Shown here: piece by piece, positions 1 through 64,000 of the stretch
Position numbering within the stretch: position 1 is the first letter of the stretch
Layout of the letters: each line of letters opens with the position of its first letter
Source of the DNA: Candidatus Gastranaerophilales bacterium
GTDB taxonomy: Bacteria > Cyanobacteriota > Vampirovibrionia > Gastranaerophilales > Gastranaerophilaceae
Length of the DNA: 64,000 nt
NCBI GenBank assembly: GCA_947630045.1
Contig: CANRGC010000008.1
Coordinates: 1-64,000 of the forward strand
Reading direction: 5' to 3'
Translations under genes and position numbers: made by a program
Notes under the pieces: model-generated
Told to the model about the DNA's origin: nothing
The model's input: only the letters and a program-made list of their open reading frames with translations
Databases searched by the model: none

Positions 1-86
1 CTCGGTTCTGTAGGATCTGTTACAGGAGGATTTGTCGGATCTGTTTCACTCGGTTCTGTAGGATCTGTTACAGGAGGATTTGTCGG
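1..86 (-). repeat. 48-bp direct tandem repeat coding for a 16-residue Pro/Thr unit
   Basis: Bases 1-38 and 49-86 are identical, giving a 48-bp period. On the minus strand the unit encodes 16 residues of the type T-D-P-T-N-P-P-V-T-D-P-T-E-P-S-E. Degenerate T-D-P units continue to about position 200. The array runs off the left edge, so the copy number is unknown. Confidence 0.85.
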
Positions 87-2039
87 GTCACTCGGTTTAG
101 TCGGATCAGTTTCACTGGGACCTGTCGGATTTGTTTCTTCAGGATCTGTAGGAAGATCGCTTGGAGTTGAAGGATCAGTTTCTTCAGGGTCAGTAGGTCC
201 GCTAGGAATAGGTGTTGGCGTAGTAGGTTCGTTGTCATCGTTATCGTCAGGCGTCGGGGTAGGTTTATTATTACCGCCGTCATCCGTAACTTTGTCATCG
301 TCTTTATCTTTATCTTTTTCAACGTCAACTACAACGTCATCAAGAGAATATTTCTTTGAATTTTTACCGTCTTTAACATATTGGAAAGGTTCTAAGACGA
401 ATGAATGATCTTTAGCCAATTCGTTAACTTCGCCTGTTTCTAAATCATAGAAGGAACCTGCAACGAATTTATCCAAGTTAAATTTTAAGTATTGTTTTGC
501 GGTGTCAAGATCGCCTTCTTTAATGGCTTCTTTTACATCGGCTTCGTGGTCTTTATCAACATCAAATACGCCGAATTCAAATTCTTGTTTTTCGCCGTCG
601 ATATCAATAGCTTGTTTTGAAGCGAAATACGGAAGGTTGTTAAATGCAAATTGTTCAAAAATAGCATACTGTTTAGCATTTAAATCAGGAACATTTGTGT
701 TGTATTTAAATTCATATGATGATGAACCGTCGTTATTTTCAACTTTTTCCTTTGTTGCAAGGGGTTCAAGGGTGTCGGGGTCATTATAGAATTTCAAAAT
801 GTCAACGTAATCATATGGAGCATCTGTTTCTTCTTCATCCAAAATGATATCATTTTCGGGAACAAAAGAAATTTCAGAAGGAGCAATTTGGCTTACAATG
901 TGATATCCTTGGTTTGTTTTGATATCATCAACGCTCTTTCCGCTTGCCGTATAGTTAACGCCGAATGTTTTAGGCAAGTTTAACTCGAGAGTTTCGCCGT
1001 CTTTAAGGTTTTTAAGAACCTTTAAGAGCATCTCATCGGTTCTGTCGCCGTCATTGTTAATATTGTTGACAAGTGCATCATTATATTGATTGTCTTTAAT
1101 TAAAAGCCATGTTGCAATAGAAGCGCTTGTTGCGTCAGATTTATTGCCTTCAGAATCTTTATAAACGCCACCGATTGCAGAATATAAATCTTTAATTGAT
1201 TTTATTTTGTTATCAAGTTTGATTTTGTCTGCAGCGGCAGTATAAACTGATGTTTTGCCTTCTGTTTTTTCATATAAATGAGCTTGTTTAGAAATTCCGT
1301 GAATTTCAACTTGATCCGGAGTTTCAAATTGGTTAATACCCATTTGATACAAATCATCGTTTAAAATGTCGTGAATATCAGCGTCATGCCAATCATTTTT
1401 ATCATAGTATTGTTTAATTTTTTCTTGCATGTCTTTGTTTGTTTCGATGATTTCGCTTGCAATTTGATATAATTCTGTTTCGCCGACTTCACCGGGGTCT
1501 TCGCCGTTCATTTTGAAGGGTTCAACATATTGTTTATTAATTGCTTCAAGCAAAGTTGTGCACTCATCAGCTTCGTCAGAATGAGTTCTTACAACTTTTG
1601 TTATGCTGTTTGTATCAAGCTCGTCAGGAACAATACCGTCGATAATTTTAAGCCCGTTAGGAAGCTTTATATCTTTTCCTTCGGTATTTGTAGACATTAC
1701 GCTGACAACAGGGAAACCTTTAACATCCAGAAGGGCATTGCTGTCTTTAACTGTTTCAACTTGTGAAGACGATACTTGTGAAGATTCGTCAACTTTTTTT
1801 GTTTCATCAGAGCACCCGCCAATGCCTAAAACAGCCGCACTGCCTGTTGCAATACCTAAAGCATAAAGCAATGTCGCAAATTTTGCGTTAATTGCTTGCC
1901 TGTAACTGTGTGAACGTTTGCCGGAAAATGAAACGGAGTCTTGTTTTTGCGTCAAATAATCCGCTGTATATTTTTGACCATTTTTTTGAACATTGTTTGA
2001 TTCGTTATTGTTGTTATTGCCTAACGATGGAATATTCAT
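1..2039 (-). CDS. Lipoprotein-like protein with N-terminal FSG motif and Pro/Thr repeat tail (C-terminus cut by window)
   Basis: The frame is open from the ATG at 2039 to the left edge (at least 679 codons), so the stop lies outside the window. An AGGAG sits about 10 nt before the ATG. Residues 1-53 are polar (start MNIPSLG) and contain V-S-F-S-G-K at 36-41. A hydrophobic stretch at about 54-75 ends in I-G-G-C (Cys76), which resembles a lipobox but has an unusually long N-region. A large acidic region of unknown fold follows, then a tail of T-D-P-T-x-P repeats reaching the edge. I infer an envelope-anchored protein with an extended linker or repeat stalk. I recognise no enzymatic domain. A plain transmembrane segment instead of lipidation is equally possible. 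Confidence 0.75.
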   Translation of the reverse strand, partial: MNIPSLGNNNNNESNNVQKNGQKYTADYLTQKQDSVSFSGKRSHSYRQAINAKFATLLYALGIATGSAAVLGIGGCSDETKKVDESSQVSSSQVETVKDSNALLDVKGFPVVSVMSTNTEGKDIKLPNGLKIIDGIVPDELDTNSITKVVRTHSDEADECTTLLEAINKQYVEPFKMNGEDPGEVGETELYQIASEIIETNKDMQEKIKQYYDKNDWHDADIHDILNDDLYQMGINQFETPDQVEIHGISKQAHLYEKTEGKTSVYTAAADKIKLDNKIKSIKDLYSAIGGVYKDSEGNKSDATSASIATWLLIKDNQYNDALVNNINNDGDRTDEMLLKVLKNLKDGETLELNLPKTFGVNYTASGKSVDDIKTNQGYHIVSQIAPSEISFVPENDIILDEEETDAPYDYVDILKFYNDPDTLEPLATKEKVENNDGSSSYEFKYNTNVPDLNAKQYAIFEQFAFNNLPYFASKQAIDIDGEKQEFEFGVFDVDKDHEADVKEAIKEGDLDTAKQYLKFNLDKFVAGSFYDLETGEVNELAKDHSFVLEPFQYVKDGKNSKKYSLDDVVVDVEKDKDKDDDKVTDDGGNNKPTPTPDDNDDNEPTTPTPIPSGPTDPEETDPSTPSDLPTDPEETNPTGPSETDPTKPSDPTNPPVTDPTEPSETDPTNPPVTDPTEP

Positions 2040-2200
2040 GTTATTTGTTCTCCTAACTATGCTTTTCCTACATATACTATTATGAAACCCTAACATAAAA
2101 AAAATTAACAGCAAAACCGAATTTTTTCTCAAAAATTTACATTTCGTAATATTTGATAAATTGCTTAAAGGCTGTAGTATAGGGCGTTTTAGGTCAAAAA

Positions 2201-3457
2201 CTATTTTTCGAATTGTAAAAATATTTCTCTTGCAACAGCTTCGCCCATGCTCATACATGAAAGTTGCGTTCTTAATGCACTATGAGCGAGTTTGTCGGCA
2301 CCAAGATTTCTTCCCGCAGCATATAAATTAGAGTAATTTTTTGATTTCAGAGAAGAAATTTCCATATAATATTTACCTGTTTTAAGAAGTTTTGAGGAGT
2401 TTTTCTCGTTAGAGTGTACATCTATAGGGTAAGTTCCCGATAAAATAGGGTTCTTTGGCGGTTTTTCGCAAAAAAGGTCGTTATATGTCAATTGTTTAAC
2501 AGCCATAATTTTGTTAGATTCCCGAACCCCTGTCATGTCCGCTATTTGCGATATATAGGCATTTTCAAACCCTTCAAAATATTTTTTCATAAATAATGAA
2601 ATTCTATAAATTGCCTTTCTTCCTTCAATAATTTTTTTTGAGTAATCAAGAGGGTCATTTTGCGCATAATCAGGCAATCTTGGACAATTAAAGGCAATTG
2701 AACCAACAGCTCCCGCAACGGTAAAAATTTGAAAATAAGAGGTGTCATGTGGCTCTAAATCGCCGTTTTTAAGGGCATTATTAAATATAGGCGCAAGATT
2801 CCAGCCCTTATCATCCCAAGTATATGCGCTTGTGAGATGAATTTCGCCGTTTATCTTACAATAATTTGTGACATCTTTATTTTTGTCAATTTTAATTAAA
2901 AAGTTTTTTAATTTTTTAATATCTACTCCGGACATTATAAAACGAAGCGAAGAAGGTTGTTTTTTTTCATCATTTTCAAAAAAATCTTCAGATAAAAGTT
3001 GAAAAATTTTTGAATCTCCCGTGGAGTCAAGATAATATTTCGCTTCGATATATAACGATAACATATTTGAACTAAGTTCAATTCCTTTGACTAAATTTTC
3101 AGATTTTGAAACTGAAGTCGGATAAGTTTCAAAAAATATATCGACATTATTTTTAGAGAGCATGTCATCTAAAACAATTTTTAAAATATTCGGGTTGAAC
3201 CAACCTTTGTTTCCGTCAGAATATTCAATTTGTGCATTATATTTTTTTGCATTTAAAACTAAATCAGAAAAAAACTCGGTATTTATTCCCGATGTTTCGC
3301 TTTTCATAACGGGAACAACAAGCCCGCCGGTTGCCAGCCCGCCAAGATAGTTATTTTTTTCGACCAAAGCGGTTTTAAGCCCGAGTTTGGAAGCAATGTA
3401 TGCGCATGCGCAACCTGAAACGCCCCCGCCTATAATTAATAAATCATATTTTTTCAT
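2201..3457 (-). CDS. FAD-dependent oxidoreductase (FAD_oxidored family)
   Basis: This 418-residue flavoprotein opens with a Rossmann dinucleotide-binding motif, GGGVSG at residues 10-15, followed by an acidic strand end (V-E-K). A second glycine cluster lies in the G-G-L-A-T-G-G region. The C-terminus has the N-x-G-A-D-x-x-A-H-x-A-x-R-x-Q signature of FAD-dependent oxidoreductases of the PF12831 type. The substrate cannot be told from sequence. The gene is monocistronic. There is no Shine-Dalgarno before the ATG, and a GATAAT -10 ends 7 nt upstream, so the mRNA is probably leaderless. Confidence 0.8.
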   Translation of the reverse strand: MKKYDLLIIGGGVSGCACAYIASKLGLKTALVEKNNYLGGLATGGLVVPVMKSETSGINTEFFSDLVLNAKKYNAQIEYSDGNKGWFNPNILKIVLDDMLSKNNVDIFFETYPTSVSKSENLVKGIELSSNMLSLYIEAKYYLDSTGDSKIFQLLSEDFFENDEKKQPSSLRFIMSGVDIKKLKNFLIKIDKNKDVTNYCKINGEIHLTSAYTWDDKGWNLAPIFNNALKNGDLEPHDTSYFQIFTVAGAVGSIAFNCPRLPDYAQNDPLDYSKKIIEGRKAIYRISLFMKKYFEGFENAYISQIADMTGVRESNKIMAVKQLTYNDLFCEKPPKNPILSGTYPIDVHSNEKNSSKLLKTGKYYMEISSLKSKNYSNLYAAGRNLGADKLAHSALRTQLSCMSMGEAVAREIFLQFEK

Positions 3458-3464
3458 GGAAAAT

Positions 3465-3494
3465 ATTATCGCATATATAATTATATATAGGCAA
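3465..3494 (-). promoter_or_regulatory. Promoter of the FAD oxidoreductase gene (leaderless)
   Basis: On the minus strand TTGCCT (3494-3489), an 18-nt spacer and GATAAT (3470-3465) lead directly into the ATG at 3457. Only 7 nt separate the -10 from the start codon. Confidence 0.5.
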
Positions 3495-3855
3495 ATTTTT
3501 TAGCGATTGCCACAATGGCTTTAAAAGGGATAAATTGCTTTTTTGGATAAAAATTATAAAAATGCGTTTTTATGGGCTAAAATGCCCATTTTAAATCTAT
3601 TAGATTAATAGCTATAATGTATATTATGTAAACAGAGTAAAAAACCCCTCAGAGGTATAAATCTAAGTCTTTATAAAAAACAAATCAAAATAAAGGCAAA
3701 TACAGGCTGAATTATAAAATTTAAAAAACCTTTAAATAAATATATCAAACTTAAGTATTTTTTCACAATTTGTTTACAAACTTTAAAATAAAATAAAGTT
3801 TTTTTCTTATTTGCCGATAAACTTTACATAAATTGGAAAAGGAAGGCAATAAACT
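3495..3855. other. Intergenic region between divergent genes
   Basis: About 360 AT-rich bases with no supportable ORF. It holds a short inverted repeat, ATGGGC/GCCCAT at 3572-3577 and 3584-3589, without a convincing U-tract. It also holds a promoter for the downstream small gene at 3762-3789. I recognise no RNA motif. Confidence 0.6.
3762..3789 (+). promoter_or_regulatory. Promoter for the small acidic protein gene
   Basis: TTCACA (3762-3767), a 16-nt spacer and TAAAAT (3784-3789) predict a start near 3796 and a leader of about 60 nt before the ATG at 3856. Confidence 0.4.
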
Positions 3856-4152
3856 ATGAAGATTGGTGGAAATGACGATTTTACATTAAAAAACCCTTTT
3901 GAAAAGAATGCTATGCAGCCAAATTCACCGGAAAATGAACCAAAACAAGCCGGTGCAAAAAATGTAGACGGGTTTGATAATGCAGGTAAAGTTGCAAAAC
4001 CAAATGAAATTCACAAGCCCGCAATTGAAGAAGGCGCAACAGGCAAGGCAGGGGAAGAAAACCCGAATGCAAAATTAGACAAAAATCAATTTACTGATGA
4101 AAATGAAATTCAAGAAATCGACCTTGAACAATTTGAGGACGATTTTGAATAA
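3856..4152 (+). CDS. Small acidic hypothetical protein
   Basis: A 98-residue protein I do not recognise. It is hydrophilic, rich in Asn, Lys, Glu and Pro, without a signal peptide or membrane segment, and probably largely disordered. It ends in a very acidic tail (E-I-D-L-E-Q-F-E-D-D-F-E). A good GGAAGG ribosome site precedes the ATG, an upstream promoter is visible and an intrinsic terminator follows, so it is a self-contained transcription unit. These signals support a real gene despite the lack of a known family. Confidence 0.7.
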   Translation: MKIGGNDDFTLKNPFEKNAMQPNSPENEPKQAGAKNVDGFDNAGKVAKPNEIHKPAIEEGATGKAGEENPNAKLDKNQFTDENEIQEIDLEQFEDDFE

Positions 4153-4179
4153 AATTTGATTTCCACTGTATGCCGAATA

Positions 4180-4222
4180 AAAATGCCCGAACTAAAATTA
4201 ATTTTGTCGGGCATTTTATTTT
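4180..4222 (+). terminator. Rho-independent terminator
   Basis: Stem AAAATGCCCGA (4180-4190) pairs with TCGGGCATTTT (4207-4217), followed by a T-rich run. It lies about 30 bp after the stop of the small acidic protein gene. Confidence 0.85.
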
Positions 4223-4246
4223 TTATAAGAATAATTGCCTTAAAAA

Positions 4247-4367
4247 TTATCAATATATTTCTAAAAGTAATATAGAGGGAGATAGTTTTTTATTTTTTAA
4301 ACTTTATATTATCAATATATTTCTAATAGCAATTAATAACTATTTATTATCATTATATTTCTTTTAG
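4247..4367 (+). repeat. Three imperfect 21-bp direct repeats upstream of a response regulator gene
   Basis: Copies at 4247-4267, 4309-4329 and 4347-4367 share TTATCA(A/T)TATATTTCT followed by an A/T triplet and AG. They lie between the terminator at 4180-4222 and the response regulator ATG at 4492. The whole 4223-4491 stretch is otherwise AT-rich with no convincing gene or clear -35/-10 pair. Binding sites for a regulator are one reading; chance similarity in AT-rich DNA is the alternative. Confidence 0.55.
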
Positions 4368-4491
4368 TTCTAATTATAATTTCAAAAATTTTTATTTTTT
4401 TAATTTTAAAAATATATACTCATTTTTGTTCATTAAAAAGTAATGATTTCTTTTGAAATAAATTTTAGTATTTCTTTTGGAGGAAATTATT

Positions 4492-5163
4492 ATGGAAAAC
4501 AATGACAAAATACGCATAATGATTGCAGACGACCACAAACTAATCAGAATGGGGCTAAAAAACAGCCTTGAAGCAAATCGTGATATGGTTGTTCTTATTG
4601 AGGCAGAATCGGGAAGGGACGCCATTTCTAAATTTAAGTCGCACAAAATTGATGTTGCCATAGTAGACCTTGTTTTGGGCGATATGTCGGGCGTGGAAGT
4701 TATCAGGCAAATTCTTGAAAACTCTCCGGAAACAGGCGTTATTGCCTTGACATCACAAATAAAGGACCAAGACGTTATTAATTGTGTTCAAAATGGCGCT
4801 CTGGCTTATGTTTTAAAGGATGTTAGTGCTGATGTTCTTAATATGATTGTAAGAAGTGTGTATAAAGGCTCTATGTGGCTTGATAAAAGGGCTGTTGACA
4901 TTCTTAAGTGTTCAAAAAACGGTTTTATTCCGCAAAAAGTTTGTTCCAGAGCAAATTTCAGAGCAAGCCACAACAATTTAACCGAACGTGAATACGAGGT
5001 GTTAAAGCTTGTCGTAGAAGGGAAATCAAACCTTGAAATTGCAAACGAACTTAACATAAGCGAACACACTTCAAAAGCCCATGTTTGCAGTATAATTCAA
5101 AAACTTGTCGTGGACGACAGAACCCAAGCCGCTGTCAAAGCCATAAAAGAGGGGCTTGTCTGA
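4492..5163 (+). CDS. NarL/FixJ-family response regulator
   Basis: A 223-residue two-domain regulator. The receiver domain (about residues 7-125) has the acidic pair D13-D14, the phospho-acceptor D59 in I-V-D-L, an A-L-T-S strand and the conserved Lys in V-L-K-D. A LuxR-type helix-turn-helix (about 160-220) begins L-T-E-R-E and contains S-N-L-E-I-A and the recognition helix before A-H-V. I chose the ATG at 4492 because GGAGG at 4479-4483 is correctly spaced; a TTG at 4477 overlaps that ribosome site. No histidine kinase lies nearby, so it is an orphan whose targets cannot be inferred. Confidence 0.92.
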   Translation: MENNDKIRIMIADDHKLIRMGLKNSLEANRDMVVLIEAESGRDAISKFKSHKIDVAIVDLVLGDMSGVEVIRQILENSPETGVIALTSQIKDQDVINCVQNGALAYVLKDVSADVLNMIVRSVYKGSMWLDKRAVDILKCSKNGFIPQKVCSRANFRASHNNLTEREYEVLKLVVEGKSNLEIANELNISEHTSKAHVCSIIQKLVVDDRTQAAVKAIKEGLV

Positions 5164-5165
5164 TA

Positions 5166-8042
5166 TCAGGCGGATATCTTTGTATTGTCTAAAAAGGCTT
5201 TCATATCAAGCCCGAATGCAGACACAGAAGTTTGAGCGGCAGGCGCAGTATTATTTACCTGTACATTTGGGGTTTCAACCTTATTATCAACATTTTGCTC
5301 AGGTGTCGGGTTGTTTAATTCTTCACTCTCGCTTTTCTTTTTATTGATAAATTTGGTGACAAGAAAAGTCAATGCAGCACCTGCGACAGCGGCAACCGCA
5401 CCAACTATCACAAGATTTCTTTTATTTGTTTTTTTGATATTGTTAATTTCAGATTCTAAAAATTTGCATTTATCTTCCAAAATTTTTATTTTTTTCTCGC
5501 CCTCTTCTATTGCACGTTTAGAACCAACCTTGCTTACGACAAAGCCTGCAATTGCGGCAAGTGCGGAAGCGGAATAGGTGCTCACCCTTTTTAATAAGTC
5601 ATTTTTTTGACCGTCTTCGATATTCTTGTCTATTGTTGCATCGTCGACTGACAAAAGATTTCCCTTATCCGGTTCGGCGCCGTCTGAATAGAGGTGGCGC
5701 TCTTTATATAAAGCATATGAGCTTTTATTATCAGGGTGAAGATTTTCGTTGTTCTTCCAGCCTGTTTTAAGGTTTTTAAGGTTGTCGGTAATTTTTTCTT
5801 TAGTTGTATTATCAGCCGTAACGCAAGCTTTCATGGCGTCTGCCATTTCTGATATCAAAATTCCGTCTTTCAATTCTCTTGCAAAACCGCCAAATTTAAA
5901 ATTAAAATCTTTTGAAAGGTTATCCCAATCGCACCAGTCTTTTGACAAGCTTTCCCCTTCTTTAAGGTTTTCTGTCAGTTCTTTTTTTCTCGCTGCCATA
6001 GTGTCATGCGCCTTTTGGGCAAAATCTTTAAAAAGCGAATCATCATAAACTTTTTTGCCGTTTTCGTCAGTTTTGTAGAATGTTGGGAACTCTTTCATAA
6101 CCTTTAATTTTGAGCGATAATTGTCTTTTACGTACGCACTTAAGATAAGCGCTACACAATCTTTTAAAAGATTATACTCATGTTTTGTTTTGTATGAAGT
6201 GGCTTTAGCGGCTTCTTTTTCGTTTCTCGGGTCAAAATTCTTTTGTTTAAAGCCTTGGGTGTTTGTTACAATCGGAGAACAATAATATTTCATTGCTTCA
6301 AGATCGGTAAGCCCGCAAGGTTCAAACCTTGAAGAAAAAATGGCTGCGTCGCCCGCACTTGCAAGCGCATAAGCGGGAGCCCAACCTTCAATATGAACAA
6401 TTCTGCCTTTAAGGTCAGGGTCATCCAGCATAGATTCAACTTTTTGGCTTACAATGGCGGATTCTCTGCCTTTATCAAGCCCTGCGCCTAAAATCAAGAT
6501 TGCGTTTTTGCCTTCTTCCGTTTTGGCAAATTTTTCAAAAGCGTTTAATGTAATATCATGACCTTTTTGTGTGTCTGTTCTGCCCCAGCTGACAAATACG
6601 GGAACTTCAGAGCCTTTTCCTTCTTTAATCATTTTAATAAGCTCAGGCTTGATTACATCGGAACTCGGGTTTTCAGGGTTGATTTTCGCTGTTCTTTTCG
6701 GGTTGCCCGTTATAATTGTCGTGTCTTTGGCGGAAAGCCTTTCTAAGAGTTTGAGTTTGTTTGAATTTTTTACTTTTTGAATGTCTTCATATGTAGGATT
6801 TTCGGGGTAAACATCAAATTTGGGGTAAACTTTACCGTCTGTATCAACACAATCTTCATTATAGCGTTGATTCATAAGTTCTTTTGTCGGGTCAACGGCG
6901 GGGTCGTTCAAAGGGTTCATAATGCCGTTAAATACACCGTTTTTGTAAAGTTCTTTTGCTGAATTATAAATATTATGCGCAGCCTGCGGGTTGTTTGCAA
7001 TACTGTCCGCATAATCTTCCGACACAACCGAAAACGATTTTACATAACCTTTATCGGCCCAATAAAGCGGAATTTGAACTGCACTCGGACACCCTGTTTC
7101 ATCAAGCGCTTTTTCAACATAAGGTCTGAAATAATTATCGCCTTTAATTTTATCTTCATAGACGGGGTCATGTTCAATTTTTGAAATTTGTTCGGGCGTA
7201 GCGCCGAGATTTACGAACATATTTTGCATTGAAGTTTCGCCGCAATATCCGGGACCTAAATTGTGTCCGATATATGTGGGGTTTATTCCTTCAAATTTTG
7301 ATTTCTCGGACGGGTTGGTTGCTTTATGAGCCATATATTCAATAACATATGCCGTTTGAGAATCGGAACACACAACCGTGGCGGGGTTAAAGTCTTTTGA
7401 TGTTTTAGCTTTATCTTTGACTATATCGTCCATAAATTCAACGGCAGCCTTTGAAAACTTGGCGTAAGGATCACCCTTCCAACCGTTATTTGCCTGTTTT
7501 CCGCCTGATGAATATACATAGGTTGACTCATAAGGTTTTTTCATTGAAGAAACCTGATCTGTAAAGACAAAATATGTCAATGATTTATCGTCATTTTTGG
7601 GTTTAAAAAGCATAATCGGGCTGGAATTTTCTTTGCCCCACTGCATAAACTTTGAGCTGACAAGTTCAAGTTCAATATCTCCCCTTGTCGTGTGCATGAT
7701 AAAGTTGCCTTTTTCGTCCTTAAGCGGGACAACACCCGTAGCTTCAGAGTTATTTGCGCCGTAATACGGAATAATTTCAACTTGATTTTCGGGCGAAGAA
7801 AAACTTCTGTAGTCTTTCATTACCGTTCCAACTCCGCCCGCTTTTGAATATGGGTCTGATTCTGCGCCTATAAAAATTACCTGTTCTTTGTTTCTTTGAG
7901 CACCCGTAAAAGCAAGGTTGCGTGCTTTATATTCACTTAAAGAAAGAACTTTAGGCGAAAAAGATTTTGAATTTTGCGCTTTTTGAACCCTACAAGGCGC
8001 ATTTAAAGAAACAACTCTTGAATTTACCGAACTTATTTTCAT
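5166..8042 (-). CDS. Starch/glycogen-synthase-like glycosyltransferase (GT5) with C-terminal membrane segments
   Basis: At 958 residues this is about twice the usual glycogen synthase length. The N-terminus (M-K-I-S-S-V-N, with A-F-T-G-A at 44-48) matches the putative tag of other proteins in this window. The GT5 core follows. K-A-G-G-V-G near residue 66 replaces the K-x-G-G-L ADP-glucose loop, and S-R-F-E-P-C-G-L-T near 570 is the diagnostic GT5 motif. Two hydrophobic stretches (about 825-840 and 874-898) flank a coiled coil, and a polar tail ends the protein. It probably elongates an alpha-glucan from a nucleotide-glucose at a membrane. No glgB or glgC is nearby. It converges on the response regulator with a 2-bp gap. 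Confidence 0.8.
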   Translation of the reverse strand: MKISSVNSRVVSLNAPCRVQKAQNSKSFSPKVLSLSEYKARNLAFTGAQRNKEQVIFIGAESDPYSKAGGVGTVMKDYRSFSSPENQVEIIPYYGANNSEATGVVPLKDEKGNFIMHTTRGDIELELVSSKFMQWGKENSSPIMLFKPKNDDKSLTYFVFTDQVSSMKKPYESTYVYSSGGKQANNGWKGDPYAKFSKAAVEFMDDIVKDKAKTSKDFNPATVVCSDSQTAYVIEYMAHKATNPSEKSKFEGINPTYIGHNLGPGYCGETSMQNMFVNLGATPEQISKIEHDPVYEDKIKGDNYFRPYVEKALDETGCPSAVQIPLYWADKGYVKSFSVVSEDYADSIANNPQAAHNIYNSAKELYKNGVFNGIMNPLNDPAVDPTKELMNQRYNEDCVDTDGKVYPKFDVYPENPTYEDIQKVKNSNKLKLLERLSAKDTTIITGNPKRTAKINPENPSSDVIKPELIKMIKEGKGSEVPVFVSWGRTDTQKGHDITLNAFEKFAKTEEGKNAILILGAGLDKGRESAIVSQKVESMLDDPDLKGRIVHIEGWAPAYALASAGDAAIFSSRFEPCGLTDLEAMKYYCSPIVTNTQGFKQKNFDPRNEKEAAKATSYKTKHEYNLLKDCVALILSAYVKDNYRSKLKVMKEFPTFYKTDENGKKVYDDSLFKDFAQKAHDTMAARKKELTENLKEGESLSKDWCDWDNLSKDFNFKFGGFARELKDGILISEMADAMKACVTADNTTKEKITDNLKNLKTGWKNNENLHPDNKSSYALYKERHLYSDGAEPDKGNLLSVDDATIDKNIEDGQKNDLLKRVSTYSASALAAIAGFVVSKVGSKRAIEEGEKKIKILEDKCKFLESEINNIKKTNKRNLVIVGAVAAVAGAALTFLVTKFINKKKSESEELNNPTPEQNVDNKVETPNVQVNNTAPAAQTSVSAFGLDMKAFLDNTKISA

Positions 8043-8124
8043 TGCAAACCCACACTTATGAACGCATTATTATAAAACATGTAAATATATATTATTGCCA
8101 AAACTAATGCAAAATTGTAAATAA

Positions 8125-9312
8125 TTATTTCAAAACGCCGTCATTTTTGTGATTTAAAATAATTGAATTAACAAGTATATCAAGCTTTTCATAGTCATCA
8201 GGCTTTGCCTTTCCTTTCACAAGGACGGGCTCAATGATTTGCGGTTTGATTGAAGTGAAAAGCCCCGTAATTGTTTCAACAAGCTTTCCTCCCCAGCCGA
8301 AAGAACCAATAACCGAAGCAAACTTAGCTTTTGGTTTAAGTGCATTGGCAAGCACGCATGCGTTCACGGCGGCAGGATGAGGACCCGCAAGCACCATTGA
8401 AGCTCCGATTATAATTGTTTCCGCATCAACAAGATTAACGGCTAAATCGCCCAAATCATCTCTGACAATATCATGCGCATAAACAGAAATGCCTGCCTCT
8501 TTCAATTTTTTAGCAACATATTCAACCATGGTCTCAACGCTTCCATACATTGAAACATAAGGAATTACAACCAAATTTTTTGCAGTATCTGATGACCAGT
8601 CTTTATATGCGCTAAGTATAAAATTCGGTTCATTGTGAATAGGACCGTGGCTTGGCAAAATAAAATCAGGGTTCAGATTTGAAACAAATTCGGTATATTT
8701 TTTGCACATCATTCTAAAGGGCATCATAATTTCCGCATAATATCTTTTTGCCATTGAATATGTAAGTTCGTCATTTTTTGAATATAAATCATCAAAAACA
8801 AGGTGCGCACCCAAAAAATCGCAAGTAAAAAGCATGTTGTCTTCTTTTAAATAAGTAAACATTGTATCGGGCCAGTGAACCCCCGGCGCCATAAAGAATT
8901 GAAGAGTTTTATCTCCGAGGGATAATTCTTCTTTATCCGTTATGACTTTAATTTTTTCTTCAGGTATTAAAAGCATTTCTTTAATGTTTTCTTTGCATTT
9001 AGCGTTGGTAACAATCAGCGCTTCGGGGAATTTCTTTATAAGTTCGGGAAGTGCGCCCGAATGGTCTTGTTCGCCGTGGTTTGCAATAATATAATCAACA
9101 TGTTTAATGCCGTTTTCGTTTAAATTATTAATATAAGTGTCAACAAAAGGAAAATATGTTGTATCAATAATTGCGGTTTTTTCGCTTCCTTTAACAAGAT
9201 AGGAATTATAAGTGGTTCCGTGCTCCAAAGGAATAAGTTCGTCAAAAATTACTCTGTCGACATCGTTTTGACCGATATAATAAACGTTATTTTTAATTTC
9301 TTTATACAACAT
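8125..9312 (-). CDS. Flavodiiron protein (FprA family A-type flavoprotein)
   Basis: A 395-residue protein with the N-terminal metallo-beta-lactamase fold carrying the diiron site (H-G-E-Q-D-H around residue 79, further His in P-G-V-H and S-H-G-P). A C-terminal flavodoxin domain starts near residue 245 (V-S-M-Y-G-S-V-E binds FMN). The family reduces O2 to water or NO to N2O with electrons from rubredoxin or ferredoxin, protecting anaerobes. No rubredoxin domain is fused. A strong AAGGAG precedes the ATG. The gene lies directly downstream of tRNA-Leu but is separated from it by a terminator. Confidence 0.93.
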   Translation of the reverse strand: MLYKEIKNNVYYIGQNDVDRVIFDELIPLEHGTTYNSYLVKGSEKTAIIDTTYFPFVDTYINNLNENGIKHVDYIIANHGEQDHSGALPELIKKFPEALIVTNAKCKENIKEMLLIPEEKIKVITDKEELSLGDKTLQFFMAPGVHWPDTMFTYLKEDNMLFTCDFLGAHLVFDDLYSKNDELTYSMAKRYYAEIMMPFRMMCKKYTEFVSNLNPDFILPSHGPIHNEPNFILSAYKDWSSDTAKNLVVIPYVSMYGSVETMVEYVAKKLKEAGISVYAHDIVRDDLGDLAVNLVDAETIIIGASMVLAGPHPAAVNACVLANALKPKAKFASVIGSFGWGGKLVETITGLFTSIKPQIIEPVLVKGKAKPDDYEKLDILVNSIILNHKNDGVLK

Positions 9313-17730: not shown

Positions 17731-18544
17731 TTAGAAACCTCATAACCTTAAATTTTAAAACTTTTCTTATAAGCGAAAAAAGAAATCTTCCCTTAAACAT
17801 AGAAACAAACGATGTAAATCGGGCGTCATTGCCGAGAAGATAAGAAGCTTTCGGACTTTTTCGGGTAATAATTTTATAAATAGCTTTGGCGGCAAATTTG
17901 GGCGATAACCCCTTGTTTGCGTTTTTTAAAGCGTTATCTTTCAAATATTTGCCGACATTTTCATATTTGCCCTTGAATTTTTCAAAATTTTTCTCATTTT
18001 CATCTACACAAAACTTCCAAAATTTCGTCCCGATAACGCCTGATTTGATTGAAACGGTCTTAATTCCCGTTTCAATTTCGTATGCTGAAAGAAGGATATC
18101 CGACGAGGCTTTTGAGATTGAATAAGGTGATAAAAAGGGATAAATTCCAAAAGAAGCCATTGAAGAAATTGCAACAACCGTGGCGTCATCAGTTATATAC
18201 AACGGCAAACTTTTCAAAACCGAAAGAAGCGAAAAAAGCGAAATATCAAGCTGTTTTTGAAGTTCTTCTTTAGATAAAACTTCGACGGGCGAAGAAATTG
18301 CAACACCTTGGAAATTAAGAACGGTATCAAATTTAATTCCGTTAAAATTTTTAAAAACATCAAAAACGTTTTCTTCCAAAGATAAATCAGCATTAAACTT
18401 TTTTAAATTTTTATGTTCAATATTCAACTTTCCTCTGGAAACAGCATAAATAACAACATCAAGCTTAAGCAAAATATTTATAAGCTCGCATGCAACATCA
18501 GACGTTGCGCCGAAAATTAGAACGTTTCTTAAGTGTTTTTTCAT
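17720..18544 (-). CDS. Short-chain dehydrogenase/reductase
   Basis: A 274-residue SDR. The cofactor loop F-G-A-T-S-D-V-A near residue 10 is a variant of T-G-x-x-x-G-x-G. Catalytic Ser lies in A-I-S-S-M-A-S-F-G, and Tyr and Lys in P-Y-S-I-S-K near 140. A basic, hydrophobic C-terminus suggests membrane contact. It is the first gene of a two-gene unit with the radical SAM gene. There is no Shine-Dalgarno, and a GATAAT ends 8 nt before the ATG (a further leaderless candidate, with a weak -35). Confidence 0.87.
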   Translation of the reverse strand: MKKHLRNVLIFGATSDVACELINILLKLDVVIYAVSRGKLNIEHKNLKKFNADLSLEENVFDVFKNFNGIKFDTVLNFQGVAISSPVEVLSKEELQKQLDISLFSLLSVLKSLPLYITDDATVVAISSMASFGIYPFLSPYSISKASSDILLSAYEIETGIKTVSIKSGVIGTKFWKFCVDENEKNFEKFKGKYENVGKYLKDNALKNANKGLSPKFAAKAIYKIITRKSPKASYLLGNDARFTSFVSMFKGRFLFSLIRKVLKFKVMRFLNER

Positions 18545-18592
18545 AACCCAAGATTATCTGACATCAGACAATATTTCCAGTTTTTTAACAAT

Positions 18593-18622
18593 TTGACACA
18601 TATTTAAGGTTCATTATAGAAT
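18593..18622 (+). promoter_or_regulatory. Promoter of the PfkB-like gene (leaderless)
   Basis: Consensus TTGACA (18593-18598), then TATAGAAT (18615-18622), read as TATAGA with a 16-nt spacer or TAGAAT with 18 nt. The ATG at 18630 follows after 7-9 nt. Confidence 0.65.
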
Positions 18623-18629
18623 TTATAAT

Positions 18630-19562
18630 ATGTATAGTTCACTTGACATAATCACAATTGGGGAAAGCTTAATAGAGTTTTCAAGCGAAAAATCGCTTGT
18701 CTGTGCCGACAGTTTTAATAAATATTATGGCGGAGACACGCTTGCTGTAGCAATTTCCGCTTTAAGAAGCGGTTCTAAAGTCGGATATATTACCAAAGTT
18801 AAAAATGACGGCTTTGGAGAATTTCTTTTGGATTCATGGCAGGCGGAAGGTCTTGATTCAGGTCAGGTAAGGTTCTCAGAACTCCAAAACGGAATTTATT
18901 TTTCGGGGCAAAACAACGGAAAAGTTGAAATGCAATTTTACAGAAAAAAAACTGCCGCCTCAACATTAAGCGTTGACGATATTGACTTTGACTATATAAA
19001 AAGCGCAAAATTTATTTTTGCCACGGGCTTTGTGCAATCTCTTTCATTAAGTTGCAGAGAAGTCGTTAAAGAGGTTTTTAAGTTTGCAAAAGAAAACGGC
19101 GTTGCTATCGGTTATTATCCTAATTTCAGACACACAGACCTCACGCCTGACGGGGCAAAAGAGTTGTTTGATGAAGTTAAAGACTATTTGGATATTGTTT
19201 TTATCAACATTAAGGATAATCTTGTTTTTGACACCGAAAGCCCTGACAAACTTATAGAAAATCTTGCTGATATGCAGATTGATAACTCACTGATTATTCA
19301 AAACGGGGTTGGAATTTGGTCAGCTCACAGAACGGATACTTTGTTTGTAAAAATGCATGATTTTGACCCCAAAGATTATACCGGTTATACATCCGCAATT
19401 ATCGGTTCTTTTATTTCGTCCAGACTCAAGGGAATGCCCAGAATTGAAGCTCTTAAATATGCCAACACCCTTGGTATGCTTCAAGCTTCAAAAGTGGGTG
19501 CAATAAGGTCTATTCCCTGTGAGAATGATGTTTTAGAGGCAATGAAACGATTATATGTCTAA
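18630..19562 (+). CDS. PfkB-family carbohydrate-kinase-like protein lacking the catalytic Asp
   Basis: A 310-residue ribokinase-fold protein closest in layout to 2-keto-3-deoxygluconate kinases. The N-terminal G-G-D motif at 33-35 stands where most members have G-G-N. The C-terminal active-site signature D-T-T-G-A-G-D is replaced by D249-Y-T-G-Y-T-S255, so the anion-hole Gly and catalytic base Asp are both lost. I therefore doubt phosphotransfer activity; a regulatory or sugar-binding role is possible. It overlaps csaB by 8 bp. It has a strong promoter and probably a leaderless message. Confidence 0.8.
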   Translation: MYSSLDIITIGESLIEFSSEKSLVCADSFNKYYGGDTLAVAISALRSGSKVGYITKVKNDGFGEFLLDSWQAEGLDSGQVRFSELQNGIYFSGQNNGKVEMQFYRKKTAASTLSVDDIDFDYIKSAKFIFATGFVQSLSLSCREVVKEVFKFAKENGVAIGYYPNFRHTDLTPDGAKELFDEVKDYLDIVFINIKDNLVFDTESPDKLIENLADMQIDNSLIIQNGVGIWSAHRTDTLFVKMHDFDPKDYTGYTSAIIGSFISSRLKGMPRIEALKYANTLGMLQASKVGAIRSIPCENDVLEAMKRLYV

Positions 19563-20589
19563 AAATAAACAAAAAAAAGTTTTAATATCAGGCTACATCG
19601 GCTTTTGTAATTTTGGCGATGACGCCATGTTACAAGTTCTGGTGCAACACCTTAAAGAAAAAGGTTGCGATATTACTGCCTTTTCCGCCGACACAAGAAC
19701 CACCCGTGCCATGTTTAATATAAATGCGCTTCAATATAAAAACATTTTCCATATTTTAAAGGGAATTTTAACTTGCGACATTTTAATTTCAGGCGGCGGA
19801 AACCTTCTTCAAAACGAAACAAGCACAAAAAGCCTTTTGTATTACCTTTTTATAATTTTCTTGGCTAAGCTCTTTTTCAAAAAAGTATTTATATTTTCTC
19901 AAGGAATCGGTCCGATTAAAGGCTTTATTCCAACCCTTCTTACAAAACTTGCTCTTAAGAATGTCAGCGGCATAACTCTCAGAGACGTTTATTCTCAAAG
20001 AATATTATCCAAATGGAAAATACACTCAAAATATTGTTATGACGCCGTCTGGAACATTAACGCACCGGAGTATCAGCCGAAAGACATTGTGGGCATTCAG
20101 CTCAGAAACTATAAATTTGCACACAAAGATTATGAAAAATTTCTTGCAAAATATATTGACATGTTCTTTTCCGATTATGAAATCAGAATTTATTCATTTG
20201 AAAACAAAAACGACAGAGAGCCTTGTTTTGCGCTTCAAAAGGCTATTAAAATGCGCAATCCGAGAATTAAATCTTCCGTAATCGGTTACAGAAACCCTAA
20301 TCAAATTGTACAAGAATTTTCACACCTTAAATATCTTATTGCAATGAGATTACACGCAAATATACTCGGCTTAAAAACAGGGGTAAAAGTTTTGCCTTTA
20401 TCGTATAATGTCAAAGTCAGAAATCTTGCTTACGAATTTAATCTTAAGTTTGGTGAAATTTCTGAAGAAATGCCTCTGCATGCGCTTTTGACAGACTTAA
20501 CCACACAGGAGCAAACAAATACCAAGATAACTGACGCAAGAAAAAGAGCCTATGAATGGGCGTTTTTGGACGATATAATTAATAAATAA
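19555..20589 (+). CDS. csaB: Polysaccharide pyruvyl transferase CsaB
   Basis: A 344-residue member of the polysaccharide pyruvyltransferase family. It opens with V-L-I-S-G-Y-I-G-F-C-N-F-G-D-D-A, the family signature, and has I-S-G-G-G-N-L-L-Q and S-Q-G-I-G-P-I. CsaB attaches ketal pyruvate to cell-wall polysaccharide so that SLH-domain proteins can bind. This fits Cyanobacteria/Melainabacteria, where S-layer or porin anchoring by SLH is common. It is coupled to the preceding PfkB-like gene by an 8-bp overlap and followed by his genes 11 bp later. Confidence 0.9.
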   Translation: MSKNKQKKVLISGYIGFCNFGDDAMLQVLVQHLKEKGCDITAFSADTRTTRAMFNINALQYKNIFHILKGILTCDILISGGGNLLQNETSTKSLLYYLFIIFLAKLFFKKVFIFSQGIGPIKGFIPTLLTKLALKNVSGITLRDVYSQRILSKWKIHSKYCYDAVWNINAPEYQPKDIVGIQLRNYKFAHKDYEKFLAKYIDMFFSDYEIRIYSFENKNDREPCFALQKAIKMRNPRIKSSVIGYRNPNQIVQEFSHLKYLIAMRLHANILGLKTGVKVLPLSYNVKVRNLAYEFNLKFGEISEEMPLHALLTDLTTQEQTNTKITDARKRAYEWAFLDDIINK

Positions 20590-20600
20590 AGGAAAAGTTT

Positions 20601-21833
20601 ATGATAATTCCAAGCATAGATATTATGAACGGAAAAGCCGTTCAGTTAAAACAGGGCAAAGAAAAGGTTCTTGAAAGAGAAGATGTTCTTGAACTTGCAA
20701 AATATTACGCAAGGTTTGGAGAAATTGCCGTTGTCGATTTAGACGCCGCCATGAATAAGGGAAGGGACAACGAAGAACTTATTTATCAAATTTGCAAAAT
20801 TGCAAAATGTCGTGTCGGCGGGGGTATCAGAACAATTGAAAAAGCAAAAAGAATTCTTGCACACGGCGCAAGCAAAATTATAATAGGCACAGCCGCCGAT
20901 GAAAACTTTTTGTCTAAACTTCCGAAAGACAGAGTAATTGTCGCAATTGATTCAAGAAACGGTAAAATAACGGTTGACGGTTGGCAAACAGACACTGAAA
21001 TTTCCACAAAAGCTCATGTTGAAAGATTTAGCAACTTTTGTTCGGGGTTTTTGTATACCATTGTTGAAAAAGAAGGAATGCTCCAAGGAACAAATCTTGA
21101 AGCTTATAAAGAAATAAGAAAAATCACCAAAAAGCCCATTGTTGCTGCGGGCGGAATTACAACGATTGAAGAAATTAAAGAGCTTGAAAAGTTAAATATA
21201 TCTTCTCAGCTCGGAATGTCAATTTACACGGGAAAAATTAATCTTGAAGACGCCTTTATCGCTTGTCTTGATTTTGAAAAATCGTCGGATAAACTTATTC
21301 CCACAATAGTTCAAGACATTCACACAAAACAGGTTTTAATGCTTGCTTATTCTAATAAAGCCTCTGTCAAAAAATCGCTCTCAACCGGCATGGCTACTTA
21401 TTATTCACGGTCAAGAAAAGAACTCTGGACAAAAGGCCTAACCTCGGGAAACACGCAAAATTTAATCAGCGCAAAATTTGACTGCGACGGGGACTCAATT
21501 TTGTATTACGTTGAACAAAAGGGAAACGCTTGCCATCTTGAAAGATACAGTTGTTTTGAAGACAAAGATTTTACAATTTCTGACCTTTACAATCTTATAT
21601 TAAAAAGAAAAAAAGAGCTTCCCGAAGGTTCTTACACAACAAAGCTTTTCAAAGACGAGTTTTATTTAAAAAGAAAAATTATGGAAGAAGCCTTTGAATC
21701 TGTCAATTTTGAACAGGGCGACGGGCTTGGTTGGGAAGCTTCAGACCTTATTTACCATTTGCTTGTCTTTATGGCAATGCACAATATCACACCGAATGAC
21801 ATAGTTTCAAACTTGGCTTCAAGGGCAAAATAA
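20601..21833 (+). CDS. hisA: HisA-HisI-HisE fusion protein (ProFAR isomerase / PRA cyclohydrolase / PRA-ATP pyrophosphatase)
   Basis: One 410-residue chain carries three histidine-pathway domains. HisA (about 1-230) has the general-acid/base Asp of I-D-I-M-N-G-K and I-D-S-R-N-G, plus G-G-G-I-R and A-A-G-G-I phosphate loops. HisI (about 235-330) has Y-S-R-S-R-K-E-L-W and D-C-D-G-D with the zinc Cys. HisE (about 335-410) has S-Y-T-T-K-L-F, E-E-A-F-E and A-S-D-L-I-Y-H-L-L. HisI-HisE fusions are common, but adding HisA is unusual. It catalyses steps 2, 3 and 4. AAGGAA precedes the ATG, and its stop overlaps the hisD ATG by 1 bp. Confidence 0.92.
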   Translation: MIIPSIDIMNGKAVQLKQGKEKVLEREDVLELAKYYARFGEIAVVDLDAAMNKGRDNEELIYQICKIAKCRVGGGIRTIEKAKRILAHGASKIIIGTAADENFLSKLPKDRVIVAIDSRNGKITVDGWQTDTEISTKAHVERFSNFCSGFLYTIVEKEGMLQGTNLEAYKEIRKITKKPIVAAGGITTIEEIKELEKLNISSQLGMSIYTGKINLEDAFIACLDFEKSSDKLIPTIVQDIHTKQVLMLAYSNKASVKKSLSTGMATYYSRSRKELWTKGLTSGNTQNLISAKFDCDGDSILYYVEQKGNACHLERYSCFEDKDFTISDLYNLILKRKKELPEGSYTTKLFKDEFYLKRKIMEEAFESVNFEQGDGLGWEASDLIYHLLVFMAMHNITPNDIVSNLASRAK

Positions 21834-23098
21834 TGAATATAATTACCTTAAAAGACCTGAGTGGGAAATTGGGCGAAGAATTTTATAAAACAATTTCTTA
21901 CGAAAATTCCCCCGACATTGACAAAATTATTCAAAAAACAAAAGAAGGCAAAGACGACTTTCTTATTGACATTTCAGCGAAATTCGGCGACGGAAACTTT
22001 ACTTCGCCTGATGATTTTGCGGTTTCCAAAGAAGAAATTAAAATTGCATATTCTTCCGTAAGCTCTGAATTTGTTGAAAATATAAAAATTGCAAAAGAAA
22101 ATGTTATGTCTTTTGCACAAGCACAGTTAGAATGTATCAAAAACCTTGACATTAAAAAAAATTCATCTCTTATGGGGCATAAAATTTTTCCCCTAAACAG
22201 GGTCTTGTGTTATGTCCCCGGAGGAAATTATCCGCTTCCGAGTTCCTGTATAATGACGGTTGTTCCCGCAAAAGTTGCGGGGGTAAAAGATGTTGTGTTA
22301 ACTTCGCCGAGAATTAAGCCCGAAACTATTGTTGCAGCCGACATTGCAGGCGCAGACAAAATTTATAAGCTTGGCGGCGCACAGAGCATTGCCGCTTTTG
22401 CTTACGGTACGGAAACAATTTCACCCGTCGACAAAATTGTCGGCCCCGGAAATAAGTTTGTAACTTATGCGAAAAAATCCGTATACGGCGTTTGTGACAT
22501 TGATTTTCTCGCAGGTCCGTCAGAAGTTCTGGTTATTGCGGATGAAAGCGCCAACCCCAAGCTAATTGCCGCAGACATGCTTGCTCAAGCGGAACATGAT
22601 AAGGACGCAAGAGCATATTTAATAACCACTTCAAAAAAACTTGCCTTTGAGGTGCAAAAAGAAGCCGAAGCCTTTCTTCAAGAGCTTAAAACTTCTTCAA
22701 TTGCGCAAGTATCTTTTAATAAATCTTTTGCGCTTGTTGTTGATTCTTTAATTCAGGCGGCTGACGTTGCAAACAAAAGAGCGCCTGAGCATCTTGAAAT
22801 TATGGTTAAAAACGAGGATGAAATCTTGCCGCACTTAAAAAATTTCGGTTCGCTTTTTATAGGTGAAAATTGTGCCGAGGTTTTCGGAGATTACGTTTCG
22901 GGAACAAACCACGTACTGCCCACAAATTGCGCCTCAAAATATACAGGCGGGCTTAGCGTATTTGATTTTATTAAAATTTTGACTTATCAAAAGATAGATA
23001 AAAATTATGCGCAAGAACTTTCAAAAACCGCATGTTATATTGCAAACTCGGAAGGGCTTCTGGCGCACAGTCTTGCTTCAAAATTGAGAGGAATTTAG
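21833..23098 (+). CDS. hisD: Histidinol dehydrogenase
   Basis: A 421-residue NAD-dependent enzyme that oxidises L-histidinol to histidine, the final step. Signatures are V-P-G-G-N-Y-P-L-P, G-P-G-N-K-F-V, A-G-P-S-E-V, the zinc/active-site A-Q-A-E-H-D and S-G-T-N-H-V-L-P-T. Length is normal. It starts in the TAATG overlap with the HisA-I-E gene, so the histidine steps are coupled; other his genes are not in the window. Confidence 0.95.
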   Translation: MNIITLKDLSGKLGEEFYKTISYENSPDIDKIIQKTKEGKDDFLIDISAKFGDGNFTSPDDFAVSKEEIKIAYSSVSSEFVENIKIAKENVMSFAQAQLECIKNLDIKKNSSLMGHKIFPLNRVLCYVPGGNYPLPSSCIMTVVPAKVAGVKDVVLTSPRIKPETIVAADIAGADKIYKLGGAQSIAAFAYGTETISPVDKIVGPGNKFVTYAKKSVYGVCDIDFLAGPSEVLVIADESANPKLIAADMLAQAEHDKDARAYLITTSKKLAFEVQKEAEAFLQELKTSSIAQVSFNKSFALVVDSLIQAADVANKRAPEHLEIMVKNEDEILPHLKNFGSLFIGENCAEVFGDYVSGTNHVLPTNCASKYTGGLSVFDFIKILTYQKIDKNYAQELSKTACYIANSEGLLAHSLASKLRGI

Positions 23099-23100
23099 TC

Positions 23101-23745
23101 TTGAAAAAAGAAAAAAAACCGTTTAAAACCGAGCTGCTTGCCAAACTTTTAACTCTTTATTTTCAATTTAAAAGACATTTTTATTATTGTAAAAACATTA
23201 ACTATCCGAAATGTCAGTGTATTTTTGCGCTCTGGCATGCGCACCAGTGCGGGTTATACGCTCTTGAAGAACGTGAAAAAACCACTGTAATGATATCAAA
23301 TTCAAATGACGGAGAACTTATTGCTCAGGCAGGTGCCGCAATGGGTCTGAACGTTGTCAGGGGTTCTCATAACAGAAAAGGTGCTGCGGCTGCACTTGAG
23401 CTTATCGACGCCATTAAAACGGGAAATAACGGCGCACTGACCATAGACGGCCCGAGAGGCCCGAAACAGAAAGTGAAAAGAGGAATTATTGACATTTCAA
23501 GAATAACTGGCGTTCCGATTGTTCCCATGAGTTGGTATTCACCCTCAAGGTTTTTCCTGAAATTTAAGACTTGGGATGAATTTTGTTTCCCCTTAAACTG
23601 CATTAAAATGAAAGCAATTTACGGCGAACCCATATTTGTTCCAAATGACGCCGATGACAATCAAATGGAAGAAATCAGGTTAAAAGTTGAAAATGAACTT
23701 TTGCGCTTAAACAAACTTTTAATTGACGATTTTGAAAAGCTTTAA
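23101..23745 (+). CDS. Lysophospholipid-acyltransferase-like protein (DUF374)
   Basis: A 214-residue protein of the DUF374 family, related to lipid A/lysophospholipid acyltransferases. The acceptor motif is W-H-A-H-Q-C-G, and the substrate segment T-I-D-G-P-R-G-P is a family hallmark. I chose the TTG at 23101 because GAGG lies 9 nt upstream inside the hisD end; an ATG at 23032 would add residues from within hisD. It likely acylates a membrane lipid (possibly lipid A) at the inner membrane. The stop overlaps ftsH by 4 bp on the other strand. Confidence 0.85.
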
Positions 23746-25643
23746 GCCTGTTCTCTTCTTTCTTTAATTCTTTTTACAGACTCGATAAAATCGGAAGCTT
23801 CCATTGTTTCTTTTTCAAGAAGTTCATGAGAAAGAGCATCAAGAGCGTCTCTGTTTTCGGTTAAAAGCCTTATTACAAGCTCATATTGTTTATCTACAAT
23901 GTTTTTAACTTCTTCATCAATTTCAAAGGCAACTTGTTCGGAATAATCTCTCTGGTGTCCGAAATCTCTGCCCATAAAGACATGTTCTTGAGATTTGCCG
24001 TATGTTAAATTGCCGAGTTTTTCGCTCATTCCCCAGGACATAACCATTTTTCTTGCGGTTTCCGAAACCTTTGAAAGGTCTGATGAAGCGCCCGTTGAAA
24101 TGTTGTCTTTACCGTAGACAATTTCTTCCGCAGCCCTGCCGCCAAGGGTTATTGCAATTTGACAAAGAAGCTCATTTTTAGAAGTGTGAACTCTTTCGTC
24201 TTTTGGTCTTGACCAAGTAATGCCGAGAGCGTAACCCCTCGGAATAATTGAAACCTTGTGAAGTTCGTTTTTGGAATCTTCCAAAAGTACATTAATTAAT
24301 GCGTGACCGACTTCGTGATATGCCGTTGTTTCTTTATCTTCGTCGGTTAAAACTTTGCTTTTCTTTTCAATGCCCGCTTCAACCCTGTCAATTGAATTAT
24401 CAATATCATCCATTGTAATATTTTCTTTGTTGTTTCTGGCAGCAAGAAGCGCCGCTTCATTTAAAAGGTTTCTTAAATCTGCACCCGTAAAGCCTGATGT
24501 CCTTTTGGCAAGAACTTTTAAGTCAACCGTCGGCGATAAAACTTTATTTTTTGCATGAACCTTCAAAATGTCTTCTCTGCCTTTAATGTCGGGCAAACTG
24601 ATATAAATTTGTCTGTCAAATCTTCCGGGTCTTAAAAGAGCGGTATCCAAAATATCAGGTCTGTTAGTTGCAGCTATAACAATTATATTAGTGTTTTCGT
24701 CAAAACCGTCCATTTCAACAAGAAGTTGATTTAAGGTTTGTTCTCTTTCGTCGTGACCGCCGCCAAGACCTGCACCTCTTTGTCTTCCGACTGCGTCAAT
24801 TTCATCTATAAAGATTATACAGGGTTGATGTTTTTTTGCCTGTTCAAATAAATCTCTTACTCTGCTTGCCCCGACGCCGACAAACATTTCAACAAAGTCG
24901 GAACCTGAAATTGAAAAGAACGGAACTCCCGCCTCTCCCGCAACAGCTTTTGCCATAAGAGTTTTACCCGTCCCCGGAGCGCCAACAAGAAGAACGCCCT
25001 TAGGGATTTTAGCCCCGAGTTTTGTATATTTGTCAGGGTTTTTCAAAAAGTCGACAATTTCTTCAAGTTCCTGTCTTTCTTCATCAATTCCCGCAACGTC
25101 GTTAAAGGTAATTTTAACTTTTGACTCTTGGAGCATTTTTGCCTTTGATTTGCCGAAATTCATTGCAGCTGAGCCGCCCTGTTGTATCCCACGCAAAATC
25201 AAAATAATCATAATAATAAAGAAAATAGGAACCAAAGCCGAACCGATTGTTGAGAGAATTGAACCTTCCTGTTGCTTTCTTATAACAATATCAACCGAAT
25301 TTTTCTCTAACAGTTCATACAAAGAAGAAGTGTCGCTTGGAATTGCAACTTTATATTGAAGTTCGGGGACACTTTGCGCCTGAGAAAGTGCACGCATAAA
25401 GTCTGCGCCGCTTTCATGGTCTTGTTTATCTGCGGTTTCTTTTTTATTGTTAACGGGAATGGCATAAAGATAGTCCTTTAAGACTTCTACGCTTGAAATT
25501 TGACCCTCCTGCACTTTTTTCAAAAATGCCGAATAAGAAATTTCGCTTGTTGAAGTGTTTGGACCTAAAAAAGCAATACATGCCAAAATTGCCGCTATTA
25601 TTGCTATAATAATATAAATGCCAACAGATTGATTATTTTTCAT
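23742..25643 (-). CDS. ftsH: ATP-dependent zinc metalloprotease FtsH
   Basis: A 633-residue membrane AAA+ protease that degrades misfolded membrane proteins and regulators. There is an N-terminal membrane helix (about 8-27), a periplasmic domain and a second helix (about 133-150). The AAA module has Walker A G-A-P-G-T-G-K-T near 223, Walker B I-I-F-I-D-E-I-D and the [11 protein letters not shown]. The protease zinc site is H-E-V-G-H near 443. Length and order match the family. AGGGG precedes the ATG. It is a single-gene unit. Confidence 0.97.
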
Positions 25644-25734
25644 TATATCCCCTTTAAAAAATATGAGTTTGTTGCTATTATATCAAAAGAATAATAAAAT
25701 GTTAATTATAAGATGTATTAATGATTGAGGCGAA

Positions 25735-26253
25735 ATGTCCATTGCTTTTCTATCACTGGGTTCTAATATAGGCGACAGAGTTTCTGCCATACAACAGGCG
25801 GTTAATTTTTTAAGCGGAGATAATTCTATTGAAATTGTTGCCACTTCGTCTTTTTACGAAACAGAGCCGTGGGGCAAAAAAAATCAAGATTGGTTTGTAA
25901 ACGCTGTTATTGCAATAAGAACAAGTCTTTCTCCCGTTGAGCTTCTTCGGGTATGCCAGAATGTTGAAGAAAAACTCGGCAGAAAACGTCAAAACGAAGA
26001 ACACTGGGGAAAGCGCCCCATAGATATCGATATTCTCTTTTATGATGATATTGTTTTTGCAAACGAAATATTGACCATTCCGCACAAATACGTTCATATG
26101 CGTGCTTTTGCGCTTGTGCCTATGCTTGAAATTAAGGCAAATTACGTTCACCCTGTTTTAAATAAGACAATTTCAGAGCTTCATGAGGAGCTTGAAGACC
26201 CTGAAGACGTCTTTTTATACGGCACGATTTCGGGTTCAAATACAAATGGCTAA
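25735..26253 (+). CDS. folK: 6-hydroxymethyl-7,8-dihydropterin pyrophosphokinase
   Basis: A 172-residue HPPK that activates the pterin for folate synthesis. It has the start S-L-G-S-N-I-G-D-R, S-x-x-Y-E-T-E-P-W-G, and the signature R-P-I-D-I-D-I-L with metal-binding Asp residues, then P-H-x-x-x-H-x-R-A-F-A-L-V-P. GAGG lies 5-6 nt before the ATG. The last 8 bp overlap the next gene. FolP is found at the far end of this window, so folate genes are scattered. Confidence 0.95.
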   Translation: MSIAFLSLGSNIGDRVSAIQQAVNFLSGDNSIEIVATSSFYETEPWGKKNQDWFVNAVIAIRTSLSPVELLRVCQNVEEKLGRKRQNEEHWGKRPIDIDILFYDDIVFANEILTIPHKYVHMRAFALVPMLEIKANYVHPVLNKTISELHEELEDPEDVFLYGTISGSNTNG

Positions 26254-27301
26254 AGTTTGCATTATAGGCGGCGGCCCGTCAGGGGTTTATTGCGCTCTAA
26301 AACTCATGATGTTTTCGCCGGATGTTGATATAACAATTTTTGACAGGTCTAAAATGTTATTGACACTTCTTCCGACGGGTAACGGCAGATGCAATTTGAG
26401 TTATGAAGAATACGATAACAGGGAACTTGCAAGTTTTTTCCCGAGGGGTGAAAAATTTTTGTATTCGGTTTTTGCCGGATACGGGGTAAAAGAAACTATT
26501 TCCGACTTTGAAAAAATAGGCGTGGAAACATATGTTCAAGAGGACAAAAGAATATTTCCGAAAGAAAACAAGGCTTCTTTTGTAAGAAAAAAATTGCTTT
26601 CAGCCATAAGTAAGGCAAATTTTATACAAAAAGAAGTAAACGAACTTCCTGATAATTTTGATTATTATGTAATTTCAACAGGGCTAAAATCGGGCGTTAT
26701 GCCCGTTTTGGAAAAAATTGGACATAAAATTGTTCCCGTTAAACCTTCACTTTGCGGGCTTAAAATTAAAGAAAAAAACTTTCTCCGTTTAAAAGGAGTT
26801 TCTTTTAACGGGGTGGTTTTCACCGATGAAGGTGTATCGGGACCTTATATTTACAAGCTGAGCTCATTTAGGGCGTATGATAATTTTCCTTATGAAATTA
26901 AAATTCCGCTTGCAGATATTGAAAAACTCAAAGAGAGAATTAAAGAATGCCCCAAAAAGCTTTTAAAAACAGTTCTTGGGGAATTTATTCCGAAGTCGCT
27001 GGCTGAAGTTCTGATAAATTCAGACATCCAATGCGCAAACACCTCAAATAAAATGATTGAAGGACTCGAATACCTCAGATTAACCGCCACGGCTAACGAT
27101 TCAAGAGGTGAAATTATCCATGCGGGCGGGGTTTCACTTAATGAAATTGATAAAAATTTTAAATCTAAAATTAAAGATAATCTCTGGATAATTGGAGAAA
27201 CTCTTGATGTTGACGGTCTTACGGGCGGGTTTAATCTCCAGTTTTGCTGGTCATCAGCTTCAATTGCGGCAGAAAATATAGTAAAATCAATTAACTCTTA
27301 A
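26246..27301 (+). CDS. BaiN/HI0933-type NAD(P)/FAD-dependent oxidoreductase
   Basis: A 351-residue flavoprotein with the N-terminal I-I-G-G-G-P-S-G-V-Y Rossmann motif. The G-N-G-R-C-N-L-S segment is the hallmark of the HI0933/YhiN/BaiN family, and G-E-x-L-D-V-D-G-L-T-G-G-F-N-L-Q near the C-terminus closes the FAD site. The physiological substrate is unknown. I chose the ATG at 26246, which overlaps folK by 8 bp. The 3' end overlaps the convergent YhcC-like gene by 11 bp. Confidence 0.9.
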   Translation: MAKVCIIGGGPSGVYCALKLMMFSPDVDITIFDRSKMLLTLLPTGNGRCNLSYEEYDNRELASFFPRGEKFLYSVFAGYGVKETISDFEKIGVETYVQEDKRIFPKENKASFVRKKLLSAISKANFIQKEVNELPDNFDYYVISTGLKSGVMPVLEKIGHKIVPVKPSLCGLKIKEKNFLRLKGVSFNGVVFTDEGVSGPYIYKLSSFRAYDNFPYEIKIPLADIEKLKERIKECPKKLLKTVLGEFIPKSLAEVLINSDIQCANTSNKMIEGLEYLRLTATANDSRGEIIHAGGVSLNEIDKNFKSKIKDNLWIIGETLDVDGLTGGFNLQFCWSSASIAAENIVKSINS

Positions 27302-28208
27302 ATTTTATCCCCTGATAAGAATTTCTTTCCCTTAAAAACCTGTCTATTTTATTTTGCGTTTCAAACTTGTTTTTAACCCACTTCGGCTCAAAAAGTTCAG
27401 TTAAAAGACCTGTTCCTGCCGTTCTTTGAACCGTAGTATACGGCGGAAGAATTTCAAGAAAGTCACACAATATGTCACAATATTCATCTTCGGACAAAAG
27501 CTTAAAAGGCTTTTTGGAATACATTTCATAGAGCGGAGATTTTTTCAAGACCGTAAGAACATGAAATTTAACCCCGTCAATCTTAATGCGGGCAAGTTCG
27601 TGCGCCGTTTCAAGCATATCCTCTTTAGTTTCGTCGGGAAGCCCCAAAATAACGTGTGCGCAAACTTTTATATTATACTTTTTGCAAAGATTGTATGCGT
27701 CAAGAAAACATTTATAATCATGCCCCCTGTTTATAAGCTTTAATGTTTTATCGTGTATGGTTTGCAAGCCAAACTCTATCCACGGATTTTTATAGCCTGA
27801 GATAAGCCTGATTTTTTCTTCATCAACACAGTCAGGTCTTGTGCCTATGGTAATACCGATAACTCTGTCATCGGAAAAAGCTTCGTCGTATACTTCTTTA
27901 AGCCTTTCGACGGGCGCATACGTATTTGTGTACGCCTGAAAATAGGCAATAAACCTTTTTGCATGATATCTTGAAGGAAGATTTTTAATTGCCGATTGAA
28001 CCTGCTCTTTTATGGGCAAAAGGGATGAGTGTAAATTTGAAAAACTGCCCGACTCATCACAAAAAATACACCCCTTATCGGATATTGTACCGTCACGGTT
28101 CGGGCAAGAAAAAGCGGCATCAAGAGTTATTTTATAAACCTTTGTGCCGAAATTTTCTTCCAAATATTTGCTAAATTTATAGTATCTGTCTTTATTCAGC
28201 TGTTTCAT
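27291..28208 (-). CDS. TIGR01212-family radical SAM protein (YhcC-like)
   Basis: A 305-residue radical SAM protein of the YhcC family. The cluster Cys residues sit in C-P-N-R-D-G-T ... G-C-I-F-C, with the widely spaced first Cys typical of this group rather than C-x3-C-x2-C. It also has the T-R-P-D-C and H-V-I-L-G-L-P motifs. The function is undetermined in most bacteria. The start at 28208 lies inside the small zinc-ribbon gene upstream (17-bp overlap), suggesting co-translation. Confidence 0.88.
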   Translation of the reverse strand: MKQLNKDRYYKFSKYLEENFGTKVYKITLDAAFSCPNRDGTISDKGCIFCDESGSFSNLHSSLLPIKEQVQSAIKNLPSRYHAKRFIAYFQAYTNTYAPVERLKEVYDEAFSDDRVIGITIGTRPDCVDEEKIRLISGYKNPWIEFGLQTIHDKTLKLINRGHDYKCFLDAYNLCKKYNIKVCAHVILGLPDETKEDMLETAHELARIKIDGVKFHVLTVLKKSPLYEMYSKKPFKLLSEDEYCDILCDFLEILPPYTTVQRTAGTGLLTELFEPKWVKNKFETQNKIDRFLRERNSYQGIKFKS

Positions 28209-28362
28209 CGTCTTGTTTTGGCGGATAAGTATAGTGTTCGCCGCATTTCGGGCAAACAACTTCCTGTTGTTGACCCTCTTTTAAAACAACAACTTCAAAA
28301 AGCTCTCTACAGCTTGAATTTGAACATCTTATAGCCCACGTTGGTCTTACAATTCTTGCCAT
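28192..28362 (-). CDS. 56-residue zinc-ribbon protein
   Basis: The minus-strand frame from ATG 28362 to TAA at 28192 encodes M-A-R-I-V-R-P-T-W-A with C-S-N-S-S-C and C-P-K-C-G-E-H-Y, i.e. C-x4-C and C-x2-C, a plausible zinc ribbon. GGAG lies 8 nt before the ATG. It shares 17 bp with the start of the YhcC-like gene. Such small ribbons often bind RNA or partner enzymes; here the overlap suggests a partner of the radical SAM protein, which is only an inference. Confidence 0.82.
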   Translation of the reverse strand: MARIVRPTWAIRCSNSSCRELFEVVVLKEGQQQEVVCPKCGEHYTYPPKQDDETAE

Positions 28363-28441
28363 TTGAATTCTCCATATAATGTTTTTACAAAAACTATTTT
28401 ATACTACGTCAAATAAAATGGCAACAAGACCATGTTTTTGT

Positions 28442-28447
28442 TATAAT
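28442..28447 (+). promoter_or_regulatory. -10 element of the purH promoter
   Basis: A consensus TATAAT lies 27 nt before the purH ATG, with only a weak -35 (TGGCAA near 28419). GGAG follows before the start codon. Confidence 0.4.
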
Positions 28448-28473
28448 TCAACCGAAATGGAGATAAACAAATT

Positions 28474-29979
28474 ATGAAAAAAAGAGCATATATCAGTGTA
28501 TTTAATAAAGAAGGTGTTGAAATTGCCGCAAAAAAACTTCAAAATTTGGGGTATGAAATAATTTCCACCGGAAACACACAAAAATATCTTGTTCAAAACG
28601 GAATTAACGCTCTTGAAAGTTCAACAATAACGGGTTTTAACGAACTTTTGGGCGGAAAGGTAAAATCACTTCATCCTGAAATTTTTGCGGGAATTTTAGC
28701 AAATAGTGACGAAATCAAATCGCTTCCCTTCCCGCCGATATCGGTTGTTATTGTAAATCTTTACCCGTTTGAAAACTATGTCGGACATGATGCAGAAACC
28801 TCAACTTTACTTAAAAATATTGATATAGGCGGCGTTGCTCTTTTAAGAGCCGGTGCAAAAAACTTTGAAAATGTCATTGTTGTTACCGACAGCGAAGATT
28901 ACGATATTGATTTTGAAAATATAAGTGAAGAAAAAAGAAAAGAGCTTGCGCTTAAGGTTTTCAAGAAAACATCCAACTATGACAGAGTTATTTTTAGCGA
29001 ACTTGCCAAAAATTTTGAAGTTAACTCAAACTTTGAAAATGAATTTATAAATTACTCTTTTGTAAAAAAACAGTCTTTAAGATACGGTGAAAACCCTCAC
29101 CAGAAAGCCTGTCTTTATAACTTTGGCGAAAAGTCAGCCGATTATGAAATTTTGGGCGGAAAAGAGCTTTCTTACAACAACATTATGGATACATCCGCCG
29201 CAATTGAGCTTGTATCAGAATTTTTCGACGTTTGTGCGTGTGCAATAATTAAACATTCAAACCCCTGCGGTGTTGCACTCGGCGCAACCCTTGAAGAAGC
29301 ATGGGATAAAGCGCTTGATTGCGATCCGTTAAGCGCTTTTGGCGGAATTGTTGCATTTACAAAAAAAGTTAATCAAAAAATCGCAAAAAAACTCACGGCA
29401 ATGTTTCTTGAAGTTGTGGTTGCTCCAGATTTTGATGATGACGCTCTTGAACTTTTAAAAACAAAGAAAAATCTTAGAATTATAAAATTAAACACCCCGC
29501 TTGAAGAATATAAAAACTGTTTGCAAAAAGAGATAAAGTTAACTCCTTTTGGCGCTTTAATTCAAGAAACGGATAAAAAAGACCTCGTTGTGGATACGTT
29601 TAAAACCGTGACAAAAGAAAAGCCGACTGCGGAAATGATAGAAGATATGGTTTTTGCGTTTAAAGTGGCAAAACATCTTAAATCAAACGCAATTGTTGTC
29701 GCAAAAGATTTAAAAACAATTGGTCTTTGCGGCGGACAAACAAGCAGGGTGGGCGCCGTTGAAATTGCACTTTCAAGAACCGCCGACAGCGCAAAAGACG
29801 CTATATTGGCTTCTGACGGGTTTTTCCCCGCAACGGACAATATAACGGTAGCCGCACAACACAGGGTTAAAGGAATAATTCAACCGGGGGGCTCAATTAA
29901 AGATAAAGATGTAATCGAGCTTGCGGATAAATTAAATCTTGTTATGGTTACAACAGGAATAAGACACTTTAAACATTAA
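28474..29979 (+). CDS. purH: Bifunctional AICAR formyltransferase / IMP cyclohydrolase
   Basis: A 501-residue enzyme for the last two steps of IMP synthesis. The N-terminal MGS-like cyclohydrolase domain has S-V-F-N-K-E-G, I-S-T-G-N-T and G-G-K-V-K-S-L-H-P. The transformylase domain has the K-Q-S-L-R-Y-G-E-N-P-H-Q motif, K-H-S-N-P-C-G-V-A and S-D-G-F-F-P. Length is normal. Its stop overlaps the next ATG by 1 bp, so an MFS exporter is co-translated. Confidence 0.96.
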   Translation: MKKRAYISVFNKEGVEIAAKKLQNLGYEIISTGNTQKYLVQNGINALESSTITGFNELLGGKVKSLHPEIFAGILANSDEIKSLPFPPISVVIVNLYPFENYVGHDAETSTLLKNIDIGGVALLRAGAKNFENVIVVTDSEDYDIDFENISEEKRKELALKVFKKTSNYDRVIFSELAKNFEVNSNFENEFINYSFVKKQSLRYGENPHQKACLYNFGEKSADYEILGGKELSYNNIMDTSAAIELVSEFFDVCACAIIKHSNPCGVALGATLEEAWDKALDCDPLSAFGGIVAFTKKVNQKIAKKLTAMFLEVVVAPDFDDDALELLKTKKNLRIIKLNTPLEEYKNCLQKEIKLTPFGALIQETDKKDLVVDTFKTVTKEKPTAEMIEDMVFAFKVAKHLKSNAIVVAKDLKTIGLCGGQTSRVGAVEIALSRTADSAKDAILASDGFFPATDNITVAAQHRVKGIIQPGGSIKDKDVIELADKLNLVMVTTGIRHFKH

Positions 29980-31151
29980 TGACAAAATCAAACTCAAAAG
30001 CAATTTTTGCCCTTTCAATGGGACACTTTACGGCAGATTTATACGCTTCGGCGCTTGTGCCTCTGTATCCTGTCATAATAAGCAAACTTAATATAACGCT
30101 TGGAACAATCAGCCTCATTATTTCTCTCGGTCATTTAACCTCGTCCATGCTTCAGCCGTTGTTCGGGCTTTTTGCCGACAAAATGAAAAAACGTGCCTTT
30201 ATGATAAACGGGCTTTTGCTTGGTGCCGTTTTTATTCCGCTGACAATTCTTGCGCCAAACACCTTTCTTTTAGCTTTGTTTTTAATGATTGGAATGTGCG
30301 GGAACTCACTTTTCCACCCTCAAGTCACAAGCCTCGTTAAAACCTTCTGTTACAACAACCCTGATGTAACGAAGTTTATGGGGCTTTTTATGGGGCTTGG
30401 AACAATCGGCTATGCTCTCGGGCCCGTTGTTTCTTCGGGGATGGTTTCCAACTTTGGCGATTTATCACTTACCTACATTACATTTATCGGGGTAATTTGC
30501 GCAATTTCACTTTATTTTGCGGTTCCGAAAATTCCGACGAAATCAGTTGACAAAACAAAAGAAAACTTTTTTGAAGTTATGAAAAGTATAATTTCAAACA
30601 AAACCTGTATGTTACTTGTTTTTATAGCCGTTGTGAAGTCCGCCGTCAGCATAAGCTTTGGAACGTATATTCCTTTTATATTAAAAGATTACGGTTTTAA
30701 TTTAAATCAAACCGGCTTTATAGTAACAACGTTTTACCTCTTAAGCGGGGTTTCAATGATTTTAAGTTCAAAACTTGAAAAAATTATCGGGCCGGCAAAT
30801 TTAATCAGATTGTCTTTCTTTTCAATGTTGCCTCTTGTTTTGCTTTTTAAATTTTTATCGAATATAAATATAAATCTTGGAATTTTAGTTTTTATCCTCT
30901 CCGGTCTTTTTATTTATCTTTCAGTTTCAGTCACAATCGTTGCGGCACAAAAGTTAATACCAAAACATCAGGGAGTGATATCAGGCGTTATGCAAGGCTT
31001 TTCATGGGGAATTGGCGCAATGACTCTTGCCCCTATGGGATATATCGGGGAAAATTTCGGAATTTTTTGGATACTTTTTATTATGGCCGTTTTTGCCTTT
31101 TTGTCAGGAATATTCTGCCTCACGGAAGATGTCCGTAAGGTTCTTGAATAA
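29979..31151 (+). CDS. MFS transporter, fosmidomycin-resistance (Fsr)-like
   Basis: A 390-residue, about 12-helix major facilitator. It begins with G-H-F-T-A-D-L-Y-A-S-A-L-V-P, resembling the opening of Fsr-type exporters, followed by the loop 2-3 motif G-L-F-A-D-K-M-K-K. It is likely a drug or metabolite exporter in the inner membrane. It is coupled to purH by a 1-bp overlap, but a purine role cannot be inferred from that alone. Confidence 0.85.
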   Translation: MTKSNSKAIFALSMGHFTADLYASALVPLYPVIISKLNITLGTISLIISLGHLTSSMLQPLFGLFADKMKKRAFMINGLLLGAVFIPLTILAPNTFLLALFLMIGMCGNSLFHPQVTSLVKTFCYNNPDVTKFMGLFMGLGTIGYALGPVVSSGMVSNFGDLSLTYITFIGVICAISLYFAVPKIPTKSVDKTKENFFEVMKSIISNKTCMLLVFIAVVKSAVSISFGTYIPFILKDYGFNLNQTGFIVTTFYLLSGVSMILSSKLEKIIGPANLIRLSFFSMLPLVLLFKFLSNININLGILVFILSGLFIYLSVSVTIVAAQKLIPKHQGVISGVMQGFSWGIGAMTLAPMGYIGENFGIFWILFIMAVFAFLSGIFCLTEDVRKVLE

Positions 31152-31260
31152 ATTTTATTAAGAATTGTTAACAAAAGTTTTACCGTATGTCAATTTTTAA
31201 ACTGAGAATAACTTTATTAAAGTGTAAGGTTAAGGTTAAGTTTAAAGAGGAACACACATT

Positions 31261-31557
31261 ATGAGTATTGGTGCAAAAGATACTATTGACATTTTATTGG
31301 TCAGAAAGTATGCGGGTTTAAAAGTTGATAATCCGGAAATTAAAGCTTCAATGGTTAATCCGGAAAAAATGTATGAAGCAATGAATGATTATGCTCAAAT
31401 GCATCTTGCAATGTTAAACATTCAAGAAAAATTAAGAGCAACTTGCATTAAAGCAATTTCACAAAATATACAGTATACAAAATCAAGAAATCTTAAAAAG
31501 AAAACAGACGGACCTGTAACTCCTGTTATTCAACAGACAGCAGCCGCAGCAAACTAA
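31261..31557 (+). CDS. Small helical hypothetical protein
   Basis: A 98-residue protein I do not recognise. It is predicted mostly alpha-helical (D-T-I-D-I-L-L-V-R-K-Y start, then M-Y-E-A-M-N-D-Y-A-Q-M-H), with a basic K-S-R-N-L-K-K-K patch and an Ala/Gln tail. There is no signal peptide. GAGG precedes the ATG by about 9 nt. The 109-bp upstream gap contains TGTTAACAAAAG but no clear promoter. Confidence 0.7.
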   Translation: MSIGAKDTIDILLVRKYAGLKVDNPEIKASMVNPEKMYEAMNDYAQMHLAMLNIQEKLRATCIKAISQNIQYTKSRNLKKKTDGPVTPVIQQTAAAAN

Positions 31558-31565
31558 ACCTTTTC

Positions 31566-31595
31566 TTGATGAACTTCTCTTTTGTATGTTAAAAT
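31566..31595 (+). promoter_or_regulatory. Promoter of maf (leaderless)
   Basis: TTGATG (31566-31571), 18 nt, TAAAAT (31590-31595), ending 7 nt before the ATG at 31603. Confidence 0.55.
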
Positions 31596-31602
31596 CTGGT
31601 TT

Positions 31603-32193
31603 ATGAAAAAACTTATTTTAGCTTCAAACTCACCGAGAAGAAAAGAAATCTTAAGTAACGCAAATATTGATTTTGCCGTTATGACTTCAAATTGTGTTGA
31701 AAATAATTCTCATAAATTTGATGAAAAAAATATTAAAAACAATTCAAAAAATAAAGCTCTCGCCGTCGGTCAAATTGTTGACGAAGATTGTTTAATCTTG
31801 GCGGCAGACACAATGGTTATCCTTAATAATGTGTGTTTGGTTAAGCCTCAGAATTTATTTGAGGCTGTTTTTATGCTTAAAAAACTTTCCGATAAAACCC
31901 ATTTTGTAATCACCTCTCATACCCTGTTTGATACGGAAACAAAACGGGATGAAACAAGGCTGTCAAAAAGCGAAGTTACCTTCAGAAAACTTTCATATTA
32001 TGAAATAATAAGATATCTTTTAAACAAAAAGCCCTTTGATAAAGCGGGAAGCTACGGCATTCAAGATTTTTTAACCTCGGAAAATTATAATCATCCGCCC
32101 GAAAAAAGCTTTATATCCAAGATTAAAGGGAGTTATTTTAACGTAATGGGGCTTGATATTGATTTAGTCAAGGAAATGCTTTCAAATTTTTAA
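31603..32193 (+). CDS. maf: Maf-family nucleoside triphosphate pyrophosphatase
   Basis: A 196-residue house-cleaning pyrophosphatase that hydrolyses non-canonical or m5-dTTP/UTP nucleotides. The substrate loop S-N-S-P-R-R-K-E-I-L at residues 7-16 is diagnostic, with A-A-D-T-M-V (usually A-D-T-V-V) and the K-A-G-S-Y-G-I-Q motif. The start at 31603 matches the family N-terminus; a farther in-frame start at 31582 lies inside the promoter. It has no ribosome site. Confidence 0.93.
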   Translation: MKKLILASNSPRRKEILSNANIDFAVMTSNCVENNSHKFDEKNIKNNSKNKALAVGQIVDEDCLILAADTMVILNNVCLVKPQNLFEAVFMLKKLSDKTHFVITSHTLFDTETKRDETRLSKSEVTFRKLSYYEIIRYLLNKKPFDKAGSYGIQDFLTSENYNHPPEKSFISKIKGSYFNVMGLDIDLVKEMLSNF

Positions 32194-32254
32194 ATTGCAC
32201 TTTTTTCATGTGTATAGTTAAATGAAACTATCGAGCATTAAGGGAGATTTTCCT

Positions 32255-33208
32255 ATGATAGAAATTTTAAAAACCCAAGACGATAAATCCCTTAAAGAAT
32301 TAACCTTGAACGAAGCTGAATCAGGTTCATGGTTTAATTTGACAAGCCCGAGTTTTGAAGAAATTCAAAAGGTTTCATTAATTCTTGATTTGGAAGAAAG
32401 TTTTTTAAGAAACTCACTGGACGCCGACGAACTTTCACGTATGGAGTTTGAGGACGGCAATTTCCTTGTCATTACAAATGTTCCTTTTGTTGATGAAGAA
32501 ATGAATTTTGATACCTTGCCTTTGGGTATAATTTTCACCCATGAAGGAATTATAACAGTTTGTTCAAGAGAAAATAATATTATAAATTCTTTTAATGCAG
32601 AAACATCAAGATTTTTTGACACAAGAAACAAAACAAATTTTATGTTAAACATTTTGTTTCGAACGGCAAAATATTATTTAAGATATTTAAAAATTATCAA
32701 TAAAAGAACCGATGAAATTGAAGATTCGCTCAGAAAATCAACAAGCAACAAGGAAATTTTTAAATTAATCGAGGCGCAAAAATCTTTGGTTTATTTTACC
32801 GCTGCGCTCAAAGACAACAGAGTTGTTCTTGAAAAGATTTTAAGGCTTGTTAACACTCCTTCCATGCAAGGTTTATTGAAATTCAGCGAAGATGAAATTG
32901 ACCTTCTTGAAGACGTTATTATTGAAACCAAACAGGCTGAAGAAATGGTTGAAATGCACAGAACAATTCTTGAAGGTATGATGGACGGTTTTGCTTCCAT
33001 TATAAATAACAACGTCAATCAGGTTATGAAGTTTTTGGCGGCAATAACAATTATCTTATCAGTGCCAACCATGCTTGGAAGCTTCTGGGGAATGAATGTT
33101 CACCTGCCCTTTCAAAACAGCGCCTTCGGGTTTACTTACGTTATAGCGCTTTCAATTGTTTGTGTTGTCGGCGTTGCTGTATATTTCGGCAAAAAAGGTC
33201 TTTTATAA
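32255..33208 (+). CDS. corA: CorA-family divalent metal transporter
   Basis: A 317-residue magnesium/cobalt channel subunit. There is a large cytoplasmic N-domain, a long stalk helix and two C-terminal membrane helices. The selectivity signature G-M-N follows the first helix (W-G-M-N-V-H-L-P-F). The start at 32255 is set by AGGGAG 8 nt upstream; an earlier in-frame ATG at 32222 lacks one. It converges on secA, with 10 bp between the stops. Confidence 0.93.
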   Translation: MIEILKTQDDKSLKELTLNEAESGSWFNLTSPSFEEIQKVSLILDLEESFLRNSLDADELSRMEFEDGNFLVITNVPFVDEEMNFDTLPLGIIFTHEGIITVCSRENNIINSFNAETSRFFDTRNKTNFMLNILFRTAKYYLRYLKIINKRTDEIEDSLRKSTSNKEIFKLIEAQKSLVYFTAALKDNRVVLEKILRLVNTPSMQGLLKFSEDEIDLLEDVIIETKQAEEMVEMHRTILEGMMDGFASIINNNVNQVMKFLAAITIILSVPTMLGSFWGMNVHLPFQNSAFGFTYVIALSIVCVVGVAVYFGKKGLL

Positions 33209-33218
33209 AAAATTAAAA

Positions 33219-35840
33219 TTATGCGTTTTCATCATCAACAAATTGAATGCCGAATTTAACCCTGAATATATGCTTTACTGTTTCTGATTGAATATCAAAC
33301 ATCATTGTGTTGAAATAATCAAACGCTTTTTTCTTATATTCAAGAAGCGGGTCTTTTTGCCCGTATGCAACAAGCCCGATAGAATCTTTGAGGTCATCAA
33401 TGTTGTTAAGGTGGTCAGTCCATTTCTGATCAACTATTCTAAGCAAGATGTCTTTCTCAATTCTTCTCATCATATTGTCGTTAGTAAAGGGAAGTTGTTT
33501 CGGGGCGGTAGGATCGCCATATTGAGCCATAACGGCGTTAAATAAATCAACCGTTTCGGCTTCGTGGTCTCTGTATGCCTGAATTGCAAGCTTCTTTAAA
33601 ACATCTAAGATATCGGCAAACCTTAAAGATTTAACCATATTTATGTCAATTTTGTCAGCAAGCTGAGGAAAAACGGTGTGAACTTCGGTTATCAAAAGTT
33701 TCAAATCGTTTTCTACATATTCGGCGGGCGACATGTCTTTTGAAATATATTGTTTTAAAAGTCTTTCACACTCTTTTTCAATCATATAAATAATATCTTC
33801 ATATAATGAATCGTTTGATAAAACTTTTTTCCTTTGAGTATAGAATTTTTCCCTTTGAATATTTATAACATCATCATATTCAAGAACAGATTTTCTTATG
33901 TCAAAGTTTCTTGTTTCAACTTTCTTTTGGGCTGATTCAATTTGTCTTGTGATAATTTTTGATTCAATAGGAACATCATCCGGCATGAAGCTTGCAATAA
34001 TATTGCCGCCGAATATTCTCATAAGGTCATCTTCAAGAGAAAGGTAAAATCTTGTTGAACCGGGGTCACCCTGTCTTGCGGCACGACCTCTGAGTTGGTT
34101 GTCAATTCTTCTTGATTCGTGTCTTTCGGTGCCTATAACGTGCAAACCGCCAAGTTTAACAACCTCATCGTGTTCTTTTTCGGTTATTTCTCTTGCTTCC
34201 ATAAGGGCTTTATCTCTAAGCTCCGAATAATTTGGAGCGTCAGGCGTAACACCCATGGAATCAAGTTTTTCTTTCGCAAGATATTCGGGGTTTCCGCCAA
34301 GCAAGATGTCGGTACCACGGCCCGCCATATTGGTTGCAATCGTAACCGAACCCAATCTGCCCGCCTGAGCAATAATGTAAGCTTCTTTTTCATGGTGTTT
34401 GGCGTTTAAAACGTGATGTTTAATTCCTCTTTTTGATAAAAGGGCAGATAAAATTTCAGATTTTTCAATACTGATTGTACCTGCAAGGACGGGGCGCCCC
34501 GTTTTTGAAAATTCTTCAATTTCATTAACAACATTTTGATATTTTGCCATTTGAGATTTATATATAATATCGGGCAAATTAACCCTTATGTCAGGCTTAT
34601 TTGTGGGAATTGCCGTAACTTCAAGGTTATATATCTTTCCGAATTCGGCTTCTTCGGTCATGGCGGTGCCTGTCATACCGGAAAGTTTGGGGTAAAGTCT
34701 GAATAAATTTTGAAAAGTAATGCTTGCAAGGGTTTGTGTTTCATCTTGTATGGGAACGCCCTCTTTTGCTTCAATTGATTGGTGAAGCCCCTCGGACCAC
34801 CTTCTGCCTTGCATAAGACGTCCCGTAAATTCGTCAACAATCATAACTTCGTTATTTCTGACAACATAGTCGGTGTCTTTAATAAAAAGCTCTTTTGCCC
34901 TCAGCGCCTGAGTTAAATAGTGAGCATACTGGGTGTTAATATCATATAGGTCATCAACTCCGAGAAGCTCTTGAGCCTTATCAATACCGTCTTCGGTGAA
35001 AATAATGTTTTTTGCTTTTTCATCAACCTCATAGTGAACATTTTTTTCAAGCATGGGGGCAATTTTTGCCATTAAGATATAAGTATCGGCAGACTGTTCA
35101 AGGCGCCCCGAAATTATGAGAGGAGTTCTTGCTTCGTCTATCAATATACTGTCAACCTCGTCTATAATTGCATAATTATACGCTCTTTGAACAAGCGCCT
35201 CGTTAGATTTAGCCATATTGTCACGAAGATAATCAAACCCGAATTCGTTATTTGTTCCGTAGGTTATATCGCACATATAAGCATTTCTTTTTTGTTCAAA
35301 ATCGAAGCCGTTTGCGGAAGAAAGAATAACACCGACGGAAAGCCCTAAAAATTCATAGATTTTGCCCATCCAATCACGGTCACGCTTTGCAAGGTAATCA
35401 TTAACGGTGATTATATGAACCCCTTTGCCCGTAAGCGCATTAAGATAGGCAGGGAGTGTTGCAACAAGAGTTTTACCTTCGCCGGTTCTCATCTCGGCAA
35501 TATGACCTTCATGAAGAAAAATTCCCCCAATCAATTGAACGTCAAAGTGGCGCATGTTTAAAACTCTTTTTCCCGCCTCTCTGACTGTTGCAAAGGCTTC
35601 GGGAAGAATTTTATCAAGCGCAGCCTTTTCAAGCGCCAAATCAGTTTTATAATCTGACGATTTTTCCCTTTTTGATAAAATTTCTTTAAATTCGTCCGTT
35701 TTTGCACGAAGCTGTTCATCAGTCATAGCGGCAAATTCAGGCTCAAGATTATTTATATGGTCAACAATGGGAAGAACCTTTTTAATTTTTCTGTCGTTCG
35801 GATCTTTAAAAATTTTAAGCAATACGTCAATAGCGCCCAT
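33219..35840 (-). CDS. secA: Preprotein translocase ATPase SecA
   Basis: The 873-residue motor of the Sec pathway. Walker A is in [10 protein letters not shown] near residue 115. The [14 protein letters not shown] Walker B/crosslinking region, the preprotein-binding region and the helicase motif [11 protein letters not shown] are intact, followed by the helical scaffold. The C-terminus stops at V-D-D-E-N-A and lacks the Cys-rich zinc tail used for SecB binding in Proteobacteria. GAGGG precedes the ATG. Confidence 0.97.
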
Positions 35841-35935
35841 GGCGTGTAAACCCTCATATTTAAATTGATATAAAAAATAATAACATGAAAAAGAAATTTA
35901 AAACATATAAGCAAGATTTAAATATATCCTTTGCT

Positions 35936-35963
35936 TTGACATTATCGGTTGATTGTATAGAAT
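35936..35963 (+). promoter_or_regulatory. Promoter of the ArsB/NhaD-type transporter gene
   Basis: Consensus TTGACA (35936-35941), 16 nt, TAGAAT (35958-35963) within the recurrent octamer TATAGAAT. It is divergent from secA. Confidence 0.6.
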
Positions 35964-35999
35964 AAACATGATTAATACTTTTTATCAGAAAGGGGAGTT

Positions 36000-37316
36000 A
36001 TGGAACATTTACATGCGCTGGTTCAACAGAATGCAGTTATGATTAGCGCAATAATACTTATTGTGTCCTACATTTTCATTGCGTGGGAAAAAATTTCAAA
36101 AGTTACAATTGCGCTTCTTGGCGCTTCAATTACATTGCTTGTCGGCTTACTGGAAACCGAAAAAACGGAAAATCTGGCGAGGTATTTTGTAAATCATATA
36201 GATTTTAACGTTATTTTTCTTCTGGTTTCAATGATGATAATTGTGCATATTGCTGCACGTTCCGGAATTTTTAAATGGCTTGCGAACGAAATTTTAAAAT
36301 TAACAAAAGGTAAACCGAAACTCGTTCTTGCGGCTTTGGCAATATTTACCGCAGTTGCAAGCGCATTTTTGGATAACGTTACAACAGTCATTCTCGTTAT
36401 GCCGATTACATTTGCGGCTTGTAAAAAACTCGATATTAACCCTGTAATTTTCCTTTTAACGGAAATTTTATGCTCAAATATCGGCGGCACGTCAACCTTG
36501 ATTGGTGACCCGCCAAACATCATAATCGGCTCGGCTGCGGGCTTTTCATTTATGGATTTTATAAACGAATTAACACTGATTGTTGCAATAATTATGGTTG
36601 TTACAATCGGAATAATGGTTTTTCTTTTCAGAAAACAACTTAAATCAACTCAGGAAAAAATGGATGAAGTTGCAAAAATTGATAATTCACGTTCAATCAG
36701 AAGCGTTCCGCTTGCAGTGCGCTCGGTAATAGTTCTTGCACTAGTAATTTTAGGCTTCGTGACACATGATTTAACGCACGTTCCGACATATCTTGTAGCT
36801 ATGATTGGCGCAAGCGTTCTTCTGGCTTTTGAAAAACCTGCCAAAGTGCTTGTTAACGTTGAATGGAACACAATTTTCTTCTTTATCGGTTTATTTATAA
36901 TTATTGGCGGGCTTGAAGCCTCAGGCGGAATTGACATAATGGCAAAGTGGCTTTTGGACGTTGCAAAAGGTTCACAAGAAACCATGGCGTTTATTATTCT
37001 TTGGGCTTCGGGAATTTTATCGGGAATTATCGACAATATTCCTTACACGGCGACAATGGCTCCCATGCTTGCAAGTATTCAAAATATTGAAGGTCCGCAA
37101 TATACTCACCCTCTTTGGTGGTGTTTATCACTCGGCGCATGCCTTGGCGGAAACATGACAATAATTGGCGCCGCTGCAAACGTTATTGTTTGTGAAACCG
37201 CTCACAAACACGGATATAAAATTTCATTCCTTGAATATTTGAAATATGGTGTTACAATAACCTTTATCTCACTTGCATTAAGCAGCGTATACATCTATCT
37301 CAGATATTTAAGATAA
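36000..37316 (+). CDS. ArsB/NhaD-type membrane transporter (ion transporter superfamily)
   Basis: A 438-residue membrane protein with about 11-12 helices. The [16 protein letters not shown] motif is the hallmark of the ArsB/NhaD/P-protein branch, and a second matching half-site occurs near the C-terminus ([16 protein letters not shown]). NhaD-type Na+/H+ antiport is one possibility, arsenite or dicarboxylate transport others. AGGGGAG lies before the ATG. The stop overlaps ruvB by 1 bp. Confidence 0.87.
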
Positions 37317-38395
37317 TGATAATTGACGATAACGAAAAACATAATAAACTTTTTTCTAAGCCGCCTGTTGAAAAATCGGGCGACTTAGAAAAAAATGAAA
37401 CGGAATTTGACAGAACTTTTGATAAAAACATTCGCCCCAAAACTTTTGAAGATTATATCGGTCAAAATTCCGTAAAAGAAACCCTTAAAATCACGATTGC
37501 GGCTTCAAAGAAAAGGAATGTTCAGCTTGACCATATTCTTTTGTATGGTCCTCCCGGTCTTGGAAAAACCACTCTTGCAAATATAATTGCGAACGAATGT
37601 AATGTAAATATTAAAATAACTTCCGCACCGGCACTTGAGCGCCCGAGAGATATAATCGGAATTTTAATGTCTTTAAAAGAGGGAGAAATGCTTTTTATAG
37701 ACGAAATTCACAGGCTTAACAAGGTCGCCGAAGAAATTTTATATCCCGCAATGGAAGATTTTGCGCTCGATTTAACCACGGGCAAAAGCCAAACCGTTAA
37801 AACCATGAGAGTTCCTTTAAAAAAGTTTACATTAATCGGCGCCACTACAAAAGCAGGCGCGCTTTCAGGACCACTTCGGGACAGATTTGGCATTATTCAC
37901 AGACTTGAATTTTATTCGGTCGAAGAATTGAGCAGGGTAGTAAAAAGAAGCGCAAAAATTTTAAATGTCGAAATTGATGATTTAGGCGCTCTTGAAATAG
38001 CAAAAAGGTCAAGACAAACCCCAAGAATAGCAAACAGACTTATAAAAAGGGCTTCCGATTGGGCGCTTGTTAAAGAAAGCGGAAAAATTACAAAAGAAAT
38101 TGCAAAGGATGCGCTTGACGCCTTAAATATAGACGATTTTGGGCTTGATGTTACGGACAGAGAGCTTTTAAAACTAATAATAAATAATTATGAAGGCGGC
38201 CCTGTCGGAATTGAAACTTTAAGCGTTGCTTTAGGTGAAGATATAAGGACAATTGAAGATGTTATCGAACCTTACCTTTTGCAGTCGGGCTTTTTAAAGC
38301 GCACCCAAAGAGGGCGTGTTGCCACAAGAAAAGCTTATGAACATTTGGGCATAAAATATAATAACAACGGTCAAATCGGGCTTTTTGAACAGTAA
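37316..38395 (+). CDS. ruvB: Holliday junction branch-migration helicase RuvB
   Basis: A 359-residue AAA+ ring ATPase that drives RuvA-bound junctions. Walker A is G-P-P-G-L-G-K-T-T near residue 83; Walker B is L-F-I-D-E-I-H-R. The family motifs R-P-x-T-F-x-D-Y-I-G-Q and G-A-T-T-K-A-G are intact, as is the DNA-binding winged helix with [10 protein letters not shown]. It has a 30-residue polar N-terminal extension. The ruvA gene is not in the window. It abuts ftsX tail to tail with no intergenic bases. Confidence 0.96.
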
Positions 38396-39316
38396 CTATA
38401 CTTGAAGGTGTTTTTTAATACACATAAAGCTTCCGAGAGCGCAACAGAATGTTCCAAGGGCAATAACACTTAATATTGTAACCACTTGGAATATTACACA
38501 AACGCTTGTCGGCGCCATAAAAAATTCATGGAGTTTATACATGAAATTATTAACCGTATATACGGGGAAAAGCGCAAAAATCGCACCGATAAACCCGTAA
38601 ATCGAACCTTGCAAGATTAAAGGAAATTTAATATACCAGTTAGAAACGCCCATGAGCCTCATTATTTCGATTTCTTCTTTTCTTGATTGAATAACAAGCT
38701 GAATTGTGTTGCTTATAATTGTCATTGTTAAAATAAATGCACCGATAACAACAACAATCGTGGCAACATGGCTCAATTGGCTTAAGGCTTGGAATTTTTT
38801 AACCCAGTCTTTAACATAATTCGTATCTTTCACTCCTTTAACGGATTTAACCTGAGTTAAGACCCCTTCCAAATTTTTGACATCGTCCACTTTAATATGC
38901 AAAGTGTCGGGCAGAGGGTTTGAAACCTCGGGAACATCTATTTCTGTTTTCAAATCTTGCCAAGCTTTTTCTTTTGAAATGAATTTAATATTTTTAACAT
39001 GGTCAATATTTTTGACATCTGATATAACGGCTTTTGAGTCAGCATTCGGCGCAAGATAAGCCGACACCTGTAAAGTTCCGCCAAGCTCGTTTAAAACTGA
39101 TTGAAAAGAAAGAGAAGACCTTAAAAGCACGCCAAAAATGGTTAAAATTGCAAACATCGTGGAAACAATTGCAATATTAATAAGTCCGGCCTGTTGAATG
39201 CCTTTAAGTGTTTCCAAAATCATTCTGTAAAAAATTCTAATCTCAGTCAGCCAATCTTTTGGAATATGAGATTTAACTTTCTGTTTTATTTTTCTTCTGG
39301 TTTCGCCGTTAGCCAT
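38396..39316 (-). CDS. ftsX: Cell-division permease FtsX
   Basis: The 306-residue membrane partner of FtsE. A cytoplasmic basic N-terminus leads into the first helix (about 50-72), then an extracytoplasmic loop (about 75-190), and three more helices. FtsEX governs peptidoglycan hydrolases at the septum. The start at 39316 overlaps the ftsE stop by 8 bp; an upstream ATG at 39334 has its AAGG directly against the codon. Confidence 0.92.
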   Translation of the reverse strand: MANGETRRKIKQKVKSHIPKDWLTEIRIFYRMILETLKGIQQAGLINIAIVSTMFAILTIFGVLLRSSLSFQSVLNELGGTLQVSAYLAPNADSKAVISDVKNIDHVKNIKFISKEKAWQDLKTEIDVPEVSNPLPDTLHIKVDDVKNLEGVLTQVKSVKGVKDTNYVKDWVKKFQALSQLSHVATIVVVIGAFILTMTIISNTIQLVIQSRKEEIEIMRLMGVSNWYIKFPLILQGSIYGFIGAIFALFPVYTVNNFMYKLHEFFMAPTSVCVIFQVVTILSVIALGTFCCALGSFMCIKKHLQV

Positions 39317-39983
39317 ACGTTCCCGCCTGTACATCCTTAATAATTTGACCCTCGCTCAACGTGATGACCCTTTTTCTGAAATAATCAACAATAGCATGGT
39401 CATGCGTTGAGACAAGAATTGTAATTCCTCTTTGATTAACCTGATCGAGAATTTCCATAACTTCCATAGAGTTTCTCGGGTCAAGGTTTCCCGTCGGTTC
39501 ATCCGCAATTAATAACGGCGGGCCGTTAACAATTGCTCTTGCAATTGAAACCCTCTGTTGTTCGCCGCCCGAAAGCTCAGTTGGTCTTGATTTTGCCTTA
39601 TGTTCAAGCCCGACAATATTAAGAGCGCCATAAACTCTGGCTTCTATCTCTCTTGAAGAAATGCCCAGAGTTCTTATTACGTAAGCAATGTTGTCGTAAA
39701 CAGTGTGGTTTTGAAGAAGCTTAAAGTCTTGAAAAACAATACCCATACATCTTCTGAGGTTTGGAATTTTATTCGGGTGAAGGTTTCCGATGTTTATCCC
39801 CCCGATTAAAACTTGCCCCCTTGTCGGTTTTTCTTCCATATATAAAAGCTTCATTAAGGTAGATTTGCCGGCGCCTGATGCTCCTGTTAAAAAGACAAAT
39901 TCCCCCGGCTTAATATGTAAATTTACGTTATAGAGGGCGGGTTTGCTTTTATACTGTTTAGTAACATCTTTTAATATAATCAA
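39309..39983 (-). CDS. ftsE: Cell-division ATPase FtsE
   Basis: A 224-residue ABC ATPase. Walker A is G-A-S-G-A-G-K-S-T near residue 34, the signature is L-S-G-G-E-Q-Q-R, and Walker B is L-L-I-A-D-E-P-T-G-N-L-D-P followed by the switch His in S-T-H-D-H. Together with the overlapping ftsX it forms the septal FtsEX complex. The TagA-like gene 18 bp upstream reads the same way and may be co-transcribed. Confidence 0.95.
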   Translation of the reverse strand: MIILKDVTKQYKSKPALYNVNLHIKPGEFVFLTGASGAGKSTLMKLLYMEEKPTRGQVLIGGINIGNLHPNKIPNLRRCMGIVFQDFKLLQNHTVYDNIAYVIRTLGISSREIEARVYGALNIVGLEHKAKSRPTELSGGEQQRVSIARAIVNGPPLLIADEPTGNLDPRNSMEVMEILDQVNQRGITILVSTHDHAIVDYFRKRVITLSEGQIIKDVQAGTYG

Positions 39984-40001
39984 ATTAAAAAATTCCTCTG
40001 A

Positions 40002-40733
40002 TTAGTCTTTTGAAACTATACTATCAATTATACTTTGAAAAAAGAATATTGGCAAAGTCGGAAAAATTCTTTTAAATCTTTCGGGCTGTTTTATGGTTCT
40101 GTAGAGCCATTCAAGCCCCAATTTTCTGTAAATTTCCGGCGCAAGCTTAACGCACCCCGAAAAAACGTCAAAAGTGCCGCCGACACCAATCATAACTCCG
40201 CATTGCATTCTTTTTTTCAGTTCGTATATAAAAAGTTCCTGTTTGGGAGCACCCATGGCGCAGAGAATAAATTTGGCGCCCGAGTTAACAATCTTATCTA
40301 TGATTGGTGAAAAGTCTGAAAAATAGCCGTCATTTGTGCAAACTATATTAATATTGGGGTGTTTTGTTTTAATGTTTTGAGTTGCAAGATTTAATATTTC
40401 AGGCTTTGCGCCGATAAGTGCAACAGGAATTCCCGCTTTTTCGCACTCATCAAGCATTCTATAGCTTAAGTCAACTCCCGTAACTTTTTCTTGAGAAATT
40501 CCTTTTAATTTAAGCGCAATTTGAATGCCAACCCCGTCAGGAGTAACAATTTCAGCTTCATGTAAAACTTTTTTAAGAACGGGGTTTTTCTTCGCCTGTT
40601 GAATAATTTCGGGATTTATGGTTTCCAGATGAACGACTTTGTTGTTTTTAATTGAATCAAGACACTCAAAAATAACCTCGTCAAAAGTCATTAAATCAAC
40701 GTCATACCCTTGAATTTTTGCTCTCTTTTCCAT
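40002..40733 (-). CDS. WecG/TagA/CpsF-family glycosyltransferase
   Basis: A 243-residue GT26 enzyme. Motifs seen are T-P-D-G-V-G, G-Y-F-S-D-F, A-M-G-A-P-K-Q-E and G-V-G-G-T-F-D-V-F-S-G, then the C-terminal G-L-E-W-L-Y-R-T-I-K-Q-P-E-R. Such enzymes add N-acetylmannosamine-type sugars to lipid-linked intermediates at the membrane, e.g. for teichoic acid or enterobacterial common antigen. The exact product is unknown. It probably has a leaderless message and lies upstream of ftsEX. Confidence 0.92.
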   Translation of the reverse strand: MEKRAKIQGYDVDLMTFDEVIFECLDSIKNNKVVHLETINPEIIQQAKKNPVLKKVLHEAEIVTPDGVGIQIALKLKGISQEKVTGVDLSYRMLDECEKAGIPVALIGAKPEILNLATQNIKTKHPNINIVCTNDGYFSDFSPIIDKIVNSGAKFILCAMGAPKQELFIYELKKRMQCGVMIGVGGTFDVFSGCVKLAPEIYRKLGLEWLYRTIKQPERFKRIFPTLPIFFFQSIIDSIVSKD

Positions 40734-40740
40734 AATAAAA

Positions 40741-40768
40741 ATAATAACAGATAAAAACCTATATTCAA
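40741..40768 (-). promoter_or_regulatory. Promoter of the TagA-like gene (leaderless)
   Basis: Minus strand TTGAAT (40768-40763), 16 nt, TATTAT (40746-40741), ending 7 nt before the ATG at 40733. Confidence 0.5.
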
Positions 40769-40778
40769 GCGAAACGGT

Positions 40779-40807
40779 TTGACTTATAAAAATTTTATTT
40801 ATAGAAT
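40779..40807 (+). promoter_or_regulatory. Promoter of the Gfo/Idh/MocA gene
   Basis: TTGACT (40779-40784), 17 nt, TAGAAT (40802-40807) inside TATAGAAT. The leader before the ATG at 40856 is about 40 nt. Confidence 0.6.
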
Positions 40808-40855
40808 AAATATGATATTTTATTGTCAGGACTGATTTTAAGGAAGTTTAATAAT

Positions 40856-41857
40856 ATGACAAACGGCAAAATTGTTGGGGTAATAGGCTGCGGAATTTGG
40901 GGCAAAAACATTGTAAGAAACTTTTATAATTTAGGCGCCCTTCACACCGTTTGCGACTTGGATGATGATACTTTAAAAATGATAAATGAAACCTATAAAG
41001 GAACATCCACCACAAAAGATTTTAACACTCTTTTAAACAGCAAAGAAATCAAGGCAATTTGTGTTATCACCCCAAGCCACACTCATTTTAATCTTGTAAA
41101 ACTTGCTCTTGAACACGGAAAACATGTTTACGTTGAAAAGCCGATTTCAATTAAAGCGGATGAAGCATTAAAATTAAAAGAAATTGCCGAAGAAAAAAAT
41201 CTTGTTCTTATGGTGGGACACCTTCTTTTATATCACCCCGCCGTAAACAGATTAAAAATGCTCATAGAAGACGGCGTTTTGGGCAAAATTAAATATGTAC
41301 AAAGCGACAGATTGAATATAAACTATTTTAAAAATGACAGAAGCGTTATGTGGGACTTAGCTCCCCATGATGTTTCAATGGTTTCTTACGTCATTGATTC
41401 TGAGCCTGAAAAGGTTATTTCCGCAACCGGAACAAGCACGGAAGATAACAACATTTTCGATATAACTCATATCACAATAAAATACAAAAATGGCGTTATA
41501 GCTCAACTTTCAGACAGTTGGATACACCCTCAAAAGCGTGTAACGCTTATGGTTAGAGGTGATAAAGGAAGCGCAATTTTGGATGACACCCTTCCTGATC
41601 ACAAATTACTTGTATATGACAACACAAAACCGGGGCAGCAAAACATTGAAATTCCCGACTATATTGAAATTGAACCGTTAAAACTCGAATGTCAACATTT
41701 TCTGCACTGCATAGAAACGGGCAAAACTCCACGTTCGGGCGGCGAAAACGGTTACATGACGGTTAAAGCTCTTGAGGATGCCGAAAAAATAATGCTTGGC
41801 GCTCACAGAGGCGAACTTGATAACGTTGATTTTCTTTTATCAAGGTCAAAAAAATAA
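40856..41857 (+). CDS. Gfo/Idh/MocA-family NAD(P)-dependent oxidoreductase
   Basis: A 333-residue sugar-type oxidoreductase. The N-terminal Rossmann motif is V-I-G-C-G-I-W-G-K-N, and the family Lys lies in V-E-K-P-I-S. A C-terminal alpha/beta domain with H-D-V-S provides the substrate site. It may act on a nucleotide sugar for envelope glycans, in keeping with the divergent TagA-like gene; that is inference. The start at 40856 has AAGGAAG upstream; a TTG at 40823 does not. Confidence 0.9.
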   Translation: MTNGKIVGVIGCGIWGKNIVRNFYNLGALHTVCDLDDDTLKMINETYKGTSTTKDFNTLLNSKEIKAICVITPSHTHFNLVKLALEHGKHVYVEKPISIKADEALKLKEIAEEKNLVLMVGHLLLYHPAVNRLKMLIEDGVLGKIKYVQSDRLNINYFKNDRSVMWDLAPHDVSMVSYVIDSEPEKVISATGTSTEDNNIFDITHITIKYKNGVIAQLSDSWIHPQKRVTLMVRGDKGSAILDDTLPDHKLLVYDNTKPGQQNIEIPDYIEIEPLKLECQHFLHCIETGKTPRSGGENGYMTVKALEDAEKIMLGAHRGELDNVDFLLSRSKK

Positions 41858-41880
41858 TATATTTATAAAATTTTATACAA

Positions 41881-41917
41881 AAAAAATAATGCCTTGAAAT
41901 ATAAGGCATTATTTTTT
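41881..41917. terminator. Bidirectional intrinsic terminator
   Basis: AAAAAATAATGCCTT (41881-41895) pairs with AAGGCATTATTTTTT (41903-41917), giving a 15-bp stem with A and T tracts on both sides. It serves two converging genes. Confidence 0.9.
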
Positions 41918-41938
41918 AAATTTTAGAAGCAAATCTGA

Positions 41939-42382
41939 TTAGTAACGACCTAAAATATCGTTAATTTTTTTGTTGCTTACCGTGTCATTGATATCATGTG
42001 CATACGGAACTGATGAAACGAATTTTTGCATTTTTTCATCAAATTCCTTGTCTGTAGCATCATCGCTGATTTCGGTCTTAGCTATAAGGCGTTGTCCGTC
42101 ATTTTCGTTTCTTGTAACATATAAAGACCAGTGTGATTTTTTGGGAGCAGGTACGTTATACCCCATGTTTAATGCGCCATAGAATTCATCTTTAGCTGAA
42201 TTAACATGAAGTGTGTAATTTGCGCCGATTGATTTTGTATTGATTGAAGCCAAGCTCTTATCAAGCGTATCAATTTTACCTGCACTGTTTTCGCATATTG
42301 ATTGCGCAGCTTTTTCAAATTTTGCCTTGTTTGCAATGTGTAATCTTCCAAACGAAGCGGAATTAACAGGTGATATCTGCAT
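41939..42382 (-). CDS. Hypothetical protein with N-terminal M-x-I-S-P ... FG signature
   Basis: A 147-residue protein of unknown function. The start M-Q-I-S-P-V-N-S-A-S-F-G-R at residues 1-13 matches the signature seen in three other proteins of this window. The rest is mixed alpha/beta and soluble, with no membrane segment. AAAGGAG sets the start at 42382; a longer frame to 42487 would overlap the proC 3' end. The gene lies 49 bp after proC, with its own ribosome site and a strong terminator. Confidence 0.8.
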   Translation of the reverse strand: MQISPVNSASFGRLHIANKAKFEKAAQSICENSAGKIDTLDKSLASINTKSIGANYTLHVNSAKDEFYGALNMGYNVPAPKKSHWSLYVTRNENDGQRLIAKTEISDDATDKEFDEKMQKFVSSVPYAHDINDTVSNKKINDILGRY

Positions 42383-42431
42383 ATCTCTCTCCTTTAAAAA
42401 TGTGACATTAAGTAAAAACACGAAAAAAAAT

Positions 42432-43238
42432 TTATTTGCTATTTCCCAATTCAACGGCACGATTGTAAGTTTTTTCAACCGTTTCATAAAGTATATCCTG
42501 AATATCGGAGTTTTCTAAAACTTTATTTCCTTCCGCCGTTGTTCCGTTTGGGGTTGTAACAGCCGTAATTAAATCTGTAGGGGAAGTTCCCGTTTCTAAA
42601 ATCATTTTTGCTGCGCCAAGAGCGGTTTGAGCCGACAATTTGAGCGCCGTTGAATAATCAAGTCCGAGTTTTTCTCCGCCTCTTGCAATTTTGTCAATAA
42701 TATAATAATAAAATGCGGGTCCCGAACCTGAAACGGCAGTGACGGCATTTATCATATCTTCATTTAAAATTTCGGCGCTGCCTAATGTGGAAAACATTTT
42801 GCGGACAAATTCAATGTCAGATTTATTTGCCGTTTTGCCGCCGCAAACAACGCTCATTCCTTCGTTTACCATAGCGGGCGTGTTTGGCATAACTCTGACA
42901 ATTCTTGCGCCTTTTATGGAATTTTCGTATTTTTCGGTTTTAATTCCCGCCAAAATTGAAATAATAAGTTTGTTTTCCGATAAATCTTTAATGTTGTTTA
43001 TAACCTCATCAACCACAAAAGGTTTTGTTGCAACCAAAACAACGGACGATTTTTCCAATAATTCTTTAACCGTTTTAACAGAATTAACTCCGAGAGCGGA
43101 TGTTGCTTTTGTTAAATGTTCAAAATTAACATCATAGGCAAACACGTTTTCTTTTTTCAAAAAACCTGATAATACTGCGCCTTTACAGATAGCATTAGCC
43201 ATTTTGCCAAAGCCGATAAAACCGAATGTTATATCCAT
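42432..43238 (-). CDS. proC: Pyrroline-5-carboxylate reductase
   Basis: A 268-residue enzyme that makes proline from pyrroline-5-carboxylate with NAD(P)H. The N-terminal G-F-I-G-F-G-K-M-A Rossmann motif, M-P-N-T-P-A and V-S-G-S-G-P-A-F are all present, and the C-terminal helices carry the T-x-P-x-G-T-T-A-E-G signature. AAGGAG is 8-9 nt before the ATG. It is divergent from rpmH. Confidence 0.95.
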   Translation of the reverse strand: MDITFGFIGFGKMANAICKGAVLSGFLKKENVFAYDVNFEHLTKATSALGVNSVKTVKELLEKSSVVLVATKPFVVDEVINNIKDLSENKLIISILAGIKTEKYENSIKGARIVRVMPNTPAMVNEGMSVVCGGKTANKSDIEFVRKMFSTLGSAEILNEDMINAVTAVSGSGPAFYYYIIDKIARGGEKLGLDYSTALKLSAQTALGAAKMILETGTSPTDLITAVTTPNGTTAEGNKVLENSDIQDILYETVEKTYNRAVELGNSK

Positions 43239-43262
43239 TAATTAAACTCCTTCTTGTCAAAC

Positions 43263-43291
43263 TTGACAGTAAATTTTGTCTAATTTATCAT
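43263..43291 (+). promoter_or_regulatory. Promoter of rpmH-rnpA
   Basis: Consensus TTGACA (43263-43268), 17 nt, TATCAT (43286-43291). The -35 is the right half of a perfect palindrome TGTCAA-AC-TTGACA at 43255-43268. Confidence 0.6.
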
Positions 43292-43331
43292 AATAAAGTT
43301 ATAATCAAAAATCAATATCAAGGAGTAATAT

Positions 43332-43484
43332 ATGCGCCGCACACTAGAAGGTACAAAAAGAAAAAGACAAAAAGTTTCAGGTTTCAGAGCAAGAATGGCA
43401 ACGCCGGAAGGTCAAAATACCATTAACAGACGCCGTGCAAAAGGTCGTCATCAAGTTGCAATAACAGCTAAGAACCGTGCTTAA
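43332..43484 (+). CDS. rpmH: 50S ribosomal protein L34
   Basis: The frame encodes 50 residues with the L34 signature: a basic peptide with [17 protein letters not shown] and G-R-H-Q. GGAG lies 7 nt before the ATG. It overlaps rnpA by 8 bp, the classic rpmH-rnpA arrangement. No dnaA box or dnaA gene is visible next to it, so this is not evidently the origin region. Confidence 0.95.
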
Positions 43485-43833
43485 TAAAAAAAACAGACTT
43501 ACATCAAACTCATCTTTTAAGGCAACTTATTTTCAAAAAAATGTTGTTTCGGATGAGTTTTTTGTTTTATATGCCGGAAAGGCTAAAGAAAACAAGGACA
43601 CGCAAACAAAATTCGGTTTTGTTGTAAGCAAAAAAGTTCACAAAAGAGCAGTAATAAGGAATAAGATTAAAAGAAGACTCAGAGAGTCAGTTCGGAAATA
43701 TTTAGCGGAAGTAAACCCGATATTTATGAGTGCAATATTTATAGCAAAAGAAAAAAGCAGCGAGGCTACTTTTTGCGAGATATTAAAAAGTGTTTACAAA
43801 CTTATAGATAAAATGGCAAATAAAAGATTTTAG
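43477..43833 (+). CDS. rnpA: Ribonuclease P protein component
   Basis: A 118-residue basic protein starting at a GTG inside the rpmH end. It has [22 protein letters not shown], the R-N-R-box region of RnpA, which binds the catalytic RNA and helps tRNA 5' maturation. The usual followers yidD and yidC are absent; uridine-kinase-like genes come next. Confidence 0.95.
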
Positions 43834-43848
43834 GAGTTTTGTTCAACT

Positions 43849-44706
43849 ATGAACGCACTAATAGAAGCATTTGACTCAAAAACAAAAGATAAAATTCAAA
43901 AACCCGATTTTGATACGAGAATCGGCAGAGAACTTTTGGCTTTTTATCTTCAAACAAAATTTAAACAGATTATAAATTTCGATAAAAAGTCTGAAAAACA
44001 AATGTTTATCGAAATAAAAGACGATTTTCTCTCAAACTTTTTGGAAAGACTTGTTAACAACCCCAAAAAACATATTTTAATCGGAATAACAGGCGAGTCT
44101 GCCTCGGGAAAGTCCACAATCTGTAAAGAAATTCAAAAAATTGTTGATGAATACAATATGCCCATTTGTCTTTTAAATGCAGACAATTATTTTAAAGACA
44201 TTTCAGATTTAATCAAAAAGTGCGGTTCTTTTGACAAACTTCGTGATATGGGTCATGACGTTGACGCACCCGAAAATTTCAGATTAGATTTATTAAAAGA
44301 ACATGCAATCAAGCTTCAAAACGGGGAAGACGTTAAAATTCCAAAATATTTAACTAACGGCACGGGCGTTTCGGTTTTAAACGCAACATTTGTAAAATCA
44401 AAGAAAATCATCGTTATTGAAGGAATGGCAACCACTTTTGAGGCGGTCAAAGACCTTTTTGATATTAAAGTTTATGTCGAAGTTGATAAAAAAATAAGGC
44501 GCAAACGCTTTTTAGACAGGGCAAAAGAAAGAAATCAAGATATGGAAAATGCCCTTAAACACTGGGAATATGTTTTAAAAGCCGGCGAAAAATATATAAT
44601 ACCCGCAAAGAAAGAGGCTGATATTATTATAGACGGCGGCTGCGATTTAAAATATTTTTCACAAATTATTGAATTTATTAATCATATTACAAATTCATTT
44701 GAATAA
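43849..44706 (+). CDS. Uridine-kinase-like P-loop protein (copy 1)
   Basis: A 285-residue protein. A helical N-terminal region (1-85) precedes a kinase domain with Walker A G-E-S-A-S-G-K-S-T near residue 84, N-A-D-N-Y-F-K-D and V-I-E-G-M. The domain is related to uridine kinase/phosphoribulokinase. The substrate is uncertain, since the G-S-F-D-K-L and D-A-P-E-N-F-R segments differ from Udk. It is a tandem paralog of the next gene and lies 15 bp after rnpA. Confidence 0.8.
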   Translation: MNALIEAFDSKTKDKIQKPDFDTRIGRELLAFYLQTKFKQIINFDKKSEKQMFIEIKDDFLSNFLERLVNNPKKHILIGITGESASGKSTICKEIQKIVDEYNMPICLLNADNYFKDISDLIKKCGSFDKLRDMGHDVDAPENFRLDLLKEHAIKLQNGEDVKIPKYLTNGTGVSVLNATFVKSKKIIVIEGMATTFEAVKDLFDIKVYVEVDKKIRRKRFLDRAKERNQDMENALKHWEYVLKAGEKYIIPAKKEADIIIDGGCDLKYFSQIIEFINHITNSFE

Positions 44707-44720
44707 AGAAAGGCTGTAAA

Positions 44721-45692
44721 ATGCTTATTTCGCCCATTACCGGTAAAAATTACATACCGTTTGGAAGGAACAACACAACAACAATTGACAAAAATAAAAA
44801 TAAAAAGAAGCAGGATATTAATTCGGAGCATATTTATGCAGTAAAATATTATCCTCCGAATGCATATACTGTTATAAAATATGGAGTTGTGCCAATCGGT
44901 CCAAACACCACGCTTAAAAGAAATTTGAACTCTATTTTTACAAAAAATCAACAAGGTGAAAACCCGATAATTTTAAACTTTAACAGCGATGTTTTAGAAA
45001 AAATTGAAAACAAATTAAACCAAACGCCAAAAAGGGGGCTTGTTATAGGAATAACCGGAAAGTCCGCCGCAGGAAAATCAACCCTGACGGAAAAATTTGT
45101 GAACCTTGCAAAACAAAAGGGGGTTGATATTACCGTTGTGAATGGTGATTCTTATTTTAAAGACACGCAAAAACTTGTAAAAGAAGCGGGCAGTTTTGAT
45201 AAACTAATTCAAAACGGTTTTGAATTTGACGCACCTTCAAACTTTAGGCTTGACCTTTTGAAAAAACATTTAAATATGTTATCGGAAGGAAAAGAAATAA
45301 AAACTCCGCACTATGTAGGAAACGGCACAGGCATTTCTAACTTAAACGTTCATCCGATAAGCCCCGCCCGTGTAATAATTCTTGAAGGTTTGCCTTCCAT
45401 GTATCCGAAAGTTAAAGACGCTCTTGATGTTAAAGTTTATATTGACACTAACAATGAAAACGAAAGGCTCAGAAGATATAAAGAGCGTGCGCCTTTCAGA
45501 CACCCCGAACAAACCGAAGCGGACATTTTAAACCAGTATACTTCAACAACAAAGGCTGCGGATAAATATATTGCGCCTCATAAAGGTGAAGCGGACATTG
45601 TTTTAAACAGCGGTGTTCCCTTAAATGAACTTGAAGAATTTTTTGACAAATTGACAGATACAATTGCAAAATCAAAGAAAAGCAACCTTTAA
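44721..45692 (+). CDS. Uridine-kinase-like P-loop protein (copy 2) with N-terminal FG signature
   Basis: A 323-residue paralog of the preceding gene, 14 bp downstream. The N-terminus differs: M-L-I-S-P-I-T-G-K-N-Y-I-P-F-G-R at residues 1-16 matches the putative tag, followed by a basic Lys/Asn stretch. The kinase domain has G-K-S-A-A-G-K-S-T near residue 113, N-G-D-S-Y-F-K-D, then F-D-A-P-S-N-F-R as in copy 1. Thus one copy carries the signature and the other does not. GAAAGG lies before the ATG. Confidence 0.8.
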   Translation: MLISPITGKNYIPFGRNNTTTIDKNKNKKKQDINSEHIYAVKYYPPNAYTVIKYGVVPIGPNTTLKRNLNSIFTKNQQGENPIILNFNSDVLEKIENKLNQTPKRGLVIGITGKSAAGKSTLTEKFVNLAKQKGVDITVVNGDSYFKDTQKLVKEAGSFDKLIQNGFEFDAPSNFRLDLLKKHLNMLSEGKEIKTPHYVGNGTGISNLNVHPISPARVIILEGLPSMYPKVKDALDVKVYIDTNNENERLRRYKERAPFRHPEQTEADILNQYTSTTKAADKYIAPHKGEADIVLNSGVPLNELEEFFDKLTDTIAKSKKSNL

Positions 45693-46193
45693 TTTTTCGA
45701 TAAGGGGTTCTGATTTTGTTAAAAGCTCATCATAAGTGGAGTTGTTATCTATGATATAGTCAAACTTGGCGTAATTATCAAGTTCAACTTCCGTTCTGTC
45801 ATCAGCATTGGTAATTACCCCTCTTTTTAATCTTGTTTCATATGAAGCTTCAACCCTGATTAAAAAAGCGCCCGCACTTTTAAAAACTTCCGCCTCATGC
45901 AAAAGCCTGACATCCGTAACTACTATGTTTAAATCTGTTTCAATAATTTTTTCAAGCCAAAAATCGGGGTTTATTGACCTTCCTTTGTTTCCGAGCTCAA
46001 TTAAACCCGTTCTGTATTTTCCTTTATTTGCTTCTATTTCTTCATAAGTTAAATTATGAATTTTCCCGTATTCAATTTTGATTGCGTCGCCAATTCCGAT
46101 ACGCACAAAATCGGGAAATTTTTCAAGAATAATTTTTGCGACGGTATCTTTACCGCTATACTGTTTTCCGGACAAACAAATCAACTTTTTCAT
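45672..46193 (-). CDS. P-loop nucleotide/metabolite kinase-like protein (dNMP kinase or phosphomevalonate kinase type)
   Basis: A 173-residue P-loop protein. The N-terminal motif L-S-G-K-Q-Y-S-G-K-D resembles phage-type deoxynucleoside monophosphate kinase and animal phosphomevalonate kinase (G-K-R-K-S-G-K-D). A later V-T-D-V-R-L-L-H-E-A segment is typical of the dNMP kinase-like group. Either small-molecule kinase role is possible; I cannot choose. A TATAAT ends 6 nt before the ATG and there is no ribosome site. The 3' end overlaps the uridine-kinase-like gene by 21 bp. Confidence 0.72.
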   Translation of the reverse strand: MKKLICLSGKQYSGKDTVAKIILEKFPDFVRIGIGDAIKIEYGKIHNLTYEEIEANKGKYRTGLIELGNKGRSINPDFWLEKIIETDLNIVVTDVRLLHEAEVFKSAGAFLIRVEASYETRLKRGVITNADDRTEVELDNYAKFDYIIDNNSTYDELLTKSEPLIEKLKVAFL

Positions 46194-46216
46194 ATAAGAA
46201 TTATATTATAAAAAAA

Positions 46217-46239
46217 ATCGCATTTTATACAATGCGATT
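46217..46239 (-). terminator. Intrinsic terminator with no upstream gene on its strand
   Basis: On the minus strand AATCGCAT pairs with ATGCGATT and runs into eight T. No minus-strand coding gene lies between it and 46512, so it may end a short non-coding transcript. Confidence 0.6.
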
Positions 46240-46511
46240 AATACCTTTTTTCTCCATAAGTCCGTAGCCATTATTGGCGTTTATATAACATTTTTAATTA
46301 ATTTTCATTTTAATGGGGAATACAGTTTGGTGATACATTTATATAAAAACATGTAGTATCTTATTATTTCAATTTTATATATTAATGTTACAAAACTTAA
46401 TATTAAAAGAATAAAAAAGCAATTTTTTAAAACAGAAATTTTTTACATGATTGTACGAGAGATTAAAACTTAATAGAGAGACCAACTAAACCGATTGAGG
46501 AGTAGAGAACA
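46240..46511. other. Intergenic region before the MGW pair
   Basis: About 270 AT-rich bases without a supportable ORF. It contains GCCATTATTGGC (a short inverted repeat), a 17-nt sequence TGTTACAAAACTTAATA (46386-46402) identical to one in the agmatinase promoter, and a leader ending in GAGGAG before the ATG at 46512. I recognise no riboswitch. Confidence 0.5.
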
Positions 46512-47000
46512 ATGGGCTGGATAACACTATCCCTGAGAAAACTTGTTCTAACTCAGCGGGTTTCAGAACTGGAACACAGACTGACGAAGCTGAGTCAGGA
46601 GCAACAAACATTATCAAATAGTTCAAGCTATTCCGAACGAGTAATCGGGGTAGAGAAGTCAGAAGCTTATAAGAACATAATCGCAAATTACTCAAACAGT
46701 ATAAATTCAATATCACAAAATTTCCAAAACGGGCCTGTAACGGATATAGGCATAACAGGTCAATACTATACAGATATTCAAAGCGCAGGGCTGGAGTATC
46801 TGTACAACAAAATGAATACCGACTCGATATTCACGGCAAAAGAACAAGCCCTGCAAGACGAAGTAAATCAAAAACAAACTCAACTCGATCTTGAGCAGGA
46901 ACAAATAGAAACACAGCTTGAGGCGGCACGAGCGGAAAAAGAAAAACTCGATGAAGCAATTTCACAAGACATCAAATCAAGCACGATAAGCTTGGTTTAA
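46512..47000 (+). CDS. MGW coiled-coil protein, copy 1
   Basis: A 162-residue protein with no family I recognise. It starts M-G-W-I-T-L-S-L-R-K, continues with a heptad-like helix (R-V-S-E-L-E-H-R-L-T-K-L), a Ser/Asn-rich middle, and a strong Gln/Glu coiled coil (L-E-Q-E-Q-I-E-T-Q-L-E-A-A-R-A-E). There is no signal peptide and no Cys. GAGGAG lies 9 nt before the ATG. It is a tandem duplicate of the next gene. A filament, needle or secreted structural role is conceivable but unsupported. Confidence 0.8.
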   Translation: MGWITLSLRKLVLTQRVSELEHRLTKLSQEQQTLSNSSSYSERVIGVEKSEAYKNIIANYSNSINSISQNFQNGPVTDIGITGQYYTDIQSAGLEYLYNKMNTDSIFTAKEQALQDEVNQKQTQLDLEQEQIETQLEAARAEKEKLDEAISQDIKSSTISLV

Positions 47001-47037
47001 CATAACACCAAAACACTAACACCAAAAGGAGGACACT

Positions 47038-47523
47038 ATGGGCTGGGCAGCATTATCATTAAGAAAAATGACGCTTAAGCAAAGAATCAACAATCTGGAG
47101 CAAAGGCTTACCACTATAAGCCAAGAGCTTCAAACGATGTACGATTCATCATCTTATGCGCAACAAGCGGCAGGGGTAGAACAATCTCAAGCGCTTGCAA
47201 GTATTATGCAGACTTATCAGAATAATACTTCTACAATTACAAACAATTACCAAGGTGCAACAGACTCCGCAGCATTAGCAGAGTACAACACAAAGCTTCA
47301 ACAGGAACAATTGACCTACGCTTACAGTAAAATGGTAAACGATTCTATGTTTACTGCAAAATCTCAAGCAATGCAAGATGCAATTAACCAATCTGAAACA
47401 CAGCTTGAGCTTGAACAAGAACAGGTTGAAACACAGTTGGAAGCAGCAAGAGCTGAATACGAAAGTCTTGATAAAGCGGTAAGCCAAGACATTCAGCAAG
47501 GCGCTATCAAACTTACGGCGTAA
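47038..47523 (+). CDS. MGW coiled-coil protein, copy 2
   Basis: A 161-residue paralog of the preceding gene, 37 bp downstream behind an AAGGAGG. Shared blocks are M-G-W-x-x-L-S-L-R-K at the N-terminus, Q-R-x-x-x-L-E-x-R-L-T, D-S-x-F-T-A-K at about 100, and E-T-Q-L-E-A-A-R-A-E near 138. The middle has diverged. Conservation concentrated in the ends, with nearly equal length, suggests both copies are functional and may pair with each other. Confidence 0.82.
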   Translation: MGWAALSLRKMTLKQRINNLEQRLTTISQELQTMYDSSSYAQQAAGVEQSQALASIMQTYQNNTSTITNNYQGATDSAALAEYNTKLQQEQLTYAYSKMVNDSMFTAKSQAMQDAINQSETQLELEQEQVETQLEAARAEYESLDKAVSQDIQQGAIKLTA

Positions 47524-47540
47524 GCTTTGATAAATAACTT

Positions 47541-47569
47541 GTGACACAAATTTTTATTTCATCTATAAT
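47541..47569 (+). promoter_or_regulatory. Promoter of the GlcD-like gene (leaderless)
   Basis: GTGACA (47541-47546), 17 nt, consensus TATAAT (47564-47569), ending 8 nt before the ATG at 47578. Confidence 0.6.
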
Positions 47570-47577
47570 AGCAAATT

Positions 47578-48954
47578 ATGAATGCTATTGATGAATTAAA
47601 ATGTCAAAAAATAGAGACACTGTATTCAAAGGCAGAGGTATACCCTTACGCTTTCGATACGGCACCTCTAAAAGATGATGTCACCCCACCTTATGCGGTT
47701 GTTATTCCGCAGAGTGTTTTTGATGTACAAAAAATTGTAAAAATAGCAAACAAATATAATTTAAAAATAATTTCAAGAGGTTCCGGAACTTGCCACACTT
47801 CAGGTTGCAAGCCGACGGAAAATAGTATAATAATTCATTTTTCAAAAATGAATAAAATAATTGAAATTAATAAAGAAAATTTAACAGCAATAGTGGAATC
47901 AGGTGTTATACTCGGTCAACTTCAATATGAAGCTGACCGTTTTGGTCTTTTTTTTCCGCCTGACCCTTCTAACTTGAAAGTTTCAACAATAGGCGGTGCA
48001 ATTGCCCTTTCTTCAGGCGGCCCGAGAACTTTTAAATACGGAAGCATAAAAGATTATGTTATTAACCTTGAAGTTGTTCTTGCCGACGGCACAATCATAG
48101 AAACCGGAAAAGATGTTGCAAAAAATGTAACGGGGTATAATCTTACAAGCCTTTTTACAGGCTCCGAAGGTACACTTGGAATAATTACAAAGGCAACTCT
48201 CAAATTAATTCCGAAACCGGAATATAAACTTGTTACAATGGCATATTTTGACAGTTTAAACGACTGTGCAACATGTGTAAATAAGATTATAGATTCAAGA
48301 ATAACCCCAAGCACAATCGACCTTATCGACAAAAACACAATTGATACAATCGAAAAATTTAACCCTTCGGGGCTTTTATCAAAGGAAGGTATGCTTTTAA
48401 TAGAGCTTGACGGCTCAAAAATAGAAGTAACATCTAAAAATGACGAATTAAAAAAAATATTGGAAAAATGGGGCGCAGTTGAGATTGTTCAGGCAAAAAA
48501 CGAAGAAGAAAACGAAAGAATATGGAACGCAAGAAGAAGCGCTTTTGCTTGCACCGCAAAATTAAAACCAAACGCCATAACCGAAGATGTTGTTGTTCCG
48601 AGAGAACAAATTGTTCCCCTGATAAATCAAATATCAAAAATGTGCAAGGAAAATAATCTCACCGTCTGTATTATGGGACATGCGGGCGACGGAAACATTC
48701 ACCCGAACTTTGCGCTTGATTTAAGCGACAAAGACGAAGTGGCAAGGTTTAATAAAGTTAAAGATGAACTTTTCCGCCTTGCCGTCACACTTGGCGGAAC
48801 GCTTTCGGGCGAACATGGGATAGGATATGAAAAAAAGAAATATTTAGATTTTGGCATAGACCAAAATGCCTTTGAAATGATGAAAAAAATTAAAAAAGTC
48901 TTTGACCCTAAAAACATTTTAAATCCGGAGCTTATTTTTAATAATGACAATTGA
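47578..48954 (+). CDS. glcD: FAD-linked oxidase, glycolate oxidase subunit GlcD-like
   Basis: A 458-residue flavoprotein of the FAD-binding PCMH class. The N-terminal FAD domain has S-R-G-S-G-T-C-H-T and P-P-D-P-S-N-L-K-V-S-T-I-G-G; the C-terminal FAD-oxidase domain has H-A-G-D-G-N-I-H-P-N and the closing G-T-L-S-G-E-H-G-I-G. It oxidises glycolate or D-lactate; the exact 2-hydroxyacid is open. No GlcE or GlcF is nearby, so a D-lactate role is plausible. It overlaps the MATE gene by 11 bp. Confidence 0.92.
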   Translation: MNAIDELKCQKIETLYSKAEVYPYAFDTAPLKDDVTPPYAVVIPQSVFDVQKIVKIANKYNLKIISRGSGTCHTSGCKPTENSIIIHFSKMNKIIEINKENLTAIVESGVILGQLQYEADRFGLFFPPDPSNLKVSTIGGAIALSSGGPRTFKYGSIKDYVINLEVVLADGTIIETGKDVAKNVTGYNLTSLFTGSEGTLGIITKATLKLIPKPEYKLVTMAYFDSLNDCATCVNKIIDSRITPSTIDLIDKNTIDTIEKFNPSGLLSKEGMLLIELDGSKIEVTSKNDELKKILEKWGAVEIVQAKNEEENERIWNARRSAFACTAKLKPNAITEDVVVPREQIVPLINQISKMCKENNLTVCIMGHAGDGNIHPNFALDLSDKDEVARFNKVKDELFRLAVTLGGTLSGEHGIGYEKKKYLDFGIDQNAFEMMKKIKKVFDPKNILNPELIFNNDN

Positions 48955-50263
48955 GGAATTTAAAAAAACCTTAAAAGAACTTTTTATCCTTTCGTTTCCC
49001 ATACTTGCGGGCAATATAGGTCAGATGTTGATTAATTTGGGAGACGTCTATGTTGCAGGGCATTATTCCACCGAAGTTTTAGCCTCAGTAAGCATAGGAA
49101 GCGCAATTTTTATGACCTATATCGTGGCGGGTTTTGGTTTAACAAGCGCAATTACACCCGTTCTTTCAAACTATCGGGGTCAAAATATTCAATCAAAAAA
49201 GTTTTTTAACTCAACCGTAATATTTTCTCAAATAATTTCAATTATTCTCTTTGTTTTTATATGGCTTATGATACCCTTGACGGAAAAATTTAACCTGTCC
49301 TATGAGGTTCAATCCGACACAATTTTATACCTCAAAATTTCAAGCTTTTCCGTCTTTTTTATTTTTCTTTTTCAGGCTTTAAGAGAATTTCTTCAATCTT
49401 ACGAAATAGTCAAACTTCCAAATATAATGCTGATTGTTTCCGTAATTTTTAATATAATTCTTAATTTTCTTTTTGTGTTCGGATATGGAATTTTTCCCGA
49501 ATTAAAAACTGCGGGTCTTGCACTTGCAAGCTTAATTGTAAGAATGGCGCTTTCAATAATTCTTTTTATCTTTTGTGCCCATTTTACAAAAAATCACAAA
49601 AGTCCAAATATTTCTTCATATATAAAAGATTTAATAAAAGTCGGACTGCCGATTTCAGGCGCTATGTTTATTGAATTTTTCGGGTTTAATATCGTTGCCG
49701 TCCTTGTGGGAAAATTTGCTCCCGTATATCCCGCCTGTCACAACATAATAATTTCAATTGTAAGCTTGTGTTATATGATACCCTTTTCCGTTTCATGCGC
49801 CCTTTCCGTTAAAATCGGATATGCAAACGGGTGTAAAAATTTAAAAGAAATTAAAAGATATTTGCTTTATGCCCTTATTTTTGCGGTTTGTTATTCTTTT
49901 CTTTGTGTTTTAATTTATCTTTTATTCAACAAACAGCTTATGCAAATTTTTTCAAACGACACAGAAGTCATTAAAATTGGCTCTAATATTATGATTTTAG
50001 CCGCATGTTTTACAACTTTTGACGCCATACAATCAGTATGTATGGGCGCACTAAAGGGAATTAAAAAAACCGTTGAAGTTTTAATTGTTGATTTTTTGGC
50101 ATATGCGGTTATAAGCATTCCGCTTGGAATATATCTTGCGTATAAAAAGAATTTAATGCTTGAAGGTTTTTGGATGGGGCTTGCGTTTGGAATTTTTATG
50201 GCAGCGCTTGCGGCACTTTTCCTCTTTATAAAAAATTATTTTAAATTAAAAAAAATATATTAA
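48944..50263 (+). CDS. MATE-family efflux transporter
   Basis: A 439-residue membrane protein with about 12 helices in two six-helix halves. The opening (F-P-I-L-A-G-N-I-G-Q-M-L-I-N-L-G-D) is characteristic of the NorM/DinF-type MATE superfamily. It exports drugs or metabolites against Na+ or H+. It is coupled to the GlcD-like gene by an 11-bp overlap and followed 29 bp later by the sigma factor gene. Confidence 0.92.
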   Translation: MTIEEFKKTLKELFILSFPILAGNIGQMLINLGDVYVAGHYSTEVLASVSIGSAIFMTYIVAGFGLTSAITPVLSNYRGQNIQSKKFFNSTVIFSQIISIILFVFIWLMIPLTEKFNLSYEVQSDTILYLKISSFSVFFIFLFQALREFLQSYEIVKLPNIMLIVSVIFNIILNFLFVFGYGIFPELKTAGLALASLIVRMALSIILFIFCAHFTKNHKSPNISSYIKDLIKVGLPISGAMFIEFFGFNIVAVLVGKFAPVYPACHNIIISIVSLCYMIPFSVSCALSVKIGYANGCKNLKEIKRYLLYALIFAVCYSFLCVLIYLLFNKQLMQIFSNDTEVIKIGSNIMILAACFTTFDAIQSVCMGALKGIKKTVEVLIVDFLAYAVISIPLGIYLAYKKNLMLEGFWMGLAFGIFMAALAALFLFIKNYFKLKKIY

Positions 50264-50292
50264 ATATCCTTCTGATTATATAAACGAGAACG

Positions 50293-50892
50293 ATGTCAGT
50301 TTATAAAATTGGCAATAAGTTTGTTTATATGAAAGACGAAAAAATAACAAACGAACTCATAGAACTGGCAAAAAAGGGAGATATTGACGCACTTGAAACC
50401 GTGCTGAAAGACACGGAAAAAGACGTCTACTCTTTTTTATATTACTTATCCAAAGACGAAAACGAGCTTTCGGATATGGTACAAGAGATACTTTTAAAGG
50501 TTGTTAAAAATATAAAAAATTTAAAAGACCCGAAACACTTTAAAGGCTGGCTGAATAAAATTATTACACGTCATTATTATGACTGTATGAGAAAAAAAGA
50601 GAAAAATAAGAAAAAATTAAAACTCATAGACGAAGAGCCTGATGAAAAATTTCAAGATTTAAAACAGACCCCGATTGACGATTGTATTGGAAGCGAGCTG
50701 ATAGATGCAATTAAAAGCTCTGTCTTAAAACTTCCGGAGCCGTATAAAATGGCAATAATAATGAGAGAGTTTAAAGGGTTAACTTATGATGAAATTGCTC
50801 ATCTGACAGACTCAAACGTCGGCACGGTAAAATCAAGAATTTCAAGGGCAAGAAACAGATTAAAAGAATATATTAAACCTTATATGGAGTAA
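50293..50892 (+). CDS. ECF-type RNA polymerase sigma factor
   Basis: A 199-residue group IV sigma factor with only regions 2 and 4. Region 2 has S-D-M-V-Q-E-I-L-L-K-V and F-K-G-W-L-N-K-I. Region 4 has the L-P-E-P-Y-K-M-A-I spacer and the DNA-contacting helix T-V-K-S-R-I-S-R-A-R. The start is uncertain: ATG 50293 or ATG 50329, both with poor ribosome sites. It is followed 3 bp later by a zinc-finger anti-sigma-like gene. The regulon is not visible here. Confidence 0.93.
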   Translation: MSVYKIGNKFVYMKDEKITNELIELAKKGDIDALETVLKDTEKDVYSFLYYLSKDENELSDMVQEILLKVVKNIKNLKDPKHFKGWLNKIITRHYYDCMRKKEKNKKKLKLIDEEPDEKFQDLKQTPIDDCIGSELIDAIKSSVLKLPEPYKMAIIMREFKGLTYDEIAHLTDSNVGTVKSRISRARNRLKEYIKPYME

Positions 50893-50895
50893 ATT

Positions 50896-51375
50896 ATGCT
50901 AAAAGGATATTATAAATGTAGCGAAATAAATAAAATGCTTTTAAGATACATTCATTTTGACCTTCCGAAAAACGAAATGACAAGAGTTGCAAGGCATTTG
51001 AGAAATTGCCCGAAGTGTATGGAAAAATATTCAAGAATTCAAAACAGAAAAAAAGAATTAAAAGAAAAAATGTATAAAATAGAAAAAAATTTGAGAATGC
51101 AAAGCGAAATATCAAGTTATATTGATAACGAATCAGACGAAAGACAAAAATTTATAACGGAAGGAATGCTTCTTGTGGATGAAAACTATAAAAAAGAGCT
51201 CTTTGCAAATGAAGAAATAAGCAGACTATTGAAACAGTGTTCAAGAGAATTAAAAAGAAAAAGAATTCCCCTTATAACCGAAGAAATTATTGAAAAAATG
51301 AAAAAAGAACAAAAAAGGGACATGAACCCTATTGCTCAACTTTTTCAACTTTTACACCACGTTCTTGCAAAATAG
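50896..51375 (+). CDS. Putative zinc-binding anti-sigma factor (no membrane segment)
   Basis: A 159-residue protein directly after the ECF sigma gene. The H-L-R-N-C-P-K-C motif (H-x3-C-x2-C) is the ZAS/zf-HC2 anti-sigma signature, followed by basic helical segments. There is no transmembrane helix, so the factor would sense in the cytoplasm, as RsrA does. The C-terminal region (about 70-159) is helical and charged, with no known domain. The last 47 bp overlap a gene on the other strand. Confidence 0.8.
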   Translation: MLKGYYKCSEINKMLLRYIHFDLPKNEMTRVARHLRNCPKCMEKYSRIQNRKKELKEKMYKIEKNLRMQSEISSYIDNESDERQKFITEGMLLVDENYKKELFANEEISRLLKQCSRELKRKRIPLITEEIIEKMKKEQKRDMNPIAQLFQLLHHVLAK

Positions 51376-51667
51376 AAATAAAATTATTTGCCGCCTGTCT
51401 TTGAATATCACGTGGCACAACTCTTAAAAGTTCAACCGTTAAAGACAATACAGGGTCTTTATCATACCACCTGTTTCCTTTAATCATCGGCTTAACAACG
51501 GAATAAAACCTGTCAATCGCTTCTTTTGAAACTCTTTCTTCGACTTTTTTAAGAAATATCTCGGCTTGAGATTTTAATTCTTCGGGATAGTCACGCAAAA
51601 GCTCAACCACCTGCAAAAGTAAAGGGTCATAATCATACCAGCGTTTATATTGTTTTTGTTCCGTCAT
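51329..51667 (-). CDS. Small protein with two RWYD repeats
   Basis: A 112-residue protein made of two similar segments, residues 9-46 and 66-103. Each has R-W-Y-D-x-D-P-x-L-x-x-x-V-E-L-L-R, a Pro, then a helix with Q-A and E-R at the end. I do not know the family; a helical adaptor is likely. It lies 9 bp after murA's start region on the same strand and overlaps the anti-sigma gene by 47 bp on the other strand. Confidence 0.75.
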   Translation of the reverse strand: MTEQKQYKRWYDYDPLLLQVVELLRDYPEELKSQAEIFLKKVEERVSKEAIDRFYSVVKPMIKGNRWYDKDPVLSLTVELLRVVPRDIQRQAANNFISILQERGVKVEKVEQ

Positions 51668-51676
51668 ATTTTTCCT

Positions 51677-53002
51677 TTATAGTTGAGTGAGCTCTTGAGC
51701 CAATACATCTTCTTGTTGATAATCAACGGGAACACGCATAATATCAGCCCCAAGACCTTGCAATTTCGTTGTAAATTTTTCATACCCTCTATCGATGTGC
51801 CTTAACGCCTTAACGGTAGATTCTCCCTTTGCGGCAAGAGCGGCAACAACAAGTGCGGCGCCGGCTCTTAAATCGGTACAGGTGACTTCAGTTCCTACAA
51901 GATAATCAACCCCTTTGATAATAGCGTGATTATTACTTTGTTTAATATTTGCGCCCATTCTCCAGAGTTCATTTATATGCATAAATCTGTTTTCATAAAG
52001 ACTTTCCGTGACGACAGAAATGCCGTTTGCAACCGATAAAAGAGTCATAGCAAGAGCTTGAAGGTCAGTCGGAAACCCCGGATAAGGCTGAGTAATGAAA
52101 TTCATCGGAGAAAGTCTTCTGTCAGCGGAAACTTCAATAATATGGGGCTCCACAAGCTTTATTTGCGCACCCATTTCAAGGAGTTTTCCCGTGAAAATAG
52201 TCAGGTGATTTGGATAAATATTTTTAATAAAAGCATGACCCATAGTGGCTATGACAGCGGACATATACGTTCCCGCCTCAATTCTGTCGGGAATTGTTGT
52301 GTGTTCAACCCCATGTAAATCGGAAAGGGTAACCCCGTGAACAGTAATCTGATTTGTGCCGGCACCTTCAATTTTAGCGCCCATTGCGTTTAGAAAATTA
52401 GCCAAATCAACAATTTCAGGCTCTTGAGCAGCATTTTGAATAACCGTGACACCGTCTGCAAGAACCGAAGCCATCATAATGTTTTCGGTAGCGCCGACGG
52501 AAGGAATATCAAAGCAAATTTCAGCCCCTTTTAATTCTTTTGCAACAGCATAGACATATCCGTCTTTAATGTCACACTGGCAGCCCATGGCTTGAAGCCC
52601 TTTTATATGAAAATTGACACGCCTTTCGCCGATTTGACAGCCCCCCGGCATTGCAACGCAAGCTTCTCTCATTCTGCCGACCAACGGGCCGAGAACGACA
52701 AACGAAGCCCTCATTTTTGAAACAAAAATATCAGAGGCAACAACGCTTGTAATATTTCTTGAATCAATGGTTAATATTCCGTCAAGCTTGTTATAGTCAA
52801 TAACAGCACCGAGTTCTGAGAGAACTTCAATCATGATTTCAACATCGGAAAGCTCAGGAACATTTTTTATGACACAAATATCATTTGAAAGCAAAGAAGC
52901 CGCCATAAGCTTTAAAACTGCATTTTTGGCGCCTGAAATATTTACTTCGCCTTTAAGGGCGTTGCCCCCTTGAATTATTAACTTTTCTTCTTTGTTTTGC
53001 AT
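51677..53002 (-). CDS. murA: UDP-N-acetylglucosamine 1-carboxyvinyltransferase
   Basis: A 441-residue enzyme of the first committed peptidoglycan step, moving enolpyruvate from PEP to UDP-GlcNAc. The catalytic Cys is in P-G-G-C-Q-I-G near residue 120 (the fosfomycin target). The N-terminal S-G-A-K-N-A-V-L-K and later D-R-I-E-A-G-T-Y are as expected. Upstream is murE in the same direction, 77 bp away; 51329-51667 follows 9 bp downstream. Confidence 0.96.
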   Translation of the reverse strand: MQNKEEKLIIQGGNALKGEVNISGAKNAVLKLMAASLLSNDICVIKNVPELSDVEIMIEVLSELGAVIDYNKLDGILTIDSRNITSVVASDIFVSKMRASFVVLGPLVGRMREACVAMPGGCQIGERRVNFHIKGLQAMGCQCDIKDGYVYAVAKELKGAEICFDIPSVGATENIMMASVLADGVTVIQNAAQEPEIVDLANFLNAMGAKIEGAGTNQITVHGVTLSDLHGVEHTTIPDRIEAGTYMSAVIATMGHAFIKNIYPNHLTIFTGKLLEMGAQIKLVEPHIIEVSADRRLSPMNFITQPYPGFPTDLQALAMTLLSVANGISVVTESLYENRFMHINELWRMGANIKQSNNHAIIKGVDYLVGTEVTCTDLRAGAALVVAALAAKGESTVKALRHIDRGYEKFTTKLQGLGADIMRVPVDYQQEDVLAQELTQL

Positions 53003-53079
53003 ATAAAAGTAACCTATATAATGTATTCTATTACATTTTTGTAATATTTAAAATAGGTAACAAAAAATTAATAATTTTT

Positions 53080-54537
53080 TTAAGAAAAAACCTTTTGGAC
53101 TTCTTCTCTGTCATCAAAGTGAATTGTTCTGTCTTTTAAAATTTGATAATCTTCATGTCCTTTGCCGGCAAGAATAATAACATCGTTATCGGTTGAAATT
53201 TTCTTTAAAAGCTTGATTGCAAGATGTCTGTCAGGCTCTACAAAAACTGTTTTCGGGTTTATTAATTTCAAGCCCGCCAAAATATCGGTTATAATTTGTT
53301 GAGGGTCTTCGGAACGTGGGTTATCGGAAGTTATAACCACTTTATCGCTCAAAGCCTGAGCAATGGAGCCCATTTTTGGTCTTTTTGTCGCATCTCTGTC
53401 CCCGCCGCAGCCAAACATACAAATAAGTTCGGCATTCTTAGGGGTAAGTTCTCTTGCGGCTCTCAGAATATTTTCCAAACCGTCAGGGGTATGCGCATAA
53501 TCAACGATAACCATCGGGTCAGTATGCACGATTTCAAAACGCCCCGCAACGGATTTTGTCGCCTCGAGTGCCTGAACACAAGAAGTTAAAGATATATTCG
53601 ACATTAAACCCACACCTATGGCGCAAAGCGCATTATAAACACTAAACATGCCGTTTAACATAAGCTTAATGTCAACGCATTCATCTTTATAACAACAGGT
53701 GAAAGAAACGCCTCGGGAAGTAAATTCAATGTTTTTTGCCGTTAAGAGAGATTTATTTTTAACGCCGTATGTTAAAACTTTAACCTTGTCATCTATTTTG
53801 GACAAAAGCTTGTTTGCGTATTTATCATCTGCGTTAACAACGGCGAATGCGCCTTCTTCAAGAGAAGAAAAGAGTTTTGCCTTCGCATTAAAATAATTTT
53901 CCATAGTAATATGAAAATCTAAGTGGTCTTGAGTTAAATTTGTAAACGCAGCCCCCTTATATTTGCAGTTTTTTACCCTGAACTGTTCAAGCGCATGAGA
54001 AGAAACTTCCATTGCAACGTTTGAAATGTCAGATTGCAAAATTTTAGATAAAGTAGCCTGTAATTCAGGCGCCTGAGGAGTTGTGTGTTTTGCTTGAAGA
54101 TAATCGGAATTTGAATTTAATTTATAGCCCAAAGTCCCGATTAATGCACACTTTTTATTTTCATGTTCAAAAATTTTCTGCACAAGGTGAGTAACGGTGG
54201 TTTTGCCGTTAGTTCCCGTTATTCCAATCAAATTTAGCGAACGAGAAGGGTTGTGATAGAAACAAGCTGCCAAATCGGCAATTTTTTCCTGAGTTGAAGA
54301 AACAATAAGCTGAGGAATTTCAATATTCAAAGGGTGTTCGGCCATAATTGCAACCGCACCTTTTTCAAAAGCCATTTGAGCAAAGTTATGCCCGTCTACA
54401 TGTTCGCCTTTAAGACAAACAAAAATTTCATGGCTTTTAATTGTTTGAGAATTGTAGGAAATTCCTTTTATATCAATATTTTTAAAATTTAAAACCTCGT
54501 TTGGTTTCACACTGTTAACTATATCTTCAAGTTCCAT
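53080..54537 (-). CDS. murE: UDP-N-acetylmuramoyl-tripeptide synthetase MurE
   Basis: A 485-residue Mur ligase that adds the third amino acid. Walker A is G-T-N-G-K-T-T near residue 110, and T-N-L-T-Q-D-H-L-D-F-H is the ligase motif. D-N-P-R near 405 is the fingerprint for meso-diaminopimelate rather than lysine, so the stem peptide is likely DAP-type. The start at 54537 has GGAG 7 nt upstream; a farther ATG at 54567 does not. It follows ftsI in a dcw-type order. Confidence 0.95.
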   Translation of the reverse strand: MELEDIVNSVKPNEVLNFKNIDIKGISYNSQTIKSHEIFVCLKGEHVDGHNFAQMAFEKGAVAIMAEHPLNIEIPQLIVSSTQEKIADLAACFYHNPSRSLNLIGITGTNGKTTVTHLVQKIFEHENKKCALIGTLGYKLNSNSDYLQAKHTTPQAPELQATLSKILQSDISNVAMEVSSHALEQFRVKNCKYKGAAFTNLTQDHLDFHITMENYFNAKAKLFSSLEEGAFAVVNADDKYANKLLSKIDDKVKVLTYGVKNKSLLTAKNIEFTSRGVSFTCCYKDECVDIKLMLNGMFSVYNALCAIGVGLMSNISLTSCVQALEATKSVAGRFEIVHTDPMVIVDYAHTPDGLENILRAARELTPKNAELICMFGCGGDRDATKRPKMGSIAQALSDKVVITSDNPRSEDPQQIITDILAGLKLINPKTVFVEPDRHLAIKLLKKISTDNDVIILAGKGHEDYQILKDRTIHFDDREEVQKVFS

Positions 54538-54618
54538 AACTAACTCCAAATGACATACTGCAAACATATTTTACAACAAGAACGAAAAAAAACTTTAAAT
54601 TAAAATTTATTTACAATT

Positions 54619-56328
54619 CTAATCAGCTTTTTTTGCAATTTTATCCGGATTGAGGTTCATAATTCTCACTATTTCCGTTGCAACGTCTTTAAAAATAGGC
54701 GCCGCAACAGTTGAACCCCAAATTCCGCCCCCTTGAGGAGAATCAACTACAACATAAATTGTAACTTTCGGGTCATGTGCGGGAAGAAAACCCACCATAG
54801 AGGTATAAAGCTTATTTGAATATCCGACTCCGTTATCGTTCGGACGTCTTGACGTGCCTGTTTTTGCGGCTATATAATAATCGTCCATTTTTACAATGGA
54901 TTTTCCCGCCTCAATGGAACCAACAAGCAAGTCTGTCATTTCTTTTGCCTGTTCATGGGTCATTATCCTTCTTCTTACAATTTTTTCTTCGGCCTGTGCT
55001 TCTGAATATTGAATTACATGCGGAGTAACCCAAACACCGTCATTTGCAATAGCATTAACCGCAGACACCATTTGAATGGCAGTAACACTCGCCCCGTAGC
55101 CGTATCCCATGGAAGCGTGAGTGGCTACATCCCATGATGAGGGTTTCGGAAGAAGTCCTGTCGATTCCCCAGGAAGGTCGACACCCGTTCTTTGCCCAAA
55201 GCCGAAAAGTCGAAGTGCGTCATAAAATTCCTGAGAAGACATCATTTGCGCAACTTTTACGCTTCCGATATTACTTGAGTGTTGAAACAAATAAACTAAA
55301 TCAATAAGCCCCGGAGCGCCTCTTTCGTTGTAGTCATAGTTTGAAATTTCCCACCAGCCTACTTTCATTTTGCCCGTGTCCATAATTTTTGAATTTTTGT
55401 TTATTTTGTTATTCAACATGGCAGAAGCAACAGTGATTATCTTAAAAGTTGACCCCGGAGGATAAACGTCAGTCAACGCCCAGTTTTTCATCTCAAGTAA
55501 AGAATATTTTGCATAGTTGTTGGGGTTATAATAGGGATAAGCCGCAAAAGCAAGAATATCACCGCTTTGAGGCTGCATAACGATAACGGCACCCCTGAGA
55601 GCCCCTGTTTTTCTAATCATTTGATATAAATATTTTTCACAAATATGTTGAATGGGAGAATCAATGGTAAGTTTCAAAGTCTTACCCATAACAGGCTGGG
55701 TAACGTCTTTCGGGTCGACGGAAAGATTGTAGATTATATCTCCGTTAGGCATTTTTTCATATTTGATTGATTTATCAATATATTTAAGATAATTCCCCGC
55801 AACATATTCAATTCCGCCCGCCATATCGGCGTCAGCGTTATAATAGCCGAGAACATGAGAAGCAAGAGAGCCTTGCGGATAAACACGTTTATTTTTAGCT
55901 TCAAGAGAGATTTCTCTCAGTTTTAAATCTTTTATTTTATTTGCGGTTTTTCTGTCCAGCCCTTTTTTGAGCAAAATAACAGGGTTGGAAGATGAGAGCT
56001 TTGTTTTTAAATTCTGTTTTGAAATTCCGAGATACGGAGATAACTTTTCCGCAAGTTCATCGGTTGTGCTGTCATAATATTGCGGGTGAGCGTATACGTT
56101 AAAAGAGGTGTTGTCGGAAGCAAGCTTAACTCCGTTTCTGTCAACAATTTCGCCCCTTAATACAAAGGGGGAAGAAAGGCGCTGAAATTTAGCCCTGTCA
56201 CGATATCCTCTTATATCAAAAACCTGCGTTAAAAGAAGATAAATTAAAAGAAGAACAACAAAAAAGTTGAAAATAAACTGTAAACAGCCTATTCTTGACT
56301 CAAACTTTTTTTGAAACCCCCTTTTCAT
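54619..56328 (-). CDS. ftsI: Penicillin-binding protein, FtsI/PBP2-type transpeptidase
   Basis: A 569-residue membrane transpeptidase of septal peptidoglycan. There is one N-terminal helix (about 17-38), a dimerisation domain, and a transpeptidase domain with S-T-F-K near 291, S-S-N near 345 and K-T-G-T near 488. The dcw context (RsmH, FtsL-like, FtsI, MurE) supports the division enzyme rather than an elongation PBP2. The spacing to the FtsL-like gene is 22 bp. Confidence 0.94.
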   Translation of the reverse strand: MKRGFQKKFESRIGCLQFIFNFFVVLLLIYLLLTQVFDIRGYRDRAKFQRLSSPFVLRGEIVDRNGVKLASDNTSFNVYAHPQYYDSTTDELAEKLSPYLGISKQNLKTKLSSSNPVILLKKGLDRKTANKIKDLKLREISLEAKNKRVYPQGSLASHVLGYYNADADMAGGIEYVAGNYLKYIDKSIKYEKMPNGDIIYNLSVDPKDVTQPVMGKTLKLTIDSPIQHICEKYLYQMIRKTGALRGAVIVMQPQSGDILAFAAYPYYNPNNYAKYSLLEMKNWALTDVYPPGSTFKIITVASAMLNNKINKNSKIMDTGKMKVGWWEISNYDYNERGAPGLIDLVYLFQHSSNIGSVKVAQMMSSQEFYDALRLFGFGQRTGVDLPGESTGLLPKPSSWDVATHASMGYGYGASVTAIQMVSAVNAIANDGVWVTPHVIQYSEAQAEEKIVRRRIMTHEQAKEMTDLLVGSIEAGKSIVKMDDYYIAAKTGTSRRPNDNGVGYSNKLYTSMVGFLPAHDPKVTIYVVVDSPQGGGIWGSTVAAPIFKDVATEIVRIMNLNPDKIAKKAD

Positions 56329-56350
56329 CTTCCCCCAAAAAAGAGCGGCA

Positions 56351-56875
56351 TTAATAGCCCAAATATCTGTTAACGGTCAAATCATTAGTGCCCTTATCAT
56401 ATCTGACATCGGGCAAGTCAGCCGCAGAAAGTTCAATAACCTGTTTTGCACGCTGAAGAATATTCAGCTTAGAAACCTGAAAGTCAACATTTGAAAAAGA
56501 TTGAAGATTATCAAGTTTGTTTTGAAGGTCTGAATTGTCAAAATTTAAAGCAATTGTATCTTTACTGAGCTGGCGAAGTTCAATTTCGTTGGTGACAACA
56601 AAATAATAACTGATAAGACAAACCATAACCAAAAATGCCAAAACGCCGCAAAGCGCAGCATTTATTCTCGAAATAATAATTTCTTTATAAGATTTTTCTT
56701 TAACAAAATATCCGCTTATAACAGGGTTTGCACCCATTTTATAAGCATTGGAACGAGAACTGTCAAGAACTTTCTTTTCGTGATAGGGGTTTCTTATGCG
56801 TCCTTCGGACAACACAGGCATACCCTGCCTTGCCGCAATAGAATTATTATTATAGTTATAATCTGAAGATTTCAA
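56351..56875 (-). CDS. ftsL: FtsL-like septal membrane protein
   Basis: A 174-residue bitopic protein: a long polar cytoplasmic N-terminus (1-70), one membrane helix (about 73-95) and an extracytoplasmic coiled coil (L-Q-N-K-L-D-N-L-Q). There is little sequence similarity to known FtsL, but position between rsmH and ftsI, topology and length fit. It starts at a TTG overlapping the rsmH stop by 4 bp, with GGAG upstream. Confidence 0.7.
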   Translation of the reverse strand: MKSSDYNYNNNSIAARQGMPVLSEGRIRNPYHEKKVLDSSRSNAYKMGANPVISGYFVKEKSYKEIIISRINAALCGVLAFLVMVCLISYYFVVTNEIELRQLSKDTIALNFDNSDLQNKLDNLQSFSNVDFQVSKLNILQRAKQVIELSAADLPDVRYDKGTNDLTVNRYLGY

Positions 56876-57837
56876 ATTATTACTCCATTATCGGAAATTT
56901 TCATCGCCCCGCGCAGCTTTGCACTTCTTGACGGCGGGTTTTCTTTAATTTCGTCATCACTTGCACAAATCGGTTTTTTTGTGAGATTTGAAAGAATCTT
57001 ACCGCCGCATACGCACTTTGGTTTGTTCATTGAACATCTGCATTCTTTGGAATATTCTTTGAAAAAGTGTTTTACTATTCTGTCTTCCAAAGAATGAAAA
57101 CTCAACACACTAATTATAGCACCACAAGATAATAATGTAAGCACATCTTTTAGAGTATTTTCAAAATTTAACAACTCTTGATTAACTTCAATTCTAATAG
57201 CCTGAAATACCCGAGTTGCAGGGTGAATTGAAGATTTAATTTTCGGTGTGGAATTCTTTATAATTTCCGCTAATTGTAAAGTTGTGTAAATTGGACGAGA
57301 TTGAACTATAGCCTTAGCAATTCTTTTAGAAAAGCGCTCTTCGCCGTATTTTGAAAAAATTTCGACAAGTTTTTCCTCGGAATATGAGTTAACAACATCG
57401 TATGCGCAAAATTTTTGTTCCGTATTAAAACGCATGTCAAGCGGAGCGTCTTTTAAAAAGCTAAAACCCCTGTTTTCTTTGGTTAACTGGTGATAAGAGG
57501 CGCCAAGGTCAAATATAACACCGCCCGTTATTTTTTCAATTCCAAGCTCGGATAAAACCTGTTTAATTTCAGTGTAGCTTCTTTTAACTATCGTAAGATT
57601 TTTATGCCCCGCCAAACGCTTACTTGCGGCGTTGATTGCGTCAGAATCGACATCAAAAGAAATTAAACGCCCTTTTTTAGATAATTTGGAAAGAATAAGT
57701 TCAGAATGTCCGCCCCCGCCAAGCGTAGCGTCAATATAAATTCCGTCAGGATTTTTCTCAATATTGAGCATATCAACGGCTTCATTAAGCATAACCGTAT
57801 AATGGGTAAAATTTTCGTCTTTAAATAAACTTTTCAT
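56872..57837 (-). CDS. rsmH: 16S rRNA (cytosine1402-N4)-methyltransferase RsmH
   Basis: A 321-residue SAM-dependent methyltransferase acting on 16S rRNA in the P site. Motifs are the opening H-Y-T-V-M-L, D-A-T-L-G-G-G-G-H-S, F-D-L-G-A-S and F-H-S-L-E-D-R-I-V-K. A TTG at 57843 is also in frame, but the ATG at 57837 matches the family start. The glycosyltransferase gene ends 2 bp before it. Confidence 0.94.
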   Translation of the reverse strand: MKSLFKDENFTHYTVMLNEAVDMLNIEKNPDGIYIDATLGGGGHSELILSKLSKKGRLISFDVDSDAINAASKRLAGHKNLTIVKRSYTEIKQVLSELGIEKITGGVIFDLGASYHQLTKENRGFSFLKDAPLDMRFNTEQKFCAYDVVNSYSEEKLVEIFSKYGEERFSKRIAKAIVQSRPIYTTLQLAEIIKNSTPKIKSSIHPATRVFQAIRIEVNQELLNFENTLKDVLTLLSCGAIISVLSFHSLEDRIVKHFFKEYSKECRCSMNKPKCVCGGKILSNLTKKPICASDDEIKENPPSRSAKLRGAMKISDNGVII

Positions 57838-57839
57838 AA

Positions 57840-58529
57840 TCAATCAACAAATTTATATTTTATAATTGCCCAAATTGCCATTAGCCCGTCTTTGTAGGTA
57901 ATTTTCTTGCCCGACTCATATCCTCTTGCGCTATATGAAATGGGAAGCTCTTTTATTTCGGCGCCGTTTTTAACAAGCTTTGCCGTGAGTTCGGGTTCCA
58001 AATCAAACTTTTTCGATTTAATATTAATGTTTTGAACAAATTCCCTTTTCATGGCTTTATAACAGGTTTCCATATCCGTAAGCTTTGTGCCGTAGACAAT
58101 ATTGGTTAAAACGGTCAAAAATTTGTTTGCAAGAAAGCTTAAAAACATAAAATTTTTAACCGGATTATTTAAAAACCTTGAGCCGAAAACAACATCGGCG
58201 TCATTTTTAACAATAAGTTCAAGAAGTCTTGAATAATCTTTCGGGTCATATTCCAAATCGGCGTCTTGAATAACAACGATATCAGATTTTGCATTTTGAA
58301 AACCCAAAGAAACCGCTGAACCCTTTCCCCCGTTTTTATCCTTATATATAACCGTAAATTTGTCTTCGTATTTTTTTAAAATATTGCGTGTTGAATCATA
58401 AGAACAATCATCCACAATAATAATATTCTTTTTAAGCGAACAAAAATCGGTGTTATCAACAACTTCCAAAATCTTTTCAATAGTGTCTTCTTCGTTAAAC
58501 ACGGGAATAATAATATCAACAGAATTCAA
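57840..58529 (-). CDS. Family 2 glycosyltransferase (dolichol-phosphate-mannose-synthase-like)
   Basis: A 229-residue GT2. The N-terminal I-I-I-P-V-F-N-E-E-D-T, D-D-C-S-Y-D, D-A-D-L-E-Y and F-G-S-R-F are typical of enzymes that load a sugar onto polyprenyl phosphate. It has no fused membrane domain. It starts at a TTG with AAAGGG upstream. It is adjacent to rsmH and could join the same transcript. Confidence 0.88.
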   Translation of the reverse strand: MNSVDIIIPVFNEEDTIEKILEVVDNTDFCSLKKNIIIVDDCSYDSTRNILKKYEDKFTVIYKDKNGGKGSAVSLGFQNAKSDIVVIQDADLEYDPKDYSRLLELIVKNDADVVFGSRFLNNPVKNFMFLSFLANKFLTVLTNIVYGTKLTDMETCYKAMKREFVQNINIKSKKFDLEPELTAKLVKNGAEIKELPISYSARGYESGKKITYKDGLMAIWAIIKYKFVD

Positions 58530-58596
58530 CTTTAAAACCCTTTTTATAAATAAGCTAGGAAAATCTTAACATCCAAAAAAAGTCTGTGCAAGAATA

Positions 58597-59052
58597 TTAA
58601 TAATAAGAGTCTTTTTTAGAAACCGGATTTGAAATAAGTCTTCGATTTTTATACATAAGAATGCCGTTATAATCTTCCTGAACAAGAACAGAGCCCGCCA
58701 TATAGGGGTTATTACATTGAATTGAAATATTAAGCGGACTTTCATTTAAAATTAAAACGGGAGAATTGGGGCTTCCCGACACAACGGAATCGGTAAACTC
58801 AAAATCTCTGCCGAAATGTTTCCTTGCAAGAGGTCTTATGGCGTCTCTTACAACATCAATGTTAGAACAATTCTGAACATTTTGAAGCTTCACAAGAGCT
58901 TCGTCGCTAAAAGTTTGAAGCCTGTAGGGCGCTCTGAAAAAAAGACTCATATCAATAAATGAAACAAAAATAATAATTAAAAGAAGGACAACAACACTAA
59001 ATTCAATTGTAGTAAATGCACGACTTTTTCTTTTCACACCCACGGAATTCAT
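58597..59052 (-). CDS. TadE-like pseudopilin
   Basis: A 151-residue protein with a short basic leader and a hydrophobic helix. R-A-F-T-T-I-E is a type IV prepilin-like cleavage site (cut before F13, Glu at +5), as in TadE/TadG family proteins. Residues 18-40 form the membrane helix; the rest is a soluble domain with two Cys. Other tad genes are absent here. Its start overlaps the previous gene by 4 bp. Confidence 0.72.
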   Translation of the reverse strand: MNSVGVKRKSRAFTTIEFSVVVLLLIIIFVSFIDMSLFFRAPYRLQTFSDEALVKLQNVQNCSNIDVVRDAIRPLARKHFGRDFEFTDSVVSGSPNSPVLILNESPLNISIQCNNPYMAGSVLVQEDYNGILMYKNRRLISNPVSKKDSYY

Positions 59053-59435
59053 AAATTAATAATTCTCCTAAGCCTCTTTATAATATTTTCCTTTGAATTT
59101 TTTTTGTAAATGAGGTCAGACTCATAAAAAACTTTATACTCATCAATAATATTCACAGGCAAACTTTCGCCTTTTAAAAGAGTTTCCGCCACACTTACAA
59201 CAAACTCATCCTGAGTTTCTTTATATAGTTTATCTTTGCTTCTAAGCTCCTCATCGGCTTCATAATGCACTAAAATATGAAAACAAGTGTTTACGGACAA
59301 ATCGGAAGAATTGTCAGGAAAAGACTTGAGAGCCTGAAGAACCGAGATTTTTCCCAAAACGACATCAATAAGTAATTTTGCTGTCTTTTTTCGAAGTTCA
59401 ACAACACCTTGAGAAAAATTGAAACTATCCGACAT
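59049..59435 (-). CDS. Hypothetical protein between BlaI-like and TadE-like genes
   Basis: A 128-residue soluble, mainly helical protein I do not recognise (S-Q-G-V-V-E-L-R-K-K-T-A-K-L near the start). There is no signal peptide or membrane segment. Overlaps of 11 bp with the BlaI-like gene and 4 bp with the TadE-like gene place it in the middle of a three-gene operon, so its job should be linked to them. Confidence 0.75.
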   Translation of the reverse strand: MSDSFNFSQGVVELRKKTAKLLIDVVLGKISVLQALKSFPDNSSDLSVNTCFHILVHYEADEELRSKDKLYKETQDEFVVSVAETLLKGESLPVNIIDEYKVFYESDLIYKKNSKENIIKRLRRIINL

Positions 59436-59805
59436 TAACCTTCATTTCGTTGTTTTCAACGACAATCGGTTCGTTTGCAACAGATCTTGCAACTTGAATT
59501 AATTTATTCATGTCATTGTTGCAATATTGCATAGCAATTTTTTTCAAAGAGTTAGAAATAATATCTACATTTGAATAAGCCGTTCTGTAGAAAAATTTCT
59601 TTCCTTGTTTAATTCTTAAAAGAACCTCTTTTTCATAAAGTCTGTCCATGACGGTTTTTACCGTAGTATACGCTCTTTTGGTGGTCTCGGAAGCACAAAT
59701 GTAATCAAAAACATCCTTGACGGAATTTTTATATACACCTGCGGCTTCAAGTTCCCAGAGTGCGTTCAAAATAATACTTTCAAGCGAACCGTGTCTGAAA
59801 TTCAT
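59425..59805 (-). CDS. BlaI/MecI/CopY-family transcriptional regulator
   Basis: A 126-residue winged-helix repressor of the penicillinase repressor family. R-A-Y-T-T-V-K-T-V-M-D-R-L-Y-E-K-E is the recognition-helix signature. No BlaR1-type sensor protease is next to it; an unknown 128-residue protein follows. As first gene of the operon it is probably autoregulating. AAGGAT precedes the ATG. Confidence 0.88.
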   Translation of the reverse strand: MNFRHGSLESIILNALWELEAAGVYKNSVKDVFDYICASETTKRAYTTVKTVMDRLYEKEVLLRIKQGKKFFYRTAYSNVDIISNSLKKIAMQYCNNDMNKLIQVARSVANEPIVVENNEMKVNVG

Positions 59806-59884
59806 AAAAGTAAATCCTTATTTTTAAAAAACTACTACCATTATAACATACGATTGTAAAAAAGACAAAACCCAAAAATAAAAT

Positions 59885-61558
59885 TTATTGCAGCATTGTT
59901 TTATTTCTTTGTTGTCTGTGAAAAGTTATGGCAAACCTGTGAGCTTCATCCCTGATTCTTTGGAAAAAGTGAAGTGCGCCGGAATTGAGCGGAAATAAAA
60001 CAGATTTTGAACAATTCGGCAAAAAAACTTCTTCTTCCCTTTTTGCAAGAGAAACCATATCTATATCAAGATTAAATTCTTTCATAGCAGCATACGCACT
60101 TGATAATTGTCCTTTACCGCCGTCAATTATAATCAAATCGGGAATATAATCGTTTTTTTCAACAATTCTTTTAAATCTTCTCGATAAAATTTCATTCATG
60201 CTTTTAAAGTCGTTAACTTCGCCCTTTTGAATTGTTTTAAGTTTATATTTTCTGTACAGGCTTTTTTTCGGGGCGCCGTTTTCAAAAACAACACCGCTTG
60301 CAACGGTATTTGTGCCTTGAATATGAGAAATGTCATAACATTCAACGATATGCGGAAACTTTTTTAGCCCCAACTTTTCTTTTATGTATGAGCCAACCTC
60401 GTTATAATCGTTTTGAATATCATGAATGGTTTTTAATTTTAGCTGTTCTAAGTTATAAACGGCATTTTTTCTTGACAGTTCCAAAATTTCTTTATCTTTT
60501 TCACTTTTTGCAAGAAGAATTTTTACGCCGGAATTTTTTCTTTTTGAAAGCCACCCTTCGTAAATATCTTTTTCATCGGGCAAAATTGAAACAACAATAT
60601 TTTTCGGAATGTCCTCATCTCTTACAATTGAATAATATTCCCTCATGACGGCTTTTATAATTTCTTTCTCGTCATGAATTTCATCAAGGTTTATTCCTTT
60701 AAAATCAAAGTCTTTCTTGTTTACAAGACAGCCTTCACGAACCTCTAACACGGCGGCGCAAAATATGTTATTTTCAGAAATTATGCCAATATAATCTTTA
60801 TTGACGGAAGTGTTTTCGGAAACAATTTTTTGTTTTTCCATTGTTTTTTCAATGTCATTGTAAGAGTTTCTAAAGGTTGCCGCCTTTTCAAATTCCAATT
60901 TTGAAGAAGCCTTTTCCATTTCCTTTTTTAACATTTTTAAAAGTTCTGACCGTCTGCCCGTCAAGAAAAGTTCAACATCCTTGATGATTTTTTTGTAATC
61001 TTCGGGCGAAATAAGCTTTTGACAGGGCGCAGTACACTGACCCATGTCGTAATAAAGACAGGGTCTTGACGAAAATTTCGGGCGGGTGCACTTTTTTAAG
61101 GGGAAAATTTTGCCCAAAACTTCAAGTGTTGCTCTCATGGCTCTTGAATCGGTGTAAGGTCCGAAATATTTTCCTTTATACGGGTTTTTATTCGCCTTTC
61201 TTACCACGGTAATTCTGGGGTAATCTTCATCGGTAATAAGAAAATAAGGAAACTTTTTATCGTCTTTTAAAAGAATGTTATATCTCGGCTTATATTTCTT
61301 AATAAGCTCAGATTCCAAAATTAAGGCTTCAACCTCGGAGTCAACAACAATACAGGTAATCTTTGCAATTTTCGGAACCATGACATTTACCTTGATTGAA
61401 TCATTGGAAACAAAATAGCTTCTGACACGGTTAAAAAGGTTTTTTGCTTTGCCGACATAAATAACGTTTCCTTCCTTATCATAAAACTGATAAGACCCAG
61501 GAAGTTTAGGCATAAGCTTAACCTGATTTAATACATCTTCACTTATTTCTTTTCGCAA
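59885..61558 (-). CDS. uvrC: Excinuclease ABC subunit C, lacking the C-terminal helix-hairpin-helix
   Basis: A 557-residue UvrC. The GIY-YIG nuclease domain begins L-P-G-S-Y-Q-F-Y, and Y-V-G-K-A-K-N-L follows. A UVR motif (about 205-240), the UvrC homology domain and the RNase H-like nuclease (C-Y-D-I-S-H-I-Q-G) are present. It ends at R-D-E-A-H-R-F-A-I-T-F-H then about 10 residues, where the family normally continues with a (HhH)2 DNA-binding domain of about 60 residues. It starts at TTG with GGAGG 4 nt upstream, overlapping the DUF192 gene by 16 bp. Confidence 0.92.
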   Translation of the reverse strand: MRKEISEDVLNQVKLMPKLPGSYQFYDKEGNVIYVGKAKNLFNRVRSYFVSNDSIKVNVMVPKIAKITCIVVDSEVEALILESELIKKYKPRYNILLKDDKKFPYFLITDEDYPRITVVRKANKNPYKGKYFGPYTDSRAMRATLEVLGKIFPLKKCTRPKFSSRPCLYYDMGQCTAPCQKLISPEDYKKIIKDVELFLTGRRSELLKMLKKEMEKASSKLEFEKAATFRNSYNDIEKTMEKQKIVSENTSVNKDYIGIISENNIFCAAVLEVREGCLVNKKDFDFKGINLDEIHDEKEIIKAVMREYYSIVRDEDIPKNIVVSILPDEKDIYEGWLSKRKNSGVKILLAKSEKDKEILELSRKNAVYNLEQLKLKTIHDIQNDYNEVGSYIKEKLGLKKFPHIVECYDISHIQGTNTVASGVVFENGAPKKSLYRKYKLKTIQKGEVNDFKSMNEILSRRFKRIVEKNDYIPDLIIIDGGKGQLSSAYAAMKEFNLDIDMVSLAKREEEVFLPNCSKSVLFPLNSGALHFFQRIRDEAHRFAITFHRQQRNKTMLQ

Positions 61559-61902
61559 AATTCCTCCAAGATAAGCTTTTCCCCCTGATTAAATTTAATC
61601 GAATTGTCAAAAAATTCAATTACATATTTTGCTCTCCAAACAGGGGGCAAAATTTTATTTGGTTTAACGTCATAAAAAACGCAAACAACATTAAAGTTTT
61701 TGTCTAAAAAGACGATATTAAATCTGACAAAACAGAAAAAGGAATGCATCCAGAAAGAATCCTTGAAAAGTAGCGCCTCGTAAGGCAAGTGACGTCTGAA
61801 CATAATTCCCGCAAGTTTTGTCAAAAAGGTATCGGCCACCGTACAATTAAAAATGGTTTCACCGGAAGTTAACATTACTTTACAATTTGAATCGCTAGAC
61901 AT
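61543..61902 (-). CDS. DUF192 protein
   Basis: A 119-residue protein of the DUF192 (COG1430) fold: a hydrophobic beta domain with F-K-D-S-F-W-M, then F-N-I-V-F-L-D and A-K-Y-V-I-E-F. The function is unknown. The start at 61902 is fixed by GGAG 5 nt upstream and by a TATAAT at 61936-61931. A farther ATG at 61971 would add a hydrophobic leader but lies above the promoter. It is translationally coupled to uvrC. Confidence 0.87.
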   Translation of the reverse strand: MSSDSNCKVMLTSGETIFNCTVADTFLTKLAGIMFRRHLPYEALLFKDSFWMHSFFCFVRFNIVFLDKNFNVVCVFYDVKPNKILPPVWRAKYVIEFFDNSIKFNQGEKLILEEFCEKK

Positions 61903-61930
61903 TAAAACTCCAAAGCAATAAGTCAAGAAT

Positions 61931-61936
61931 ATTATA
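61931..61936 (-). promoter_or_regulatory. -10 element before DUF192-uvrC
   Basis: Minus-strand TATAAT (61936-61931) with no clear -35; the predicted start is near 61924, just ahead of the GGAG and ATG. Confidence 0.4.
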
Positions 61937-62001
61937 CTCAATAAAAAAGATAAAAGGGAAATTATTAACACATGCCGCTATGCGGGCAAAGGAGCAATAA
62001 A

Positions 62002-62292
62002 ATGTATTTGGAATATCGAATTGAAAATGACGAATTACAAGATGCGTGGTTTGAAACGTTGCTTGGCTTAATTGACGAGCTTAATTGCCGATACCAGATG
62101 ACTTTTGAAGAAGGATACTCTTCAAAGAAAAAATGCTTCACACAAACCCGTGTTATTAAAATTACGGGCGCAAACGCTATGCTCGGGTGGCTAAAACTCA
62201 GAATGGAAAGATATTCGCATATTATACAAATGTTAAACAACTATGCCGAATTGTACATCACAAAAATAGAAGATGATGATGACATGACATAG
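62002..62292 (+). CDS. Hypothetical protein with acidic tail
   Basis: A 96-residue protein I do not recognise. It is soluble and mainly helical (M-Y-L-E-Y-R-I-E-N-D start, then W-L-K-L-R-M-E-R-Y) and ends in E-D-D-D-D-M-T. AAGGAG sets the start at 62002; an ATG at 61972 has no site. A short hairpin (61973-61987) lies just before the ribosome site. It is divergent from the DUF192-uvrC unit and convergent with the L25 gene. Confidence 0.72.
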   Translation: MYLEYRIENDELQDAWFETLLGLIDELNCRYQMTFEEGYSSKKKCFTQTRVIKITGANAMLGWLKLRMERYSHIIQMLNNYAELYITKIEDDDDMT

Positions 62293-62317
62293 TTGTTATA
62301 AGCTTTTTAATTTTTAA

Positions 62318-62599
62318 TTAAACAATTGCAAATTCTGCTGACAAAATTTCAGATGTTGCATAGTTAAGTTGAACATTTTTTGTAACTGTAGAATATTTCT
62401 TTTTGTTGTAAGAAAATTCAAAGTTTGTTTCTTTATTTTTTTGATATGCAATTTTAAATTCATGAGTGTTAACAACTACATTTAAGTTAACATCTTTTGA
62501 ATACAAAGTAACGGGCAATAAGCCTTCTTTTCTTAATTGGCGAGGGTTTTTGCCTTCTTCTCTGTCTTTTGCTTCCAATTTAACGATAACGCTTTCCAT
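62318..62599 (-). CDS. rplY: Ribosomal protein L25, short form
   Basis: A 93-residue 5S-rRNA-binding protein of the L25 type without the CTC C-terminal domain. The R-Q-L-R-K-E-G-L-L-P-V-T-L-Y-S motif (normally R-R-L-R-x-x-G-x-V-P-A-V-V-Y-G) is near residue 20, followed by V-V-N-T-H-E-F. Length matches the E. coli form. AAGGAG precedes the ATG. It is divergent from folP. Confidence 0.85.
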   Translation of the reverse strand: MESVIVKLEAKDREEGKNPRQLRKEGLLPVTLYSKDVNLNVVVNTHEFKIAYQKNKETNFEFSYNKKKYSTVTKNVQLNYATSEILSAEFAIV

Positions 62600-62623
62600 T
62601 TTATATTCTCCTTGGATAATCTA

Positions 62624-62652
62624 TTGTTATTTTTTTATTGTACTTGTAAAAT
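62624..62652 (+). promoter_or_regulatory. Promoter of folP (leaderless)
   Basis: TTGTTA (62624-62629), 17 nt, TAAAAT (62647-62652), ending 6 nt before the ATG at 62659. Confidence 0.6.
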
Positions 62653-62658
62653 ATATAA

Positions 62659-63816
62659 ATGCAATTTACAGTCAAAAAAATCAAGCCCTTTTGTATAAAA
62701 GATGAACTCTTAAAAATCGGATTTGACCCGACACATGTTGATTTGGGCGCAAAAAAACACGAGTTTGTAAACATTAAGGTTCAAAACTTACCCTTTTATT
62801 GCGCAACAATAATAAAAGAGTCGGCTCTCTCTTCGGGCGCCGATTCCGCCGTAAACAGAGAGGTTTTAATGCACAATGTCGAAAGTTCCGACTTAATTAT
62901 TTCGGGAACGGTAAAACAGCTTGAAAACATTGCAAAAAGCCTTTTTAATCAGCCGTTCGGGCTTAAAAAAGTCGGGGAAGAAATTCTCTCAAATCTTAAA
63001 GAAAAAGAATATAACCCGCTAATAATGGGCATTTTAAACGTTACCGACGATTCATTCTCAGACGGTTCACGTTTTTTAGACACAAAAAGCGCAATAAATC
63101 ATGCAAAAGAAATGGTGCAAGACGGTGCAGATATAGTTGATATAGGCGCACAGGCAACAAACCCCAATTCAAAAGGCATATCTCCCGAGGACGAAATAAA
63201 AAGGTTAAAACCGCTCATAAAAGAAATAAAGGCGATGAATTGTCTTGTTTCTATCGACACAAGAAGCGCAAAAGTTGCCGAATTTTCAATAAACGAAGGG
63301 GCTGACATAATAAATGACGTTTCTTTTTTAAATTTCGACAAAAATATGATTAATGTCATTAAAAATTCTGACGCCCATTATGTTTTAACTCACTCAAAAG
63401 GCGAACCTTCAACTATGGACAATATGTGCGATTATGAAAATTTGTGCGATGAAATTTATGAAAGTTTAAAAGAAAAAATTTCTTTTCTTGTTGAAAACGG
63501 CGTTTCAAAAGACAGGCTCTATGCGGATACAGGTTTTGGTTTTGCAAAAAATACAGAGCAAAATTTTGAATTGTTGAATAAAATTTATGAGTTTAATTCG
63601 CTTGGAATAAAAACCCTTGCGGGGGTTTCACGGAAAAGATTTTTAAAATCTCTTGAAAAAAACACAGCCTTGGAAACTTTGGACACTCTAACCTCGCTTG
63701 CGTCATTTTACCTTTTTGAAAACAAAGTCGATATAATCAGGGTTCATAACGTTAAACAAACAAAACTCGCTCTCAAGTTATACAGGGCTATTTATTCGCA
63801 AAAGTCTTGTCCCTGA
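62659..63816 (+). CDS. folP: Dihydropteroate synthase
   Basis: A 385-residue TIM-barrel enzyme joining pterin pyrophosphate and p-aminobenzoate. The core starts near residue 120 with I-M-G-I-L-N-V-T-D-D-S-F-S-D-G, followed by D-I-G-A-Q-A-T-N-P, S-I-D-T-R and, at the end, G-V-S-R-K-R-F and R-V-H-N-V. About 115 extra N-terminal residues contain S-G-A-D-S-A-V-N-R-E, seen in long DHPS forms of several phyla. There is no ribosome site; the message is probably leaderless. The 3' end overlaps the next gene by 29 bp. Confidence 0.93.
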   Translation: MQFTVKKIKPFCIKDELLKIGFDPTHVDLGAKKHEFVNIKVQNLPFYCATIIKESALSSGADSAVNREVLMHNVESSDLIISGTVKQLENIAKSLFNQPFGLKKVGEEILSNLKEKEYNPLIMGILNVTDDSFSDGSRFLDTKSAINHAKEMVQDGADIVDIGAQATNPNSKGISPEDEIKRLKPLIKEIKAMNCLVSIDTRSAKVAEFSINEGADIINDVSFLNFDKNMINVIKNSDAHYVLTHSKGEPSTMDNMCDYENLCDEIYESLKEKISFLVENGVSKDRLYADTGFGFAKNTEQNFELLNKIYEFNSLGIKTLAGVSRKRFLKSLEKNTALETLDTLTSLASFYLFENKVDIIRVHNVKQTKLALKLYRAIYSQKSCP

Positions 63817-64000
63817 CTTCTATTCTCAAGTTAGCAAACTCCATATCGTCATAGTCTGAATATTCGTACTGAAAAAGGTTTTTTCCCGTTTGGACTGTAA
63901 GGTCATTTGTTTCTCTGATTAAAGAATTCGGAATAACCACTTGTTGATTATCTCCGTTTAAATTAATTTCTGCAATGGTTTGACCGTTAAAAATTATTTG
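63788..64000 (-). CDS. C-terminal fragment of a gene running off the right edge
   Basis: Minus-strand frame open from the window end to TAG at 63790-63788, 70 residues. It is beta-rich with Q-V-V-I-P-N-S-L-I-R, N-D-L-T-V-Q-T-G and a final N-L-R-I-E-V-R. It could be the edge of a carbohydrate-binding or beta-sandwich domain, but the fragment is too short to name. It overlaps the folP end by 29 bp. Confidence 0.7.
   Translation of the reverse strand, partial: QIIFNGQTIAEINLNGDNQQVVIPNSLIRETNDLTVQTGKNLFQYEYSDYDDMEFANLRIEVRDKTFANK

What the first reader, a model, noticed from the sequence alone, without database searches (positions are those of the whole stretch)
46512..47523. Tandem MGW coiled-coil proteins of no known family
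Two paralogs of 162 and 161 residues share an invariant M-G-W-x-x-L-S-L-R-K start and an E-T-Q-L-E-A-A-R-A-E coiled coil, with a diverged Ser/Asn/Gln middle. Strong ribosome sites and almost equal length suggest abundant structural proteins, perhaps forming a hetero-filament. They have no signal peptide, and nothing in the neighbourhood explains them.
Basis: seen in the sequence. Interest (0 to 1): 0.6.

Follow-up and report, generated by a model that had tools for sequence, protein, structure and literature searches.

The report
RpaB-box regulon of hairpin proteins
The two small coiled-coil proteins belong to a large unnamed protein family found so far only in non-photosynthetic gut relatives of cyanobacteria; many members carry the DNA box that controls photosynthesis genes in true cyanobacteria, and they may be cargo or filament parts of a type III secretion machine.

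Summary
In detail: two intact, tandem, 54% identical genes (162 and 161 aa, both with good ribosome sites) under purifying selection. They are not neighbourhood orphans but two of at least nine relatives in this genome. The family is large, has no Pfam, NCBIfam, PHROGs or PDB match, and was found only in Vampirovibrionia/Melainabacteria. Members keep two ends, MG-x(3-5)-R..., and a C-terminal E-Q-L-E-T-Q-like coiled coil, around a middle that ranges from almost nothing (109 aa) to over 400 aa. AlphaFold2 makes both paralogs a long two-helix hairpin. Two unexpected links emerged. (1) Many family genes carry a direct-repeat operator identical to the cyanobacterial HLR1 box of the response regulator RpaB, 95-140 bp upstream (23 of 46 clusters with at most 1 mismatch against 84 of 1634 other genes); rpaB itself lies beside a third paralog. 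(2) The family co-occurs with one clade of a flagellum-derived type III export gate (FlhA2/FliP2), which this flagellin-less genome retains. Best reading: RpaB-controlled, signal-peptide-less proteins exported by that gate as axial, filament or effector-like components. Family and operator are well supported; export is inferred. 'Abundant hetero-filament' has no support here.

The parts
46512..47000 (+). MGW1: 162-aa helical-hairpin protein, family member
47038..47523 (+). MGW2: 161-aa helical-hairpin paralog
46387..46404 (+). HLR1-like direct repeat GTTACAAAACTTAATATT, 2 mismatches to KTTACAWWNNKTTACAWW, 125 bp before MGW1; first half-site perfect, its TTACA invariant in the ten aligned orthologs
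46498..46502 (+). Shine-Dalgarno AGGAG of MGW1
47027..47032 (+). Shine-Dalgarno AGGAGG of MGW2

Best explanation
The pair are tandem paralogs in a Vampirovibrionia-restricted family of signal-peptide-less two-helix hairpin proteins with constant ends and a variable middle. Transcription is probably controlled by RpaB through an HLR1-type operator upstream of the first gene. The proteins are then most likely exported through the flagellum-derived FlhA2/FliP2 type III gate that this flagellin-less genome retains, to work outside the cell as axial/filament or effector-like components; the constant ends would pair as a coiled coil, as in flagellar axial proteins, and the middle would be the exposed variable part. 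Shown: family, conserved ends, predicted hairpin, operator enrichment, rpaB next to a paralog, presence of an export gate. Inferred: RpaB binding, export, extracellular role.
For: Family: HMMs made only from the N-end or only from the C-end of the 140-200 aa group both pick the long MG[LMF]AASQAR proteins (235-577 aa) next, and the reciprocal HMMs pick the window pair out of all window ORFs. 109-aa forms exist in other families of the class. Operator: at most 1 mismatch upstream of 40/106 family genes against 39/1527 others; 23/46 clusters against 84/1634, p 7e-17, with shuffled half-sites and gaps of 1 or 3 showing no comparable enrichment. Perfect sites genome-wide: 17 against 1 reversed-pattern control in the window's genome, 21 against 1, 11 against 0 and 21 against 3 in three others. 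RpaB: the regulator next to paralog C3:83427 passes NCBIfam NF045944, 363.7 bits, cut-off 330. Export: FlhA2 and FliP2 in all 57 genomes of the order tested; FliQ, FliR, FliE, FliN-like and FlgE/F/G-like genes in this genome, no flagellin. The family is present in all 21 tested genomes of the families that carry the FlhA2b clade and in none of 39 from families that carry the sister clade or no FlhA. Non-family genes behind perfect boxes rarely have a signal-like N-terminus (3/38 against 348/1728) and have Ser/Thr/Asn/Gln-rich N-termini (p 7e-6).
Against: Family genes are scattered; only 2 of 20 FlhA_C-like loci have one adjacent, and none lies in the export-gate clusters inspected. The co-occurrence follows host phylogeny and cannot be counted as independent events. 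The gate operons of this genome have no good HLR1 box. MGW1's own box has 2 mismatches, a level reached by about 10% of other genes. No type III export signal was predicted or tested. The profile comparison of the short and long groups aligns only the C-end.
Confidence: 0.45

Rival explanations
1. Cytoplasmic coiled-coil scaffold, chaperone or envelope-stress proteins under RpaB control, unrelated to type III export.
For: RpaB box enrichment does not need export; no linkage to the export operons; hairpins are common among cytoplasmic coiled-coil proteins, and Foldseek gives only generic matches.
Against: Constant ends around a middle of 0 to over 400 aa is unusual for chaperones; presence follows the FlhA2b clade; other genes with perfect boxes also have Ser/Thr/Asn/Gln-rich, signal-less N-termini.
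Confidence: 0.3
2. The long family members and their cassette partner (MSYKND protein with a Gly/Ala-rich hydrophobic middle) form a needle-tip or translocon-like complex, and the short MGW proteins are accessory or regulatory subunits of it.
For: Conserved cassette MGxAASQAR - MSYKND - small - small - MGLLLAIARK; the MSYKND protein has hydrophobic glycine-rich stretches and a C-terminal coiled coil.
Against: The MSYKND protein matches no translocator family in Pfam, NCBIfam or PHROGs; MGW genes are not in the cassette.
Confidence: 0.15
3. Phage or plasmid-borne structural proteins.
For: None found.
Against: No relatives in IMG/VR at the sensitivity used; conserved chromosomal synteny between a dNMP-kinase-like gene and glcD in most related species; PHROGs empty for the core family.
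Confidence: 0.02
4. The operator signal reflects AT-rich intergenic composition rather than a binding site.
For: Control motifs show mild enrichment at 2 mismatches.
Against: At 0-1 mismatch, shuffled half-sites and gaps of 1 or 3 show no comparable enrichment (one reversed half-site control is weakly positive); genome-wide counts exceed the reversed-pattern control by 7-fold or more in four genomes of the family.
Confidence: 0.08

Closest known systems
Flagellar/type III axial proteins (flagellin, hook-associated, EspA-like filament proteins)
   Same: No Sec signal, no Cys in the window pair, N- and C-terminal helices that pair, constant ends with a variable middle, genomes hold a type III gate
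   Different: No Pfam match to flagellin, FliD, FlgL, EspA or needle families; not in an export operon; export not shown
RpaB/HLR1 regulon of photosynthetic cyanobacteria (consensus in PMC11633204)
   Same: Same 18-bp consensus, RpaB equivalog present, box about 100 bp upstream of the genes
   Different: Targets are signal-less hairpin and Ser/Asn-rich proteins in a non-photosynthetic organism, not photosystem or HLIP genes
WXG100/LXG proteins of type VII secretion
   Same: About 110-aa helical hairpin in the minimal forms
   Different: No WXG match; LXG only 18.7 bits, below the 26.5 cut-off, for one member

Membership tests
Flagellin/FlgL/FliD axial proteins | Pfam profile match (PF00669, PF07195 and others) | tested here: not met
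   flagellin search finds none in this genome
Flagellin/FlgL/FliD axial proteins | N- and C-terminal helices pairing into a hairpin | tested here: met
   AF2 monomers, mean pLDDT 83-86; predicted, not solved
Type III secretion substrates | Export dependent on the type III gate | not testable with these tools
   Only gate presence and co-occurrence were tested
EspA / needle (SctF) families | Pfam or PDB sequence match | tested here: not met
RpaB (response regulator beside paralog C3:83427) | NCBIfam NF045944 above curated cut-off | tested here: met
   363.7 bits, cut-off 330
RpaB/HLR1 regulon | HLR1 consensus upstream, enriched over controls | tested here: met
   at family level; the MGW1 site itself has 2 mismatches
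RpaB/HLR1 regulon | RpaB binding and an expression effect | not testable with these tools
   needs a binding assay and expression data
WXG100/ESX | WXG profile | tested here: not met
Phage structural proteins | PHROGs or viral contig match | tested here: not met
   (only chance-level hits)

The most novel reading that the evidence does not exclude
In non-photosynthetic cyanobacterial relatives the photosystem regulator RpaB and its HLR1 box drive a signal-less secretome, led by an expanded hairpin protein family, that leaves through a non-flagellar type III system previously read as a broken flagellum.
Probability: 0.35. Interest if true: 0.92.

Novelty: new variant of a known kind. Interest (0 to 1): 0.72.

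Why it matters
Two puzzles of Melainabacteria become testable. First, earlier papers noted RpaA, RpaB and NblS in organisms without photosynthesis and suggested another function without naming targets (PMC3787301, PMC4040986); the HLR1 sites listed here are candidate targets. Second, the 'incomplete flagella' reported for gut members may be a distinct type III apparatus with its own FlhA and FliP and possibly its own substrates. A large unnamed protein family, present in multiple copies per genome, gains a regulatory context and a checkable export hypothesis.

Tried and rejected
Pfam, NCBIfam, PHROGs and PDB searches: only coiled-coil noise (influenza HA2 matches are heptad similarity). Foldseek PDB and viral: no match at E <= 0.001. 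Relatives in viral contigs: none. Linkage to the FlhA_C-like protein: 2 of 20, weak. A sigma-28-type promoter just before MGW1 was considered by eye and dropped because it would overlap the ribosome site. The first HLR1 scan read one strand only and looked negative; the two-strand scan corrected this. FlhA in general as a marker of the family was rejected: families f10-f12 have FlhA of another clade and no family members.

Full report
The observation. Both ORFs are at the stated coordinates, in tandem on the + strand, 37 bp apart, and 54% identical end to end. The two Shine-Dalgarno sites are better than most in a 265-gene sample of this genome. Orthologs within the genus give dN/dS of 0.06-0.24. 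Codon usage argues against high abundance: lowest of 265 genes for the first and 16th percentile for the second.

Locus history. Of the 25 related loci recovered by name (Gastranaerophilales MAGs and unnamed relatives), 21 have the gene beside a dNMP-kinase-like gene and, where the contig reaches far enough, upstream of glcD; most have one copy, and the tandem pair at this place is characteristic of the genus of the window. In the tree the two copies form separate clades, each conserved across the seven species.

Family. The pair has a third paralog at C3:83427 (MSWIAMSMRK..., 179 aa). HMMs built from only the first 42 columns or only the last 53 columns of a 12-sequence alignment both reach beyond the 140-200 aa group to longer MG[LMF]AASQAR proteins, and the reciprocal N- and C-end HMMs rank the window pair first among window ORFs. 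The N-end test is the more independent one, because the long proteins had been fetched through C-end matches. This genome holds at least MGW1, MGW2, the C3 paralog, C1:91184 (262 aa), C5:57072 (236 aa), C12:9569 (438 aa), C12:29105 (460 aa), C12:12330 (107 aa) and a weaker 143-aa candidate at C3:68318. In families f9, f14 and f15 the members are mostly 109 aa, the two ends almost directly joined. The short-group profile found 151 of 240 class genomes, 142 of them in the window's own family. A profile of the 109-aa forms found 131 of 292 phylum genomes; all 131 positives lie in the window's order. Curated libraries are empty. AF2 gives a long two-helix hairpin for both window proteins; Foldseek finds only generic coiled coils.

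Operator. The upstream region of MGW1 is strongly conserved, including GTTACAAAACTTAATATT at -125. This resembles the cyanobacterial HLR1 element, (G/T)TTACA(T/A)(T/A)NN(G/T)TTACA(T/A)(T/A), bound by RpaB (consensus read in PMC11633204). With at most one mismatch the box occurs upstream of 40 of 106 family genes against 39 of 1527 others, and in 23 of 46 clusters at 50% identity against 84 of 1634, a conservative background because it included loci fetched by the motif; control motifs gave no comparable enrichment at that stringency. In this genome the boxes of C1:91184, C5:57072 and C12:29105 are perfect, those of C12:9569 and C3:83427 have one mismatch and MGW1 has two; orthologs of MGW1 in another genus have perfect boxes at -114 to -128 (loci L016, L108, L111, L113-L116). 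Perfect sites genome-wide far exceed the reversed-pattern control in four genomes of the family, not clearly in two more distant ones. The response regulator just downstream of the C3 paralog passes the RpaB equivalog cut-off. RpaB and NblS in non-photosynthetic Melainabacteria were noted before with function unknown. The other genes behind perfect boxes rarely start with a signal-like stretch and have Ser/Thr/Asn/Gln-rich N-termini; this comparison was made after seeing examples and should be treated as a lead.

Export gate. All 57 genomes of the order tested carry a second-type FlhA and FliP; flagellar FlhA1 and FliP1 are present only in some. This genome has no flagellin and no FlhA1 but keeps FlhA2, FliP2, FliQ, FliR, FliE, a FliN-like and a FlgE/F/G-like gene. 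An FlhA tree separates flagellar FlhA1, a clade from f10-f12, and a clade from f1, f6, f7, f9, f14 and f15; the long-family profile hits all 21 tested genomes of the last group and none of the other 39. This pattern may be simple vertical inheritance. Gate and family genes are not linked.

Conclusion. Family and operator are well supported (about 0.95 and 0.85). RpaB as the binding protein is likely. Type III export is a reasonable inference at about one half. A hetero-filament is possible but has no direct evidence.

Noticed in passing
G000:C2:61568-62605 (L066:9542-10993) and the equivalents in the other genomes of the order tested: A separate 480-500 aa soluble protein matching the C-terminal half of FlhA (PF00771 positions 321-656), in addition to full FlhA; beside fliJ-fliK-flgD-flgE-like genes in f7 genomes (L155, L156). 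Its role is unknown.
   Followed up: partly
L082:9569-12653; L184; L174; L182: Conserved cassette: MGxAASQAR protein, MSYKND protein with a Gly/Ala-rich hydrophobic middle and C-terminal coiled coil, two small proteins, and an MGLLLAIARK hairpin; some pieces are missing in some loci.
   Followed up: partly
G000 perfect HLR1 sites, e.g. C1:63341, C6:38807, C7:73471, C8:93279, C18:19403, C25:2523: Box followed by large signal-less proteins of unknown function, candidate members of an RpaB regulon.
   Followed up: partly
window 43849-44706 and 44721-45692: Two adjacent uridine-kinase-like genes on one strand, the second with an N-terminal extension; in the related loci only one was recognised at this place.
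   Followed up: no
G000:C9:50268-56339 (L064:10268-16339): Export cluster fliE-fliF-(fliG-like)-fliH-like-flhA2; the protein in the fliG position has no Pfam match.
   Followed up: no
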